Origin: Amphiura filiformis
Lineage: Eukaryota > Echinodermata > Ophiuroidea > Amphilepidida > Amphiuridae
Reading direction: 5' to 3'
Assembly: GCF_039555335.1 (NCBI RefSeq)
Contig: NC_092637.1
Location: 1,736,001-1,800,000, forward strand
Length of the DNA: 64,000 nt
The position numbers were made by a program, and so were the translations under genes. This document shows, piece by piece, positions 1-64,000 of this stretch. Below the pieces are notes generated by a model, which was given only the letters and a program-made list of their open reading frames with translations, ran no database searches and had not been told where the DNA came from. The first letter of the stretch is position 1. The number at the start of each line of letters is the position of its first letter.

Positions 1-3000
1 TAACATAGTGCTTTTTTACCTCTCCTGCAAATGATTGCCTCACAAAACAATATAAAACAAAAGAAATCCAATCACAAAATAATACAAAACATAACATAGT
101 GGGGTTTTTTATCTCTCCTGCAAATGATCGCCTCACAAAACAATATAAAACAAAAGAAATCCAATCACAAAATAATACAAAACATAACATGGTGGGTTTT
201 TTACCTCTCCTGCAAATGATCGCCTCACAAAACAATATAAAACAAAAGAAATCCAATCACAAAATAATACAAAACATAACCTAGTGGGTTTTATTTGTCT
301 CTCCTGCAAATGATCGCCTCACAAAACAATATAAAACAAAAGAAATCCAATCACAAAATAATACAAAACATAACATAGTGGGTTTTTTTTATCTCTCCTG
401 CAAATGATCGCCTCACAAAACAATATAAAACAAAAGAAATCCAATCACATAATAATACAAAACATAACATAGTGGTTTTTTTGTCTCTCCTGCAAATGAT
501 CGCCTCACAAAACAATATAAAACAAAAGAAATCCAATCACAAAATAATACAAAACATAACATAGTGGGTTTTTTTGTCTCTCCTGCAAATGATCGCCTCA
601 CAAAACAATATAAAACAAAAGAAATCCCATCACAAAATAATACAAAACATAACATAGTGGGTTTTTATCTCTCCTGCAAATGATCGCCTCACAAAACAAT
701 ATAAAACAAAAGAAATCCAATCACAAAATAATACAAAACATAACATAGTGGGTTTTTTTACCTCTCCTGCAAATGATCGCCTCAAAAAACAATATAAAAC
801 AAAAGAAATCCAATCACAAAATAATACAAAACATAACATAGTGGTTTTTTTTATCACTTCTGCAAATGATCGCCTCACAAAACAATATAAAACAAAAGAA
901 ATCCAATCACAAAATAATACAAAACATAACATGGTGGTTTTTTATCTCTCCTGCAAATGATCGCATCACAAAACAATATAAAACAAAAGAAATCCAATCA
1001 CAAAATAATACAAAACATAACATAGTGGTATTTTTTTGTCTCTCCTGCAAATGATCGCCTCACAAAACAATATAAAACAAAAGAAATCCCATCACAAAAT
1101 AATACAAAACATAACATAGTGGTTTTTTATCTCTCCTGCAAATGATCGCCTCACAAAACAATATAAAACAAAAGAAATCCAATCACAAAATAATACAAAA
1201 CATAACATAGTGGGTTTTTTTATCTCTCCTGCAAATGATCGCCTCACAAAACAATATAAAACAAAAGAAATCCAATCACAAAATAATACGAAACATAACA
1301 TGGTGTTGTTTTTTTATCTCTCCTGCAAATGATCGCATCACAAAACAGTATAAAACAAAAGAAATCCAATCACAAAATAATACAAAACATAACATAGTGG
1401 TTTTTTTTGTCTCTCCTGCAAATGATCGCCTCACAAAACAATATAAAACAAAAGAAATCCAATCACAAAATAATACAAAAACATAACATAGTGGTTTTTT
1501 TGTCTCTCCTGCAAATGATCGCCTCACAAAACAATATAAAACAAAAGAAATCCCATCACAAAATAATACAAAACATAACATAGTGATTTTTTACCTCTCC
1601 TGCAAATGATTGCCTCACAAAACAATATAAATCAAAAGAAATCCAATCACAAAATAATACAAAACATAACATGGTGGTTTTTTTTTTGTCTCTCCTGCAA
1701 ATGATCGCCTCACAAAACAATATAAAACAAAAGAAATCCCATCACAAAATAATACAAAACATAACAGTGGTTTTTTTACCTCTCCTGCAAATGATCGCCT
1801 CACAAAACAATATAAAACAAAAGAAATCCAATCACAAAATAATACAAAACATAACATAGTGGGTTTTTTTTATCTCTTCTGCAAATGATCGCCTCACAAA
1901 ACAATATAAAACAAAAGAAATCCAATCACAAAATAATACAAAACATAACATAGTGGGGTTTTTTTGTCTCTCCTGCAAATGATCGCCTCACAAAACAATA
2001 TAAAACAAAAGAAATCCCATCACAAAATAATACAAAACATAACATAGTGGGTTTTTTTATCTCTCCTGCAAATGATCGCCTCACAAAACAATATAAAACA
2101 AAAGAAATCCAATCACAAAATAATACAAAACATAACATAGTGGGTTTTTTTTTGTCTCTCCTGCAAATGATCGCCTCACAAAACAATATAAAACAAAAGA
2201 AATCCAATCACAAAATAATACAAAACATAACATAGTGGTTTTTTTTTGTCTCTCCTGCAAATGATCGCCTCACAAAACAATATAAAACAAAAGAAATCCA
2301 ATCACAAAATAATACAAAACATAACATAGTGGTTTTTTTGTCTCTCCTGCAAATGATCGCCTCACAAAACAATATAAAACAAAAGAAATCCCATCACAAA
2401 ATAATACAAAACATAACATAGTGATTTTTACCTCTCCTGCAAATGATTGCCTCACAAAACAATATAAAACAAAAGAAATCCAATCACAAAATAATACAAA
2501 ACATAACATGGTGGGTTTTTTACCTCTCCTGCAAATGATCGCCTCACAAAACAATATAAAACAAAAGAAATCCAATCACAAAATAATACAAAACATAACA
2601 TAGTGGGTTTTTTATCTCTCCTGCAAATGATCGCCTCACAAAACAATATAAAACAAAAGAAATCCAATCACAAAATAATACAAAACATAACATAGTGGTT
2701 TTTTTGTCTCTCCTGCAAATGATCGCCTCACAAAACAATATAAAACAAAAGAAATCCCATCACAAAATAATACAAAACATAACATAGTGCTTTTTTACCT
2801 CTCCTGCAAATGATTGCCTCACAAAACAATATAAAACAAAAGAAATCCAATCACAAAATAATACAAAACATAACATAGTGCTTTTTTACCTCTCCTGCAA
2901 ATGATTGCCTCACAAAACAATATAAAACAAAAGAAATCCAATCACAAAATAATACAAAACATAACATAGTGGGTTTTTTATCTCTCCTGCAAATGATCGC

Positions 3001-6000
3001 CTCACAAAACAATATAAAACAAAAGAAATCCAATCACAAAATAATACAAAACATAACATGGTGGGTTTTTTACCTCTCCTGCAAATGATCGCCTCACAAA
3101 ACAATATAAAACAAAAGAAATCCAATCACAAAATAATACAAAACATAACCTAGTGGGTTTTATTTGTCTCTCCTGCAAATGATCGCCTCACAAAACAATA
3201 TAAAACAAAAGAAATCCCATCACAAAATAATACAAAACATAACATAGTGGGTTTTTTTATCTCTCCTGCAAATGATCGCCTCACAAAACAATATAAAACA
3301 AAAGAAATCCAATCACATAATAATACAAAACATAACATAGTGGTTTTTTTGTCTCTCCTGCAAATGATCGCCTCACAAAACAATATAAAACAAAAGAAAT
3401 CCAATCACAAAATAATACAAAACATAACATAGTGGGTTTTTTTTGTCTCTCCTGCAAATGATCGCCTCACAAAACAATATAAAACAAAAGAAATCCCATC
3501 ACAAAATAATACAAAACATAACATAGTGGGTTTTTTTATCTCTCCTGCAAATGATCGCCTCACAAAACAATATAAAACAAAAGAAATCCAATCACAAAAC
3601 AAAACAAAATGGTTTTTTACCTCTCCTGCAAATGATCGCCTCACAAAACAATATAAAACAAAAGAAATCCAATCACAAAATAATACAAAACATAACATAG
3701 TGGTTTTTTTTATCACTTCTGCAAATGATCGCCTCACAAAACAATATAAAACAAAAGAAATCCAATCACAAAATAATACAAAACATAACATGGTGGTTTT
3801 TTTATCTCTCCTGCAAATGATCGCATCACAAAACAATATAAAACAAAAGAAATCCAATCACAAAATAATACAAAACATAACATAGTGGTATTTTTTTGTC
3901 TCTCCTGCAAATGATCGCCTCACAAAACAATATAAAACAAAAGAAATCCCATCACAAAATAATACAAAACATAACATAGTGGTTTTTTATCTCTCCTGCA
4001 AATGATCGCCTCACAAAACAATATAAAACAAAAGAAATCCAATCACAAAATAATACAAAACATAACATAGTGGGTTTTTTATCTCTCCTGCAAATGATCG
4101 CCTCACAAAACAATATAAAACAAAAGAAATCCAATCACAAAATAATACGAAACATAACATGGTGTTGTTTTTTATCTCTCCTGCAAATGATCGCATCACA
4201 AAACAGTATAAAACAAAAGAAATCCAATCACAAAATAATACAAAACATAACATAGTGGTTTTTTTTTTGTCTCTCCTGCAAATGATCGCCTCACAAAACA
4301 ATATAAAACAAAAGAAATCCAATCACAAAATAATACAAAACATAACATAGTGGTTTTTTTGTCTCTCCTGCAAATGATCGCCTCACAAAACAATATAAAA
4401 CAAAAGAAATCCCATCACAAAATAATACAAAACATAACATAGTGATTTTTTACCTCTCCTGCAAATGATTGCCTCACAAAACAATATAAAACAAAAGAAA
4501 TCCAATCACAAAATAATACAAAACATAACATGGTGGTTTTTTTTTTGTCTCTCCTGCAAATGATCGCCTCACAAAACAATATAAAACAAAAGAAATCCCA
4601 TCACAAAATAATACAAAACATAACAGTGGTTTTTTTACCTCTCCTGCAAATGATCGCCTCACAAAACAATATAAAACAAAAGAAATCCAATCACAAAATA
4701 ATACAAAAACATAACATAGTGGGTTTTTTTTATCTCTTCTGCAAATGATCGCCTCACAAAACAATATAAAACAAAAGAAATCCAATCACAAAATAATACA
4801 AAACATAACATAGTGGGGTTTTTTTGTCTCTCCTGCAAATGATCGCCTCACAAAACAATATAAAACAAAAGAAATCCCATCACAAAATAATACAAAACAT
4901 AACATAGTGGGTTTTTTATCTCTCCTGCAAATGATCGCCTCACAAAACAATATAAAACAAAAGAAATCCAATCACAAAATAATACAAAACATATAACATA
5001 GTGGGTTTTTTTTGTCTCTCCTGCAAATGATCGCCTCACAAAACAATATAAAACAAAAGAAATCCCATCACAAAATAATACAAAACATAACATAGTGGTT
5101 TTTTTTATCTCTCCTGCAAATGATCGCCTCACAAAACAATATAAAACAAAAGAAATCCAATCACAAAATAATACAAAACATAACATAGTGGGTTTTTTTA
5201 TCTCTCCTGCAAATGATCGCCTCACAAAACAATATAAAACAAAAGAAATCCAATCACAAAATAATACAAAACATAACATAGTGGTTTTTTTTTTTGTCTC
5301 TCCTGCAAATGATCGCCTCACAAAACAATATAAAACAAAAGAAATCCCATCACAAAATAATACAAAACATAACATAGTGGGGTTTTTTTACCTCTCCTGC
5401 AAATGATCGCCTCACAAAACAATATAAAACAAAAGAAATCCAATCACAAAATAATACAAAACATAACATAGTGTTTTTTTTTGTCTCTCCTGCAAATGAT
5501 TGCCTCACAAAACAATATAAAACAAAAGAAATCCCATCACAAAATAATACAAAACATAACATAGTGGGTTTTTTTTTTATCTCTCCTGCAAATGATCGCC
5601 TCACAAAACAATATAAAACAAAAGAAATCCAATCACAAAATAATACAAAACATAACATAGTGGTGTTTTTTTGTCTCTCCTGCAAATGATCGCCTCACAA
5701 AACAATATAAAACAAAAGAAATCCCATCACAAAATAATACAAAACATAACATAGTGGGTTTTTTATCTCTCCTGCAAATGATCGCCTCACAAAACAATAT
5801 AAAACAAAAGAAATCCAATCACAAAATAATACAAAACATAACATAGTGGTTTTTTTATCTCTCCTGCAAATGATCGCCTCACAAAACAATATAAAACAAA
5901 AGAAATCCAATCACAAAATAATACAAAACATAACATAGTGGTTTTTTTTGTCTCTCCTGCAAATGATCGCCTCACAAAACAATATAAAACAAAAGAAATC

Positions 6001-6610
6001 CCATCACAAAATAATACAAAACATAACATAGTGCTTTTTTACCTCTCCTGCAAATGATCGCATCACAAAACAATATAAAACAAAAGAAATCCAATCACAA
6101 AATAATACAAAACATAACATAGTGGGTTTTTTGTCTCTCCTGCAAATGATCGCCTCACAAAACAATATAAAACAAAAGAAATCCCATCACAACATAATAC
6201 AAAACATAACATAGTGGGTTTTTTTATCTCTCCTGCAAATGATCGCCTCACAAAACAATATAAAACAAAAGAAATCCAATCACAAAATAATACAAAACAT
6301 AACATAGTGTTGTTTTTTTGTCTCTCCTGCAAATGATCGCCTCACAAAACAATATAAAACAAAAGAAATCCCATCACAAAATAATACAAAACACAACATA
6401 GTGGGTTTTTTTTATCTCTCCTGCAAATGATCGCTTCACAAAACAATATAAAACAAAAGAAATCCAATCACAAAATAATACAAAACATAACATAGTGGGT
6501 TTTTGACCTCTCCTGCAAATGATCGCCTCACAAAACAATATAAAACAAAAGAAATCCAAACACAAAATAAAACAAAACATAACATAGTGGTTTTTTTTTA
6601 TCTCTCCTGC
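1..6610. repeat. 92-bp AT-rich satellite array (satellite A), ~72 copies
   Basis: Head-to-tail copies of a 91-94 bp unit fill the interval and run off the left edge of the window. Each unit has a T tract of variable length, then TCTCTCCTGCAAATGAT, GCCTCACAAAACAATATAA and a segment that reads either TCCAATCAC or TCCCATCAC. Length differences lie mostly in the T tract. Shared private variants (a CTAGTGGG unit at 281 and 3150, a CACAT unit at 446 and 3314, ATCACTTC at 853 and 3712, a shortened AACAGTGG unit at 1763 and 4622) recur about 2.86-2.87 kb apart. Positions 1-2050 are therefore repeated at about 2870-4910 as a higher-order unit of about 31 monomers. Open frames on both strands here come from the unit length being close to 93 and are not genes. 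Confidence 0.97.
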
Positions 6611-9600
6611 AATTATTATTAGAATATGTATCCAATATGCATTAAGTATCTATGCATATGTAATATGCAAAATTATGTATGCATGTAATAGGCCTATGCA
6701 TACTCATGTATATGCAATGTACATATGTTATAGGCAAACTTATCTATATGCATATACAATTTGCATATGTAATGTTGCTATTTATCTAATGCATATATAT
6801 ATATATATATATTGAAATATGCACAATTAATTATCTATCGAATTATTCATAATTGAAAATGCAATATGCACTCATGCAATATGCACTCATAATATGCACG
6901 TTGTAATATGTATATGCATAATTGTCTATGTTTATTCCAATTTGCAATATGCATAGATACTTAATGCATATGCATTTGTAATATGATTACTTATATATGC
7001 ATGTTGCATATGTAATATTATATGAAACATGCATAATAATATGCATATGCAATAATATATCTATGCATATGTTATAAGAAAAATCATAGATGCATATGCA
7101 CGTGTAATATGCATAATCATATTTATTATTCTGTTTAACCACCAGAGATGACGCTATTCCAAGCATATTCTAATTAAATTGCAAAATGAAAATAATATGC
7201 ATAATTACATACATATGCAATATGCATAATTCTTAACTTGATTTACACACGTAATATGCATAATTATCTATGTAGAATATTATAGAATATGTATCCAATA
7301 TGCATTAAGTATCTATGCATATGTAATATGCAAAATTATGTATGCATGTAATATAGGCCTATGCATACTCATATATATGCAATGTACATATGTTATAGGT
7401 AAACTTATCTATATGCATATACAATTTGCATATATAATGTTGCTATTTATCTAATGCATATATATATATATATATTGAAATATGCACAATTAATTATCTA
7501 TCGAATTATTCATAATTGAAAATGCAATTTGCACTCATGCAATATGCACTCATAATATGCACGTTGTAATATGTATATGCATAATTGTCTATTCTTATCC
7601 AATATGCAATATGCATATATACTTAATGCATATGCATTTGTAATATGATTACTTATATATGCATGTTGCATATGTAATATTATATGAAACATGCATAATA
7701 ATATATGCATATGCAATAATATATCTATGCATATGTTATAAGAAAAATCATAGATGCATATGCACGTGTAATATGCATAATCATATTTATTATTCTGTTT
7801 AACCACCAGAGATGACGCTATTCCAAGCATATTCTAATTAAATTGCAAAATGAAAATAATATGCATAATTACATACATATGCAATATGCATAATTCTTAA
7901 CTTGATTTACACACGTAATATGCATAATTATCTATGTAGAATATTATAGAATATGTATCAATATGCATTAAGTATCTATGCATATGTAATATGCAAAATT
8001 ATGTATGCATGTAATAGGCCTATGCATACTCATGTATATGCAATGTACATATGTTATAGGTAAACTTATCTATATGCATATACAATTTGCATATATAATG
8101 TTGCTATTTATCTAATGCATATATATATATATATATTGAAATATGCACAATTAATTATCTATCGAATTATTCATAATTGAAAATGCAATATGCACTCATG
8201 CAATATGCACTCATAATATGCACGTTGTAATATGTATATGCATAATTGTCTATGCTTATCAATATGCAATATGCATAGATACTTAATGCATATGCATTTG
8301 TAATATGATTACTTATATATGCATGTTGCATATGTAATATTATATGAAACATGCATAATAATATGCATATGCAATAATATATCTATGCATATGTTATAAG
8401 AAAAATCATAGATGCATATGCACGTGTAATATGCATAATCATATTTATTATTCTGTTTAACCACCAGAGATGACGCTATTCCAAGCATATTATAATTAAA
8501 TTGCAAAATGGAAAATAATATGCATAATTACATACATATGCAATATGCATAATTCTTAACTTGATTTACACACGTAATATGCATAATTATCTATGTAGAA
8601 TATTATAGAATATGTATCCAATATGCATTAAGTATCTATGCATATGTAATATGCAAAATTATGTAAGCATGTAATATAGGCCTATGCATACTTATATATA
8701 TGCAATGTACATATGTTATAGGTAAACTTATCTATATGCATATACAATTTGCATATATAATGTTGCTATTTATCTAATGCATATATATATATATATTGAA
8801 ATATGCACAATTAATTATCTATCGAATTATTCATATTTGAAAATGCAATATGCACTCATGCAATATGCACTCATAATATGCACGTTGTAATATGTATATG
8901 CATAATTGTCTATGCATATCCAATATGCAATATGCATAGATACTTAATGCATATGCATTTGTAATATGATTAATTATATATGCATGTTGCATATGTAATA
9001 TTATATGAAACATGCATAATAATATATGCATATGCAATAATCTATCTATGCATATGTTATAAGAAAAATCATAGATGCATATGCACGTGTAATATGCATA
9101 ATCATATTTATTATTCTGTTTAACCACCAGAGATGACGCTATTCCAAGCATATTATAATTAAATTGCAAAATGGAAAATAATATGCATAATTACATACAT
9201 ATGTAATATGCATAATTCTTAACTTGATTTACACACGTAATATGCATAAGTATCTATGTAGAATATTATAGAATATGTATCCAATATGCATTAAGTATCT
9301 ATGCATATGTAATATGCAAAATTATGTATGCATGTAATAGGCCTATGCATACTCATGTATATGCAATGTACATATGTTATAGGTAAACTTATCTATATGC
9401 ATATACAATTTGCATATATAATGTTGCTATTTATCTAATGCATATATATATATATATATTGAAATATGCACAATTAATTATCTATCGAATTATTCATAAT
9501 TGAAAATGCAATATGCACTCATGCAATATGCACTCATAATATGCACGTTGTAATATGTATATGCATAATTGTCTATGCTTATCCAATATGCAGGCCCGTA

Positions 9601-10742
9601 CCCAGGGGGGGTTCGAGGGGTTCGATCGAACCCCCTAAAATTTTGACACAAAAAAAGGAGAACATGGGAAATGTGGTTGAAATGGCCATTTTAGCACAAA
9701 CTTTTTTAATTTTCTCGCGCTTCGCGCGAATTTTCCTATTACTTTTAGGCTCAGATTAGCGGGACGATTTGAAAAATCCCCCGACGCCCAGTTTATGTAG
9801 GCCTATGACTTAATTTAATGCTATAAATACAGCAGAGTCATTGCTTGCCTCTTTGTCTCATCTAGATTTGAAGATTTAAAAAAAATATTTGGTGTGCAAA
9901 AAAACGATAACCGAGAAAGCTTAGTTCAGAGATGAAGGGAGTGATATAACATAGGAAAATAAGATAATTGATATTATTTGTGATGAAATAACGCACCTGA
10001 TTAGCAATTTTTTCTTGTTTTAATCGAGCTAATTTTGCTATAATATATCCATTATATTCCTGATAATAATGTAAAAATAATGCACCAAATGCCTTCAATT
10101 GGGACCTCATTTTTCAAAATTCTTCCAATTCTGAGGGGGCACATCCCCCTCAGACACCCCCCGCGCCTGATTTGCAACTTTTTCTTGTTTTAACCGCGCT
10201 AATTAGCGTCTTTGCTGTAATATATTGAACCAATATGTTGATAATAATGTAAAAATGGTGCACCATGCCTTCAGTTGGAACTACATTTTTCAGCTCAGAC
10301 ACCCCGTATGCCTGATTTGCAACTTTTTCTTGTTTTAACCGTGCTAATTTGCCTCTTTGCAATAATAAATTGAAACCATATATTTCTGATAATAATGTAA
10401 AAATTGTGCACCAAATGCCTTCAATTGGGACTTCATTTGTCAAAATTCTCCCATTTCTGAGGGGGGAACATCCCCTCAGACACCCCTGCGCCGCGGTTCC
10501 GGGCATGATATACTACGCGGCCATTACTCATCAGTTATAGCCTACCTAACAGAAATCTGCAAAAACGAACCCCCTAACTCGGAGGGCTGGCTACGGGCCT
10601 GATATGCAATATGCATAAATACTTAATGCATATGCATTTGTAATATGATTACTTATATATGCATGTTGCATATGTAATATTATATGAAACATGCATAATA
10701 ATATGCATATGCAATAATATATCTATGCATATGTTATAAGAA
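6611..10742. repeat. ~660-bp AT-rich satellite array (satellite B), five copies
   Basis: Copies start with AGAATATGTATC at 6621, 7284, 7948, 8607 and 9270, giving periods of 663, 664, 659 and 663 bp. The unit is dense in TATGCATA-like palindromes and contains an (AT)n run. Each complete copy has one less AT-rich block, CCACCAGAGATGACGCTATT, at 7139, 7803, 8461 and 9124. The fifth copy is split by the element at 9591-10601 and decays after about 10742, before that block. Satellite A ends directly at the start of this array with no unique DNA between them. Minus-strand open frames in the array are rich in Ile, Tyr, Cys and His and are repeat artefacts. Confidence 0.95.
9591..10601. mobile_element. 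Non-autonomous TIR DNA element inserted in satellite B
   Basis: The insertion begins CAGGCCCGTACCCAG and ends with the near inverse, CTGGCTACGGGCCTG. The satellite provides an empty-site comparison: other copies read CCAATATGCAATATGCAT through the junction, and ATATG (9586-9590 and 10602-10606) flanks the insert, so a 5-bp target duplication is the simplest reading. The 1011-bp interior has about three diverged internal repeats of ~150-170 bp, each with a TTTTTCTTGTTTTAA motif and a TGCCTTCAATTGGGAC motif. No transposase is visible. The superfamily is unassigned; a hAT-like origin is possible, but the duplication is shorter than the 8 bp expected for hAT. Confidence 0.85.
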
Positions 10743-11480
10743 TATATAAATACAGTTTATAAATACAAATAACATAGATCGATATAGGTATGTATACAAA
10801 TCAGTTGGAGTAACATTGAACAGCAATATTAATGGTGAAAGCAATTATCCATGCAAGAATTATCAAGCTGTATACCATAAACAATGTACTGTATATAATA
10901 TATTTAACATGATTAGAAGTATGACTGAGGATATGGCCATAAAATAAAGATACCGTTATACATGATAATATAGGTATCCAGGATAGAATAACAGAGTTGG
11001 CAAGATTATACAAGTTATTATTAATAACTTTGCCTAAAAAATCATCTATCAAAATAGTATACAAATATTGAATGTTTGAGTTCAATGGTAAGAATATATT
11101 TCAAATCAACGAGGCTTTGACGAGTTAAATGGAACAGTTCATATTTCTCATGATTCATAAATTAGTTCACTTAGGCTACACATATCATAATCAATTAGGC
11201 TTCATCGTGTTTTATTTTGCACGACAATCGCACTGTATGAACATCTTAACTGGGACGAACTTGAACTTTTTACAGTTGATGTTTTCTGATTTTCAGTTAC
11301 TGACCTTTAATTTACTGTGACAGAGTATAAGGTCAAGTTCACCGATTTCCAATTTCGTTAGGTCAAATGCATTTAGGCTATATCATTTATGAATAAAAAT
11401 GTTTTCGTGCAAACGAGCCATAATCTTATAAAAAAAACCTATATATTAATATTCTATAACCCAGTTTGAGTTATACTTTA
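10743..11480. other. AT-rich non-coding stretch
   Basis: No supported gene. A 94-codon minus frame at 10801-11085 is hydrophobic and AT-driven, with no recognised domain. A short module at about 11045-11130 (ATACAAATATTGAATG, then CAACGAGGCTTTG) recurs near 39000-39090, and its first part resembles the start of the foldback at 62104. It is a dispersed repeat. Confidence 0.6.
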
Positions 11481-11780
11481 TAATTGAAAAGATAGTTACT
11501 TTATCATGTACGATGATGTAGTCAGGACATGCAGATTGTTTATATTCACATAAAGCATTTGTTTGGCCCTTTACACTAATATGACAATTGTTAGCAAAAT
11601 ATAATTGAAAAGATAGTTACTTTATCATGTACGATGATGTAGTCAGGACATGCAGATTGTTTATATTCACATAATGCATTGTTTGGCCCTTTACACTAAT
11701 ATTACAATTGTTAGCAAAATACTATTTATATATTGTATTTACATACTACTTAACATCAACACATACTACTTAACATCAAC
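11481..11780 (+). repeat. Tandem duplication (121-bp unit) and 20-bp direct repeat
   Basis: A 121-bp unit beginning TAATTGAAAAGATAGTTACT occurs at 11481 and again at 11602 with few differences. It is followed by a short tandem duplication of CATACTACTTAACATCAACA near 11740-11780. No coding signal. Confidence 0.85.
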
Positions 11781-11970
11781 ACTAAAGGTCCGGTCAAATA
11801 AATACGTGAAATATTGAGAGAATATATGAATTTATTAGTGAATACAATTGCCATCGACATAAAAGTAAACAATAAGCTTACAATACGAACAATAATATCA
11901 ACATAAACAAATTGGCATACCTGCATGAATCAATATTGACGTTAAAAAACTTGCTTACCTAAACAGACAA

Positions 11971-12120
11971 CCTTGTTACATATATCGAGGGGATGAAAGC
12001 TCGTAGAATACCATGCATGCGAAAAATGTGGAGAGATTGTACATCCTTGTGACATATATCGAAGGGATGAAAGCTTTAAGATTATCATGCATAGGAAAAT
12101 GTGCATAGACTGTAGAGGGC
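11971..12120 (+). repeat. Two-copy tandem repeat, ~74-bp unit
   Basis: CATATATCGAGGGGATGAAA and CATATATCGAAGGGATGAAA lie 74 bp apart, each followed by similar sequence around a GCATGC or GCATAG motif. It lies just outside the left LTR of the element at 12186-15390 and is not part of it. Confidence 0.75.
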
Positions 12121-12185
12121 GGTAATGTGAGTGCGGTGCAAAATCCTCACATTGATTTTACTCCCTAAATCATGCCATAGCTGTG

Positions 12186-12614
12186 TGGCCGTGGGGGCTT
12201 GTGGGTATATAATATTCGGCAAATAAAACTTGCAGCACAAAACAGATGATATGAGTTCCTTTTTAAAACAATTTTATTCAACGAAGATATATATCAATAC
12301 ATGAAGATAACATTCAGAGACACAGACAGGGTGGAGATGCTGACTGGTTGGAAGTCAGTGATGGAGTGAGGAGCACATGTTCAACCCACATGGAAAGGTA
12401 CATATTATGGGATGGGATTACCATGGTTACCAGGTCAAACTTGCAAGGGTGGCACAATTTGGGGGATAGGCACAGGAAATGGTCAAGGTTAGTGGTCAAG
12501 GATGGTGATGTAATGTTAGGTATGGGAAGCAGTTAGGGTCAAAATGGGAAACAAAAATACATGGGGTATGGAAGGCAACACAAGACAAAAACATGAAATA
12601 TTATGACTGTTACA
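12186..12614 (-). repeat. 3' LTR of the CSD retroelement
   Basis: This is the left copy of the direct repeat, offset 2776 bp from the right copy. In element sense it begins TGTAACAGTC and ends at GGCCA. It carries a TATA-like GATATATATC and, just downstream, AATAAA in element sense, the compact promoter/poly(A) layout common in LTRs. Positions 12232-12614 match the right LTR base for base as far as I can read. Only the outer ~46 bp differ, with indels. Confidence 0.88.
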
Positions 12615-12650
12615 TTCACCTCCGCTTTGAGAAATTACGTCCTCGGAATT
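12615..12650 (-). other. Polypurine tract and pol-tail-like remnant
   Basis: On the minus strand the bases just before the 3' LTR are AAAGCGGAGGTGAA, a purine-rich plus-strand primer candidate. Translated, the surrounding minus-strand frame reads EDVISQSGGEC, which resembles the end of some Ty3/gypsy pol frames that run into the polypurine tract. This is the only trace of pol that I see in the element. Confidence 0.6.
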
Positions 12651-12871
12651 TACTATGATATAACAATTTTGTGACATGGTACACACAAATTTTAGAGCAT
12701 AAAACAAAACAGAAATTGCAAGCATTCATTTAAAGTACTTTTTGAAACTCTTGGTCAAAGAATTTCTATCTAAATGCAGTGCAAAAACAAACAACAATGA
12801 CATAAAATGAGTTCGGTCATCAATACCAATCTCGCTCAGGAATGTTTTGAGAATTAAATTTGTCTAGATAC

Positions 12872-13379
12872 GAGATTGCAGTTTTGTGCAATCTCCAAAC
12901 TATTCAACAATAACAAAAGCCTGAACATGTTTCGCGACCATGATCTGCGTTTTTCCTACCAGATCCATGTCTACAACAAAGCCTTAAGGTTTACTATGCT
13001 GCTGAAACATACAAAAAGCGCAAGATATCCGTTTTTCCTACGATATCAATGCATATACATATACAAATACCAGGATGCCCGTTTTTCCTACGACATCCAT
13101 GGCAAATACAATCAACACAAAACACAAGGTATCCATTTTTCTATGATACCAAATACCTTAAAACAGGTAAAATATACTTTGAATGTACCATATCACATAA
13201 ACACAAAATGTAAACAATCTTTAATATCTACTCCGATTTAGAACTGTTAGAATAGTTTGATTCAAATTTAGTTATGATGTATTCCGTTAATCCATGCAGT
13301 TTCAAAAGTCGATCACAGGAGGCAGCTTACTCCAGTTACACACTTCCTTGTTTTAAAAAAAATGTTGTCCACGACATTT
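12872..13379 (-). other. Array of hairpins with conserved loop and covarying stems
   Basis: Four hairpins share one architecture: 12942-12965, 13024-13047, 13073-13098 and 13128-13150. On the plus strand three have the loop CGTTTTTCCTAC exactly; the fourth has the shortened CATTTTTCTAT. The six-pair stems differ but stay paired: GATCTG/CAGATC, GATATC/GATATC, GATGCC/GACATC (one C-A mismatch) and GGTATC/GATACC. An inner two-pair helix (GT/AC, or AT/AT in the fourth) is separated from the stem by one bulged base, leaving an apical loop that reads AGGAAAA in element sense. Two other hairpins with different loops lie nearby: GAGATTGCA/TGCAATCTC at 12872-12895 and AAATGT/ACATTT at 13360-13379. All lie in the 3' non-coding part of the retroelement. 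Confidence 0.85.
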
Positions 13380-13837
13380 GTCACAACGAAAGCATTTACG
13401 GAAAACATAGTCATGATACCAAAACAAAATCAAATCACAAATAAACAAATCCTTAAGAACAATAGCTAGAACCTAAAGCGGGTGTGTCAGAATTGTTTCG
13501 AAAAACTTAAATTTTTCAAGACTGTACTTTTAGGTAAATAATCACAATTTAAGGCAATGATCGTAACACATAAATAATTCGATAAACGTTCAAACATTTC
13601 CAAATTTGCTGTCAAGATCAATCCCTTTTGTGCACGGTCCAAACTATAAAACTGGTTTTGTTTTAGCAGTGAATACATTAAACAATAATTATATAATGAG
13701 TTACTAAAGTGGCCGAAACATTAACAGATAAACAATGATAACAATTATTTTATGTGCAATAAACCATTTAGTATTCAGTCCAGTCAATGAGTCTGCAGTA
13801 TATAGCTAGCCGCAGTTTGTGGCCCTCACGGACTAAG

Positions 13838-13912
13838 CGAGCGCGTAGCGCGAGGAACCGAGCGCGTAGCGCGAGACGTTCAATCGAGCGCGTCAGCGCG
13901 AGGGACGCAACC
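13838..13912. repeat. Three GC-rich CGAGCGCG repeats inside the retroelement
   Basis: CGAGCGCGTAGCGCGAG occurs twice and a variant with one extra base, CGAGCGCGTCAGCGCGAG, once. They are spaced 3 to 8 bp apart in otherwise AT-rich DNA. Each unit has CGCG or GCGC on both sides of its centre and could form a small hairpin. It lies downstream of the cold-shock gene in element sense. Function unknown. Confidence 0.8.
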
Positions 13913-14021
13913 TCTCTGGATAGTATACTAAATAGCAACAGAGCCCGAAAGTAGTGCTATATATAGCAAGATGTAGAGTTCCTAATATTGGATTAAACAG
14001 TTGTCATTTATAAAAGCTGGA

Positions 14022-14807
14022 TCAAAACAAACTAGTAAATTTTTTCCATATGTTTGGTGCTGGAATTACTGAGTCCATAGGATGATGTGTATCAATTGTT
14101 CTGTTCATGTCAACAAAATGATGCAGCGGTCTCACAGTAGTTGGTTGTTTCACAATCGGAGAAGGTGGTGGATCTCGATCATATGTCCTTTTAGTAGCGC
14201 TTGCAGTAGATGGTGATGTACAATTACTTTGTTGGTTAGCAACATGATGATGATTAATAGTTATAAGAGGAGTTCCATTGGATGAACATTCTTGATCACT
14301 GTCTAGTGATGGGTGGGATGACTTTGAACCTGATGTTTGCACTTGCGGTTTATGGAGTTGAGAGTTCTTAATTGTGTTAACACCAGCATATTTACTGCCT
14401 TCAACATGCTTACCACCAGGTCCCAACAACCGTACCGCTTCAAACGTAGGACGTCCACAGTCTACAATGTCAAAATAAACAAGTTCTCCTTCGCCAACAC
14501 TAGGGCATTTGTGCACCGGGTTGGGCTTTGCAATTCCAGATGCGTGTAAGAAAACATCCTTCCCGGAGTCAGTTCTTGTGACATAGCCATGTCCTTTTTT
14601 CACATTAAACCACTTGACAATCCCCTCAACATTTGCTGCAATAGGCACAGGTGTCTGAGGTGTTACAGATGGGGTGGGAATCACACTCGCAGTCTTTGTT
14701 TTCTTACACTTGCAATGCTGATGCAACAGTTTATCCTCTAACTCAAAGACTTTGTTTTCTAACTTGTTCAGTCTTTTTAACAAAATGTCCACTATTGTCG
14801 AAGTCAT
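14022..14807 (-). CDS. Coiled-coil plus Y-box-like cold-shock-domain protein of the LTR element
   Basis: This 261-residue protein is predicted to bind single-stranded RNA or DNA. Residues 6-27 form a short coiled coil with V6, L9, L13, L16, V20, L23 and L27 in a/d spacing, so it probably oligomerises. A Cys-rich HCKCKK patch follows at 31-36. Residues 59-142 are a cold-shock domain with KWFN (65-68), RNP1-like KGHGYVTR (71-78) and RNP2-like DVFLHAS (84-90). The domain ends GPGGKHVEGSKYAG, an extension typical of animal Y-box proteins rather than bacterial Csp proteins. The C-terminal ~120 residues are Ser/Thr/Pro/His-rich and probably disordered. The first ATG lies ~147 bp from the 5' LTR, the position gag would occupy. 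The frame is intact. Capture from a host Y-box gene is inference; a gag-like packaging role is plausible but unproven. Confidence 0.85.
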   Translation of the reverse strand: MTSTIVDILLKRLNKLENKVFELEDKLLHQHCKCKKTKTASVIPTPSVTPQTPVPIAANVEGIVKWFNVKKGHGYVTRTDSGKDVFLHASGIAKPNPVHKCPSVGEGELVYFDIVDCGRPTFEAVRLLGPGGKHVEGSKYAGVNTIKNSQLHKPQVQTSGSKSSHPSLDSDQECSSNGTPLITINHHHVANQQSNCTSPSTASATKRTYDRDPPPSPIVKQPTTVRPLHHFVDMNRTIDTHHPMDSVIPAPNIWKKFTSLF

Positions 14808-14954
14808 GCCAGCTCAATTGATCCTGAAACATACATCCATGTAGTAGCCCTGGCCACGATGGTCACATAAAAAACAAAGCCCCACGTTGGAACGCCAATG
14901 TGACAGATGAGATAAGTTCGTTGTTGAAGAAGGGGAAATTTGTTGTTGACCATG

Positions 14955-15390
14955 TGGCCGTGGGGGCTCGTGGGTATATAAACTTGAGCAAAACTTGAAT
15001 AACACTAGCAGCACAAAACAGATGATATGAGTTCCTTTTTAAAACAATTTTATTCAACGAAGATATATATCAATACATGAAGATAACATTCAGAGACACA
15101 GACAGGGTGGAGATGCTGACTGGTTGGAAGTCAGTGATGGAGTGAGGAGCACATGTTCAACCCACATGGAAAGGTACATATTATGGGATGGGATTACCAT
15201 GGTTACCAGGTCAAACTTGCAAGGGTGGCACAATTTGGGGGATAGGCACAGGAAATGGTCAAGGTTAGTGGTCAAGGATGGTGATGTAATGTTAGGTATG
15301 GGAAGCAGTTAGGGTCAAAATGGGAAACAAAAATACATGGGGTATGGAAGGCAACACAAGACAAAAACATGAAATATTATGACTGTTACA
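14955..15390 (-). repeat. 5' LTR of the CSD retroelement
   Basis: This is the right copy of the terminal repeat and, in element sense, the promoter-bearing one. Positions 15008-15390 equal 12232-12614. The last ~50 bp in element sense (U5 end, 14955-15007) differ from the other LTR by indels and substitutions, though both keep TGGCCGTGGGGGCT and GTGGGTATATAA. Just inside, two bases from the LTR end, is TGGTCAACAAC in element sense, a primer-binding-site candidate. I could not match it to a tRNA. Confidence 0.88.
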
Positions 15391-15433
15391 TGTGTATTAC
15401 ACTGCTCCATCATGTCCATAGACTATGCGTTGT

Positions 15434-15463
15434 AATTTCGTTCTGGTGCACCAGAACGAAATT
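15434..15463. other. Perfect 30-bp palindrome
   Basis: The half-site AATTTCGTTCTGGTG (15434-15448) is followed directly by its exact reverse complement (15449-15463), with no spacer. It lies ~45 bp outside the right LTR. It could extrude as a cruciform or be a very short foldback; no direct function is visible. Confidence 0.9.
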
Positions 15464-15902
15464 CAAATTTCACAATATCTTTGCTAAACGAATTAATCTG
15501 CAAGAAATATTTTGTACATAAACATTATGTAGCCAGAGGTTTCCAGTGATATAAAAATCTCAACTTTTTTTGAGAAAAGTGGGGGATGAGGCTGTGGATC
15601 ACGAAATGCCCCTTTAATTCAGGAGTTGTAAGGTCAGATAGGTCAAATATTTCATACACAGAGGTCAAAATTAAAATATGGTCTAATTTAATTGAAACTG
15701 GTCTCAAATTACTCCCCTCAATAAAGAAAATCTGAAACATACTTTGAAAGTTAATGCAGTCAAAGTCAAATAGAAATGTGCATGCATAACCTTTGACTCA
15801 TCATGCGATTTCATCTATTCTGAGGTAATACATTTCTCAAACAAATTGTTTTCCTATTTCGTTTGCCCAGAGGGGTATCTGACTTGCGGGCTGTATCCGT
15901 TT
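15464..15902. other. Intergenic stretch without recognisable features
   Basis: Only short, unsupported open frames are present. I see no RNA gene or repeat boundary. Confidence 0.5.
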
Positions 15903-15960
15903 GAAGACCTGCTACTCAGAATGCCCACTAGCTATTCAGACTTCTGACAAGTGGGCTGTT

Positions 15961-16009
15961 TTAACCCTAACCCTGACCCTAACCGTAACCCTAACCCCTA
16001 ATCCTAACT
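15961..16009. repeat. Degenerate interstitial telomeric repeat
   Basis: About eight copies of CCCTAA with scattered changes (CCCTGA, CCGTAA, CCCCTAAT). TTAGGG is the animal telomere repeat. The short degenerate tract, enclosed in a foldback element, points to an internal remnant rather than a chromosome end. Confidence 0.85.
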
Positions 16010-16136
16010 TCTGAGAACTGGGGTTTCTGAGTGGTGGGTTGTCTGAATAGAAGGGGTGCAAAGGGCCCGTTAATCAGAAGGCCCGCTACTCAGAAAAATA
16101 CCCCTTCTGATTAAGGGGTTTTCTGATTGATGGGTC

Positions 16137-16860
16137 TTCATATCATATCATATCATTTTATTTGCCAGCAAAAAGACACATATACATATCAAATATTGCA
16201 CAATATCAAAATTACACATAAATATATAAATTACACATGCAAAGATATAAAAATGTAAGCCATGGAAGGTCATAAAGCAAGAAATTGAAATTGAATTGAC
16301 CCATATTGGAGAAAATAGAGAGATGGCATGCCTTAACCAGGAACAATTTAAACAAAGGACAAGAGAACCCCTGGCAGGGATAGCCAGATAGTGACAAAGT
16401 CACTTTCAAAGTGGCTAAACCTAATTGATTCCCACAAGAACACAGACAATCAGCACAGGGGAACAGGGCAAAGGATGAATCTACCTACATTCTCCAACAT
16501 AAGATGAGGCGTGAGAATACAATGTAAGCACAACCTTTAGATAAAAAATAAGCCTAATGCATAAGCCCAACTAAAAACTATTTTGAATTCCAGCTAATTG
16601 TTTTGAAATGTTTTTTGAGATTGTCCAGGAAATTAAATATACTAAACAAGAATTGGTCTTTGAGAGATGGAGGAAGTTGATCAAAATAAACTGGAAAACG
16701 ACTGAAGACAGTGTATTTAAAACTATCGGTTCTAGCATAAGAATGGGAGAACTTAAGAGAATTACTATGACGAGTATTGATGGAAATATACTCCAAAGGA
16801 TCAATATCATGCTTGCAGTAAAAAACACTTGGCAATAAAAGAAATAGCAAGATAATTGTA
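16137..16860 (-). pseudogene. 5'-truncated LINE: last part of ORF2 plus 3' end
   Basis: A minus-strand frame (16578-16850) ends with a segment whose INTRHS, then RTDSFKY, then QLPPSLK, then FLDNLKKHF follows the order of the C-terminal region of jockey/CR1/L2-type LINE ORF2 proteins, where NTR, a short variable strip, WNSLP and FKxxLKxHL occur. The tryptophan of WNSLP is absent here. The following minus-strand DNA to 16137 looks like a 3' UTR ending in ATGATATGATATGA repeats, a common LINE tail. Reverse transcriptase and endonuclease are missing, as expected for a 5'-truncated insertion. The clade cannot be set from this fragment. Confidence 0.6.
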
Positions 16861-17010
16861 TCTATTGCACACAGACATCAGACCTAGTCTTCTGGTTAGC
16901 GGGTCATTTAAAATGAAAATGAGCCCGCTATTCAGAATTTGACGGGTTTTCTGAATAGTGGGCCTTCTGAGTAACAGGTCTTCTGAGTGGCGGGTTGCCC
17001 CCTGCAGCAA

Positions 17011-17654
17011 AATTAGATCCTAACTCAAAAATTACCCGATAGCACCCTGTACTACCATGGCGAAAACAGACAAAATGTTCACTGAGAAACTACACTGTAT
17101 TTGGGGCAGCTTACGATTAATAAACAAATGTAAACAAGAAAAGGGGTTACAATTATCTGCTTTGGCTTAATAAATTGCAAGATCAATAATAACAACTTCA
17201 AACTTTAATCTGCTACTATAGAAAGTTGCATAAAAATATAAAATTCAAATTGTATGAATAATTGAATAACAAACATTTTTCACACACTTGAAATGAAGAG
17301 GCATAATTATGCTGATTTAATGGAATGGTCCAGAAAAATGTTCACTGAAATTTTGCAATCTATATCAAATTTAGTGGTTCTTTAACATTTATGTATCATT
17401 TGTACATTGATTTCCTTTGAAAACGTTCACAGAAGAGATCTTGCACAAACATCTTTAGTCATCCAACTGGTGGTGTCAACTGTTACTACTCATCATGCTT
17501 GAAGATACCTGTAACAGGGGAAAGAAAGAAATAGAGTAGTTAAAAACTTATAATATTGGTGCTCTTTCTTTTTCTCCTGTGGGTGGTCAGATTTTTTTGG
17601 TTTTCATTTTGTACCAAAATAATCTGATTACCATGTTTTATAATTATTATCCCT
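17011..17654. other. Non-coding stretch
   Basis: AT-rich sequence without a supported gene, RNA or repeat boundary. Confidence 0.5.
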
Positions 17655-17865
17655 CAGTGGCGGCGCCAGGAATTCTTTTAGGGGGGTAGGGGGCATTAGG
17701 GGAGAAAAGTGAATTTCAGGGGGAGCAAAATCAACAAATTTGCGCAAAATTACCGCAACAAGTGGAAATTTTCGTCATTTTGGGTTTTTCTGGGGGGGCA
17801 ACAGGGGGGCAAGAGTTCTGACTGAGAGGGCAATTCCCCCCATGCCCCCTGTGGCACCACCACTG
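17655..17865. mobile_element. hAT-like MITE (211 bp)
   Basis: Terminal inverted repeats CAGTGGCGGCGCCA and TGGCACCACCACTG, with hAT-type CAGNG ends. The flanks TTATCCCT and ATTATACT look like a decayed 8-bp duplication. The interior is G-rich with no transposase and resembles, in opposite orientation, the copy at 22474. Confidence 0.75.
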
Positions 17866-18261
17866 ATTATACTAGTGCTTTTGATATACTCGCAGCTGTT
17901 TCACAATGGTGTAAATAATGTTAACAGTGCAGGGTGAGGCTATTACTAGTTTGTTCAAACATCTAAACAGGACAAATTTCAGGACCAAAATTTCACTGAC
18001 ATTATGATAAATATATGAGTTTTCTTCTGGTACCAAATCTCTATTTTGATAGGATAAAGTGGGAAGGGAAATGAGGCTGTCAATCTGGCTATGTACACCC
18101 CTTTAAATAAAGTGAGTCATCACTTGGGATTTTGAGACTAAACCTGAAGTTGGAGTCATTTGGGATTTAAAAATTGAGTCAAGTGACAAATCTCAAAATG
18201 AGTCGAGTCCGAGTTGAGTCGTTACAAGTCTCTGGGAATTACAACATGTTACAATGTGATT

Positions 18262-19025
18262 GTAGGTTTCAATTCATGTAAATTTCCATCTTTCTCAAAA
18301 CTTACTTTGAAATTGAAAGAATTTACATCTCATTTAAATATCAAAATTTTATGGATTTTATGGTTCTTACAAGTAACATTGATATTAAATATGTTAAAAG
18401 AAACTCACCATTTATAGATTTAGGCTAAGGCTGTAATTTCTTGCTTTCTGTTCAACCAATGTCTCACAGCACATCTGAAACTGAAAACAAAATAGCAACA
18501 TTTTAGAAATAGATATCATCTTCAAACATTGAACACAAAATTAACATTTTTCCTGTGATGAAAACCTATGAAAAGTATGAATTTCAAATGGAATTAGCAC
18601 ATTAACCAACACTATTTGACACTCACTCTCCTTCTATGGAAGATTCATACAAATGGAATTCAAATGGAGCTGCCTAATGTGTTCATTCCATTTGAAAATT
18701 TCTAACATTTTCCACAGGGGCAGTGTGGATTTTAAATGGAATAGCCCAATATTACTGTGCATGAGGCTATGTTGGTTTCAAATCATGCACATTTCTAGAT
18801 TTCTCAAAATTTAAAGAATTAACATCCTTTTATCATGTTTCCATTGTTCTTACATTGTATTAAACATATTAAAAAAGACTCACCATTTATAGATTTAGGC
18901 CGTAATTTCCAGTTTTCAGTGCAACCAAACCAATGTAGCTTTCAGTGCAACCAATGTCTCACAGGTCTGAAACAACTAAAAACAAAATGGCAACATTTCA
19001 GAAATAGATACATCTTCAAATATTT
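18262..19025 (+). repeat. Two diverged copies of a ~250-bp direct repeat
   Basis: About 18262-18530 and 18775-19020 share CACCATTTATAGATTTAGGC, CAACCAATGTCTCACAG and AGAAATAGATA segments in the same order. Between them (18590-18750) lies a module with GGAGCTGCCTAATG and CCACAGGGG that recurs at 22425-22760, where a hAT-like MITE has split it. Non-coding. Confidence 0.7.
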
Positions 19026-19049
19026 GTACATTTGTCCTACCAAAACAGC

Positions 19050-22000
19050 ACCAGGGTTAAAGCCCCTGAAACTACTAACCCGCCACTTCTTCTAATGGGC
19101 CTACAAAGGACAGAGCACCATGACGCTGCAGCCCTAAAGCCAATCGGAAGGTTTGATGGTTCTCCCAGCGCGGGACCAACACCAAGCCGACTCCCAATTA
19201 GACGGGTTGTTGCTGATACACCAAAGGAAAGAGTGGCACTACTAACTACAAAAACAAGTATTGGAATCAGGACCTGGAATGTTAGAACACTGTATCAACC
19301 AGGAACCTGGAAATACTACTTAATCAAATGAAAAACTTTAAATAGGAAATACTGGGAATTGCTGAGACGCATTGGACAGACTCTGGCGAATTAACCATGG
19401 AAGGCTATAAAATCCTTTGCGCAGGAAATGATACCATCCACAGAGCAGGAGTCGCTCTGATTCTCAACAAACAGGCACAAAATGCCCTCCTAGGCTACAA
19501 CCCCATCTCAGCAAGAATAATGTCTGCAAGATTTCAAACTAAGACGGTAGCAATCACCATCATCCAAGTATATGCACCCAATACTGCAGATACTGAAAAC
19601 AGCGTGGACGAATTCTACGACCAACTACAACAGGAAATAAACAAAACGCCCAAAAAAGACATTCTAATGGTAATGGGGGACCTCAATGCCAAAGTAGGAG
19701 ACAACAATTCAGAATGGGGAAATGTAATGGGGAACTATGGATATGGAAACATAAACGCCAGAGGTGAAAAGCTGTTAACTTTCTGCGCCACAAACGATCT
19801 GTGCCTCACCAACACTATGTTCAAACAAAACAAAGCCAGCAGACAATGGACATGGGAATCCCTGATCAAAGAACTCATAATAAAATTGACTTTATTATGA
19901 TCAGCAGTAAATGGAAAGGATGCATTACAAACTCAAGGAGCTTTCCAAGTGCTGACGTGGGATCCGACCACCAACTTGTACTAGCAACATCCAACTGAAA
20001 TTCAAGACTAAACCTAAACCAAAATATCCCAAGCGATATGATGTCTTCAAACTCAAGACTCAAGCTACAAGAGAGAGGTATGAGGTCGAAATTGGGGGTA
20101 GTTTTGCCCCATTGCTTGACGATGAAGACACTGACATCAATGACTCATGGGAAGCAATAAAAGCAGCTTTCAGCAACACATCAAAGAAGATACTGGGAAA
20201 CAAAAAGGCTCAAAAGCCTAAACCCTGGATAAGCGAGGAGGTCATCAGTTTAAGTGAAGAACGTTCAAAGGTCAAGCAGGAGAAACTGATAGATCCTAGC
20301 AAAAAGACAAGGTACAACTACCTCACTAGGGAAATCAAACGGAAAACCAAAGGCTGCAAAGACATTTGGCTGAAAGACCTATGCAGAAATGTAGAGAATG
20401 CACACCAGGCTGCCAAGTCAAAAGAGGTGTATTCTACAATAAAGAAAATCACTAACAAACCAACCACCAAAATGCAGACTGTAAAGAACAAAGAAGGAAA
20501 GATACTAACTGAACTTCAAGATGTGAAAAACCGGTGGAGAGAAAATTATGAACAACTTTACAACAACCAAAACCCTATTAATGAAGAGATAGTAAACAGC
20601 ATCCCACAAATGCCAAGCACAGAAGAGGAGCCAGACATTCTGAAGGATGAGATTACCAGTGCCATAAAAAAGCTATCTGATGGCAAAGCACCTGGATATG
20701 ACAACGTGACAGCTGAAGAGCTTAAGGCATCGGGTGAAGCAGGTGTCAAAATCCTGCACCGGCTGTGCAACAAAATATGGAAGACTGGTCTTCCCAGAGG
20801 ACTGGGGAAAGGCCGTAATAACACCCATATTCAAGAAAAAAGACAAGCTAGACTGTGCAAACTACAGGGCATCAGCCTACTGAGCCATGCAGGGAAAGTG
20901 TTCACCACCATTCTCCAACGTAGAATCATGAAAAAAGCAGAGGAGGTCATCTCAGAATCCCAAGCTGGCTTTCGACCTGGAAGATCAACAGTCGACCAAC
21001 TTTTCACCTTACGTCAAATCGCAGAGAAATTCCTTGAGAAAGGCAAGAACCTGTATTGCTGCTACATTCACTTTGAAAAGGCCTTCGACACCATATGGCA
21101 GGATGGGCTGTGGAAAGCAATGGGATTCTTCGGCTTCCCAAGTAAGATCATCAGGCTCCTCAAAGCACTATACAGTATATCAAACAGTGCTGTGCGTGTG
21201 AATGGCGACCTGACTGAGTGGTTTCACACAACAGTGGGAGTGCGGCAAGGGTGTGTGATATCCCCACAACTCTTCAACATACTTCTTGAACTTGTTATGC
21301 TGTATGCAACCCATGACACCGACATAGGAATATTGATCCAGGGACATATGATCTCAAACCTCCGCTTCGCTGATGACATTGTCCTGCTAGCTGACTCTGC
21401 TAGTGACCTGCAGACTGCAGTGGACAACGTCTTTCGTAGCAGCTCGAACCTCGGACTGAAGATCAATATTGGTAAAACCGAAGTACATGTTATCAGCAGC
21501 CAAAAAGTCAACCTTAACATCAACATAAATGGCAATCTGCTCAAGCAAGTGGATGAGTTTGTGTACCTGGGAGGCACCATATCTCAGAAGGGCACAAGCA
21601 GAGAAGACATCAAACACAGAATAGGAAAAGCTCTAGGAGCAGTCCAAAGACTTCATAGCATATGGAATGCAAAGGACATTCAACAGGCCACCAAAATTGA
21701 ACTATACAGAGTCCTAGTACTATCTATCCTAATGTATGGAGCCGAAACCTGGACCATCAAGAAAGAAGACGAAAATCGACTTCTAGTCTTTGAAATGATG
21801 TGCTTGAGAAAGATCATGGGCGTATCACGACTGGACAGAATACGCAACACCATAATACGGGACACACTTGGACTGAACAACACAATCATTGATAAAATCA
21901 CCCAAAAAGGATCCGCTTCTTTGGTCACATTCAGCGAATGCGAAATGACAGATACCCCAAAATTGTGATAGAGGGCAATGTACATGGAAAAAGACCACGT

Positions 22001-22190
22001 GGAAGACCTCCCAAAAGATGGATGGACACTATCAAAACAGACTGCTTGGCTAAAAATATCACCTCCATAGCAGCAGCAGGAAGAATGGCCAAAGACCGAG
22101 TGGTATGGCATGGATTCACCATGGATCAGATGGCAAGGCAGAGTGCATCAGCATCCGTGCCGACGCCTTAGGTCAAGGTAGGTCAAGGTC
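19050..22190 (+). pseudogene. RTE-like non-LTR retrotransposon, near full length but inactivated
   Basis: The parts of a LINE polyprotein appear in order: an endonuclease start with TWNVRTLYQPG (about 19275), the GDLNAKVG motif (19678) and an SDH motif (about 19970), then a reverse transcriptase (20112-21968) with GVRQGC and FADD, and a C-terminal tail with GKRPRGRPPKRW (about 21985). Frames break near 19330, 19860, 19990 and 21905. A pair of compensating shifts near 20785 and 20865 scrambles ~27 residues. The motif A segment reads YIHFEKAFD; an Asp normally stands where this copy has His, so catalysis should be lost even without the shifts. The 3' end has short AGGTCAAGGT repeats, as is usual for RTE-like LINEs. 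The clade is from motif resemblance only. Confidence 0.85.
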
Positions 22191-22473
22191 CTATCATAAA
22201 AACCTACTTACATGTAGTAGCACTATCATGTTTTATACTGTTTTTTCATGAAATTGAACTTGGAATTGAGACATTTTGTAATTGTAAAAGTTGAAATAAA
22301 CCATATTACCAGTAATATTGGGCTAAGCCATTTAAAGTACACACTCCCCCTTGAAAAGATTTTGAAAAATTGAAACTCACACTCCCTCAAATGCCGAATC
22401 TTTATCAGAGGGTGTATGTAATTCAATGGAGCTGCCTAATGCGTTCATTATATTTCAAATTCACTCTCCTTGT

Positions 22474-22698
22474 CAGTGGCGGTGCTACGAGGAGGGGGTG
22501 GCAAGGGGGAATTAGCCCCCCCCCCCTCAAATATTTTTCTTGCCCCCCACTTTTGAGGCAAAACCACTAAAATCACATAAATTCCCACTTTTTTGCACCA
22601 ATTTTGCGCAAAATTTGCCAATTTGCCCCCCCCCCTGAAATTCACTTTGCCCCCTCCCCCAATGCTCCCCTGAAAGAAAATTCTTGGTGCTGCCACTG
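22474..22698. mobile_element. hAT-like MITE (225 bp) with 8-bp target duplication
   Basis: Ends CAGTGGCGGTGCTACG and TTGGTGCTGCCACTG are flanked on both sides by CTCCTTGT (22466-22473 and 22699-22706). The interior has C- and G-homopolymer blocks and no coding capacity. It interrupts an older repeat related to 18590-18750, so it is the younger of the two. Confidence 0.9.
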
Positions 22699-23186
22699 CT
22701 CCTTGTGGAAAATATTTGTAACATCCACAGGGGTCATGTGAATCTTAAATGAAAACACATTAAATTCACGAATTTTTAACTATGTCCCCGCTAAATGTAT
22801 TTAGTACACCCACTTTTATTATATATTTACACCCCATCCCCTGCATACCAATGCCATGGGCATTATGTTACAAGTCCCCTGCATGATGTATGCCCCCGGC
22901 CCAGCATGCCGGCCACTAGGTTACATATCATTCTTGTTGTGCTATCCCCGGGTATGTGTACATCTGAAATTGTTTGTGTACGCACACGTATGTGCAAGTT
23001 ATTTTGGGTACCGCCAGTATGCATTTATAGTGGGTATGCACTCGAAGATATTGTGGGTATACACTTGCGTGCACAAAGTTATTGTGGGTACGCACTCGTG
23101 TCACATGTGCAAGTGTACATGCGGGGGTGTACAAGCGTGTGTGAGCGTAATTACACACGAACCTCATATTTGGCCATTTTAGTAGC
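22699..23186. other. Stretch after the MITE, no supported gene
   Basis: GT-rich segments such as TGGGTACGCACTCG recur loosely at 23030-23110. A 161-codon plus frame (22795-23280) is Cys/Tyr-rich, spans this simple sequence and has no recognised domain. Confidence 0.5.
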
Positions 23187-23320
23187 AGTGGGCTATACAG
23201 AGGTGAAAACTACTTTTTTGTCATATGATTTTCTCAACAATTTTTATTTATTCCTTTTACCCTATCTCAATATGAAATGACAAAAATTTTGGCCTGGTGT
23301 CCGAGAAAAAAGTGTGCAGC

Positions 23321-23368
<48 letters not shown>

Positions 23369-24255
23369 TGTCACCATACCCCATTGTTGAGGGAGTGGAT
23401 TCGAGTACAAAATCCTTCAAAGTAGTCCTTTTCTGGCATGTTGTTATGATTTTGGTGTCTAAATATATATGTAAATGAGCTCAAAATACCTAATTTTGGA
23501 AGTTGCATAAAAATTGGACATTGCATTTTCTTAAAAATGGACATTTTGGGTCAAAATTGAGCATGAGGGCGCTTTTCATGATCTTTCGAAAGTTAACGTC
23601 CATTCGCTGTTTTTAAGTTAATAGCTATGAAGATGATCATTAGTTCAAACTGCTCAAGAAATTTGAGCATTGTTTCACAATTAGTTTGTCCGTAGCACTC
23701 ATTTGAATGTTCCTTCAATACTGCTATACAAACACATGGGGTCAATTATCATGTACAATCCAATGGTGGCATCCAAATGAACGTTCTGTTGAGCGTTGCG
23801 GACAAACTACTTCTGCTAAAAAGCTCAAATTTCTCGAGCAGATCAAACTTTGGTGTATCTTCATAGATGTAAACATTAAAATACCGAAAGGAGAGAAATT
23901 TGTGCAAAATCTTGAAAAGCGCCCTCACGCTCAATTTTGTCCCAAAATGGCAATTTAAAAAAAACCGGAATGTCCGATTTTCATGAAACTTTCAAAATTA
24001 GGTACCTTGCTCTCATTTACATATATTTAGACACCAAAATCATAGCAATATGCCAGAAAAGGAGTACTATGAAGGATTTTGTACTCAAATCCACTCCTCC
24101 ACAAAGATAAGGTATGGTGACATTAGAGGGCGCTGCACACTTTTTTCTCAGACCCCCTGCCAAAAATTTTGTCATTTCATGCTGAGATAGGTTATATAAA
24201 ACAAACAAAAAATGTTTAGAAAATAAAACAAAGTATGAGCCTTCTATAGCCCACT
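23187..24255. mobile_element. 1.07-kb foldback element with ~450-bp arms
   Basis: The outer ends are AGTGGGCTATA (23187) and TATAGCCCACT (ending 24255). Inverted matches continue inward, for example CCTATCTCAATATGAAATGAC against its inverse at 24174, ATGAGGGCGC against GCGCCCTCA, and TTTGTCCG against CGGACAAA. The centre is near 23720. A 43-base T run (23325-23367) is present in the left arm only. No transposase. Confidence 0.8.
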
Positions 24256-25360
24256 CCTAATTTTAGCCTCAAAAGTGCAAATTTGTGCGTGCTTCGTGCA
24301 AATTTATTTTATTCCACCAAATATGCTAGATTCACTATATTTCAAGAAATTTGCATCTGCCACAAGGCCTACGAAATCCAGCAGAATCTTCAGCGGTCTG
24401 AGATTTGGCACTGTTTTAGCACAAACAAGGCTCTGATTGGCCAAATCAATCATTTTACATCAACACCTCATTCGCCGGTCAAGCAAGGTAACAAGTCATG
24501 ACCTACAGTCTATCTTGTGCGCAACCTTAATCCCGCTGGACATTTACACACATGTAGAAGGGCGATTTGTCCATACGCTGGTGACTAAACCGGGTGAATG
24601 CATTGATTCGAGTCTGCCACTACTAAATCCTACATGGCATAACCCTAAACTGGATGAGATATAGTTCTTTTTATGGGAACTAGAGATTATCAGAAAGAGT
24701 ACTCGGACACCGCTGAAGGCAGCTGTTTCGCATGTGCATCTATGCAGTGTCTTTAAGCATGTGTACGCCAGCGGCATTTGGAGCAAACACTTTCGATTTG
24801 TAGCTGCGCCCAATGAAATGGGCACTAACGTCACTGCCACATCAGGGTGGATAATGCTTTAAAGCCTGGGTGATCACTACTGTACCAGCACTGCTTTATG
24901 GCTTTATACCAGTTAAGCATTGGATCGCGGCGATCAGAAGGACATCCCTAAACTAAAGTCCGATTCAGACTCCACAACACATCGCAGCATGATGCTATGC
25001 TTTTAGAACATTGCGGCATCACACGATGAAATAAAATGTTCATTTTAGTCAATCGCACGATGCTGCGATGTTTTCATGTCATGCATGTGGGGTCTGCATC
25101 TCCTTTTTATCTAGTTATTCTGCAGTTGTTCAAGCAGCCAATCACAAGCATATGCATGCAACATGGCCACAATATCGCAGCGCAATGCGAAGAAAGTTCA
25201 ACTTTAATCGCCTACGAAATTTCCACCGCACGATGAGAATTTTCACTGTCGAGCATGCAAGCTTGTAAAAACCTGGCTGCTCAGATTTCATAATCATGCC
25301 ATAGACGTATATCGCAGCATCAGCAATGTCATCGCATCGCATCGCGCTGCGACATGGACC
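24256..25360. other. Non-coding stretch with GCGATG-rich part
   Basis: No supported gene. ATCGCAGCAT-like words occur in both orientations between 24980 and 25350. GGCGATCAGAAGGACAT (about 24931) recurs inverted at about 27445, suggesting an old repeat that brackets the next element. Confidence 0.5.
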
Positions 25361-25885
25361 AGCAAACACAAAACGTTTCCAAAACGTTTTGAATTGGTTT
25401 TTATTTGGTTTTGGTTTTTTAAAACGTTAAATACACGTTTCCAAAACGTTTTGATAAACATCGAGTTATCTGATGGCAGAATAGTTCGACCAAAACGTTA
25501 TAAAAACGTTCTAATAACGTAGACCCATGTAGACAAAATACTCACGAAAAAAGCAATTCAAATCACAATGTTCATAGATCGTTCCATTCGACTGGGGTTC
25601 CACTGTATAACCAATTAGCTGGATATTAAATAATTATTTTATTTATTTATTTATTTATTATAATATAAAGTAGGCTATCGAATCAACAAGAGACTTGCAT
25701 TTTATTTTTCTGTAATTTATTTAGGCCTACTGTACGTTATTTGCATGAATGATGACAGATATGAATAAAAAACGTAAGCAAATTAAAGTAAAAAGTACCG
25801 GTAAATTTACATTGCTTTATTTTATATATCAACTTTCAAAAGATGTAACCATGGTAACGCACGGTCTCGATTTCGTAAAATAATG

Positions 25886-25978
25886 AACCGGCGAAAGTTA
25901 GTCTCGAGTCCCAGACGGCTTGTGCTCCTCGTTACTCAAGGAGCACAAGCCGGCTGGGACTAAGACTACCCACCGGTT
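25886..25978. other. Strong 93-bp hairpin
   Basis: AGTCCCAG, then CGGCTTGTGCTCCT, faces AGGAGCACAAGCCG, then CTGGGACT, across a 9-base loop. Further out, TAGTCT/AGACTA and AACCGG/CCGGTT also pair. It lies inside the candidate element at 25361-27402. No RNA family recognised. Confidence 0.85.
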
Positions 25979-26628
25979 AGTGCGGTTTGTGTGTTTCGAA
26001 ATACTAGTAACAAATTGTAACCGTTTTGACCATGCATCAACGGATATATCTGTGAATCTCAATTGCTGACTGTTTACGGTGGAATTTAATAGGCCTAGCT
26101 AACCTTTAATCATGTTTATAGATCAAAAGATAAACGTGTATAGGCCTTTGATTTTGTAGACAAGTTGCAGCTATGTTTTGGGCGAAACATTTGCTTTTTT
26201 AATGGAATTACTGACATATGATTTTAGTCTGCACTGATGGCGAGCAATGGTGACTACTACACAGTACTATAGTACTAGTATCCGTGATCTCAGTGACCTT
26301 ATACTTGACTAGCCTATACGTGGTTACTGCTCAACTACTATATATTAGCTGTTCAAATTTGATTCTGGTGTGGAGAAAGCGATACAATTCTACATGTATT
26401 TTTGTTGTATTTAATGATAAGTGTTCCGGCTCCAAGAGTAAAGTATAACAGCATTAGGTCTACTCATTTAGGTAAGTTTTCATTTTCAGTTTTAATTGAG
26501 GCCTTTTTATTTCTTAATTCTGTAAATTTTAATAGCATGACATGGTATAAATGTGCCATTTGTTTCTGATTATAATCATATATAATATTCACGCTAGTTG
26601 CCCATTGCAAGTCTCTTGTTGGTTTATA

Positions 26629-26802
26629 TACTGCGCCAAAAAGTATCCTTACACTTGGAAGAAAAATAGATAGCGCATCTATTAAATAAATAAATTTACC
26701 CAAATATGGTTTAGTTTTAATTCACATGTTCAGTTCAGTTCAGTGAGTTGTAGAATTGATTTTTCCAAGTGTAAGGATACTTTTATAATTTTAGCGCAGA
26801 AT
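26629..26802. mobile_element. Short TACTGCGCC-family MITE
   Basis: TACTGCGCCAAAAAGTATCC, then TTACACTTGGAA, is mirrored by TTCCAAGTGTAAGGATACTT and GCGCAGAATA. It is a deleted and more decayed relative of the element at 38335-38999, with a probable TA target. Confidence 0.8.
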
Positions 26803-27814
26803 ACATTTACATTAATGTATTTTAATATCACATTTAATATCCTAGCTAAGGTTGGCTTTCATATTTTGGTTATCCGAATCATGCTGCCAGCTGCCGGCAA
26901 GAATAATCGATGCAACAGGACTGGACTGGGACGCTGAACATGTCTTGATGTCGAAGACATTGGGGACATGGAGTTATACATTATCTCATGGTGTACATCT
27001 TTTACTTTCATGGTTAATGTATTTCTTCATGGTTTCATGTCTTATATACTACACAAGAGATCAAAGTGTTAACGTCATAACCATGATAACTTGGACTACC
27101 AAAGTGATGCGGTTTATTAGCATTTGGAAAACGGTCTGATAACGTTTTCAAAACGTGTCATGCAAACGTTATTGAAACGTATTTAGAACTACGTTTTAAA
27201 AACGCAATATTGAAACGGTTTTTAAACAAAAGTGAAACGTAATATTAACGTGAAAAAACGTAATCAAATCGTTTCATGCAAACGTTATTGAAACGTATTC
27301 AAAACTCCACACATTTACGTTTTTAAAACGCAATATTGAAACGTTTCTTAAACCAAAGTGAAACGATTTTTTAACGTTTTAAAAACGTATTTTGGCTAGC
27401 TGGGGACTGATGGAGTCTATCAGACTGTACCCTAGTAAACCTAACCATGATGTCCTTCTGATCGCCGTGATCCAGTGTTTACCTTTACACCATGACTTGT
27501 TTATACATAGCATTTCATGAATGATGTATGGCAAATACATCAGGACGGACATATGGGCCTACGACTACGTACTGCGTAAGCTTACGTGGCACGAACATTT
27601 AAGGTTGAAAATAGCTCTGTTTACGGCATACCTGGCTACTAATTCACCTCTATGCTTCATTACTTTGCAGACCACAGTCTCCGTTAAATCTTACACGAAC
27701 GAAAAATATACCAAATGCATTTTTAGATTGAAAAATTGGGCATTTTTACCCGAGTAATGTGGCGGTAGATACGGCTACATGTCAAAATTCCAATTAATTA
27801 CGGGCAACAATAAA

Positions 27815-28071
27815 GCACTTCCGGGAACTGTTGATGGGCGGGGCGTTACTAATTTACATGTTAATGATGTTTCGTCAATCGATGTCCTTTAATGTTTTTA
27901 TTCGTTTTTAAATAAAAAAATGAACAAATATCACAATACTCACCGGAAATTTCAGCCTTTCTTGTAGTTTCGCGGCCCGATTCCCGGTTTGGTGAACTAA
28001 ACTCGGCCTACAAACTTATTTGCGTAGGTTCCATGGCGACCTTTCTTAACATTTACAAAGCCGCAGTAAGT
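27815..28071 (+). promoter_or_regulatory. Possible promoter and first coding exon
   Basis: An ETS-like ACTTCCGGG (27817) and a GC box GGGCGGGGCG (27837) precede CG-richer DNA and an ATG at 28033 in a CCATGG context. That ATG opens an 11-codon frame (MATFLNIYKAA) ending at 28065 directly before a GTAAGT donor. No downstream exon could be recognised, so this stays a candidate. Confidence 0.25.
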
Positions 28072-28160
28072 TTTAAAGTTCTGATCACTTTGTTTGCCCC
28101 TGACAGTATTTTTATTCAACAAAATGCTGCATAAAGTGTCCAAAACTGCTATTTCCCAAC

Positions 28161-28350
28161 CACCGGTTACAGCTTAGTCCACGAGTTAAACCTGCCCCCT
28201 CAGTGGACTAAATTTGGTGGCCTATTTGCATCATTTTAGTCCAGGATTAAGCTTAGTCCACTTTTGTGAATACCAAATAACTTTAGTCTTGGACTAAACC
28301 TCCTATTTAGTCCAGGACTAAAGATAGTCTCCTTTTGTGAATACCGGCCA
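28161..28350. repeat. Cluster of TTAGTCC repeats
   Basis: TTAGTCCAGGACTAA-like words and two copies of TTTTGTGAATACC recur within 190 bp in both orientations, probably a decayed short foldback element. The DNA between here and 28625 shows nothing else. Confidence 0.55.
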
Positions 28351-28625
28351 AAGGCTATAATTCAGCATTTTTCCATTTTAAACCTGCCGAATTCGGCAAC
28401 CTTGCAGTTAAAATTTTCAAATGCCCAGTGGCCCACCTAAACGAACTTCAATTCACCTCAAATTTTACTGGTGATGTTTTCTAGCCAAATGGAAACTTTT
28501 TAGACTGGGGACAGATAAAACTTTAACAACAAGGGGCGGATGATGCACCCTAATAGGGAGCCTTGGGAGGCTATTTCAAAAAAGTAGTCAAGCTGCCCTA
28601 GCATGAGCAATACATTAACACACAC

Positions 28626-28662
28626 TCTTCTTCTTCTTCTTCTTCTTCTTCTTTTCTTCTTC
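28626..28662 (+). repeat. (TTC)n microsatellite
   Basis: CTT repeats with one TTTT interruption. A similar tract lies at 30312-30344. Confidence 0.95.
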
Positions 28663-28750
28663 AATACATTCTCCACCTAAAATATAAATATGTTATATTC
28701 ATTGTACTCACCATTTTAATGATATGATTAATTCTCTTAAAATATAACAA

Positions 28751-29769
28751 CCCAGCAAACATTATACAATCGGCCCGATACTGGCTCTATAAAAGCTGCT
28801 ATAAAGGACCAAGAATGGCAGCCTGTATTGGTCCGACACGGTCGTGCACACGGGCATTCGACTGGCCCAATAGATATTGCCAGCACTGGGCCAAAATGGG
28901 TTGAAATTGGCCCAGTAGAGGTCCAATTTATTCAATACTGTACTGGGCCAATATAATATTGCCAATATATTCCCATTATGCAACCGTAAGCAAACGGTAA
29001 TGGTCCAATTTTGGTCCTTTTTATTTTATTTCATTTTGGTCCACATCTAGCTGTGGAATATTCTTCTATTCATTCCTCGATTATCCGGTTGGTTCAGGCA
29101 TTATTGGTCAGTTTCACCTGTTGAACCAGATCTCCTTCTTTATAAAGGAGACCTACAGGTTACTTGCACTCAGCACAATTGAATTTGTGTTAACTGATGG
29201 GCAAAGTATTAAAGGTCGATAACAAACCAAGCTCACAAACTGAGCCATTGATAAATGAAATATATATTCTATGGTGTCATCAGATAAAAATTATGCCTTG
29301 CTCACGTAGATTTTTTACAAGGCAGTAAATGAAATATTCGGAACAAGCGCAAACTCACTGCCTCTTCTTTATAATAATAATAACATGTGGCCCTTCAAAA
29401 TGAAGATGATACTGATCAAATATTGTATTTTGATAGTAGAAAATGTCAGGGTTTCAAAACCACGCCCACATTAATGCAACATTGGGCCAATACAGGGCCG
29501 GCACTCGGGGGCCTACAAGCCCGGCCTACAAGTGTCTGCCGCATCTGAAACAGTATGTATGTGCCGGCTCGATGCCATATTCGGGTAGTCTTCAATTGGC
29601 CCAATAATGGACCAAGTACGGCACAGCTTATCCTGGTAAGAAAACGGCGGCCAAACATTGACCAGTATCGGATTTGTACTGGCGTTATACCGTCAGCCGC
29701 CGTGTCCGGTATTGCCAGAAGTAGACCGGTTTAAGCCATTACTGGGCCAATATTATAATGTTTGCTGGG
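28751..29769. mobile_element. 1.02-kb TIR element with CCCAGCAAACATTATA ends
   Basis: CCCAGCAAACATTATA at 28751 is exactly mirrored, apart from the next base, by TATAATGTTTGCTGGG ending at 29769. Subterminal ACTGGGCCAAT-type words occur in both orientations near each end, a pattern seen in many DNA transposons. No transposase is present. The CCAGCAAAC start is shared with the candidate at 25361. Confidence 0.8.
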
Positions 29770-30171
29770 AATGCATTAATTTAAGCGACCATTAAGAATC
29801 TCCGTATTATAATGATATATTTTATTTTAAGGCAAATCTCTTAAAATATATAAATAAAATAATTTAATCAAACTCTAATACTCTCAATAGTAAATAGCGC
29901 CCTCTTTGTTACATTAAGTTTGCTGTTGGGCAATGTTTGATTGCAATTTGATTGCTATTGTATTGGGAGCAACATACGGCGCAACCTTGAACAATATTGT
30001 CCTTGAGCTAACGCCCCGTAGCCACACGAACCAGCCCCATACCTCATTTTAGTTTTTAACTTACCAAAATTCTGCTTTTTATATTTCATAGTGTCACTTA
30101 TTAACTCTCTTAAAAATACTTACTAAAGTAAATTTTGATCAACAGAAGGCGCTATTTACTGCCGTATAATT

Positions 30172-30344
30172 TGATGATGATGATGATGATGATGATGATC
30201 CTTTACTACTGCGCATCCATTCTTGCGCATGGTCTAATTTGTATCATATATACATTTTAACTGCTTTGACCATTTGTATTATATGTACAAAAGAAGAATG
30301 AGAATGGGGTGTCTTCTTCGTCTTCTTCTTCTTCTTCTTCTTCT
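30172..30344 (+). repeat. (GAT)n and (TTC)n microsatellites
   Basis: GAT repeats at 30172-30199 and CTT repeats at 30312-30344 with one CGT interruption. The rest of 29770-31354 is non-coding as far as I can read, with a short (AC)n near 30604-30620. Confidence 0.9.
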
Positions 30345-31354
30345 CGCACGGCATTTAAACCAATTTAAACCATTTAAACCATTTAGCAACAATTCTGGGT
30401 CTTTGCTGTTACAAGAGCGCACACCCTAGACATATAACACTGGTAGTACTAAAAAAATCTGTCAGCTCTTTCTGCTTCTATTTCAACTTCTTGGTTTAAG
30501 TGTGATCATCAACCACGCTATTTGACACTAGACAAAAACATATTATATCCTAGTCCCTGTGTGCATCAGTGAGTTACATGTAATGTCACTACTGTGTCAC
30601 AGACAGACAGACACACACACCTCTCCACATGTTTACTACTATTCTGATTGGATGAAGGGAACACTTGAGGTTTTGACAAAAAACCAATCACATATGCCTA
30701 TTTCCCAATAGATTTCACACAGCTCGTGTAGTATAAACATAGACTGCATAGAGGCTAGACTCGCTGTGCTTGGAAATATCTGTGTACTCGGGTGTATCGA
30801 GACGGAAACTGCGCGTAGATGCATTTATAAGAGAATCGTTTTGAAGCAAAACCTTTTCATATGTAGCGGATTCGTCAGCGACAATTGAAGGCAACACACG
30901 TTACAATTTGCAGCGTAACTCCCCCCCGTCATAGTGTGAGCAAGCCAGCCACTATGAATGAACTCCGAAACCCACACCTTTTTTTATTTGTTATTGTGTT
31001 CTAAATAGCTAATCTGCGGTCCCGCAAGTTTTCAATGGTTATTTCTGACTCACAAAGTTATAAAGGTTGCCCAATCGTATTCTAGGCTGTTCACTGAAAA
31101 TCGCTTTAAGTTCCCCAAAATTATCTCCCCTATATGACACAGATTCATCACTGCTAAAAACTTTAAATTACAAATCTTGTATTAAACTATGCAATCATTT
31201 CCAGATAACATAATACGCATTGCAAAATACGACACTGATTGCAACAGTGTACTGTTTCAGGTTAATGTATTTTTAAATATTAAGATATGTCACACTCACC
31301 CGATATTTTCCCTAAAGTATTTCTTTGAGTTGAAACTTAAGCTTTAACAAGAAC

Positions 31355-33067
31355 ATGAATGAACCAGAATATTTATTGGATCATTCATTTTACAAAATTA
31401 CCTTTGCGTTAGAAGCAATGATTTTCGGTATAGAAAACTACGAAGAGCGTACATTTATATCGTCAAAGCAACATGTTGATGTACCAACACACAAAAATGG
31501 GCATACCCTTGATCTACTGATTACCAGGGAGACTGATAACATTATTTCTGACATCTCAGTTCATCATGATCTCCCATCCGATCATGTAGCCACTGCCTGT
31601 CCTCTGGACATGTCGCGCCCAGAACCTGTGAGACACGAGACAAGCTTCCGCAAACTACGTGATATTGACTTTTCGCAGTTCAGGAAAGACATAAGATCAT
31701 CCTCACTTGTATCTAATCCAGCCTCTGACCTGGGTGCTCTAGTTGAGCAGTATGACAGTGTTCTATCTGAACTTTTAGATATCCATGCACCCATTGTAAC
31801 TCGTTCCATCACGCTCAGACCCCATGCCCCCTGGTACGATGAAGCTCTGCGTGAACGTAAGCGAGCTAAACGTCGTTCCGAACGGAAATGGGTGTCATCA
31901 GGACTCGAAGTATACAAGCAGTTGTACCAGGAAGAATGTCGCAATTATAAGGAAGCGCTTGAAACGGCTAAAACAGACCACCACAGAGCCCAAATTAATG
32001 ACTGTGAACAGGGAAAGCTTTTTCAACTTGTTGACAAACTCTCAGTTGCAAAAGCAGCCAAAGTTTTGCCACTGCATGATTCTGCTCGCAATCTCGCTAG
32101 TGAATTCTCCACATTCTTCAATGAGAAAGTCACAAAGGTTAAGGATGAACTTGATAGGTGCAGCAAGTTTGAGGATGTTGTTCCCAACATCCCACACGTG
32201 CACTCAGTGCCTCAGCTCAGCGAGTTTACTAAGGTGTCTCACGAAGAAATGCAGGAAATCATCACCAGCTCCAAGCCAAAGTCCTGTCCACTAGACCCGA
32301 TACCATCTTGGGTATTGAAAAAGTGCCTTGATGAACTGTTACCCACCATCTGTGACATTGTTAATCACTCCATTACATCTGGTGAAGTACCTGCTGCCTT
32401 CAAGGAAGCTCGCCTGACACCACTGATCAAAAAACAGTCCCTTGATCCGGAATGTTTAAAAAACTATCGTCCGGTGTCAAACCTATCCTTCCTGTCAAAG
32501 ATCACCGAGAGATGTGTTGCTAAACAACTTACCCAACACCTTGATTCCAACAATTTACACGGTAATCGACAGTCAGCATATCATAAGAACTACTCTACAG
32601 CACTCACACGTGTAGCTAATGACATTCTGCAAGCCATGGATGCTCATGGAGAGGTGGTTCTGGTCCTTCTTGATTTGACAGCTGCCTTTGACACCATCGA
32701 TCACGGCATCCTTCTGCAAAGACTCACAGACAGATATGGGATTAACGGTTCTGCGCTTCAGTGGTTCCAATCTTATCTTTCAAGTCGTTTTCAAGCAGTT
32801 GTGATCGATGGTGTCCAGTCAGAGTTTTCACCACTCAGTGATGGTGTCCCACAGGGGTCTGTGCTCGGACCCCTGTGTTTCTCTATGTACACAGCACCGC
32901 TCGAAGACATTATCAGATCTTTTGACGGCATCCAACTTACGGAAATCCGAAAAGGTTGCATCCAGCTCCTTGATTGGAGGCGCAACGTAATGGTTGGCCG
33001 TGACAATCCGAACAGAAAACATGGTTGGCGATCATGCTCTGAGCTGTGTAATGTAAGGCTATGTTAA
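31355..33067 (+). pseudogene. L2/CR1-like LINE fragment: endonuclease C-terminus plus partial RT
   Basis: A continuous 570-codon frame carries the end of an AP-type endonuclease (HTLDLLITR at 50-58, SDH at 75-77), a linker and the first part of a reverse transcriptase with KNYRPVSNLSFLSK (369-382), LLDLTAAFDTIDH (438-450, motif A Asp at 440) and GVPQGSVLGP (497-506). Homology stops at about residue 527 (near 32938), just before the FADD/YADD motif should occur. The last ~43 residues are unrelated. The first ~38 residues also do not look like endonuclease. The fragment is thus truncated at both ends and cannot be an active RT, yet has no internal stop. It is most likely a fairly young dead insertion; a chimeric host transcript is a less likely alternative. 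Confidence 0.8.
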
Positions 33068-33410
33068 GGCTACAAAATGGGTATGTCATATGTTTACATT
33101 CAAGGCAATATTATTCAAATAATGAATGTTTATGAGTGCAATGGTAAGAATAACACGTAACCAATAGCTAAATCCGTCAAAACATATAAAGGAATATGTT
33201 ATTGTTTACGACAATAGAATGCTGTTTTATGGTCGCCTTACGTACGGTTCAGATAATTTCAAAACCACCACAAACTTCAACGCCTAGACTCCTTCTATTT
33301 ACAACTCCTTGTATTGGTTTAAGTGTGATCATCAACCCAAGCTAGTTGGGAAGCGGCAAAACCAAAGGAAGATGTTCCTACAGTTACTTACACATACCCT
33401 TTTTTTTATC

Positions 33411-33727
33411 GCCTATACGCCGTAGAAGTGATGTAGTTAATCGGATTACCTACCATAGCAATAGATGAATACAATATTGACTATACCGCCCTGCACTACA
33501 ACGTTCACGCGGTACCGATGCATTGAACCATAGATGTCAAAGAAAGGCTGATCACTCGCACCAAAGATAAGTATCTTTGAAAAGAGCGGTATTGTATTCA
33601 ATCTAAGTTTGCTGACATACACAGGTGATTAGTGCAATTTGCTTGTAGTGCAGGGCTGTCTATTCAAAAATTGTATTCATCTATTGCTATGGTAGTTATG
33701 ACGTCACTTCTACGGCGTATTGGTACA
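33411..33727. mobile_element. ~315-bp MITE with ~90-bp inverted ends
   Basis: ACGCCGTAGAAGTGATGT at the left and its inverse ACGTCACTTCTACGGCGT at the right are followed inward by paired TACCATAGCAATAGATGAAT and GCCCTGCACTACAA segments. Part of a relative lies inverted at about 41030-41190. Confidence 0.8.
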
Positions 33728-33766
33728 CTTGCCCGAGTTAAAACGATACGACGCTGTTGAAGTACA

Positions 33767-34024
33767 TATGTGACGCGATCAAGCAAAATCAGTCGGAATT
33801 CGGAAATATTAAATTTTCAGTTTCTTATAGGATAGTAAAAAGCATTTACAAAGCTGGATTTTGCAGAAAACCCTATTGAAATTGAACAACCAGTTCCAAA
33901 GATATGAGCAATTTAAGAGTTTCCAAAAACAATAGGAAACAAAAGGAAATGTTTTCTTTGTTTGGCTATATCTCTAAATCAATATTTCCGAGTTCCGACT
34001 GATTGTGCTTGATCGCGTCACATA
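33767..34024. mobile_element. 258-bp TA-flanked MITE (TGTGACGCGATC family)
   Basis: TGTGACGCGATCAAGCAAAA, then TCAGTCGGAA and TCGGAAATATT, is mirrored by AATATTTCCGA, TTCCGACTGA and GCTTGATCGCGTCACA. TA is present at both edges, as for Tc1/mariner-type targets. No coding capacity. Confidence 0.88.
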
Positions 34025-34720
34025 TAGTAACCAAATAAACGGAAGTAGAGCAGAGCACGGAAAAACGTTGTAATTAGAGCAAAATACAGATGAATAGAAT
34101 CGTTTTATATATCTTGTGATCGCGCTTTTTAAAAAACACACTTGAATGTATCATGTTTATAGCCACTTGTTTCTATACAGTAGGTATTTTGTATTTCAAG
34201 TGCGTCTTTTAATTAAACGTCAAGATCCTATTACTCAAAGAGTAGGCTATTATATATTCTATGTGTCCATGCAAAAAATAATGCAAGTCTCAAGTGAGGA
34301 CAACGTAAGCATGGTATAGGCAACATTTTAATTAGAATACTACAATAACAATGTTAACAATCTTGAATGATGAGGATATAATATTGAGAAACTGTACAAA
34401 TTACTTACGATAGCTTACGATATTACATTTATTTTGCTTTAGAGCAGACGTTTCCTTTTAATCTACATAATCTCGTTCAAAACTACTAAAACTAGCAACA
34501 AATAGGTTGACAAAACACATTCACTATTTTCACTTACATCAATACACACCCACGCAAGACAAAAAGAGGAATCATGTCGCACATAGAAATCCCTTCTCAC
34601 GAACACACTCGCTTCAGCAGTACCACATCACCTCACCCTATCATTCTTTACCCAACTCAATTTCACGCTTTCCCACACCTCAATTACAGACATTGAAAGG
34701 GTCCATTCCACCTGAAATTT
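34025..34720. other. Non-coding stretch
   Basis: No supported gene or repeat structure seen. Confidence 0.5.
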
Positions 34721-34901
34721 GCTGTCGTAGTGCACGTTAGTTACTAGTGGTTAGTGCTCCAAGCCTGGGCTCATATACCTATTGCGAATTGTGTATGCCA
34801 TAGGCTTTGTGTTGTGATCATTTCGATCAGTGCTTCGTATCAAAGAAAGCGTGATCCAGTTGACCTAGCAACGGTCATATTCTAACGTACACTACGACAG
34901 C
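34721..34901. mobile_element. 181-bp MITE
   Basis: GCTGTCGTAGTGCACGTTA at the left and TAACGTACACTACGACAGC at the right are inverse apart from one base. Non-coding interior. Confidence 0.85.
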
Positions 34902-34933
34902 GAATAATGAAGGCTTGGCGGGGATTTTAAACT

Positions 34934-37900
34934 AAAAGAATGATGACAGATTACAACACAATACAATAGAGGATTGATTTTTAAGCAGCCTTTATCCACC
35001 CAACTGGGCAATCACAACACCACTTTGGTGTTGACGGACTCCATTTTTTTAAAATATAATTTGAATGGCGCTTTCAACTCACAAGGTTATTTGCGCCAGT
35101 ACTTACTCCTTTGTCAAATGGCACCTGCATATCCTCGTTCAATCACAAAACGTTATATGCTTCACTGTATCTTAGTTATTTTCTATCCGCTTAACTAATC
35201 CATCTTAATATTTTGTAGTGTTTTTAAAATTGGCTTCAGAGCCACAACAGGCTGAGACAGTCAAGGAAGGAATGTGACCAAAACTTTACATGATCCTCCG
35301 CTAGCTAACTTCCTCGCATCCTAGCCTGTTCCCCATTGCCCAAGTTAGTGTTACCCAACCGACACCATGTGGAGGTTTGGGTTGAGTTGCCCGCGAACAA
35401 ATACTATGCCAGCTCTGCGGACCCCAGTAATGTCTGAGTATTTTTTATATTGGATAAGCGATTGAAATCACGTTACGATTCGGGATGATGTGTCCTCGGT
35501 CTATACTAATTCCAATAAGTCGTCTATGAAGGATGACGAATGAGGGCAGCAGTCTAGACAATAGGCAACCATTAGCGGCCATTTTGCTTCCTATAATAAG
35601 TTAACAGATTTACAATAACTTCAATTTGTTATGTTGAGCATACACTATATTCTAACCAGCTAATATCCTCCTCCGCCGTCAGTATGATTCCAGTCAATCC
35701 ACATATAACGTGTTACGAATGAGACTCAAGCTGAGTGACGAACACGCATGCGGTAAAAAGATGTGTCTTATGAAGTCCAGAATTGTTGCGGCATTGCTAT
35801 TATGAACTCACACCTTCGTTGGCTTCGCATAAACCAGCACACCACGTACTTGCACACATTCCGCATACATGATTTCCAGGGATCTATTTCATGTTAGCTA
35901 TATAGAGGATTTTTTTATTCGCATCGACTTGGAACTCTCAAAGAATTTTATTATGGTACTTGAAATATCAGCACGATTGGAGCATGTTTTGCCCAGTGAG
36001 TTGATTTTCACAAAATTTCGAATTATTTGCTATTTCTGTATTACTGTATAACACTATAATTATGTAATTTCTTACAGTATATAAAACTTTCAGATGTTAT
36101 CATACGCATTGCTAATATTAAACACATGAATAGTTTGTTTGGACCCTCTAAAACATCACCAGGTTGTAAATAATCTCAACTTTGTTACAATTCTTGTTCG
36201 CTACAGACAGGTATGCAGGTCAATATCTATAGTATTAAGACTTGCTAAAATAAGGGATAGGGTGATGTTCTAGGGGTTCAAACAAACTACCAAAAGTATT
36301 TAATATTGGCTATGATGTTATCTGGTTGTTTCTCTATATAGAGTTATAGGAAGAAATATCAAATAAGTCGGGATTTAGTGAACATCTACTGCCTGGGTGA
36401 AACATGCTTCGATCTGCTATCTCAGCATATTAAATAGTAGAATATATGTACCCCGATTCTCCGATAATTCGAATATGCGCTTTTTTCCACACCCTGTGGG
36501 TCTTCATATGTGGGTGGGCATGTCATCATAGGGGTGGGGGGGGACCGGGGCTGATGGGGGGGGCACAAGTCATTTTTGGCAATTTTCCTAAATACTTTTT
36601 TTAATTTTGAGATCGATGTGGGGCCCCCTAAGACACTACACAACTGGTTATGTATACAGAGTGTCTTTGAAAGAACCATTGCAAACGTTGTTGGGTTTTT
36701 AATTAACAAAACGCAACTGTAAAAAAATGCAATTGCTCAGTAAAATAGCTTTATTTATTTTTTAATGTTTAATAAGGATCATCTATTCTTTAAAATATAA
36801 AAACTGATAATGAGGCATATATTCATTTTTATTCAATGAAATGGATAAACTGTGATTTTCATATTGCAATAATTCAAGAACGGAGAAGTTGCTTGTCAAT
36901 AAAAAAAAATGAATGTTTATAAAGGCAGAGTGCTTTAAATCTCGTTGTGTACGAGATCCTCGTTGAGTCGGGATGTTGTTTAGTTGGATCCCCGGATGTA
37001 ATGCAAAGCAGACGTACACACACAAACTTTTACCATACCCTCGCCAGACACATATTCCAACGCCCCCCTTCCTTCCTTCTTCCTTCCGTTAAAGTGCAGA
37101 CCACATATAGATATGGATAATCACACTGCTCACACGCATGAACACGCACCCCACACGCTGCTCTGATACACACGGATATAAGCCAATGCTATATTCTCTA
37201 AAAAACAAGTTTACCATAACTCAGATTTACCATAATGACAACAGATGTTAATGTTTTGATACATGACATAACAAAATAAAAGAAAGTACACTCTAAAGAG
37301 TACAACCCGGTTCACGACCTAGCCCCCACATTAGCTAAATGAATTCGATATCAGCTACATGGTGTCCTTGAAAGAACGAACTGCAAAATTGGAAACGTTA
37401 ATTTTTGTTTCTTAAATGCCGAATCAAGCATTACAGAACACTCTATGCATTTACATAGTAAAACAGCTCTCATATACTTTTAATATAAAAGAAATTATTT
37501 TTCTTGTTCCAAAAGGAGCTAAATAGGTGTGGGGTTCAAGTCCAGGCAGGTATGTCCGAAAAGTTTCACCTCACTTATCAGTTTATGTTTCAATACTCTC
37601 AATGTGAGAGTGTGCGACGCTTGGTTCTACTATCCTCTTTATATTGTTATAATTATTAATAATTACTTGACCACGTACCCTAATATGTAACCTCTCCAGG
37701 TCCCAGTGTACCGTGCATACGCCTCTTCTTTTGTTTCCAAGCGATATTTTACTGTGCATAAAGTAATCGCTAAATTGGTGATTTCAGGCATTAAATTCCC
37801 AAAATAATCACTATTCCGGCGATGCAGTTCTTTCAGGGACATACTACCCGGCATCTACTTTAGAATTATGTCACACTTTCCATGGACAATCGAGCTCAAC

Positions 37901-38334
37901 GTGCAGGTGTGGCGCATTCACTACATTATGGAATAAATTTCAAATTCAGATAACAAGGTGCGTGGTATGCATGATATATTCGCTATAACGCTTAAGCTCG
38001 ATTTATCCTACAAATCTTACATTGCAAACAAACATCTGTTTTCATGAACATACAATATATCAATACCAATTCCCTCTACACTTGATTTAAAAGATAAATT
38101 ATTCATGAAAGAAAACAAAGTGGGGAATAACTTTTAAAAGTGCCGGTGGCTAATAATACAATAGTTACCCTATTACCAATTTTAAAAACACTACAAAATA
38201 TTAAGATGGATTATTTAAATACGTGATTTAAGGTGGATTAGGTAAATACGTGAATTTGAATCAATATCTGTCCATACTGATGACCAACTATTAGCTGAAC
38301 TAAACGTGGTCTAACTGGGAATATCTGTATTCTA
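34934..38334. other. Long non-coding region with scattered old repeats
   Basis: No gene is supported. 34934-35035 (AATGATGACAG, CCACCCAACTGGGCAATCAC) recurs inverted at 51129-51226. 35201-35236 recurs inverted at about 38178-38214. A G-rich patch at 36528-36620 with GGCAATTTTCCTAA recurs at about 47270-47300. The open frames here are short and domain-free. Confidence 0.5.
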
Positions 38335-38999
38335 TACTGCGCCAATAAAGTATCCTTACACTTGGAAAAATAATCACAATTTCCAAACTGAACAATATTG
38401 GAGTAAATTTTGTTTTTGTTTTTTTAATAGATGCACTATCTAATCTTGCACATTATGGCACCACATTGAATCCAATGTGACTTCAAGAAGTAAAGTTACA
38501 AGCATTTGATTAGACGAAGGTCCAGTTTCAAAAGTGACAAACTGGCCTATTCAAACCTCCACAGACCACAAATCTGGTTTGAGAGTGGTGAAAGGCTAAT
38601 TTATGCGTTTGGCTTTAATTTAAAACAAAAGGAACAAAAGAAAACTGAAACAAAAGAACTGACAAATAAATGAAAGTTATGAAAAGTACAAAGAAGTAAA
38701 AACTGAAATAAAAACTGCTTTAAATAACGCTTCATTGAAGAAACTGTGTTGTCTCTTTGTTGCGCTTGTTGGAATCTTTTTGCGCCTTGTATAGGCAAGT
38801 TTGTCACTTTTAAAATTGGACCTTTGTCTATTCAATTGCTTGTAACTTTACTTCTTAAGGTCACATTGGATTCAACGTGGTGTCATAATGTGCAGGATTA
38901 GATAGTGCATCTATTAAAAAAACAAATTTACCCCAATATTGTTCAGTTTTGTAATTGTGATTATTTTTCCAAGTGTAAGGATATTTTATTGGCGCAGTA
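38335..38999. mobile_element. 665-bp TA-flanked MITE (TACTGCGCC family)
   Basis: TACTGCGCCAATAAAGTATC, CCTTACACTTGGAAAAATAA and further segments pair with their inverses up to TTGGCGCAGTA at 38999. Matching arms reach ~230 bp inward, including ATAGATGCACTATCTAATC and CAATGTGAC words. TA flanks both ends. No transposase. The copy at 26629 is a shortened relative. Confidence 0.9.
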
Positions 39000-39463
39000 T
39001 AGTATACAAATATTGAATGTTATGAGTACAACGGTAAGAATATTTTAACGAGGTTTAACATGGACTGTTCAATTCAACGAGGCTTTGCCGATTGAACGAG
39101 AAAAAAATTCAATTTTTTATTTATATAACCCATATAGAAATTCTTTTCCATCCACTTAAAGTCACCAGAAAAACAAAATATATTAAACAACTATTACAAA
39201 CTGTATTTATTCTAGAACCGACACCCATACCTATAATTGGTGAGTCGGGGTAGTCTTCGTGCACGATATACGCTCGCGTCTGTCAGCGTTGCTATGGTAG
39301 CTGCGAGTGAGTGCAATGGAAAAAGGAATATTGCACGGGCGTGGAGTGCAATAGTCTTTTTCTATAAATAGCAAGACTAATCAATAGTAATTGACCAATC
39401 AAATGAAAAGAATCTTTGTACGAATTATATAATAGCGACTATAAAAACATCATGTTAAGGGAT

Positions 39464-39733
39464 CGGATAGCAATGTCTGCACAGTATTTTTGTGGGACCT
39501 GAGACCACGTCAGACACACCAAACTGTATTCTGAATGCGAGGAATGTCCTTCTCTTATTAAATAATTAATTGATTATTTGAAATTCGCGATATAATACAA
39601 ATGTTTTTGCAAATCATTAAAACTATATTTTTTGACTTTTCCCCAAAAGACATTATAATAATGTGCAAGAAAATTTGATGTGTTTGATGTGCTCTTAGGT
39701 CTCACAAAAATAATGTACAAACTACGCTATCCG
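39464..39733. mobile_element. 270-bp MITE with CGGATAGC ends
   Basis: CGGATAGC, TATTTTTGTGGGACCTGAGA and CAGACACACCAAA on the left pair with TTTGATGTGTTTGATGTG, TTAGGTCTCACAAAAATA and GCTATCCG on the right. A second copy at 43741-44220 has been split by another element. Confidence 0.8.
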
Positions 39734-42700
39734 ATGCCTAATGTAAAAGGTAACTGTACGTGAGTTTGTCTATGGAAAATAAGCACCGTAATACAGGTTG
39801 TAAAATAAATTTTACTATGGCATTTAGTTTTAAAGTAAAAAGTAAAAACACAACAATATAATATTTCTCGTATTAAATACGTCATATATAAGTTACCAGA
39901 TTTAGTCTAGACAACGGATTCGGCTCATACTGTTACCATAATCGGGAATATCAATCATGTTTTACTAAGTACTTCGCCTACTTACAATTGTAGCGTTGAG
40001 GAGTATTCAAGCAAAAGCAGAAGCAAAAGTCAAATTTATTAGTTTTTTACCGTGTCGTGCGCATCAAGGAGAACAAACTAAAAACAAGGATTTTTTTAAA
40101 TGCTTCAATTTCCTTTTAGATACTTGGTGATATAACAGTGGCCGCACCCGGCTGCATCATAGAATCCTATCTCAATAATATTGAATTGTGTCAAATACAT
40201 TCGAAGCAAACACGGTTCGTCTGCATTTAAAAGACATGTTAATTCACAAAGATATATAATTGAGTATGCACAGTGTCATCCATTTATGTCAAAGCAACAA
40301 TGGATCTTAAAATGTTCAAGGACACTGGTGTATTCGATTTCCGGAACACGCACACTGTGACCAATCAGGAGTGTTGTGTATGCATAACTGATATGGTACT
40401 ATGATGTGAAGTTCTTTACATACATTTAAAAACACTTATTCACCCAGGAAGCCAAGTGCCAATTATGCCTGATAATTGATAAAATAGGAAACGAATTGAT
40501 ACAAGAGGAAACGAATAAAAACAAACATACAAATACCGGAAATTCAGATGTGGTGTCAAATATTTTCTATACTTCAAATACTATTTGTATTTCATACCTT
40601 ACACCTGTCACGCATTTCCTTCGTATTGTTAACAGCAAGTCCTAATTTCGACATTACTATTGCAAAAGGTCATTTCCATATTAATTTAGTAGACTTTATT
40701 TGAAAAACATATCACCTTGCCTGATGGGATATACCCGTCCGCCATTTCATAAACATGGTCGTTTTCGAGTGGTTTGTGCCCAGATGTATTGGGGGCGCGC
40801 TATACTCTCATTGAACAGATAAAGTTAGTAAAACTAACGGCGTGGTTATTCGCCAGCTTGATCATGGGGTCGAATATGAATTATTCATAACGGATCGATA
40901 ACTGGCCTCATTTTCTAGCTAGCAAACCAACGGGATTTGCCATATGTTTGCGTTGCTAATAGAACAACCGGGGATTTAGTGTCATCTCCTTGCTACAAGC
41001 AGGTTGTACTCATGTGTATGTCTGCAACCATAGATTGAATACAATACCGCTCCTTTCAAATACACACAATCTTACAGGTGCGAGTGATCAGCTTGAAATG
41101 GTTCAATGCAGAGGTACCGCGTGAACGTATCGATGCAGCGCGGTATATTCAAATATTGTTTAACCTTATTGCTATGATAATTACGTCACTTCGACAGTGA
41201 ATAGTCTAGAAAACGGATTTGATCACTTTCACCATAATCGAGGATATCAATATTGCTGTGCTACCGTCCACGTAGAAAGGACACCAGAGGCACTAAGTTG
41301 GGTTAATTTAATGCTCGGGTTCACAAGTTGTGTCAAATTATCTAAAGGGTCTGAAAAGAAAAATAGAGTTGGGCACACATTTACCATAATCGAAAAAATC
41401 AATCATGTCGTACCGCGTAAAATTCATTGGTTTTGTTATCGTGTAGTGCGCATCAAGGAGAACAAATTCTTTTTTAAGTCGGAGCCGTGCCAGAGCTAGC
41501 GTTGTGTATGTTTAACTATTGAGAAAAATATATAGCCTGCATATCACACAACTGCTACATCCATGCAGTGCTTGGAAGGGTATTTGAACGAGATTCTTGC
41601 CAGCATACCAATGTTTCAACTAGTAGTTCGTCATTTAAGAAAACAGGATATAATTATTAGATGACGATATAAATTAAGTACATAAAAATAATATACTGAC
41701 GATCTAATCGAAAAATGCAGTTAAGTTAAACAAGAACATTGGGTCGAAATTGATGCAAAATGGGTGTTACCAAAGCTTTCATTCTCTACCTCAAACTTTG
41801 AAAATTCATGACACTTCTCGTAAACGATGAGACCATTATTTTGAAACATTTTCCAAACGGCTTACTTACAGTTAGTGTTATTAATAGTATAACCTACTAC
41901 ATATTTCAAGCACACTTAAATTACAACAACCATATATTAAACATTTTAAAGACAAACGAGATAAATGATGTGTCATAACCATTGACTGAATAATAAATTC
42001 ATCTTGATACAAAGCGGTCTTATACAACACAATGGATATCATTAATATATATGCAACCATTAACATACGGGTGTATTGTTATACATGTAATACTGTATAT
42101 CTTTAAAAACTTTTGGATGATTTTCGACTGCATTGCCGGAACTAACACTCGATTGACGACACTTTGTAGCGCACGTACAGTCATTTTGTACGTTTGTTGA
42201 GTGTAATAAAACATCAGCACCTGACATCACTTGCAGAAGTTGCAGTGTCACTTGCGAGCATGATATGTTTTATTTTTTGTCGTTTCGTTGTGTGGTAAAA
42301 CATTTTTACAATAAAGGCAACATCACAACTGCTTTATTAATACTCCATTCCTATGTTTTCTTAACTAAACAGTTGATCATGCCCGATTGCTGCTTTCCTT
42401 GTTCAAACTTACCAGAACATTCTGTGGTTCTTAGTTCATCAAAATATTAATAAGTAACATAAAAACGTGATGTCCCTTCATTTGTCCTACCCCGCTATCG
42501 CACATCCTGGCCACCGGGCATTACCGTTGCATATGTGCGGCTCTCACCCAATAACGCACACTGTAATATAGTGTCCAAAAGGATTGGGGTACCGGTTATG
42601 TTCATCCTTGTACTATTTTTAATATATACAAAAAAGACATCATGTCAAAATTAAAATACCTGTACACTTCAGCTCTGATTCAAGAACTCCTTTGTTGAAA

Positions 42701-42739
42701 GTGGTTGAGAATTAAGAAACGATGATCTAAATTATAAGA
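39734..42739. other. Non-coding region with duplicated short modules
   Basis: ACCATAATCG plus ATATCAAT modules occur near 39940, 41232 and 41390, and GCGCATCAAGGAGAACAAA occurs at about 40056 and 41447, so parts of 39.9-40.1 kb and 41.2-41.5 kb are old duplicates. About 41030-41190 is an inverted relative of the MITE at 33411. No gene is supported. Confidence 0.5.
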
Positions 42740-42991
42740 ATGGAACACAATCAAAACTTGCATTTTTATGTTCTAATCAATGGAAAGCACGACGTTAGTT
42801 TTGATGAGCTAATCAGTGAAAAGTACAGCGATAGTTCTCTTGATCGAGAACGCTTTGTGTACAAATCAATAGGGCAACTTTTGAATTTGTTTTTTGGATC
42901 ATCGGTTTTTAAAAAATATGTCCAAAATGACTGTATAATTCAAATTCAACATTATTATAGACATGCATCTGGAAAAAGAGACCAAGAACAG
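42740..42991 (+). CDS. Possible first exon, unknown protein
   Basis: An ATG at 42740 opens an 84-codon frame that reaches a plausible splice donor, AACAG|GTAAAA, at 42991/42992, and a stop follows soon in the intron. The residue mix is charged and balanced, unlike the AT-driven frames nearby: it is acidic and hydrophobic at the N-terminus, with FELF-like hydrophobic segments near residues 46-60. No domain, signal peptide or downstream exon was recognised. The neighbours are MITEs and non-coding DNA, and there is no transcription evidence. It may be chance. Confidence 0.2.
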
Positions 42992-43740
42992 GTAAAAATT
43001 TAGTTTCTTTGATTGAATATAGCCATAAAATTAGAAAGCTTTAAATAACACCTAGCGTGTTTCTTAGTGTAATTATGGCACATTGTTTTCTAGAGTTCTT
43101 TAGCAATAATTTTCCCTTTTTTCTTAGAAATAGTAATAAAAGTAATACATTTCTCTAATTAGCAGTGAGTGGTACTAAATTTAAAAGTAGTTTTCCTTCA
43201 GGGGAGGTATTTTATTTAAAGCGGTTTTTGCCCGTTGAGAGAACACTTTACAATAACAAAACATAGTAAAGATGATTATAAAACAAATAAAGCAAATTGA
43301 AAATGGACCGGAGAATCGATAATCACATTTGTTTGTTGCATGTAAGGGACAAACCCACGCTTAAAACGTCGGATTATATTCTGGGCTTATAGCCAACACA
43401 TGAGACGTCACTCTTCGAACATTCAATTTAGATAGGAAGTGTATACGGATATGAATGAGTAGATCAAGACGTAGAATCAAAGTAAAATACAGCTTAAATT
43501 TACCAATATTTGAACACGAAAGCACTCTTACCAGATTATGTTAATACCTTTTCAAAACCGATACCAATGACATACTGAGTACACAACACTTGACTGACGA
43601 TATATGAAACTGGTAATTCTTTAATAATGTTGATAATGTTACATCTTCTTGACAGTCACATTGCTAAGCAAACCAGGCAATGCCTGTGTTGAGCGGAAGT
43701 AAAGTATCGGATTTATCAAAGTGACAGCGAGTTAATGAAT

Positions 43741-44220
43741 CGGATAGCAGCGTTTACACCGTATTTTTGCACACCAAAGTGAATACGAAAAATATCTTTG
43801 ATTTTTTGACAAATTTGCTATATAATACAAATACCTTTGATATTTAACAGTCCTCGAAGTAAACTTTGTAAATCTAATGATTATGTACTTAAAGTTTATG
43901 TAGCTGGGAGGGAAAGCCGTTCAACGTTTGAAAAAGTTGACCATCCTTATTAAAGATATACGTCCTCCCCCCTCCCCTCCCCCAAAGACCTACAATGTTT
44001 AGGTCATGGGGTAAAATGTATATCCTAAATGCAAAAGTTTAAAATTTTCAAATGATGGTCGACTTTTCGTCTCAGATTTAAATACATAATACATATCATT
44101 AGATTCATAAAGTTTACTTCGAGGACTGTTAATGTCAAACATATCAGTTTTTTTTTATGTGTCTGATGTGCTCTCAGGTCCCACAAAAAGTACTTGAAAA
44201 CGTCGCTAAACGAGATTTGT
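43741..44220. mobile_element. CGGATAGC-family MITE split by a TTAA element
   Basis: The outer parts (CGGATAGCAGCG at the left; GTGTCTGATGTGCTCTCAGG, then TCCCACAAAAAGTA, at the right) match the element at 39464. The middle is occupied by the insertion at 43848-44128. The left arm is more decayed than in the first copy. Confidence 0.65.
43848..44128. mobile_element. 281-bp TTAA-flanked MITE (piggyBac-like target)
   Basis: CAGTCCTCGAAGTAAACTTT at the left is exactly inverted at the right end (AAAGTTTACTTCGAGGACTG), and TTAA flanks both sides (43844-43847 and 44129-44132). No coding capacity. It lies inside an older MITE. Confidence 0.88.
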
Positions 44221-44466
44221 ATAGGTCAGTTACATACCAGCAAAAAACCTATCAATGGTTAAGTGTCTATGTAGAGCTATCAACTCTGAGATTGCAGTCG
44301 CTGTTACATCAGTATATTCACTCCATTGTCTCTTTATACGTATGTTAGTTGCACATAAGATTAAAGCGCGCATTTATGACCATTATACGTGTTTTAAGGG
44401 GGTACTACACCCCCTGTGGTAAACGTGTGACTATTTTTGCATTTTTCTCAAAAACTAATAACACAC

Positions 44467-44692
44467 AGGGGAAAGAAGAATTACGCATCGCACACTAGCA
44501 CATTTAAACATGAATTTACAAATGGAAACATAACATGCATAGGCAGATATACCAGAGAAAAAACTCCGGACATACATGCCTGTGCGGGGACTTGGACCCC
44601 AGACCTCTCGCTTGTCGGGCGAGCGCTCTAACCACTGAGCTACACAGACTGTCCCTGATAAACAGGACTCAAGTCTGGTACTTATAGATATG
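44467..44692 (-). mobile_element. tRNA-derived SINE-like insertion
   Basis: The right arm of the foldback shows the empty site: an uninterrupted inverse of ACTAATAACACACTGG. The insert is flanked by ATAACACAC (44458-44466 and 44693-44701), a 9-bp target duplication of retroposition type. On the minus strand it holds a tRNA-like core followed by ~110 bp of unrelated body. Sequence upstream of the tRNA core (44650-44692) is unusual for a SINE, whose tRNA head normally comes first. Confidence 0.8.
44579..44649 (-). tRNA. tRNA-like cloverleaf, GAC (Val-type) anticodon; likely pseudo-tRNA
   Basis: The minus strand folds as a full cloverleaf: acceptor GTCTGTG/CACAGGC (one G-U), D stem GCTC/GAGC, anticodon stem CTCGC/GCGAG with loop CCGACAA, and T stem TGGGG/CCCCG with loop TCCAAGT. 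The box A-like TAGCTCAGTGG is good; the box B-like GGTCCAAGTCC departs from GGTTCGANTCC at two places. C at position 33 instead of U and the altered T loop argue against a functional tRNA. It is best read as the RNA polymerase III head of the SINE. Confidence 0.75.
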
Positions 44693-45016
44693 ATAACACA
44701 CTGGTAACAAAAGTTATGTATATTATTGGGGCAAGGATTCCAATTACTACACTGAAATTTCAGCGTCTTACGACAAGCGGTGCAATATATATGATAGGAA
44801 ACGAGGTACATCCTAGCGGTACCTTATTTCTTATCATAAATAACGAACCGCTTGTCTTGGGTCACTGAAATTCCAGTGTAGTAATTGAATTCCTTGCCCC
44901 TACAATATACGTAACGTTTGTTACCAGTGTGTTATGAGTTTTTGAGAAAAATGCAAAAATATACACACATTTATCGAGGGGTGTAGTACCCCCTTAAAGG
45001 GATCTGTTTGCTTATT

Positions 45017-46120
45017 TTAAAGTGAAGTTTTCGCTTGGTGTTCCGTTTCCTGGTCTGCCTCAGTCATTGTCGTGGACTCAAAGCGACCTCTTCCAAAAGA
45101 TTTACTGCCGATCGAAAATGCCTTCATAAATGCCTTCCGATATTCAGGATTACTAACATTATAAATAATGGGGTTCACCGTTGAATTAATAAGGAAAGCT
45201 ACTCGACCTAACCAGAGTAGTACAAAGTCGATATTTGGACCATAAAATGGTTCGCTAAAATCTCTATTATTAACCAGATTTGAGAACTCAGAAATGTTAC
45301 TGAACTGAATCGGCGAAAGACACATGAAGAATACCACAGCGTTTATGCACAACATTCTCGCTACGTGACTCCTTGCGGTCGACGATTTGCCTTTCGGTTG
45401 CTGACGCTTGTTAAGTTCCTGGACAATTCTGATGTATACTACGACATTTATAAGCAAAGCGATTGAGAACTCACATAGGTCAAACAAATCCAGGAATATA
45501 AAAGACCAGTGAGCCCATTTGCACATTTTTATTGTATCTGGAAAATTTCCGAATGGTTCTTGGTCTGGCCACACTACACACTGTCTACTTTCGCTAACGA
45601 CTGACACAGGTGATGCCACAACGATGATAAGTATAACCCACGTCATTGCAGTTAGTTTCATATTAACACTCAGCGGATTAGAGCCAACGTTGCGATGACG
45701 ATAATGTATGGGCATACATACTGCTTGGTATCGTTCAACTGCTACCAATGTTAGAAAGGCAATTGACGCATAACTGAAAACGTAAATAACCAGTAATGAT
45801 ATCGCACAACCGGTAGCTTTAAACGGATAGCCACTCTGAATTGGCGATTTGGTGTAAGTCAACACGTAATTCAATGAAGTTACAAGTAGCAAGACACCGT
45901 CTGCAACAGCTAAATTTGCTAGGTAGAAGTTAGTGGCAGTTCTCATGTTGTTAACACGATATATTACGAATAGAAAAGCCATATTTGTGGTCAATCCAAC
46001 TAACATGATAGATGGAACAATGATGAGAATAAAAACACGCTCAAAATTGCTGTAAATGTATCCTTGTGCCTCTTCAAGTGTGAGATTTCTACAATCGTTG
46101 GTTGCATTTAAAGTTGCCAT
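45017..46120 (-). CDS. Class A (rhodopsin-family) G-protein-coupled receptor, orphan, peptide-receptor-like
   Basis: A single-exon 367-residue frame with seven hydrophobic segments makes a plasma-membrane receptor signalling through G proteins. Class A landmarks are present: N46 (TM1), LAVAD with D74 (TM2), C105 at the top of TM3, E129-R130-Y131 at its foot, W161 (TM4) and N316-P-I-I-Y320 (TM7). C181 can form the disulfide to C105. N5 and N12 are glycosylation sequons in a short extracellular tail with no signal peptide. TM6 has CLSP (267-270) where CWxP is usual, so the toggle Trp is Leu. TM5 lacks the usual Pro. The Ser/Thr-rich tail from ~338 offers phosphorylation sites. I cannot name the ligand; a neuropeptide-type receptor is the best guess. 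The frame is intact. A foldback element begins 19 bp past the stop codon, so the 3' UTR must include it or be very short. Confidence 0.92.
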   Translation of the reverse strand: MATLNATNDCRNLTLEEAQGYIYSNFERVFILIIVPSIMLVGLTTNMAFLFVIYRVNNMRTATNFYLANLAVADGVLLLVTSLNYVLTYTKSPIQSGYPFKATGCAISLLVIYVFSYASIAFLTLVAVERYQAVCMPIHYRHRNVGSNPLSVNMKLTAMTWVILIIVVASPVSVVSESRQCVVWPDQEPFGNFPDTIKMCKWAHWSFIFLDLFDLCEFSIALLINVVVYIRIVQELNKRQQPKGKSSTARSHVARMLCINAVVFFMCLSPIQFSNISEFSNLVNNRDFSEPFYGPNIDFVLLWLGRVAFLINSTVNPIIYNVSNPEYRKAFMKAFSIGSKSFGRGRFESTTMTEADQETEHQAKTSL

Positions 46121-46896
46121 TTTTAACAGATTAATCGCTTTCCCGGTGACGTATATGACAACGATTCGGTCATTTGTTAAAACACGATTGATAAAGATTT
46201 ATAAAGACACAGTATATCGTTACATTAATACAGCAAAGGCTAAATATACCATCGGGCGCAATAAAGTAAGTCAGTTTTTAAGAGCCGAACCGTTTTATCA
46301 TATGTCCCGTCTCGTGTGATCCATCCCTCAATTATGGCATTATATGCATTAGAACAGTATTACGTGTAAGAACTAAATATTTTTAATTTTCATGCTGACT
46401 GTATCAATGCTATCTCAATAGCTCTCATGCTTGTAAAAACTTGACGTGTAAAATATAACTTATACAACAAAGTATATGCGATATAACCCAATATATAGTA
46501 CCACTGTTGTTGGTTAGCTGCTATAGTTGAGTACTGATGCTAGTGATATGAAGCTCGCTATACAAGTGATCAACTTTCAATGATTGTAACTCACGAATTG
46601 CTTTCATCAGCATGCAGTGACAAAAGTCCCACGTCACGTGACTAACTAAGTAGCAGTGTGCCACCACAGAAAAGAGGTAGATGGTTAGGTACCGGTACTA
46701 TTAAAAAAGGCGCAGAGATTAGTAGCGCGCAATGCACAGGCATAAATGTTTAAGTCTCGGCACATTTGGCGGGAATATGGTAACAAGTGTGGCCCAAGAA
46801 ACATGATATTATTTTTTATGGAGTGTATATTACTATAGCAACAATCGGGGATTTTCAGCGAAGAAGCGCGCATATCCTAAACACACCCCAATAAGT
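46121..46896. other. Upstream region of the GPCR
   Basis: AT-rich non-coding DNA that should include the receptor's promoter. I see no clear TATA box, CpG-rich block or upstream exon. Confidence 0.4.
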
Positions 46897-47123
46897 GACC
46901 GTTCACAAACATTTGTGGGGGGGGGGGGTTGATGCAAAAATGGGGACCTTTAACATTTTTGACCCTCGTAAGGGAGGGGGGCTAAAAAATGACCACATAT
47001 TTTCCTGGGAAAATTGATTTTATATGCTTTTTTATGAGGTTGACCCATAATTTTCATGTCAAATAGGGGGGGCGGAAATTTTTGGGCATGAATCCCCCCA
47101 CAAACAAGTGTTTGTGAACGGTC
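46897..47123. mobile_element. 227-bp MITE with GACCGTTCACAAACA ends
   Basis: GACCGTTCACAAACA, then TTTGTGGGGGG, at the left pairs with CCCCCCACAAACAAG and TGTTTGTGAACGGTC at the right. The interior is G-rich and non-coding. Confidence 0.85.
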
Positions 47124-48066
47124 TATAAACCCTCGTAGCCATGATCCCCCACACACCCCACATACCCCACATCCCTTTTCACAGTGACGTAGCGTGAGTC
47201 ATCATCTTATTGAGGATGTAGGACACAGTCGATGATCGGGGGAGGGGCACGAGACCTGGTTGGGAAGGGGGACAAGTCGCTTTTTCGGCAATTTTCCTAA
47301 GGGATTTTCCGCATGGATCCCGGGGTTATGGTAAATAAATAAAATAAATAAAATAAATAATAACCAGACCTATATAGCGCCAAAACAAAGGCATCAGCCT
47401 GGTACGGATAACAAACAAATGCCCAGGGAAATTTCAAATTAGGTTCATTACCAATGCATCTTTCTGATTGAGCTAACATTAGAAATACTACGTTTTCAGT
47501 TAATACACTATGTGACACAAATCTGTGATCGGTTGAAAAATCTGTGATCGGTTGAAAATCTGTGTCCCAACACAGATTTTTACAGATTTTCCAACCAGTC
47601 ACAGTTTTGTCACAGAAAAATGTCTCCTAGTGATCATGGTGATAGTAATTTTCATCTGCTTTAGACCGTCAAACATTATACGCAATCATTTCAGGTGTTA
47701 CCTATTTGTAAAATGGCATGATAATTTTAGTATATCTGTATTATGTTTGTATTATTGTGTGTATTATGTGTAAATCTGTTAGAAAAAACATGCCGTAGGC
47801 CGCTTGTAACAGTATTGGATTTGTTTTGTCCCGGGGTTCTGTCAGATGAAGCACTTTACCCCAGCTATAACGTCGGTTAGTCCCAGATGCTATAACCCTG
47901 GGGCTATGACAGACTCCAGCTGTTCGCTAAGATTCATAAATAAATAGAGGGTTGGTGCCTAGAAAAGTGCCAATATAGAATTAATATTCTGTTTGCCTGC
48001 GGATAAATTCAAATGCTTATGTAATAAGAATTCATAACAAACATACGCGACTAAAAGATATATAAT
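47124..48066. other. Non-coding stretch with simple and dispersed repeats
   Basis: (AAATA)n lies at 47332-47371 and is followed by CCTATATAGCGCC, a short tail motif repeated at about 49626. CTGTGATCGGTTGAAAA is tandem at about 47523. The segment 47866-47944 (AACGTCGGTTA, CGCTAAGATTCATAAATAA) recurs at about 55228-55305. No gene. Confidence 0.55.
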
Positions 48067-49421
48067 AGAGACATTGCGATTTCCAAACGCAGCACGTGGA
48101 ACGTACGTTTTTACGTACTCTCGGTTCCAAACTGGATTGTGCTCATTCGTCACGAAGGAGAACAATTCAGCTGGAAAAAAGACAATAATATTTGATCTAA
48201 TCTAATCTAGGTCGATAGAGGGCATAGTGATTGAAAAAATAACAGTAAGCTGAGTCTCTGCCTAGTTCAAACAGGCCGCTTTTGATTTTGACTAAAATGT
48301 TGACCTACATGCTGATTAAACTTAATTGTTTTTTTGTGCTCCCCAAATATTATAGTTGCCCAAAAACATATATTTTGGTAGATTAAAGATCACTACATCC
48401 GTACATCATGACTTTACTTTCATAATGAGACTTTTTCGTCCTGAAAATTGGGCGCGTTGCATGGACGTATATTTCAACGTAGCATCTGCGTTTTATTCTA
48501 CGTTGGAATCCAAAATGGGAAATCGCAATGTCATTTTTTGAACGCAAAGTATCACACACATTTCGATGGGCAATCTCTGCGTATGAATATTGCGTTTAAA
48601 TTTAATCCATTTTTTGCACATCACTGTACCTTTACTATAATGATTTGTTACAAACAAAAAGGATCATAATAATAATTAGACTTTCCTTCGAATGTTCATT
48701 ATCTTTGCTTTGACTGTCTTTAACATATTGTGAAATGGACAAATTTTGTGCATTTTCAACGATGTATCTACGCAGGAGGGTGAAAGTGCATATAGGAACA
48801 ATGCCAAAAACTACGTCACGCCGGTCACGCTATTGTTCGACTTAAACTACATTATTCGCCATTTTGTAAATATTAACGCATGATCGTTGCTTTGAAGTTT
48901 CCACCGGATAGTCTGTGGATAGCGCAAGAGCATGCTTTGACCATGCGCAAAAAAATGAATATCATGAAGATGTTTAAGATTGATTCTTAGATGTTTCAAA
49001 AATTACCGTCATATTGCATAGATTCATCAAAGAATGGTTTGAAGTACTAACCTTATTTAGTAATTTTAAAAAATCGGGAAAAGGTTAAAAAATCAATGTT
49101 TTTACCTGTCGGTATTACAACTCGTGAAACACATTAGTGATGTGCCTGGGTGACCTAATCTACTAACCTTTAACGTTTCCTCTATGAACTCTAACCCTCC
49201 TGCAATATGGCGCATATTGTCTAGAGTTAAACTACATCTTCTGGTGTGTTACGTAATACTACGATGCCTATCCCATTATATCGATCCCTGATCTACGTCG
49301 ATTTCGCACGTGGAATATCTTCAAAAATAGTTAAATACGTGACCTCGCTTTGATACAGGAGAGTGGTTTTGAATAGATCAACGTACGTCCGATGTCTACG
49401 TTTGGAAATCGCAATGTCTCT
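48067..49421. mobile_element. 1.36-kb candidate TIR element
   Basis: AGAGACATTGCGATTTCC, then AAACG, at 48067 is exactly inverted at 49421 (GGAAATCGCAATGTCTCT), and the match continues inward with gaps to ACGTACGT. An internal copy of GGAAATCGCAATGTC lies at about 48519. AT-rich flanks make a target duplication ambiguous. No transposase; open frames inside are short. Confidence 0.65.
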
Positions 49422-49531
49422 AATATTATAAATGGGGTCAGTTCATTTATTTCACTACGTTTGGAAGAATTTTAATTGCTTCCTCTCACCGTTAGCCAAA
49501 GTGGTCAAAATATCCACGGTATTGGTATATC

Positions 49532-49540
49532 GATCAATCG

Positions 49541-49615
<75 letters not shown>
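49532..49615 (+). repeat. (AATC)n microsatellite
   Basis: About 20 AATC units with two substitutions, followed at once by a CCTGTATAGCGCC module like that beside the (AAATA)n tract at 47.3 kb. This suggests the tail of a retroposed element. Confidence 0.95.
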
Positions 49616-49781
49616 CCTGAAACCTGTATAGCGCCTAAACCCAAGAAAATAATGGACTAAAGCGCTGGGGACACATATTCAAGTTTTCCGCATAAAAGAA
49701 CACAAAAAACAACAAACATGCAGATAACATTTTTGTTTACTTGCTGACCACATTCCAGGCATCATACTGTCGCTTCCAACT

Positions 49782-50111
49782 TCATTTGAGATTAATCTCT
49801 TTCTTTACCAGTCTTTCAGAACTTTGTGTGTCCACCGTTGGCTTCCACAGAGTTGTATCTGTCTTTATCTTCTTGTTGACTCGTCTCTTGAGCTGATCCC
49901 AAAGGTTCTCCAAGGGGTTAAGATAAGGGCTTCTGGAAGGCCACTCGAGTGTCTCAATTCCTTCTGCTTCCAGGAATGCAGCTGTCCAGGCTGTAATGAT
50001 GACCTGTTTTGAATCCCTTTTCCAAACCCATCTCTCAAAACGTAAATTGATCATCCATCTGCACAATAAGCAAAGGCTTATCCAACATGCATCAAAGGAA
50101 AATGCTTTCAA
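49782..50111 (-). pseudogene. Tc1/mariner-type transposase remnant (C-terminus)
   Basis: The minus frame contains EWPSRSPYLNPLENLWDQLK with RRVNKK after it, the highly recognisable third part of a Tc1-like DDE transposase; the Glu of NPLEN is the expected last catalytic acid. The two catalytic Asp regions and the DNA-binding domain are not present, and the frame's first ~40 residues only partly resemble transposase. No terminal inverted repeats were found around it. A decayed, truncated copy. Confidence 0.8.
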
Positions 50112-50510
50112 TTCAAATTGAAAAGGCGGGGATAATGAAACCGTGAATCAGCTCCAAAACCATTGAATAGACTTATTTGCCATTTTTATTTGTCGACCTC
50201 TTGGTACTTAAACATTCATATCTTTTCTCAGGAGTGTCGTAGGTTAGTGATTGAGTTGTCAAAATGCCCAAGACAATCCGCCGCATGCGATTACTTAGCT
50301 AACGTACAGAATTAGTTGCTAGATTTTAATATTGGGTAAATTTCCTAACCATAAAGAAACTTTTTTGCGTAGTTTATTATTGATTAAAGGGTTTATATTT
50401 TAGTGACAGTTAGGTTTGATATGTTTTCCATTTGTAGTATCATTAAGATTTAACATTTTCTGCGGTTATAGGGGGGGTGCGGAAAGACATGTCAACGCGG
50501 GAGTACATTA

Positions 50511-50913
50511 GGGGTGGTGCAATAATTATGTGTACCCCCGGGGTGGTGAATTATAGGGGGGGGGCAAAGATTTTTTGGCAGGCCCAAAGGGGGGGGGCAA
50601 GCATCTTTTTGGCAGGTCGAAAGGGGGGGACAAGCAATTTTTGGCACAGATATTTTGGGTACCATTTTATATTACGCTCTAAAAAGGCGTAGGAAAACGT
50701 TGGGAACACGTTCAAATATGCAAAAGTTCCTGCTTGCTGCGCTCGCATTATATGATAAGACAATTTAAGGTTTTAAATTCGGGTTCCCAAAAATCTTGCA
50801 TGTGTAAGGGGGGGCAAAGGTTTTTTGGCAGGTCGAAAGGGGGGGGGCAAAGGTTTTGGCAGACCATTTTGAGAATTCACCACCCTGGGGTACACATAAT
50901 TATTGCACCACCC
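50511..50913. mobile_element. 403-bp TTA-flanked MITE (Harbinger-like target)
   Basis: GGGGTGGTGCAATAATTATG, then TGTACCCC, at the left pairs with GGGGTACACATAATTATTGC and ACCACCC at the right. TTA flanks both ends (50508-50510 and 50914-50916), matching the 3-bp TWA targets of PIF/Harbinger elements. The interior has GGGGGGCAAAGATTTTTTGG-type repeats and no gene. Confidence 0.85.
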
Positions 50914-50916
50914 TTA

Positions 50917-51949
50917 CATAAAATTGTACAAAATATACGAAGGAATGGGTTGCATATCAGGCTAATGTGCAAATGGTAGTCATTGATTTTTCAACCGATC
51001 ACAGATTGTTTTTCCTCCTAGTGAAATACTGAACCATTATGAGGGAGAGCATTTCCTCAATACTATAGACGAATCCAACGAGCCAAGTCATGGTCAGGAT
51101 TTGGTCGGCCATGACGGGTCCCCGCATGCACCACACTGGTGTAGTGACTGCCCAATTGGGTGGATTAAAGCCGCTTAAAAATCGATGTTAGATTATTTTG
51201 TGTTGTAAACTGTCATCATTCTTTTGTCTACGTGTAACACGAGTGATAGAATGCAGTTTAAAATACCCTCCAAGGCCGCATTATTTCACATTTTATGTGA
51301 GATTAAGCCGACGGGGACCCAACTTTGGCAGCCATTAAGGTATAGGAATGCATGAATTTGTATTCATCTATAGACCTTTTCATAGTGAGTAATTCCGATA
51401 GAACCCGAAGCATGAAATAATTTCCCCTATCACGCGCGCATAAAAGTACATCTTCAGCATCATGCACAGTGCGAAGTTCCAATGTGTAACAGGCATCATA
51501 ATCTACGATGAACTTTCGACGGTCAATTATGGATGAGGGAGGTACTTTTGCCAAGGATACTCAATGTGCAATCAAGCGCGTGGGAGTATGTTTTGTATAA
51601 GAGACTGACCTGTGGAAGAAGTGGTGCACAAACAAAACGTTCTGTAAAAAACAACAACTGACGACAAATGACGAACATTTTATCATTTCTTTCCATTAGT
51701 ATCGTATTGTGACAAACCAAGTAGCTGAGATGTAAACACAATATGCTAGGAAAATATTTTAACCGATGACCCCGTGTTCACATTGGCTAAATAATCTGGA
51801 TTTTGGCGCAAAAGGGTACCGTAATTCGTGACATTTCTTGTCCCGGAAATTTGGGTACAATTTGACCCCCAGCTTACTGGATAAATTTTGCGGTATTCCG
51901 AACTTTTACGATCTTGATATGAAACGGTCTATTCTTTTGTGGCAGTCAC
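50917..51949. other. Stretch without a firm gene
   Basis: 51129-51226 is the inverted partner of 34934-35035. A minus frame at 51303-51554 (83 codons) has a balanced composition but no recognised domain or convincing splice context; I leave it uncalled. Confidence 0.45.
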
Positions 51950-52310
51950 AATAAATTTCGGTCTTACAAAGTCTTTGACATTTGAAGAAAAACTTATTCA
52001 TGGCCGTTTCAATCAGTCAAAAGGGTTTGTGAAACGGGCCCCATACCATATAATATACAAGGACGTGTTCATCGAATCATAAGCTCACATATACCTCTTC
52101 AGGTAAGCCAAACGCAATGTTGGCACATTCAAGGTCGGTTTACAAATTGAATTGTATCGCATGCAAAGCTTCTCTGTATTTTTGTATCAAATTGAAATTG
52201 TAAGACGATCCATATATCAAACTACCCAATACAAAGCTGCTATTGGTACATACAAATAGAAATATGGGGCTATTTCCGACGCATTTTCAATTACAGTAAC
52301 GCGATGCTAA

Positions 52311-52941
<631 letters not shown>

Positions 52942-54653
52942 TGTGTTCTATTTTACCATTTATATTTTGCTGATTTTCTTGTTATTCGTTTCAGATTCAT
53001 TTTTGCTTGATATATTAACCGGAAGCAATTTGTAATGTTTCTCTCTAATCAAATCTGATCTACTGGTAAATTATTTACAAACCTGCCATAACGGCGTCTC
53101 GACACATTTTGAAATTGTAGAACTAAAAAATTATGAATTCAAAATAATAAAAAATTCAAGGGGGAGTAAGGAGTTCTATTGAGATAACCCATTTATAAGT
53201 AGGTTAATCAACCATTGTCTACATTTTCACATGAAAGATTTATCAGACATTAAAACAGAAACGAAATAAAATTACTGTAATAAAAGGGAGACATGAATAA
53301 AACGCGTCTGACGATTCTGTCAATCAAATTCCCATGATTGTTTCAGAGGACGATTTAATGACTTCAATCATGCACTAAAAAGGTGTTATCACGAGGATTC
53401 GATCTGCCACTTTACTTTTCAAATCCCATTAAATTATGTGCAAAAGATGATGTTTTAAAATCGGATGTGTGTCATTATTACTTGGTCGATTTCAGATCAA
53501 AAGTGATGTGTGTGTAAGGATAATTCACACCTTCTCCACCAGCATATTCACATTGTTTTTATTGTAAATATAGCTGTGACGAGGTATTGTTGGCTGAAAA
53601 GCTCGATTTTCATTATCTTAATCAACATATTATTGAAAAGTAACACTTTGATCTTTCTACAAATCATGTACTTTGAAAACTTACTTGATTTATTGTTGTT
53701 AATGAGTTATGTACGTTTTACAAAGGTGTTGTTGTTTCAGCTCTTTTTACAACATAACTCAAGAACCACAGGACCTACAAAAGTATAAAATGATCAATGC
53801 AATTTTTGCCAAAGCTCACTACCATTTACAAGATGCTGTGACCTACTAAATCGCAATAGTTTAAAATTGATGCTAACCTTAACCATGCACTTCTATACAG
53901 TATATCAGAGCAGTGGTGTCATGGTACTCACACTGCTCTGCTCGTTGCACAGTTAACCCCGTGGGGTGTTGGGTAGTACTTACAACGTTACATGGTTGTT
54001 GATAATAAGAACCAAACATTATGCCTCATGTGGCCTGCTTGGATCAGTTGAAACGGGAATGAATAAATTTAAAGAAAACTCATTTCGACTGACGACTGTT
54101 TTAGTGTAAAGAAATAAAATGCTAACTACATGTTACAAATGTAATAAACACATCAATCATGTGCAAACTTTTTCTATGTACTGGAGGCGTATCCACATAG
54201 AATTGTGAAATAAAATTCAAAGATGAGAGAAACTACAATTGTGTCTACTATTGTAGACTAAGCTAGAATATAGGTTTACTATTCCAGTTTATGAATTGTG
54301 ACATTGTGACATGAAACCTTTGAACATCTGCTGTAGATGCCAGGTGTTTGTGTAACAGTTACAACAACAAAATAAGGCAACATTAATCACTGTTTGATAT
54401 TCATGACACTATCTTATTCTCTAGACCATTTAATGGAATACAATTATATCATATATAACCCAACCTGATCCACTATGGTGAACCCGGTCTTTGTGATTTA
54501 CTAATGAAAACCAGAAACAAGCCTTATAATTTTCAATATAATAATATATCATAGAATGCTGGATTTATTCTAATTTTTATTGCTATCCAAAGTGGATTTT
54601 GGGCACCACCATACACAGTTGAATAATGTAGTTAATTTCTAAGTCGATGTCTA

Positions 54654-54790
54654 TGTCGAATGCTCAGTGACAGAAGTGGGTAAGTACAATAGCTGCCCTA
54701 TGTAGACTACAATATACAGTGTCTAAATTACCAAATGTTCACAGGGCAGCTATTGCATGTACCCACCTCTGGCACTGATGAGTCGATATT
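54654..54790. other. Small foldback (~45-bp arms)
   Basis: CAGTGACAGAAGTGGGTAAG, then CAATAGCTGCCCT, faces AGGGCAGCTATTG, then GTACCCACCTCTGGCACTG. Only the right arm is recognisable in the duplicate at about 59415-59465. Confidence 0.75.
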
Positions 54791-57080
54791 CTCAAACATA
54801 CATGTCAGCTGGAGTAACCGTGTTGTATACACTGCCTCACTTTACTGTTCTTCCATGTAACATGTCTTTTTTACATCTTACATGTGTCTTTATAAACTTG
54901 TCTTTCACAGATGACAAAGCATTGCCTTATTTTCTGTCATCTTTCCAAGTTAAGAAGCACGCAATTACAAATCAAAAATACCATACAGTGATTACATTTT
55001 AAGAATAGGCATGCAAATACTCAACCGACTTATATTTTTACATTTGCATTAATTTCCCACTAGAAATTTCGTAAGCACTTATATGACTAATTAATGTTTG
55101 ATGAATCAAAAGTTTCTCCAGTAATCAGATTTTCCTGAAATCTGCATTAGACAGTCGACAAACATGTATAGTACTATGTATTTGCAAAATTGCTTAGTTT
55201 TTTTAGTAAGCACTATTTCTCTGCCCAAACGTCGGTTACATCCAGGATGCCATAACCCCGGATCTATGACAGAGTTCAGCTATTCGCTAAGATTCATAAA
55301 TAAGGTCAATTGTAAAAAAGGTGCGAACCATGCGATATGATCTTGAACTTGTGGGTCTTAACAAGATGGCCATTCTATATTAACTTAAAATATCCAACAA
55401 TACCTTGCCTGTTCGATTTTATGACACTTTGATTAATACAATCATGTACAGCTCCCCGTCTTGCGATGTAAGAATAATATATGATGAAACATAACATACA
55501 CTCTCATAATGCTGCCATGAACATGATGAATCAGATCACAGCAGTATACTCCAAAATCAAATTGTTGTTAACATGTTAAATTAATTGTAATGCTAATTTA
55601 TTGCACAGGTTATAAGGAAACTTGATTACATTTTTGAAACAGCAGATTGGGAGGGTTTTCAGTGATATATCTTTGTGTAAACACTGAAACATCCCACGTA
55701 TAAAAAAGAATATATGCTTTATAGTACCTGTATATCATAATACTTATTGGGCACAATAAGCTATAGAAAGTCAGTATGATTGTAGTCCCTCGTTGGAAAA
55801 CATAATACATAGCTGTACTTGCCATAACCTCCAACAATGAGAGGATATACGTGACTTAGAGAAGTAAAATCGACACGAGTGACATGATAAATGGTCCTTT
55901 ATATATAAATTTCGGTCATATAATGTCTGTAACATTTGACGAAACAGGCCCCAGACCATATAATATGCAAGGACGTGTTCGTAGAATTATAAGCTCACAT
56001 TACATGAAATACCTCTTCAGGTAAAGCCAAACGCAATGTTGGTACATTCAAGGTCGGTCCACAAATTGAATTGTATTGTCTGCAAAGCTTCTCTGTATTT
56101 TGGTATCAAATTGAAATTGTAAGACGATCCATACTAACCAATACAAAGCTGCTATATTCAAAGAAACAAGAATACATGAAAAAAGGAAAAAAATAATTTT
56201 AATCAGCTATCAAATTTATTTTCAATGGTACATTATTGCAATGCTCAAACTATCTTTCATGATATAGATGCATATCAAATCTTGTATTTTCTGTTTGTTA
56301 TTCGTTTTTTATCTATGGTAGCATAAATAGACATTCATTCATTATACATTTATTACTGTCTTGCGATGCAAGCGTAAGAGGTGATGAAAACAGAATACAC
56401 AAGCGGATAATGTTGCCAGAAATCAGGTTCATATAGAGTTTACTAGTTTCAAAGAAAGAAAGTAAGAAACATTGAATGAAATAAAGAAAGAAGGAAATAA
56501 AGAGAAAAAAAAGAAAAAAAAAGAACAGTGACGTTTTATTGGCGTATCATTCGTTGCATAACCATTTAAATTTTCACGAAAGAAGGGATCTATAAATGAG
56601 AGGAAATAATTATGATTTTTCTCTGTAATCAGATGTGATGTACTCATTAACTATCTACAAACTTGTCACCCTGCACTGACGGTGTAATACATACACCCCA
56701 TATGGAAGAGTATACAGAGTGTGTAGATTGTAAATGGAGTCCCTTTCAGGTAGCCTGTTTAAAATTCAAACGCTCTGCATGGAAGAATGAGGCCGTGTCT
56801 TCAATATAATAAGGGGTGTAAGGAATTCGATTGGAATAGCCTACTTAAAAGTAGGTTAATTCATCCATTGTCTATCTTTCCACATGAGAGTGTTATCAAA
56901 CATTAACACAGAAACGAAATAAATTTACTGTAATAAAAGGCAGAGCTAACGAAACTAGATTGCGTCTGACCATCCTGTCAATCAAATTCCCCACGGCGTG
57001 TTATTGGTTAGTACCATGTAACGTTGATGTTGATAATAAGACTCAAACATATGCCTCATGTGGCCTGCTTGGATCAGTTG

Positions 57081-59200
57081 CGTAACATACAGGGTGCCCC
57101 AGAAAAAAATAATGGGCGAATGAATTTGGAGGTAAGTCGCGAAATATACATCAGAATCCAAATATGTAAAGATCAGCGTATAGCCTTATCTTATTTTGCA
57201 TCTTATATGCTAATTATACGTCAATTCACTTCATTCCAAGTTTGAATTAAAGATCATTCAACACAATGCATACTAGTGGTTAACACTGTCAATGGGCTTC
57301 TTATTTTGTTCGATGAGATCCTTTTCGTTCTTTTAAAACAACCTGTTTGTTTCAAAACATTTAATTAGGTTTTGTTCAAATTTGAAAACCTGCACGATAT
57401 TGAAAATGAAAGCCTGCATGTAAGATGATGCTCGGTACTTGTAAATATCTTTTTGTTAATGTTGATATAAATATTGCATAACAAATTATTGCATCAAGAA
57501 TTCCAGCTGGCCTAAGGTTGGTCTGAATCATGGCCTGTTTTAAAAATGACGAATTCCAGTTTTCTTGAATTCTATATTCATTAGTCTGTGTACTTAAAGT
57601 TTGAACTGAAATATTTTAGGTTTTTAATTTTTTTACCAAATTTCAATAATTTTTAAATATGGTATTTCATCCTTTTCCATCTGAAATCCACATGGTCAAT
57701 GGCGGGAAATCTTGCCAATCTCGTTGCTAAAGGGCGCGTAAATTTGCCTCGCGCCCTACGCAAAACGTAACAAGCCTGACCGCGTTTCCCTGCTCGCTCA
57801 CCGAGCACTACTAATAACACGCGTGCGTTTCACCCTGCCCTGTATCTCGCGCGAAACCTCAAAACAACTTCTCTGACCGAGGACATGACCAGCCGGGAAA
57901 TTCATACGGCATGATGAACAATATTCCTCTTTTTTTAAGGTAAATATTGCTTGGATTTTCGTAAAATAGGTGTGGGAGTTGTATCTTAATTACGACTACG
58001 AGCTGCGTGAATTGCAGGAATCAAGATGATCACATTTGAAAACAAGGGTTGTTTAATTGATTGCTGTCAACTGCCACTTTTGTTACAAAACGGCGATTTA
58101 AAACGTGTTCATTTTCGTGCATGTTTTCAATTTTTCGTTAAAGGGTAACAGATGCATTATAGAAAATAAAGGTAAGATTTTGATCATATCGTGTGCAGCT
58201 CCTTTTCCTCTAGGAGTCGTTTTTCATTTCTTTTTTTTAATTTCCGTCAAAAAACAAAAATATACACAGTATTGCCAAAATTAGGCTGAAACTGTCCAAT
58301 TTCAACCATTTTTATCTAATATTTCTTAAAGTTGGTCAAAAAAATTATTTCAAAACGGATCCTAGATTTTCATACCTAGTTTTTGAAAATCAATAAGGAA
58401 AATTCTTTTACTAACAAAATAATTTTTTTGGGTCAAAATCACGGTTTTTGATGATTTTCTCCAAATTGAGCATTTTTTAATTAATCTGACGTCACCACTG
58501 GATTCTTAAGGTAATTTCCATTCGAAACATGTATACTTTTATACACTTTAGATCAACAATTTAGAATTAAAAGGCTAAAATGTTTTCCATAATTTCATGG
58601 TTCAGACCAACCTTAAAAAATTTCTCACACACATTAATGTTTTTGGAATATTTCCAAGAAATTGTAATGCAAAGTTTAAATCTTTTAAAACTTAATATTG
58701 CATGGTATCAAAATCACACGTAAAGCTGAAAGCACTTGATTATTGTTATTCTTTGCTCAAATATTCTTTGCAAAGTTAAATATAACATATTTGTACAACC
58801 TAAAGAATTAAAGTTGGAATGCTTCCAATTGCAGAAATCAAAGTTTTCTCGGACAAACTGTCATCTGCATGAATAACACCGTTGGATTATAAAATAGATA
58901 ATGTGGACTAAATTTTATGAGATACACAAACTTTAGGACGCGGTGAGCGTGTATGAAAAAAAAAGCGCCTGGTGATCAAACTTGGAATAAACTGCATTGA
59001 TGCGCGCATTATGTAATCGTTAATTTCTTCGCAAACAGTCAACCGAATCAAATAAAATTTTCGTATGTGATGCACAATAAAATGGGATATGCGCTACATT
59101 TTAATTTTTTTTGACTCTGATGTCTTTTCCCCGACTTACGTTCAATTTTATTCACTCGGTATTTTTTTTCTGGGACACCCTGTAAATATAATATATAATT
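57081..59200. mobile_element. 2.1-kb TIR insertion in duplicate copy 2
   Basis: Copy 1 reads GATCAGTTGAAACGGG without a break; here the same sequence is opened after CAGTTG at 57080 and resumes at 59201. Near the edges are CAGGGTGCCCCAGAAAAAA (57090) and TTTTTTCTGGGACACCCTG (ending 59182), each next to TA, as in mariner-type elements. Short extra sequence lies outside these repeats (57081-57087 and 59185-59200). The interior has no transposase, only AT-rich DNA and a CG-richer patch at 57715-57860. Confidence 0.7.
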
Positions 59201-60700
59201 GTTGAAACGGGAATGAATAAATTAAAAGAAAACTCATTTCGACTGAAATATATTGTTTCTCAGTCTAAAGAAATGAAATCCTAACTACATGATTTCTAAC
59301 CTGGTCAGAGCACAGGTTGCACATCAATCATGTGTAAACCTTTCCTATGTACTGGCGGCGTATCCACGTAGAATTCTGAAATAAAATTAATATTAATAAT
59401 AATAATGCCAAATATCCACAGGGCAGCTATGCACGTACCCATTCTGCCATTGTTCAGTCGATATGTTAAGTAAAAGACATGGAAGAACAGTAAAGCGAGA
59501 TGTATGCAACACAGTTACGTATTACTTATTATTTAATGTTAATTTAATTTGACATTTGAAGAAAATACCATATTCATGGTGAACGATTCACACGCGTGTC
59601 AAATATTACGATTGATTATGTAAACCCGTATAAATCACTCAAAGGGGTTTGTGAAACAGGCCCCAGACCATATAATATAGGGCAAAGTGGGGCATTATTT
59701 AACTTTTATTTAATACTTGTTTTCTGTTTCTGTTTGTAATGGTTTCACTTGATAGACCTGTTATTCAGCTATGCAGCACAGGAAAAAATTCTGCCAAAAA
59801 TGTGTTAATTTTCAAAAACCATGCATTTATTTACAGTGATGTCAAATGGTCCTTATTGCCCCAATGGTGGGGCATTAGGTACCACCAACTAGTACTATGT
59901 TTGTTTATCATTTTGAGACCTTTAATCGTTCTTAAGAGGTTTTTTTTAAAGTGATATATCAGTATGATGTTTATTTTATTTGAGGAACAACTGAGACATG
60001 CAGCCCTTGCCTTTCCAGTCCTCTTCCGAGCCCACAACTTCTCCATATGCAAAAAAGGGTTCTTGTTATTTTTGCAACGGTCCACCCGGGGTGACGTAAG
60101 GCAGCAGGCAGGACTAGTGTATAGCTATGAAAGTAAGAAAGGAAAAAAAGAAGAACGGAAAAATATTTATCTCTTATCTTGAGAACACTCAGAGCGCTAA
60201 TAATGTTTGCGTTTTATTTTATCATTAATTATATTTTCCTGATTTTCTTGTTAATCGTTTCAGATTCATTTTCACTTGGAACCAAGGGTAGCCTAAAGAA
60301 AGATCTATACCGGAAACAATTTGTAATGTTTCTCTCAATCAAATGTGATGTACTGGTAAATTATTTACACACCTGCCCTGACGGCGTCTCGACACATTTT
60401 GAAATTGTAGAACTTGATTGAGATAACCCATTTAAAAGTAGGTTAATCATCCATTGTCTACATTTCCACATGAAACATTAACACAGAAACGAAATAAATT
60501 TACTGTAATAAAAGGCAGAGATGAAGAAACTAGATCGCGTCTGCGATCCTGTCAATCAAATTCCCAACGGCTTGTGATTGGTTCAGAAGATGATTTAAGA
60601 ACTTCAATCATGCACTGAAAAATTTTATCACCTTGAGTTTCAACTGCCACTTTACCTTCCAAATCTTATTGAATTATGTGCAAAAAATGATGTTTTAAAA

Positions 60701-60721
60701 TTGTGTGTGTGTGTGTGTGTC
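60701..60721 (+). repeat. (GT)n microsatellite
   Basis: About ten GT units in copy 3 of the segmental duplication. The matching place in copy 1 (about 53466) has only a short GTGTGTG. Confidence 0.9.
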
Positions 60722-61319
60722 CATATTACTTGGTCGATTTCAGAATAAAAGTGATGTGTGTATACAGGATAATTCACACATTCAGTAGATAGCATAAAAT
60801 GTGAAATCGACCAGCATATTCACAGTGTCTTTATTGTACATATAGCTATATGTTTGTTTTGTTTCTGAGAAAAGAGGTGCTTTCAGAAAAGCATTATAAA
60901 TCTTCAAGGTGTCCCCATTATCAAATAAAAACCCCTTCACAAAAAGTATCCAAACTGTTAGTAATGATGGTACGAGCCTGTACAGATTGTAAGAAAAAAC
61001 TTACACAATTTAGAAAATAGAATTAGGCAAATAATGTAATTTATTCCTTGTATTGAATTTTATTTGGTCGTCAAGGTACGTACTACATAAGATTTGTTTC
61101 AATAAAACCAATGGTCGGCAAACGAAGATATGCCCAATTATGTAAAGTAGTCCTAAAACAGCTTGGGCCACTTTCGTGTCTTTAGTGTAGCAAAAGTGAA
61201 TAAATTGAGCTGATTCATGAACCATCATATTATTTATTTACTAATGTCAATTAAGTGACAGAAAAACATGAAAAACCCTTGCTTTTGTTATGAAATCTTC
61301 GACGATAAGCATACGAGTT

Positions 61320-61720
61320 CATTTTACGCGCTTACAAACTTGATGTGCGAAATTGGCAAAAAGTGGCCAAACTCGGGTTTTAAGTAAAATCGGGCATAGC
61401 GTTTCCACCTTCACTAGAAAAGACACCAATTTAAGTTTTTCTGTTAGCCAGGATATTACTGATTCTACTGCATGCATATCAAACTTTACGCCATGACCCC
61501 TTTTACCTTTTTTGAAAAGCAAAAATACAATTGCTAATCATAAAACATAAAAGTCGATTTTACGCAATGCAAGCTTAATAAGCTTTGAATTTCAAAGTGG
61601 CCCAACTCGTTTTCTGGACGATTTAGTTCATTGAGCATAGCGTTTGAGCCCGAACTAGTAAAGAAACCAAGTAAAGTTTTTCTTTAAGCCAATACATTAC
61701 TGATTGCACTGTGTATTTTT
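61320..61720 (+). repeat. Two-copy diverged tandem repeat (~235-bp unit)
   Basis: AGTGGCC(A/C)AACTCG, GCATAGCGTTT, AAGTTTTTCT and ATTACTGATT occur twice in the same order, about 235 bp apart. The surrounding 60.9-62.1 kb is otherwise without supported features. Confidence 0.75.
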
Positions 61721-62103
61721 GTTTATTGTTACAGTCTGTGTGTTACAATGCTAGGAAAGTAAGTGTACACCTAATAATTAACATGTAAACCTGAGTCCAC
61801 TCAAATGGCTCAAAGCATTTGAGCTGAAAAGGACGCCCTTTTTTAAAATAATATTTACATGATTGTATTGTACTTTATGGAAATAATGGAAATAAAATAC
61901 CCTAGAGCTTATTTCATACACTAGAAATATTAGTAGAACTTGGGTATGGCCGAAATATCACGTTGACATATGATAAGAGCGTGAACGAGGTACGGGAAAG
62001 CGTGATGTCACTTCGGTGCTATTCAAGAGATATGATTGGTTAGAACAGTATCACTTGACATCGCGCATATACGTATCGTATTCACGTTTGTTCACTTAGT
62101 ATA

Positions 62104-62267
62104 CAAATATTGACTGCTATGAGGGGCATGGTTAAAATTATAGGCCCAATGTGATCTCAAAACCATGCTATCACCCGAGGCGCAGCCGAGGGTCATAGCA
62201 GCATGGTTTTGAGATCACCGAGGGCCTATAATTTTAACCATGACCCGAATAAAGCAGTCAATATTTG
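62104..62267. mobile_element. 164-bp foldback element
   Basis: CAAATATTGACTGCT, CATGGTTAAAATTATAGGCC and GTGATCTCAAAACCATGC are each inverted on the other side, with the centre near 62185. The outer motif ATACAAATATTGA is shared with dispersed fragments near 11050 and 39005. Non-coding. Confidence 0.85.
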
Positions 62268-62633
62268 TTTTATATACCGAATAATATAGATTTTTGTCAT
62301 CTGATTGGTTAAAAGGCCTATTTTATTGCTCATAGGCCATGGCTAAATAATATTTACAAAGAAAGTTTCACGACTTACCAATATTCCTCTTCCAGGATAG
62401 CCTTTATAATCCTTGGTAAAAGTCCAAATACAACAAAAGTTCTTGATGCAAACAAGCATTCCAATAATTCAACGTCAAAGTTCAAATGTAAAAGTTTCAG
62501 TTTCAGCTTACGCAAAAGTTAACTGTTCAATTTCAGCTTAAATTCCAACACCAACAGCTTAATTATTCCAACAATTTTTCAGTTAATACAAAATGGCCCA
62601 TTTAGGCAACATATTTACAAGTGACATGTGCTA

Positions 62634-63887
62634 TTAGTTGTTGTAAATTTGCACCACGCAGTTCTGCAAGTTGAATGTGGGTGCTTTTGAAGTTGAGGTG
62701 ATGTTGACAGGAACATGACTATTTGTTGTTGAACTTGAGGTGATGTTGACAGGAACTGTCATGACGTCAGGGTTGTTATCACGCATAATTTGCTCTAGCT
62801 CAGGAATTTCCTGACTATTGCTCTGAGTAGGCTTAGATGATGATGGTTCTTCTGCGGGTGGACCGATCGACATTGTCGCAGCAATCGCTTCACTCATTTT
62901 ATGCTTGGTTTCCTTGGTGGTTCTGGCATAGTGTTTTATACTCGTTTCCGAGTGGTGACCGGATACTGTCATTATATCACGGTCTTTAAATCCTGCATTT
63001 TGCAGTGAGGTGACGCTCGTTGCTCGCAAACAATGGTTGGTAAATGACCGTGCAGTACCGGCCCTCAATGAAATGTCCTTCATTTTACTACCGATACTAC
63101 CATACTGAGGCTGCAGATTTGGCTTTGGGTTTTGGCTTTTGCAAAAAGCACTCACAGCCAGGGTTCAGTTTGTCTATGTACAGTAAAATGTGTTAACAGG
63201 GCAACGTGGACCAATACATGTTGACAACATGACCCCACCCTGGCTCTTCTCCTGGTCATCTCCGCGGTTATTCTTGGTGAGTGTATCTTTGAGAGTAATC
63301 TTGTTTTCCTCCTTCCTCGCTAATTTCAAAGCTGTCGCGTGTCATCTCCCGCAGGTTCTCTCGTCCTCTATTGCAAAAATAGAGCATAACATCCAGGAAA
63401 ACCTTGTCTTGCAGACCTTGTGGATCACTCAAATCCAGAGATTCTTGAATAATGGCCATATCTTCAGCGGATATAGCTTCCTTGTGTGTTACAAGTCCTT
63501 TCCCTTTCTGTTTCAGTGTTGCTGAAAAGCACTTGAAAACTCTCGACGAATTGGCAAAGTCATCATGCTTTATGACATCCACTTTCTTAGTATTCAGGAA
63601 ATGACGTTGTATCCAAATCGGATGGCCATCATGGACTTCTTACAGTATAATGTTCCATTTTGTTGCCGTGCACCGCAATAAAACTTCTGTAGCAATGCAT
63701 CAAGCTCCGAATTCGGCAGGTTTGTAGCGTCTGTCAAATCCATGTCTATCACTTTCAAGTAATCTTCGGAGATTTTTAGAGCGTATTTGATCTGGTTTTT
63801 GGTATTTTTGCTGTCCGCACCATCGACAATCTCTTGCAACCCAACATCGTCAAGCAGTTGGAACCTTATATTTTCAGATTCGGCCAT
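62634..63887 (-). pseudogene. Crypton-like tyrosine recombinase, frameshifted
   Basis: Three overlapping-order pieces read on the minus strand give a tyrosine recombinase that would cut and join DNA through a Tyr nucleophile. 63594-63887 starts with ATG and carries an N-terminal helical domain (LDALLQKFY, then GTLYCKKSM). 63268-63582 carries the catalytic-core start with NRGRENLREM, supplying the first Arg. 62634-63155 carries HCLRAT (His-x-x-Arg), GHHS and the Tyr of IKHYAR, then a disordered Ser/Thr/Asn-rich tail. The layout matches Crypton-type and related animal DUF3504-like proteins. Single-base shifts near 63620, 63290, 63190 and 63125 break the frame, so this copy is dead unless the assembly is wrong. 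No terminal repeats are expected for Cryptons and none were seen. Confidence 0.75.
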
Positions 63888-64000
63888 TATCGTAACGTAT
63901 TTATTCCAGTTAACTTTCCGTGTTTCGTGTGTTGTTTTTTTTTTTGCTGTCTGCTGCAGGTCAAAAAATTGCGACCCACCAACTTTGCCCCGGAAGTAAA
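63888..64000. other. Right edge of window
   Basis: Upstream side of the recombinase remnant, with a run of 13 T (about 63930-63942). Nothing else seen. Confidence 0.5.

Follow-up and report, generated by a model that had tools for sequence, protein, structure and literature searches.

Covarying hairpins with a conserved purine loop in an LTR-bounded element of Amphiura filiformis that encodes a Y-box-type cold-shock protein

The stretch of DNA analyzed here (the window) covers 64,000 nucleotides of the genome of the ophiuroid Amphiura filiformis (GCF_039555335.1, contig NC_092637.1, positions 1,736,001 to 1,800,000), and all coordinates below refer to it. Its first part (1-6612) is a large tandem array with about 71 copies of a 92-bp unit; at 6634-9546, short tandem arrays with many TATGCATA-like palindromes follow at a period of about 660 bp. 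A non-LTR retrotransposon with an endonuclease fragment and a 618-aa reverse transcriptase (RT) ORF is located at 19397-21968, another RT ORF at 31355-33067, and a fragment of a tyrosine recombinase of the phage-integrase family, which we take to be perhaps of the Crypton or DIRS type, at 62634-63155. The minus strand carries a tRNA-Val at 44577-44649 with the anticodon GAC, which is unusual for an animal. An animal-like 7tm_1 receptor was found at 45017-46120, with 20 matches that included A. filiformis (37% identity), Acanthaster planci (30%) and others at up to 74% identity.

The hairpins studied here lie inside an LTR-bounded element of 3,207 nt whose sense strand is the minus strand. A 300-nt direct repeat was first observed around the hairpins, and its full alignment led to two direct terminal repeats with TG...CA ends, as expected for an LTR retrotransposon. 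The 5' LTR (14953..15390, minus strand) has 438 nt and runs from TGTAACA to CCACA, while the 3' LTR (12184..12614, minus strand) has 431 nt and includes AATAAA at 12278-12273. The two are identical over 383 nt from the U3 (high-coordinate) end, and the remaining approximately 55 nt at the U5 end (12184-12238 compared with 14953-15007) differ by seven substitutions and a 7-nt gap. Because both U5s are copied from one template in simple reverse transcription, recombination or conversion with another element may have been involved. A polypurine-tract-like AAAGCGGAGGTGAA (12615..12628, minus strand), which is purine-rich (12/14 purines) and not pure, abuts the upstream end of the 3' LTR. The candidate primer-binding-site position (14942..14952, minus strand), where TGGTCAACAAC was read directly, follows the 5' LTR without a gap and begins with TGG; its remainder fits no tRNA known to us. 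The flanks of the element differ (ACACA and CAGCT) if the LTR end is CCACA, and ACACA is found at both ends if the LTR ends 3 nt earlier. As the target-site duplication is ambiguous and no tRNA fits the primer site, we base the assignment to the LTR class on the two terminal repeats and the purine-rich tract. When the element is read on the plus strand, no TGG directly follows the first LTR, and a 13-nt purine run (14926-14938) stops 14 nt short of the second LTR. A TATATAA located 22 nt into both repeats on the plus strand favors that reading, and we gave it less weight than the signs on the minus strand.

Two further features of the element were recorded. TTGACCA occurs twice in the LTR, at sense positions 116-122 and 129-135, and is complementary to the 7 nt with which the sequence downstream of the 5' LTR (14942-14952) begins, a weak lead to the idea that the LTR might serve in self-priming of the Tf1-like kind. 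Between the ORF and the hairpins, at 13766-13933, lies a foldback (MITE-like) insert that contains GC-rich repeats GAGCGCGTAGCGCGAG and whose inverted arms, 18 nt long, are 83% complementary. Beyond the element's own two LTRs, no second copy was found in the 64-kb window, and no further copies were found in viral contigs. A search for further copies with the full-length ORF protein gave no match among 242 candidates. The same search with the cold-shock domain gave three matches among 158 candidates, two Y-box-like proteins and one two-domain cold-shock domain (CSD) protein, none of which had the layout of the element ORF when read through.

The only long ORF of the element is intact and encodes 261 aa on the minus strand (14022..14807). 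A Y-box-type cold-shock domain extends over residues ~56-142 (Pfam CSD, E 8.3e-13), and the closest proteins in the PDB were Y-box proteins, with zebrafish YB-1 (Y-box protein 1) aligned over 87 residues at E 1.6e-21 and LIN28 matched at only about 1e-4. The GSKYA end typical of the Y-box type was present in the YB-1 alignment. The N-terminal region (~2-30) is leucine-rich and was predicted as a helix at residues 2-30 in a low-confidence structure model that also contained strands (mean pLDDT 50.4). Hydrophobic residues occupied seven of eight a/d positions in the best of seven registers. The protein probably has an N-terminal coiled coil and is probably oligomeric, as judged from the model and the heptad pattern. 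Members of the Y-box family have a long C-terminal tail in which basic and acidic clusters alternate; inspection of the translation by eye revealed no such clusters in the tail of the ORF (residues 143-261), which is rich in S, T, H and P. To search for gag and pol, 20 stop-free stretches of at least 55 codons were collected in six frames, of which 18 were compared with Pfam and two were second-LTR repeats of scanned ones. No gag, protease, RT or integrase was recognized, and the element was taken as non-autonomous because the CSD was the only domain above its curated cut-off among the scanned frames. The strongest of the remaining matches, to a gamma-thionin profile (E 0.00062), scored 20.4 bits and so stayed below its cut-off of 25.1; we attribute it, and weak matches below cut-off to UL92, Asp5 and UBA profiles, to chance in short frames.

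The hairpin array occupies 12936-13155, between the ORF and the 3' LTR, and has four copies within 220 nt, all read on the minus strand: HP1 (12970-12936), HP2 (13052-13018), HP3 (13102-13068) and HP4 (13155-13124). Each of them is in the aligned set and matches the covariance model described below. They share one architecture, namely a 6-bp stem, a two-pair inner helix, an apical loop and, where the stem meets the inner helix, a single G bulged out of the 3' arm. The apical loop is AGGAAAA in HP1 to HP3 and AGAAAA, with one deletion, in HP4, and the inner helix is GU/AC except in HP4, where it is AU/AU. The hairpins are spaced by 82, 50 and 53 nt; HP2 and HP3 are part of a 50-nt repeat with 74% identity, and the alignment of the units showed spacers that are heavily diverged. 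A fifth hairpin, unrelated to these four, has a perfect 9-bp stem and a CAAAAC loop (12872..12895, minus strand); it was found as an inverted repeat, in local folds and in the minimum free energy (MFE) fold of the whole array, and may be part of the structured region too.

An earlier note had singled out these four hairpins for their common loop and for 6-bp stems that differ and stay paired, and all four were present where it had placed them. In their alignment, 32/32 cells (eight pairs in four hairpins) hold a standard pair, and four of the eight pairs have changed on both sides. Three of these are stem columns 2, 4 and 6, for which two-sided change had indeed been claimed: pair 7/28 goes from A-U to G-C, pair 9/26 is A-U, C-G or G-C among the four hairpins, and pair 11/24 goes from C-G to G-C. 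The fourth is pair 12/22, which shifts from G-C to A-U and accounts for the reported change of the inner helix from GT/AC to AT/AT. In one further pair the change is one-sided (U-A becomes U.G in HP3), and the remaining three are invariant. All four hairpins retain the bulged G (column 23), in agreement with the conserved one-base bulge of the note. Unprompted, RNAalifold recovered the identical eight pairs.

Several null comparisons were made for this pattern. None of 500 shuffles reached the observed percentage of paired cells, number of two-sided cells or covariation score, while the number of pairs with two-sided change was matched by 2/500 and the number of further pair types by 35/500. 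Slid registers were paired at 18.8 to 53.1%. When the five left and six right substitutions were placed at random, all cells remained paired in none of 300,000 trials. In the window, the loop form with six flanking bases per side is confined to the four hairpins, each with 6/6 flanks paired. Bacterial and archaeal contigs, in which the loop word GTAGGAAAAACGNNNATC has at least 119 occurrences, served as a null of unrelated DNA, where the motif might have turned up at random. Among the 119 matches listed, none had the 6-bp stem; the distribution of paired flanks peaked at 2-3 of six, and three matches reached 5/6. A covariance model built from HP1 to HP4, as the note had proposed, was scanned over the 64 kb and found the same four with no fifth copy. 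By construction, the four have E values of at most 2.1e-8; elsewhere in the window, the best match had an E of 0.11. The pairing geometry alone is common, with 99 minus-strand matches in the window, many of them in a tandem array. What sets HP1 to HP4 apart is that loop, bulge and matched stem changes occur together. The covariation is strong and at the same time shallow, since HP1 to HP4 are paralogues inside one element copy. We consider the existence of a selected RNA structure very probable. The broader claim of the note, that structure is under selection in an element RNA whose apical loop reads AGGAAAA, is supported, with most of its testable points fitting; the type of the element and its gene are additions to what the note described. 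The place of the array inside an LTR-bounded element is in line with it, as are the ORF, the purine-rich tract and the poly(A) signal, all on the minus strand, which is the AGGAAAA strand.

The minus strand is probably the RNA strand, because the single non-Watson-Crick pair of HP3 reads U.G there, against A.C on the plus strand. The predicted energy was lower on the minus (sense) strand for all four hairpins, whereas the shuffle z-scores were better on the plus (antisense) strand for three of them. Sliding 120-nt sense windows had a z below -2 in 5/52 cases, four of which fell within 12811-13170, and four antisense windows with z below -2, between 12784 and 13203, overlapped or adjoined the array. 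As windows on both strands pass, thermodynamics mark the array as structured and leave the strand undecided. The whole array (309 nt) folded with a z of -3.12, and none of 100 shuffles was as good. In its MFE fold, HP1 had the consensus shape and the fifth hairpin was formed, the HP3 stem appeared without its inner pairs, the HP4 stem had another inner register, and HP2 was not formed and its bases paired otherwise. When folded in isolation on the sense strand (41-mers; 47 nt for HP1), only HP1 adopted the full consensus shape as MFE, HP2 and HP3 lacked the two inner pairs, and HP4 folded otherwise.

A conserved loop and bulge on stems that vary and are always paired is the signature of an apex recognized by a protein or by another RNA. 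Our main reading, to which we assign a probability of about one half, is that HP1 to HP4, located in the 3' UTR of a non-autonomous LTR retroelement of ~3.2 kb that encodes a coiled coil and Y-box-type CSD protein, form a multivalent RNA recognition array that serves in ribonucleoprotein (RNP) assembly, packaging or control. Each hairpin would offer the unpaired purines of the AGGAAAA loop along with the bulged G, any stem sequence would do provided that it pairs, and a binding protein would read the loop and bulge on a stem that is a mere scaffold. As four copies lie within 220 nt, binding would be multivalent, and neighboring copies could give it high avidity. Such binding might bring the element RNA together in an RNP, in which it would be packaged, reverse-transcribed or controlled as an mRNA. 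The hairpins, their covariation, the LTR frame and the ORF are observed, and from them we infer the binding, its outcome and the binder. The latter could be the cold-shock protein that the element itself encodes, predicted to be oligomeric, or the nucleocapsid of a Gag supplied by an autonomous partner. The protein of the element, which appears to bind RNA and is probably oligomeric, would be the simplest candidate, and this analysis gave no sign of a Gag from an autonomous relative. Coating and packaging of mRNAs is a known activity of Y-box proteins. According to a review, YB proteins favor A- and C-rich sites (PMC7226217), and the hairpin loop is A-rich. The CAUC/CANC motif given for YB-1 in that review (PMC7226217) is lacking in the loop. 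The broadened form YAYC occurs five times in HP1 to HP4 (137 nt), with approximately 3.3 expected from its frequency in the element. This is no clear enrichment, so that we place less confidence in a link to the cold-shock protein than in the selected RNA structure. A bolder version, which we consider rather unlikely, is that an LTR retroelement has swapped the RNA-binding role of Gag for a captured Y-box CSD with an oligomerizing coiled coil, and that the protein would know its own RNA by the co-evolved array of bulged G's and AGGAAAA loops. The combination of coiled coil and CSD would then resemble the layout of LINE ORF1p.

Other explanations also involve RNA. A location after the last ORF and before the 3' LTR, together with a repeated structured motif, would suit a nuclear-export or RNA-stability element that recruits a host export factor, like the CTE and RTE of simple retroviruses and IAPs. 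However, the CTE has an internal-loop architecture, and this was not seen in the array; no Rfam family reached its gathering score there, and an intronless ORF would need no special export of unspliced RNA. We regard this explanation as unlikely. RTE and CTE are reported to be RNA export elements (PMC1363727), and the array is like them a structured cis element in retroelement RNA. Since the array follows, on the same strand, an ORF of the Y-box type, the hairpins could also be autoregulatory sites of a host Y-box gene whose mRNA was captured together with its 3' UTR. Approximately 0.87 kb and the foldback insert separate the ORF from the array, however, and the Y-box matches in the PDB span the domain alone, with the tails excluded, which makes such a capture quite unlikely. 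Regulatory small RNAs with a common loop, cut by Dicer from hairpins on the ORF strand, are highly improbable, since usual Drosha or Dicer substrates need stems longer than eight pairs and the part conserved here is the loop.

The array could, on the other hand, be a recent foldback duplication without function, in which a unit was copied in tandem and its pairing has not yet been lost. The 50-nt repeat of HP2 and HP3 and the closeness of the four copies would agree with this, but the spacers are heavily diverged while each stem change keeps its pair, which never happened for all cells when substitutions were placed at random, and we view this duplication as very unlikely. Four more candidates were set aside. 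The repeats were judged non-coding because their spacings are not all multiples of three, and the plus-strand ORF of 121 aa had no Pfam match. An array of binding sites at the DNA level, for which the gypsy insulator is a model, is disfavored because a DNA-binding dimer needs no complementarity at variable positions. Loop-loop or long-range pairing is disfavored as well, given that the perfect loop complement TTTTCCT is absent from the sense element (TTTTCC occurs once), so that an intramolecular RNA partner is unlikely. Finally, the array matched no known RNA family in Rfam, where a tRNA alone reached its gathering score in the window.

The recognition array can also be compared with signals and elements described elsewhere. 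Retroviral packaging signals are clusters of hairpins that expose unpaired G's to nucleocapsid, mostly near the 5' end of the RNA. The array resembles them in its neighboring hairpins, purine loops and exposed G's, with binding being putative here, and differs in its location towards the 3' end. The cold-shock domain aligns to YB-1 over 87 residues as in Y-box binding proteins, from which the element protein departs by its predicted N-terminal coiled coil, its S/T/H/P-rich tail and its coding inside an LTR element. TRIMs with tRNA or 5S parts are described as non-autonomous LTR elements that carry foreign sequence (PMC10886601). The element shares with the TRIM/LARD type (Helenus, Ajax and Cassandra; PMC10886601) the two LTRs, a candidate PBS position and a PPT-like tract between them, the lack of recognizable gag/pol and a presumed dependence on a partner. 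Those TRIMs (PMC10886601) are short and have tRNA or 5S sequence in their LTRs, whereas the element described here has 3.2 kb, a cold-shock ORF and an internal hairpin array. Among the matches listed in a search of titles and abstract openings of the open-access literature, none described an LTR element with a cold-shock gene or with an array of covarying hairpins.

To our knowledge, the cis-acting RNA signals of invertebrate LTR retroelements have been little described. It is unusual for such a signal in an LTR retroelement of an animal to be indicated from sequence only, by covariation between the repeats of one element. Should the cold-shock protein indeed be the binder, a mobile element would have taken over a host RNP protein along with an RNA address tag.
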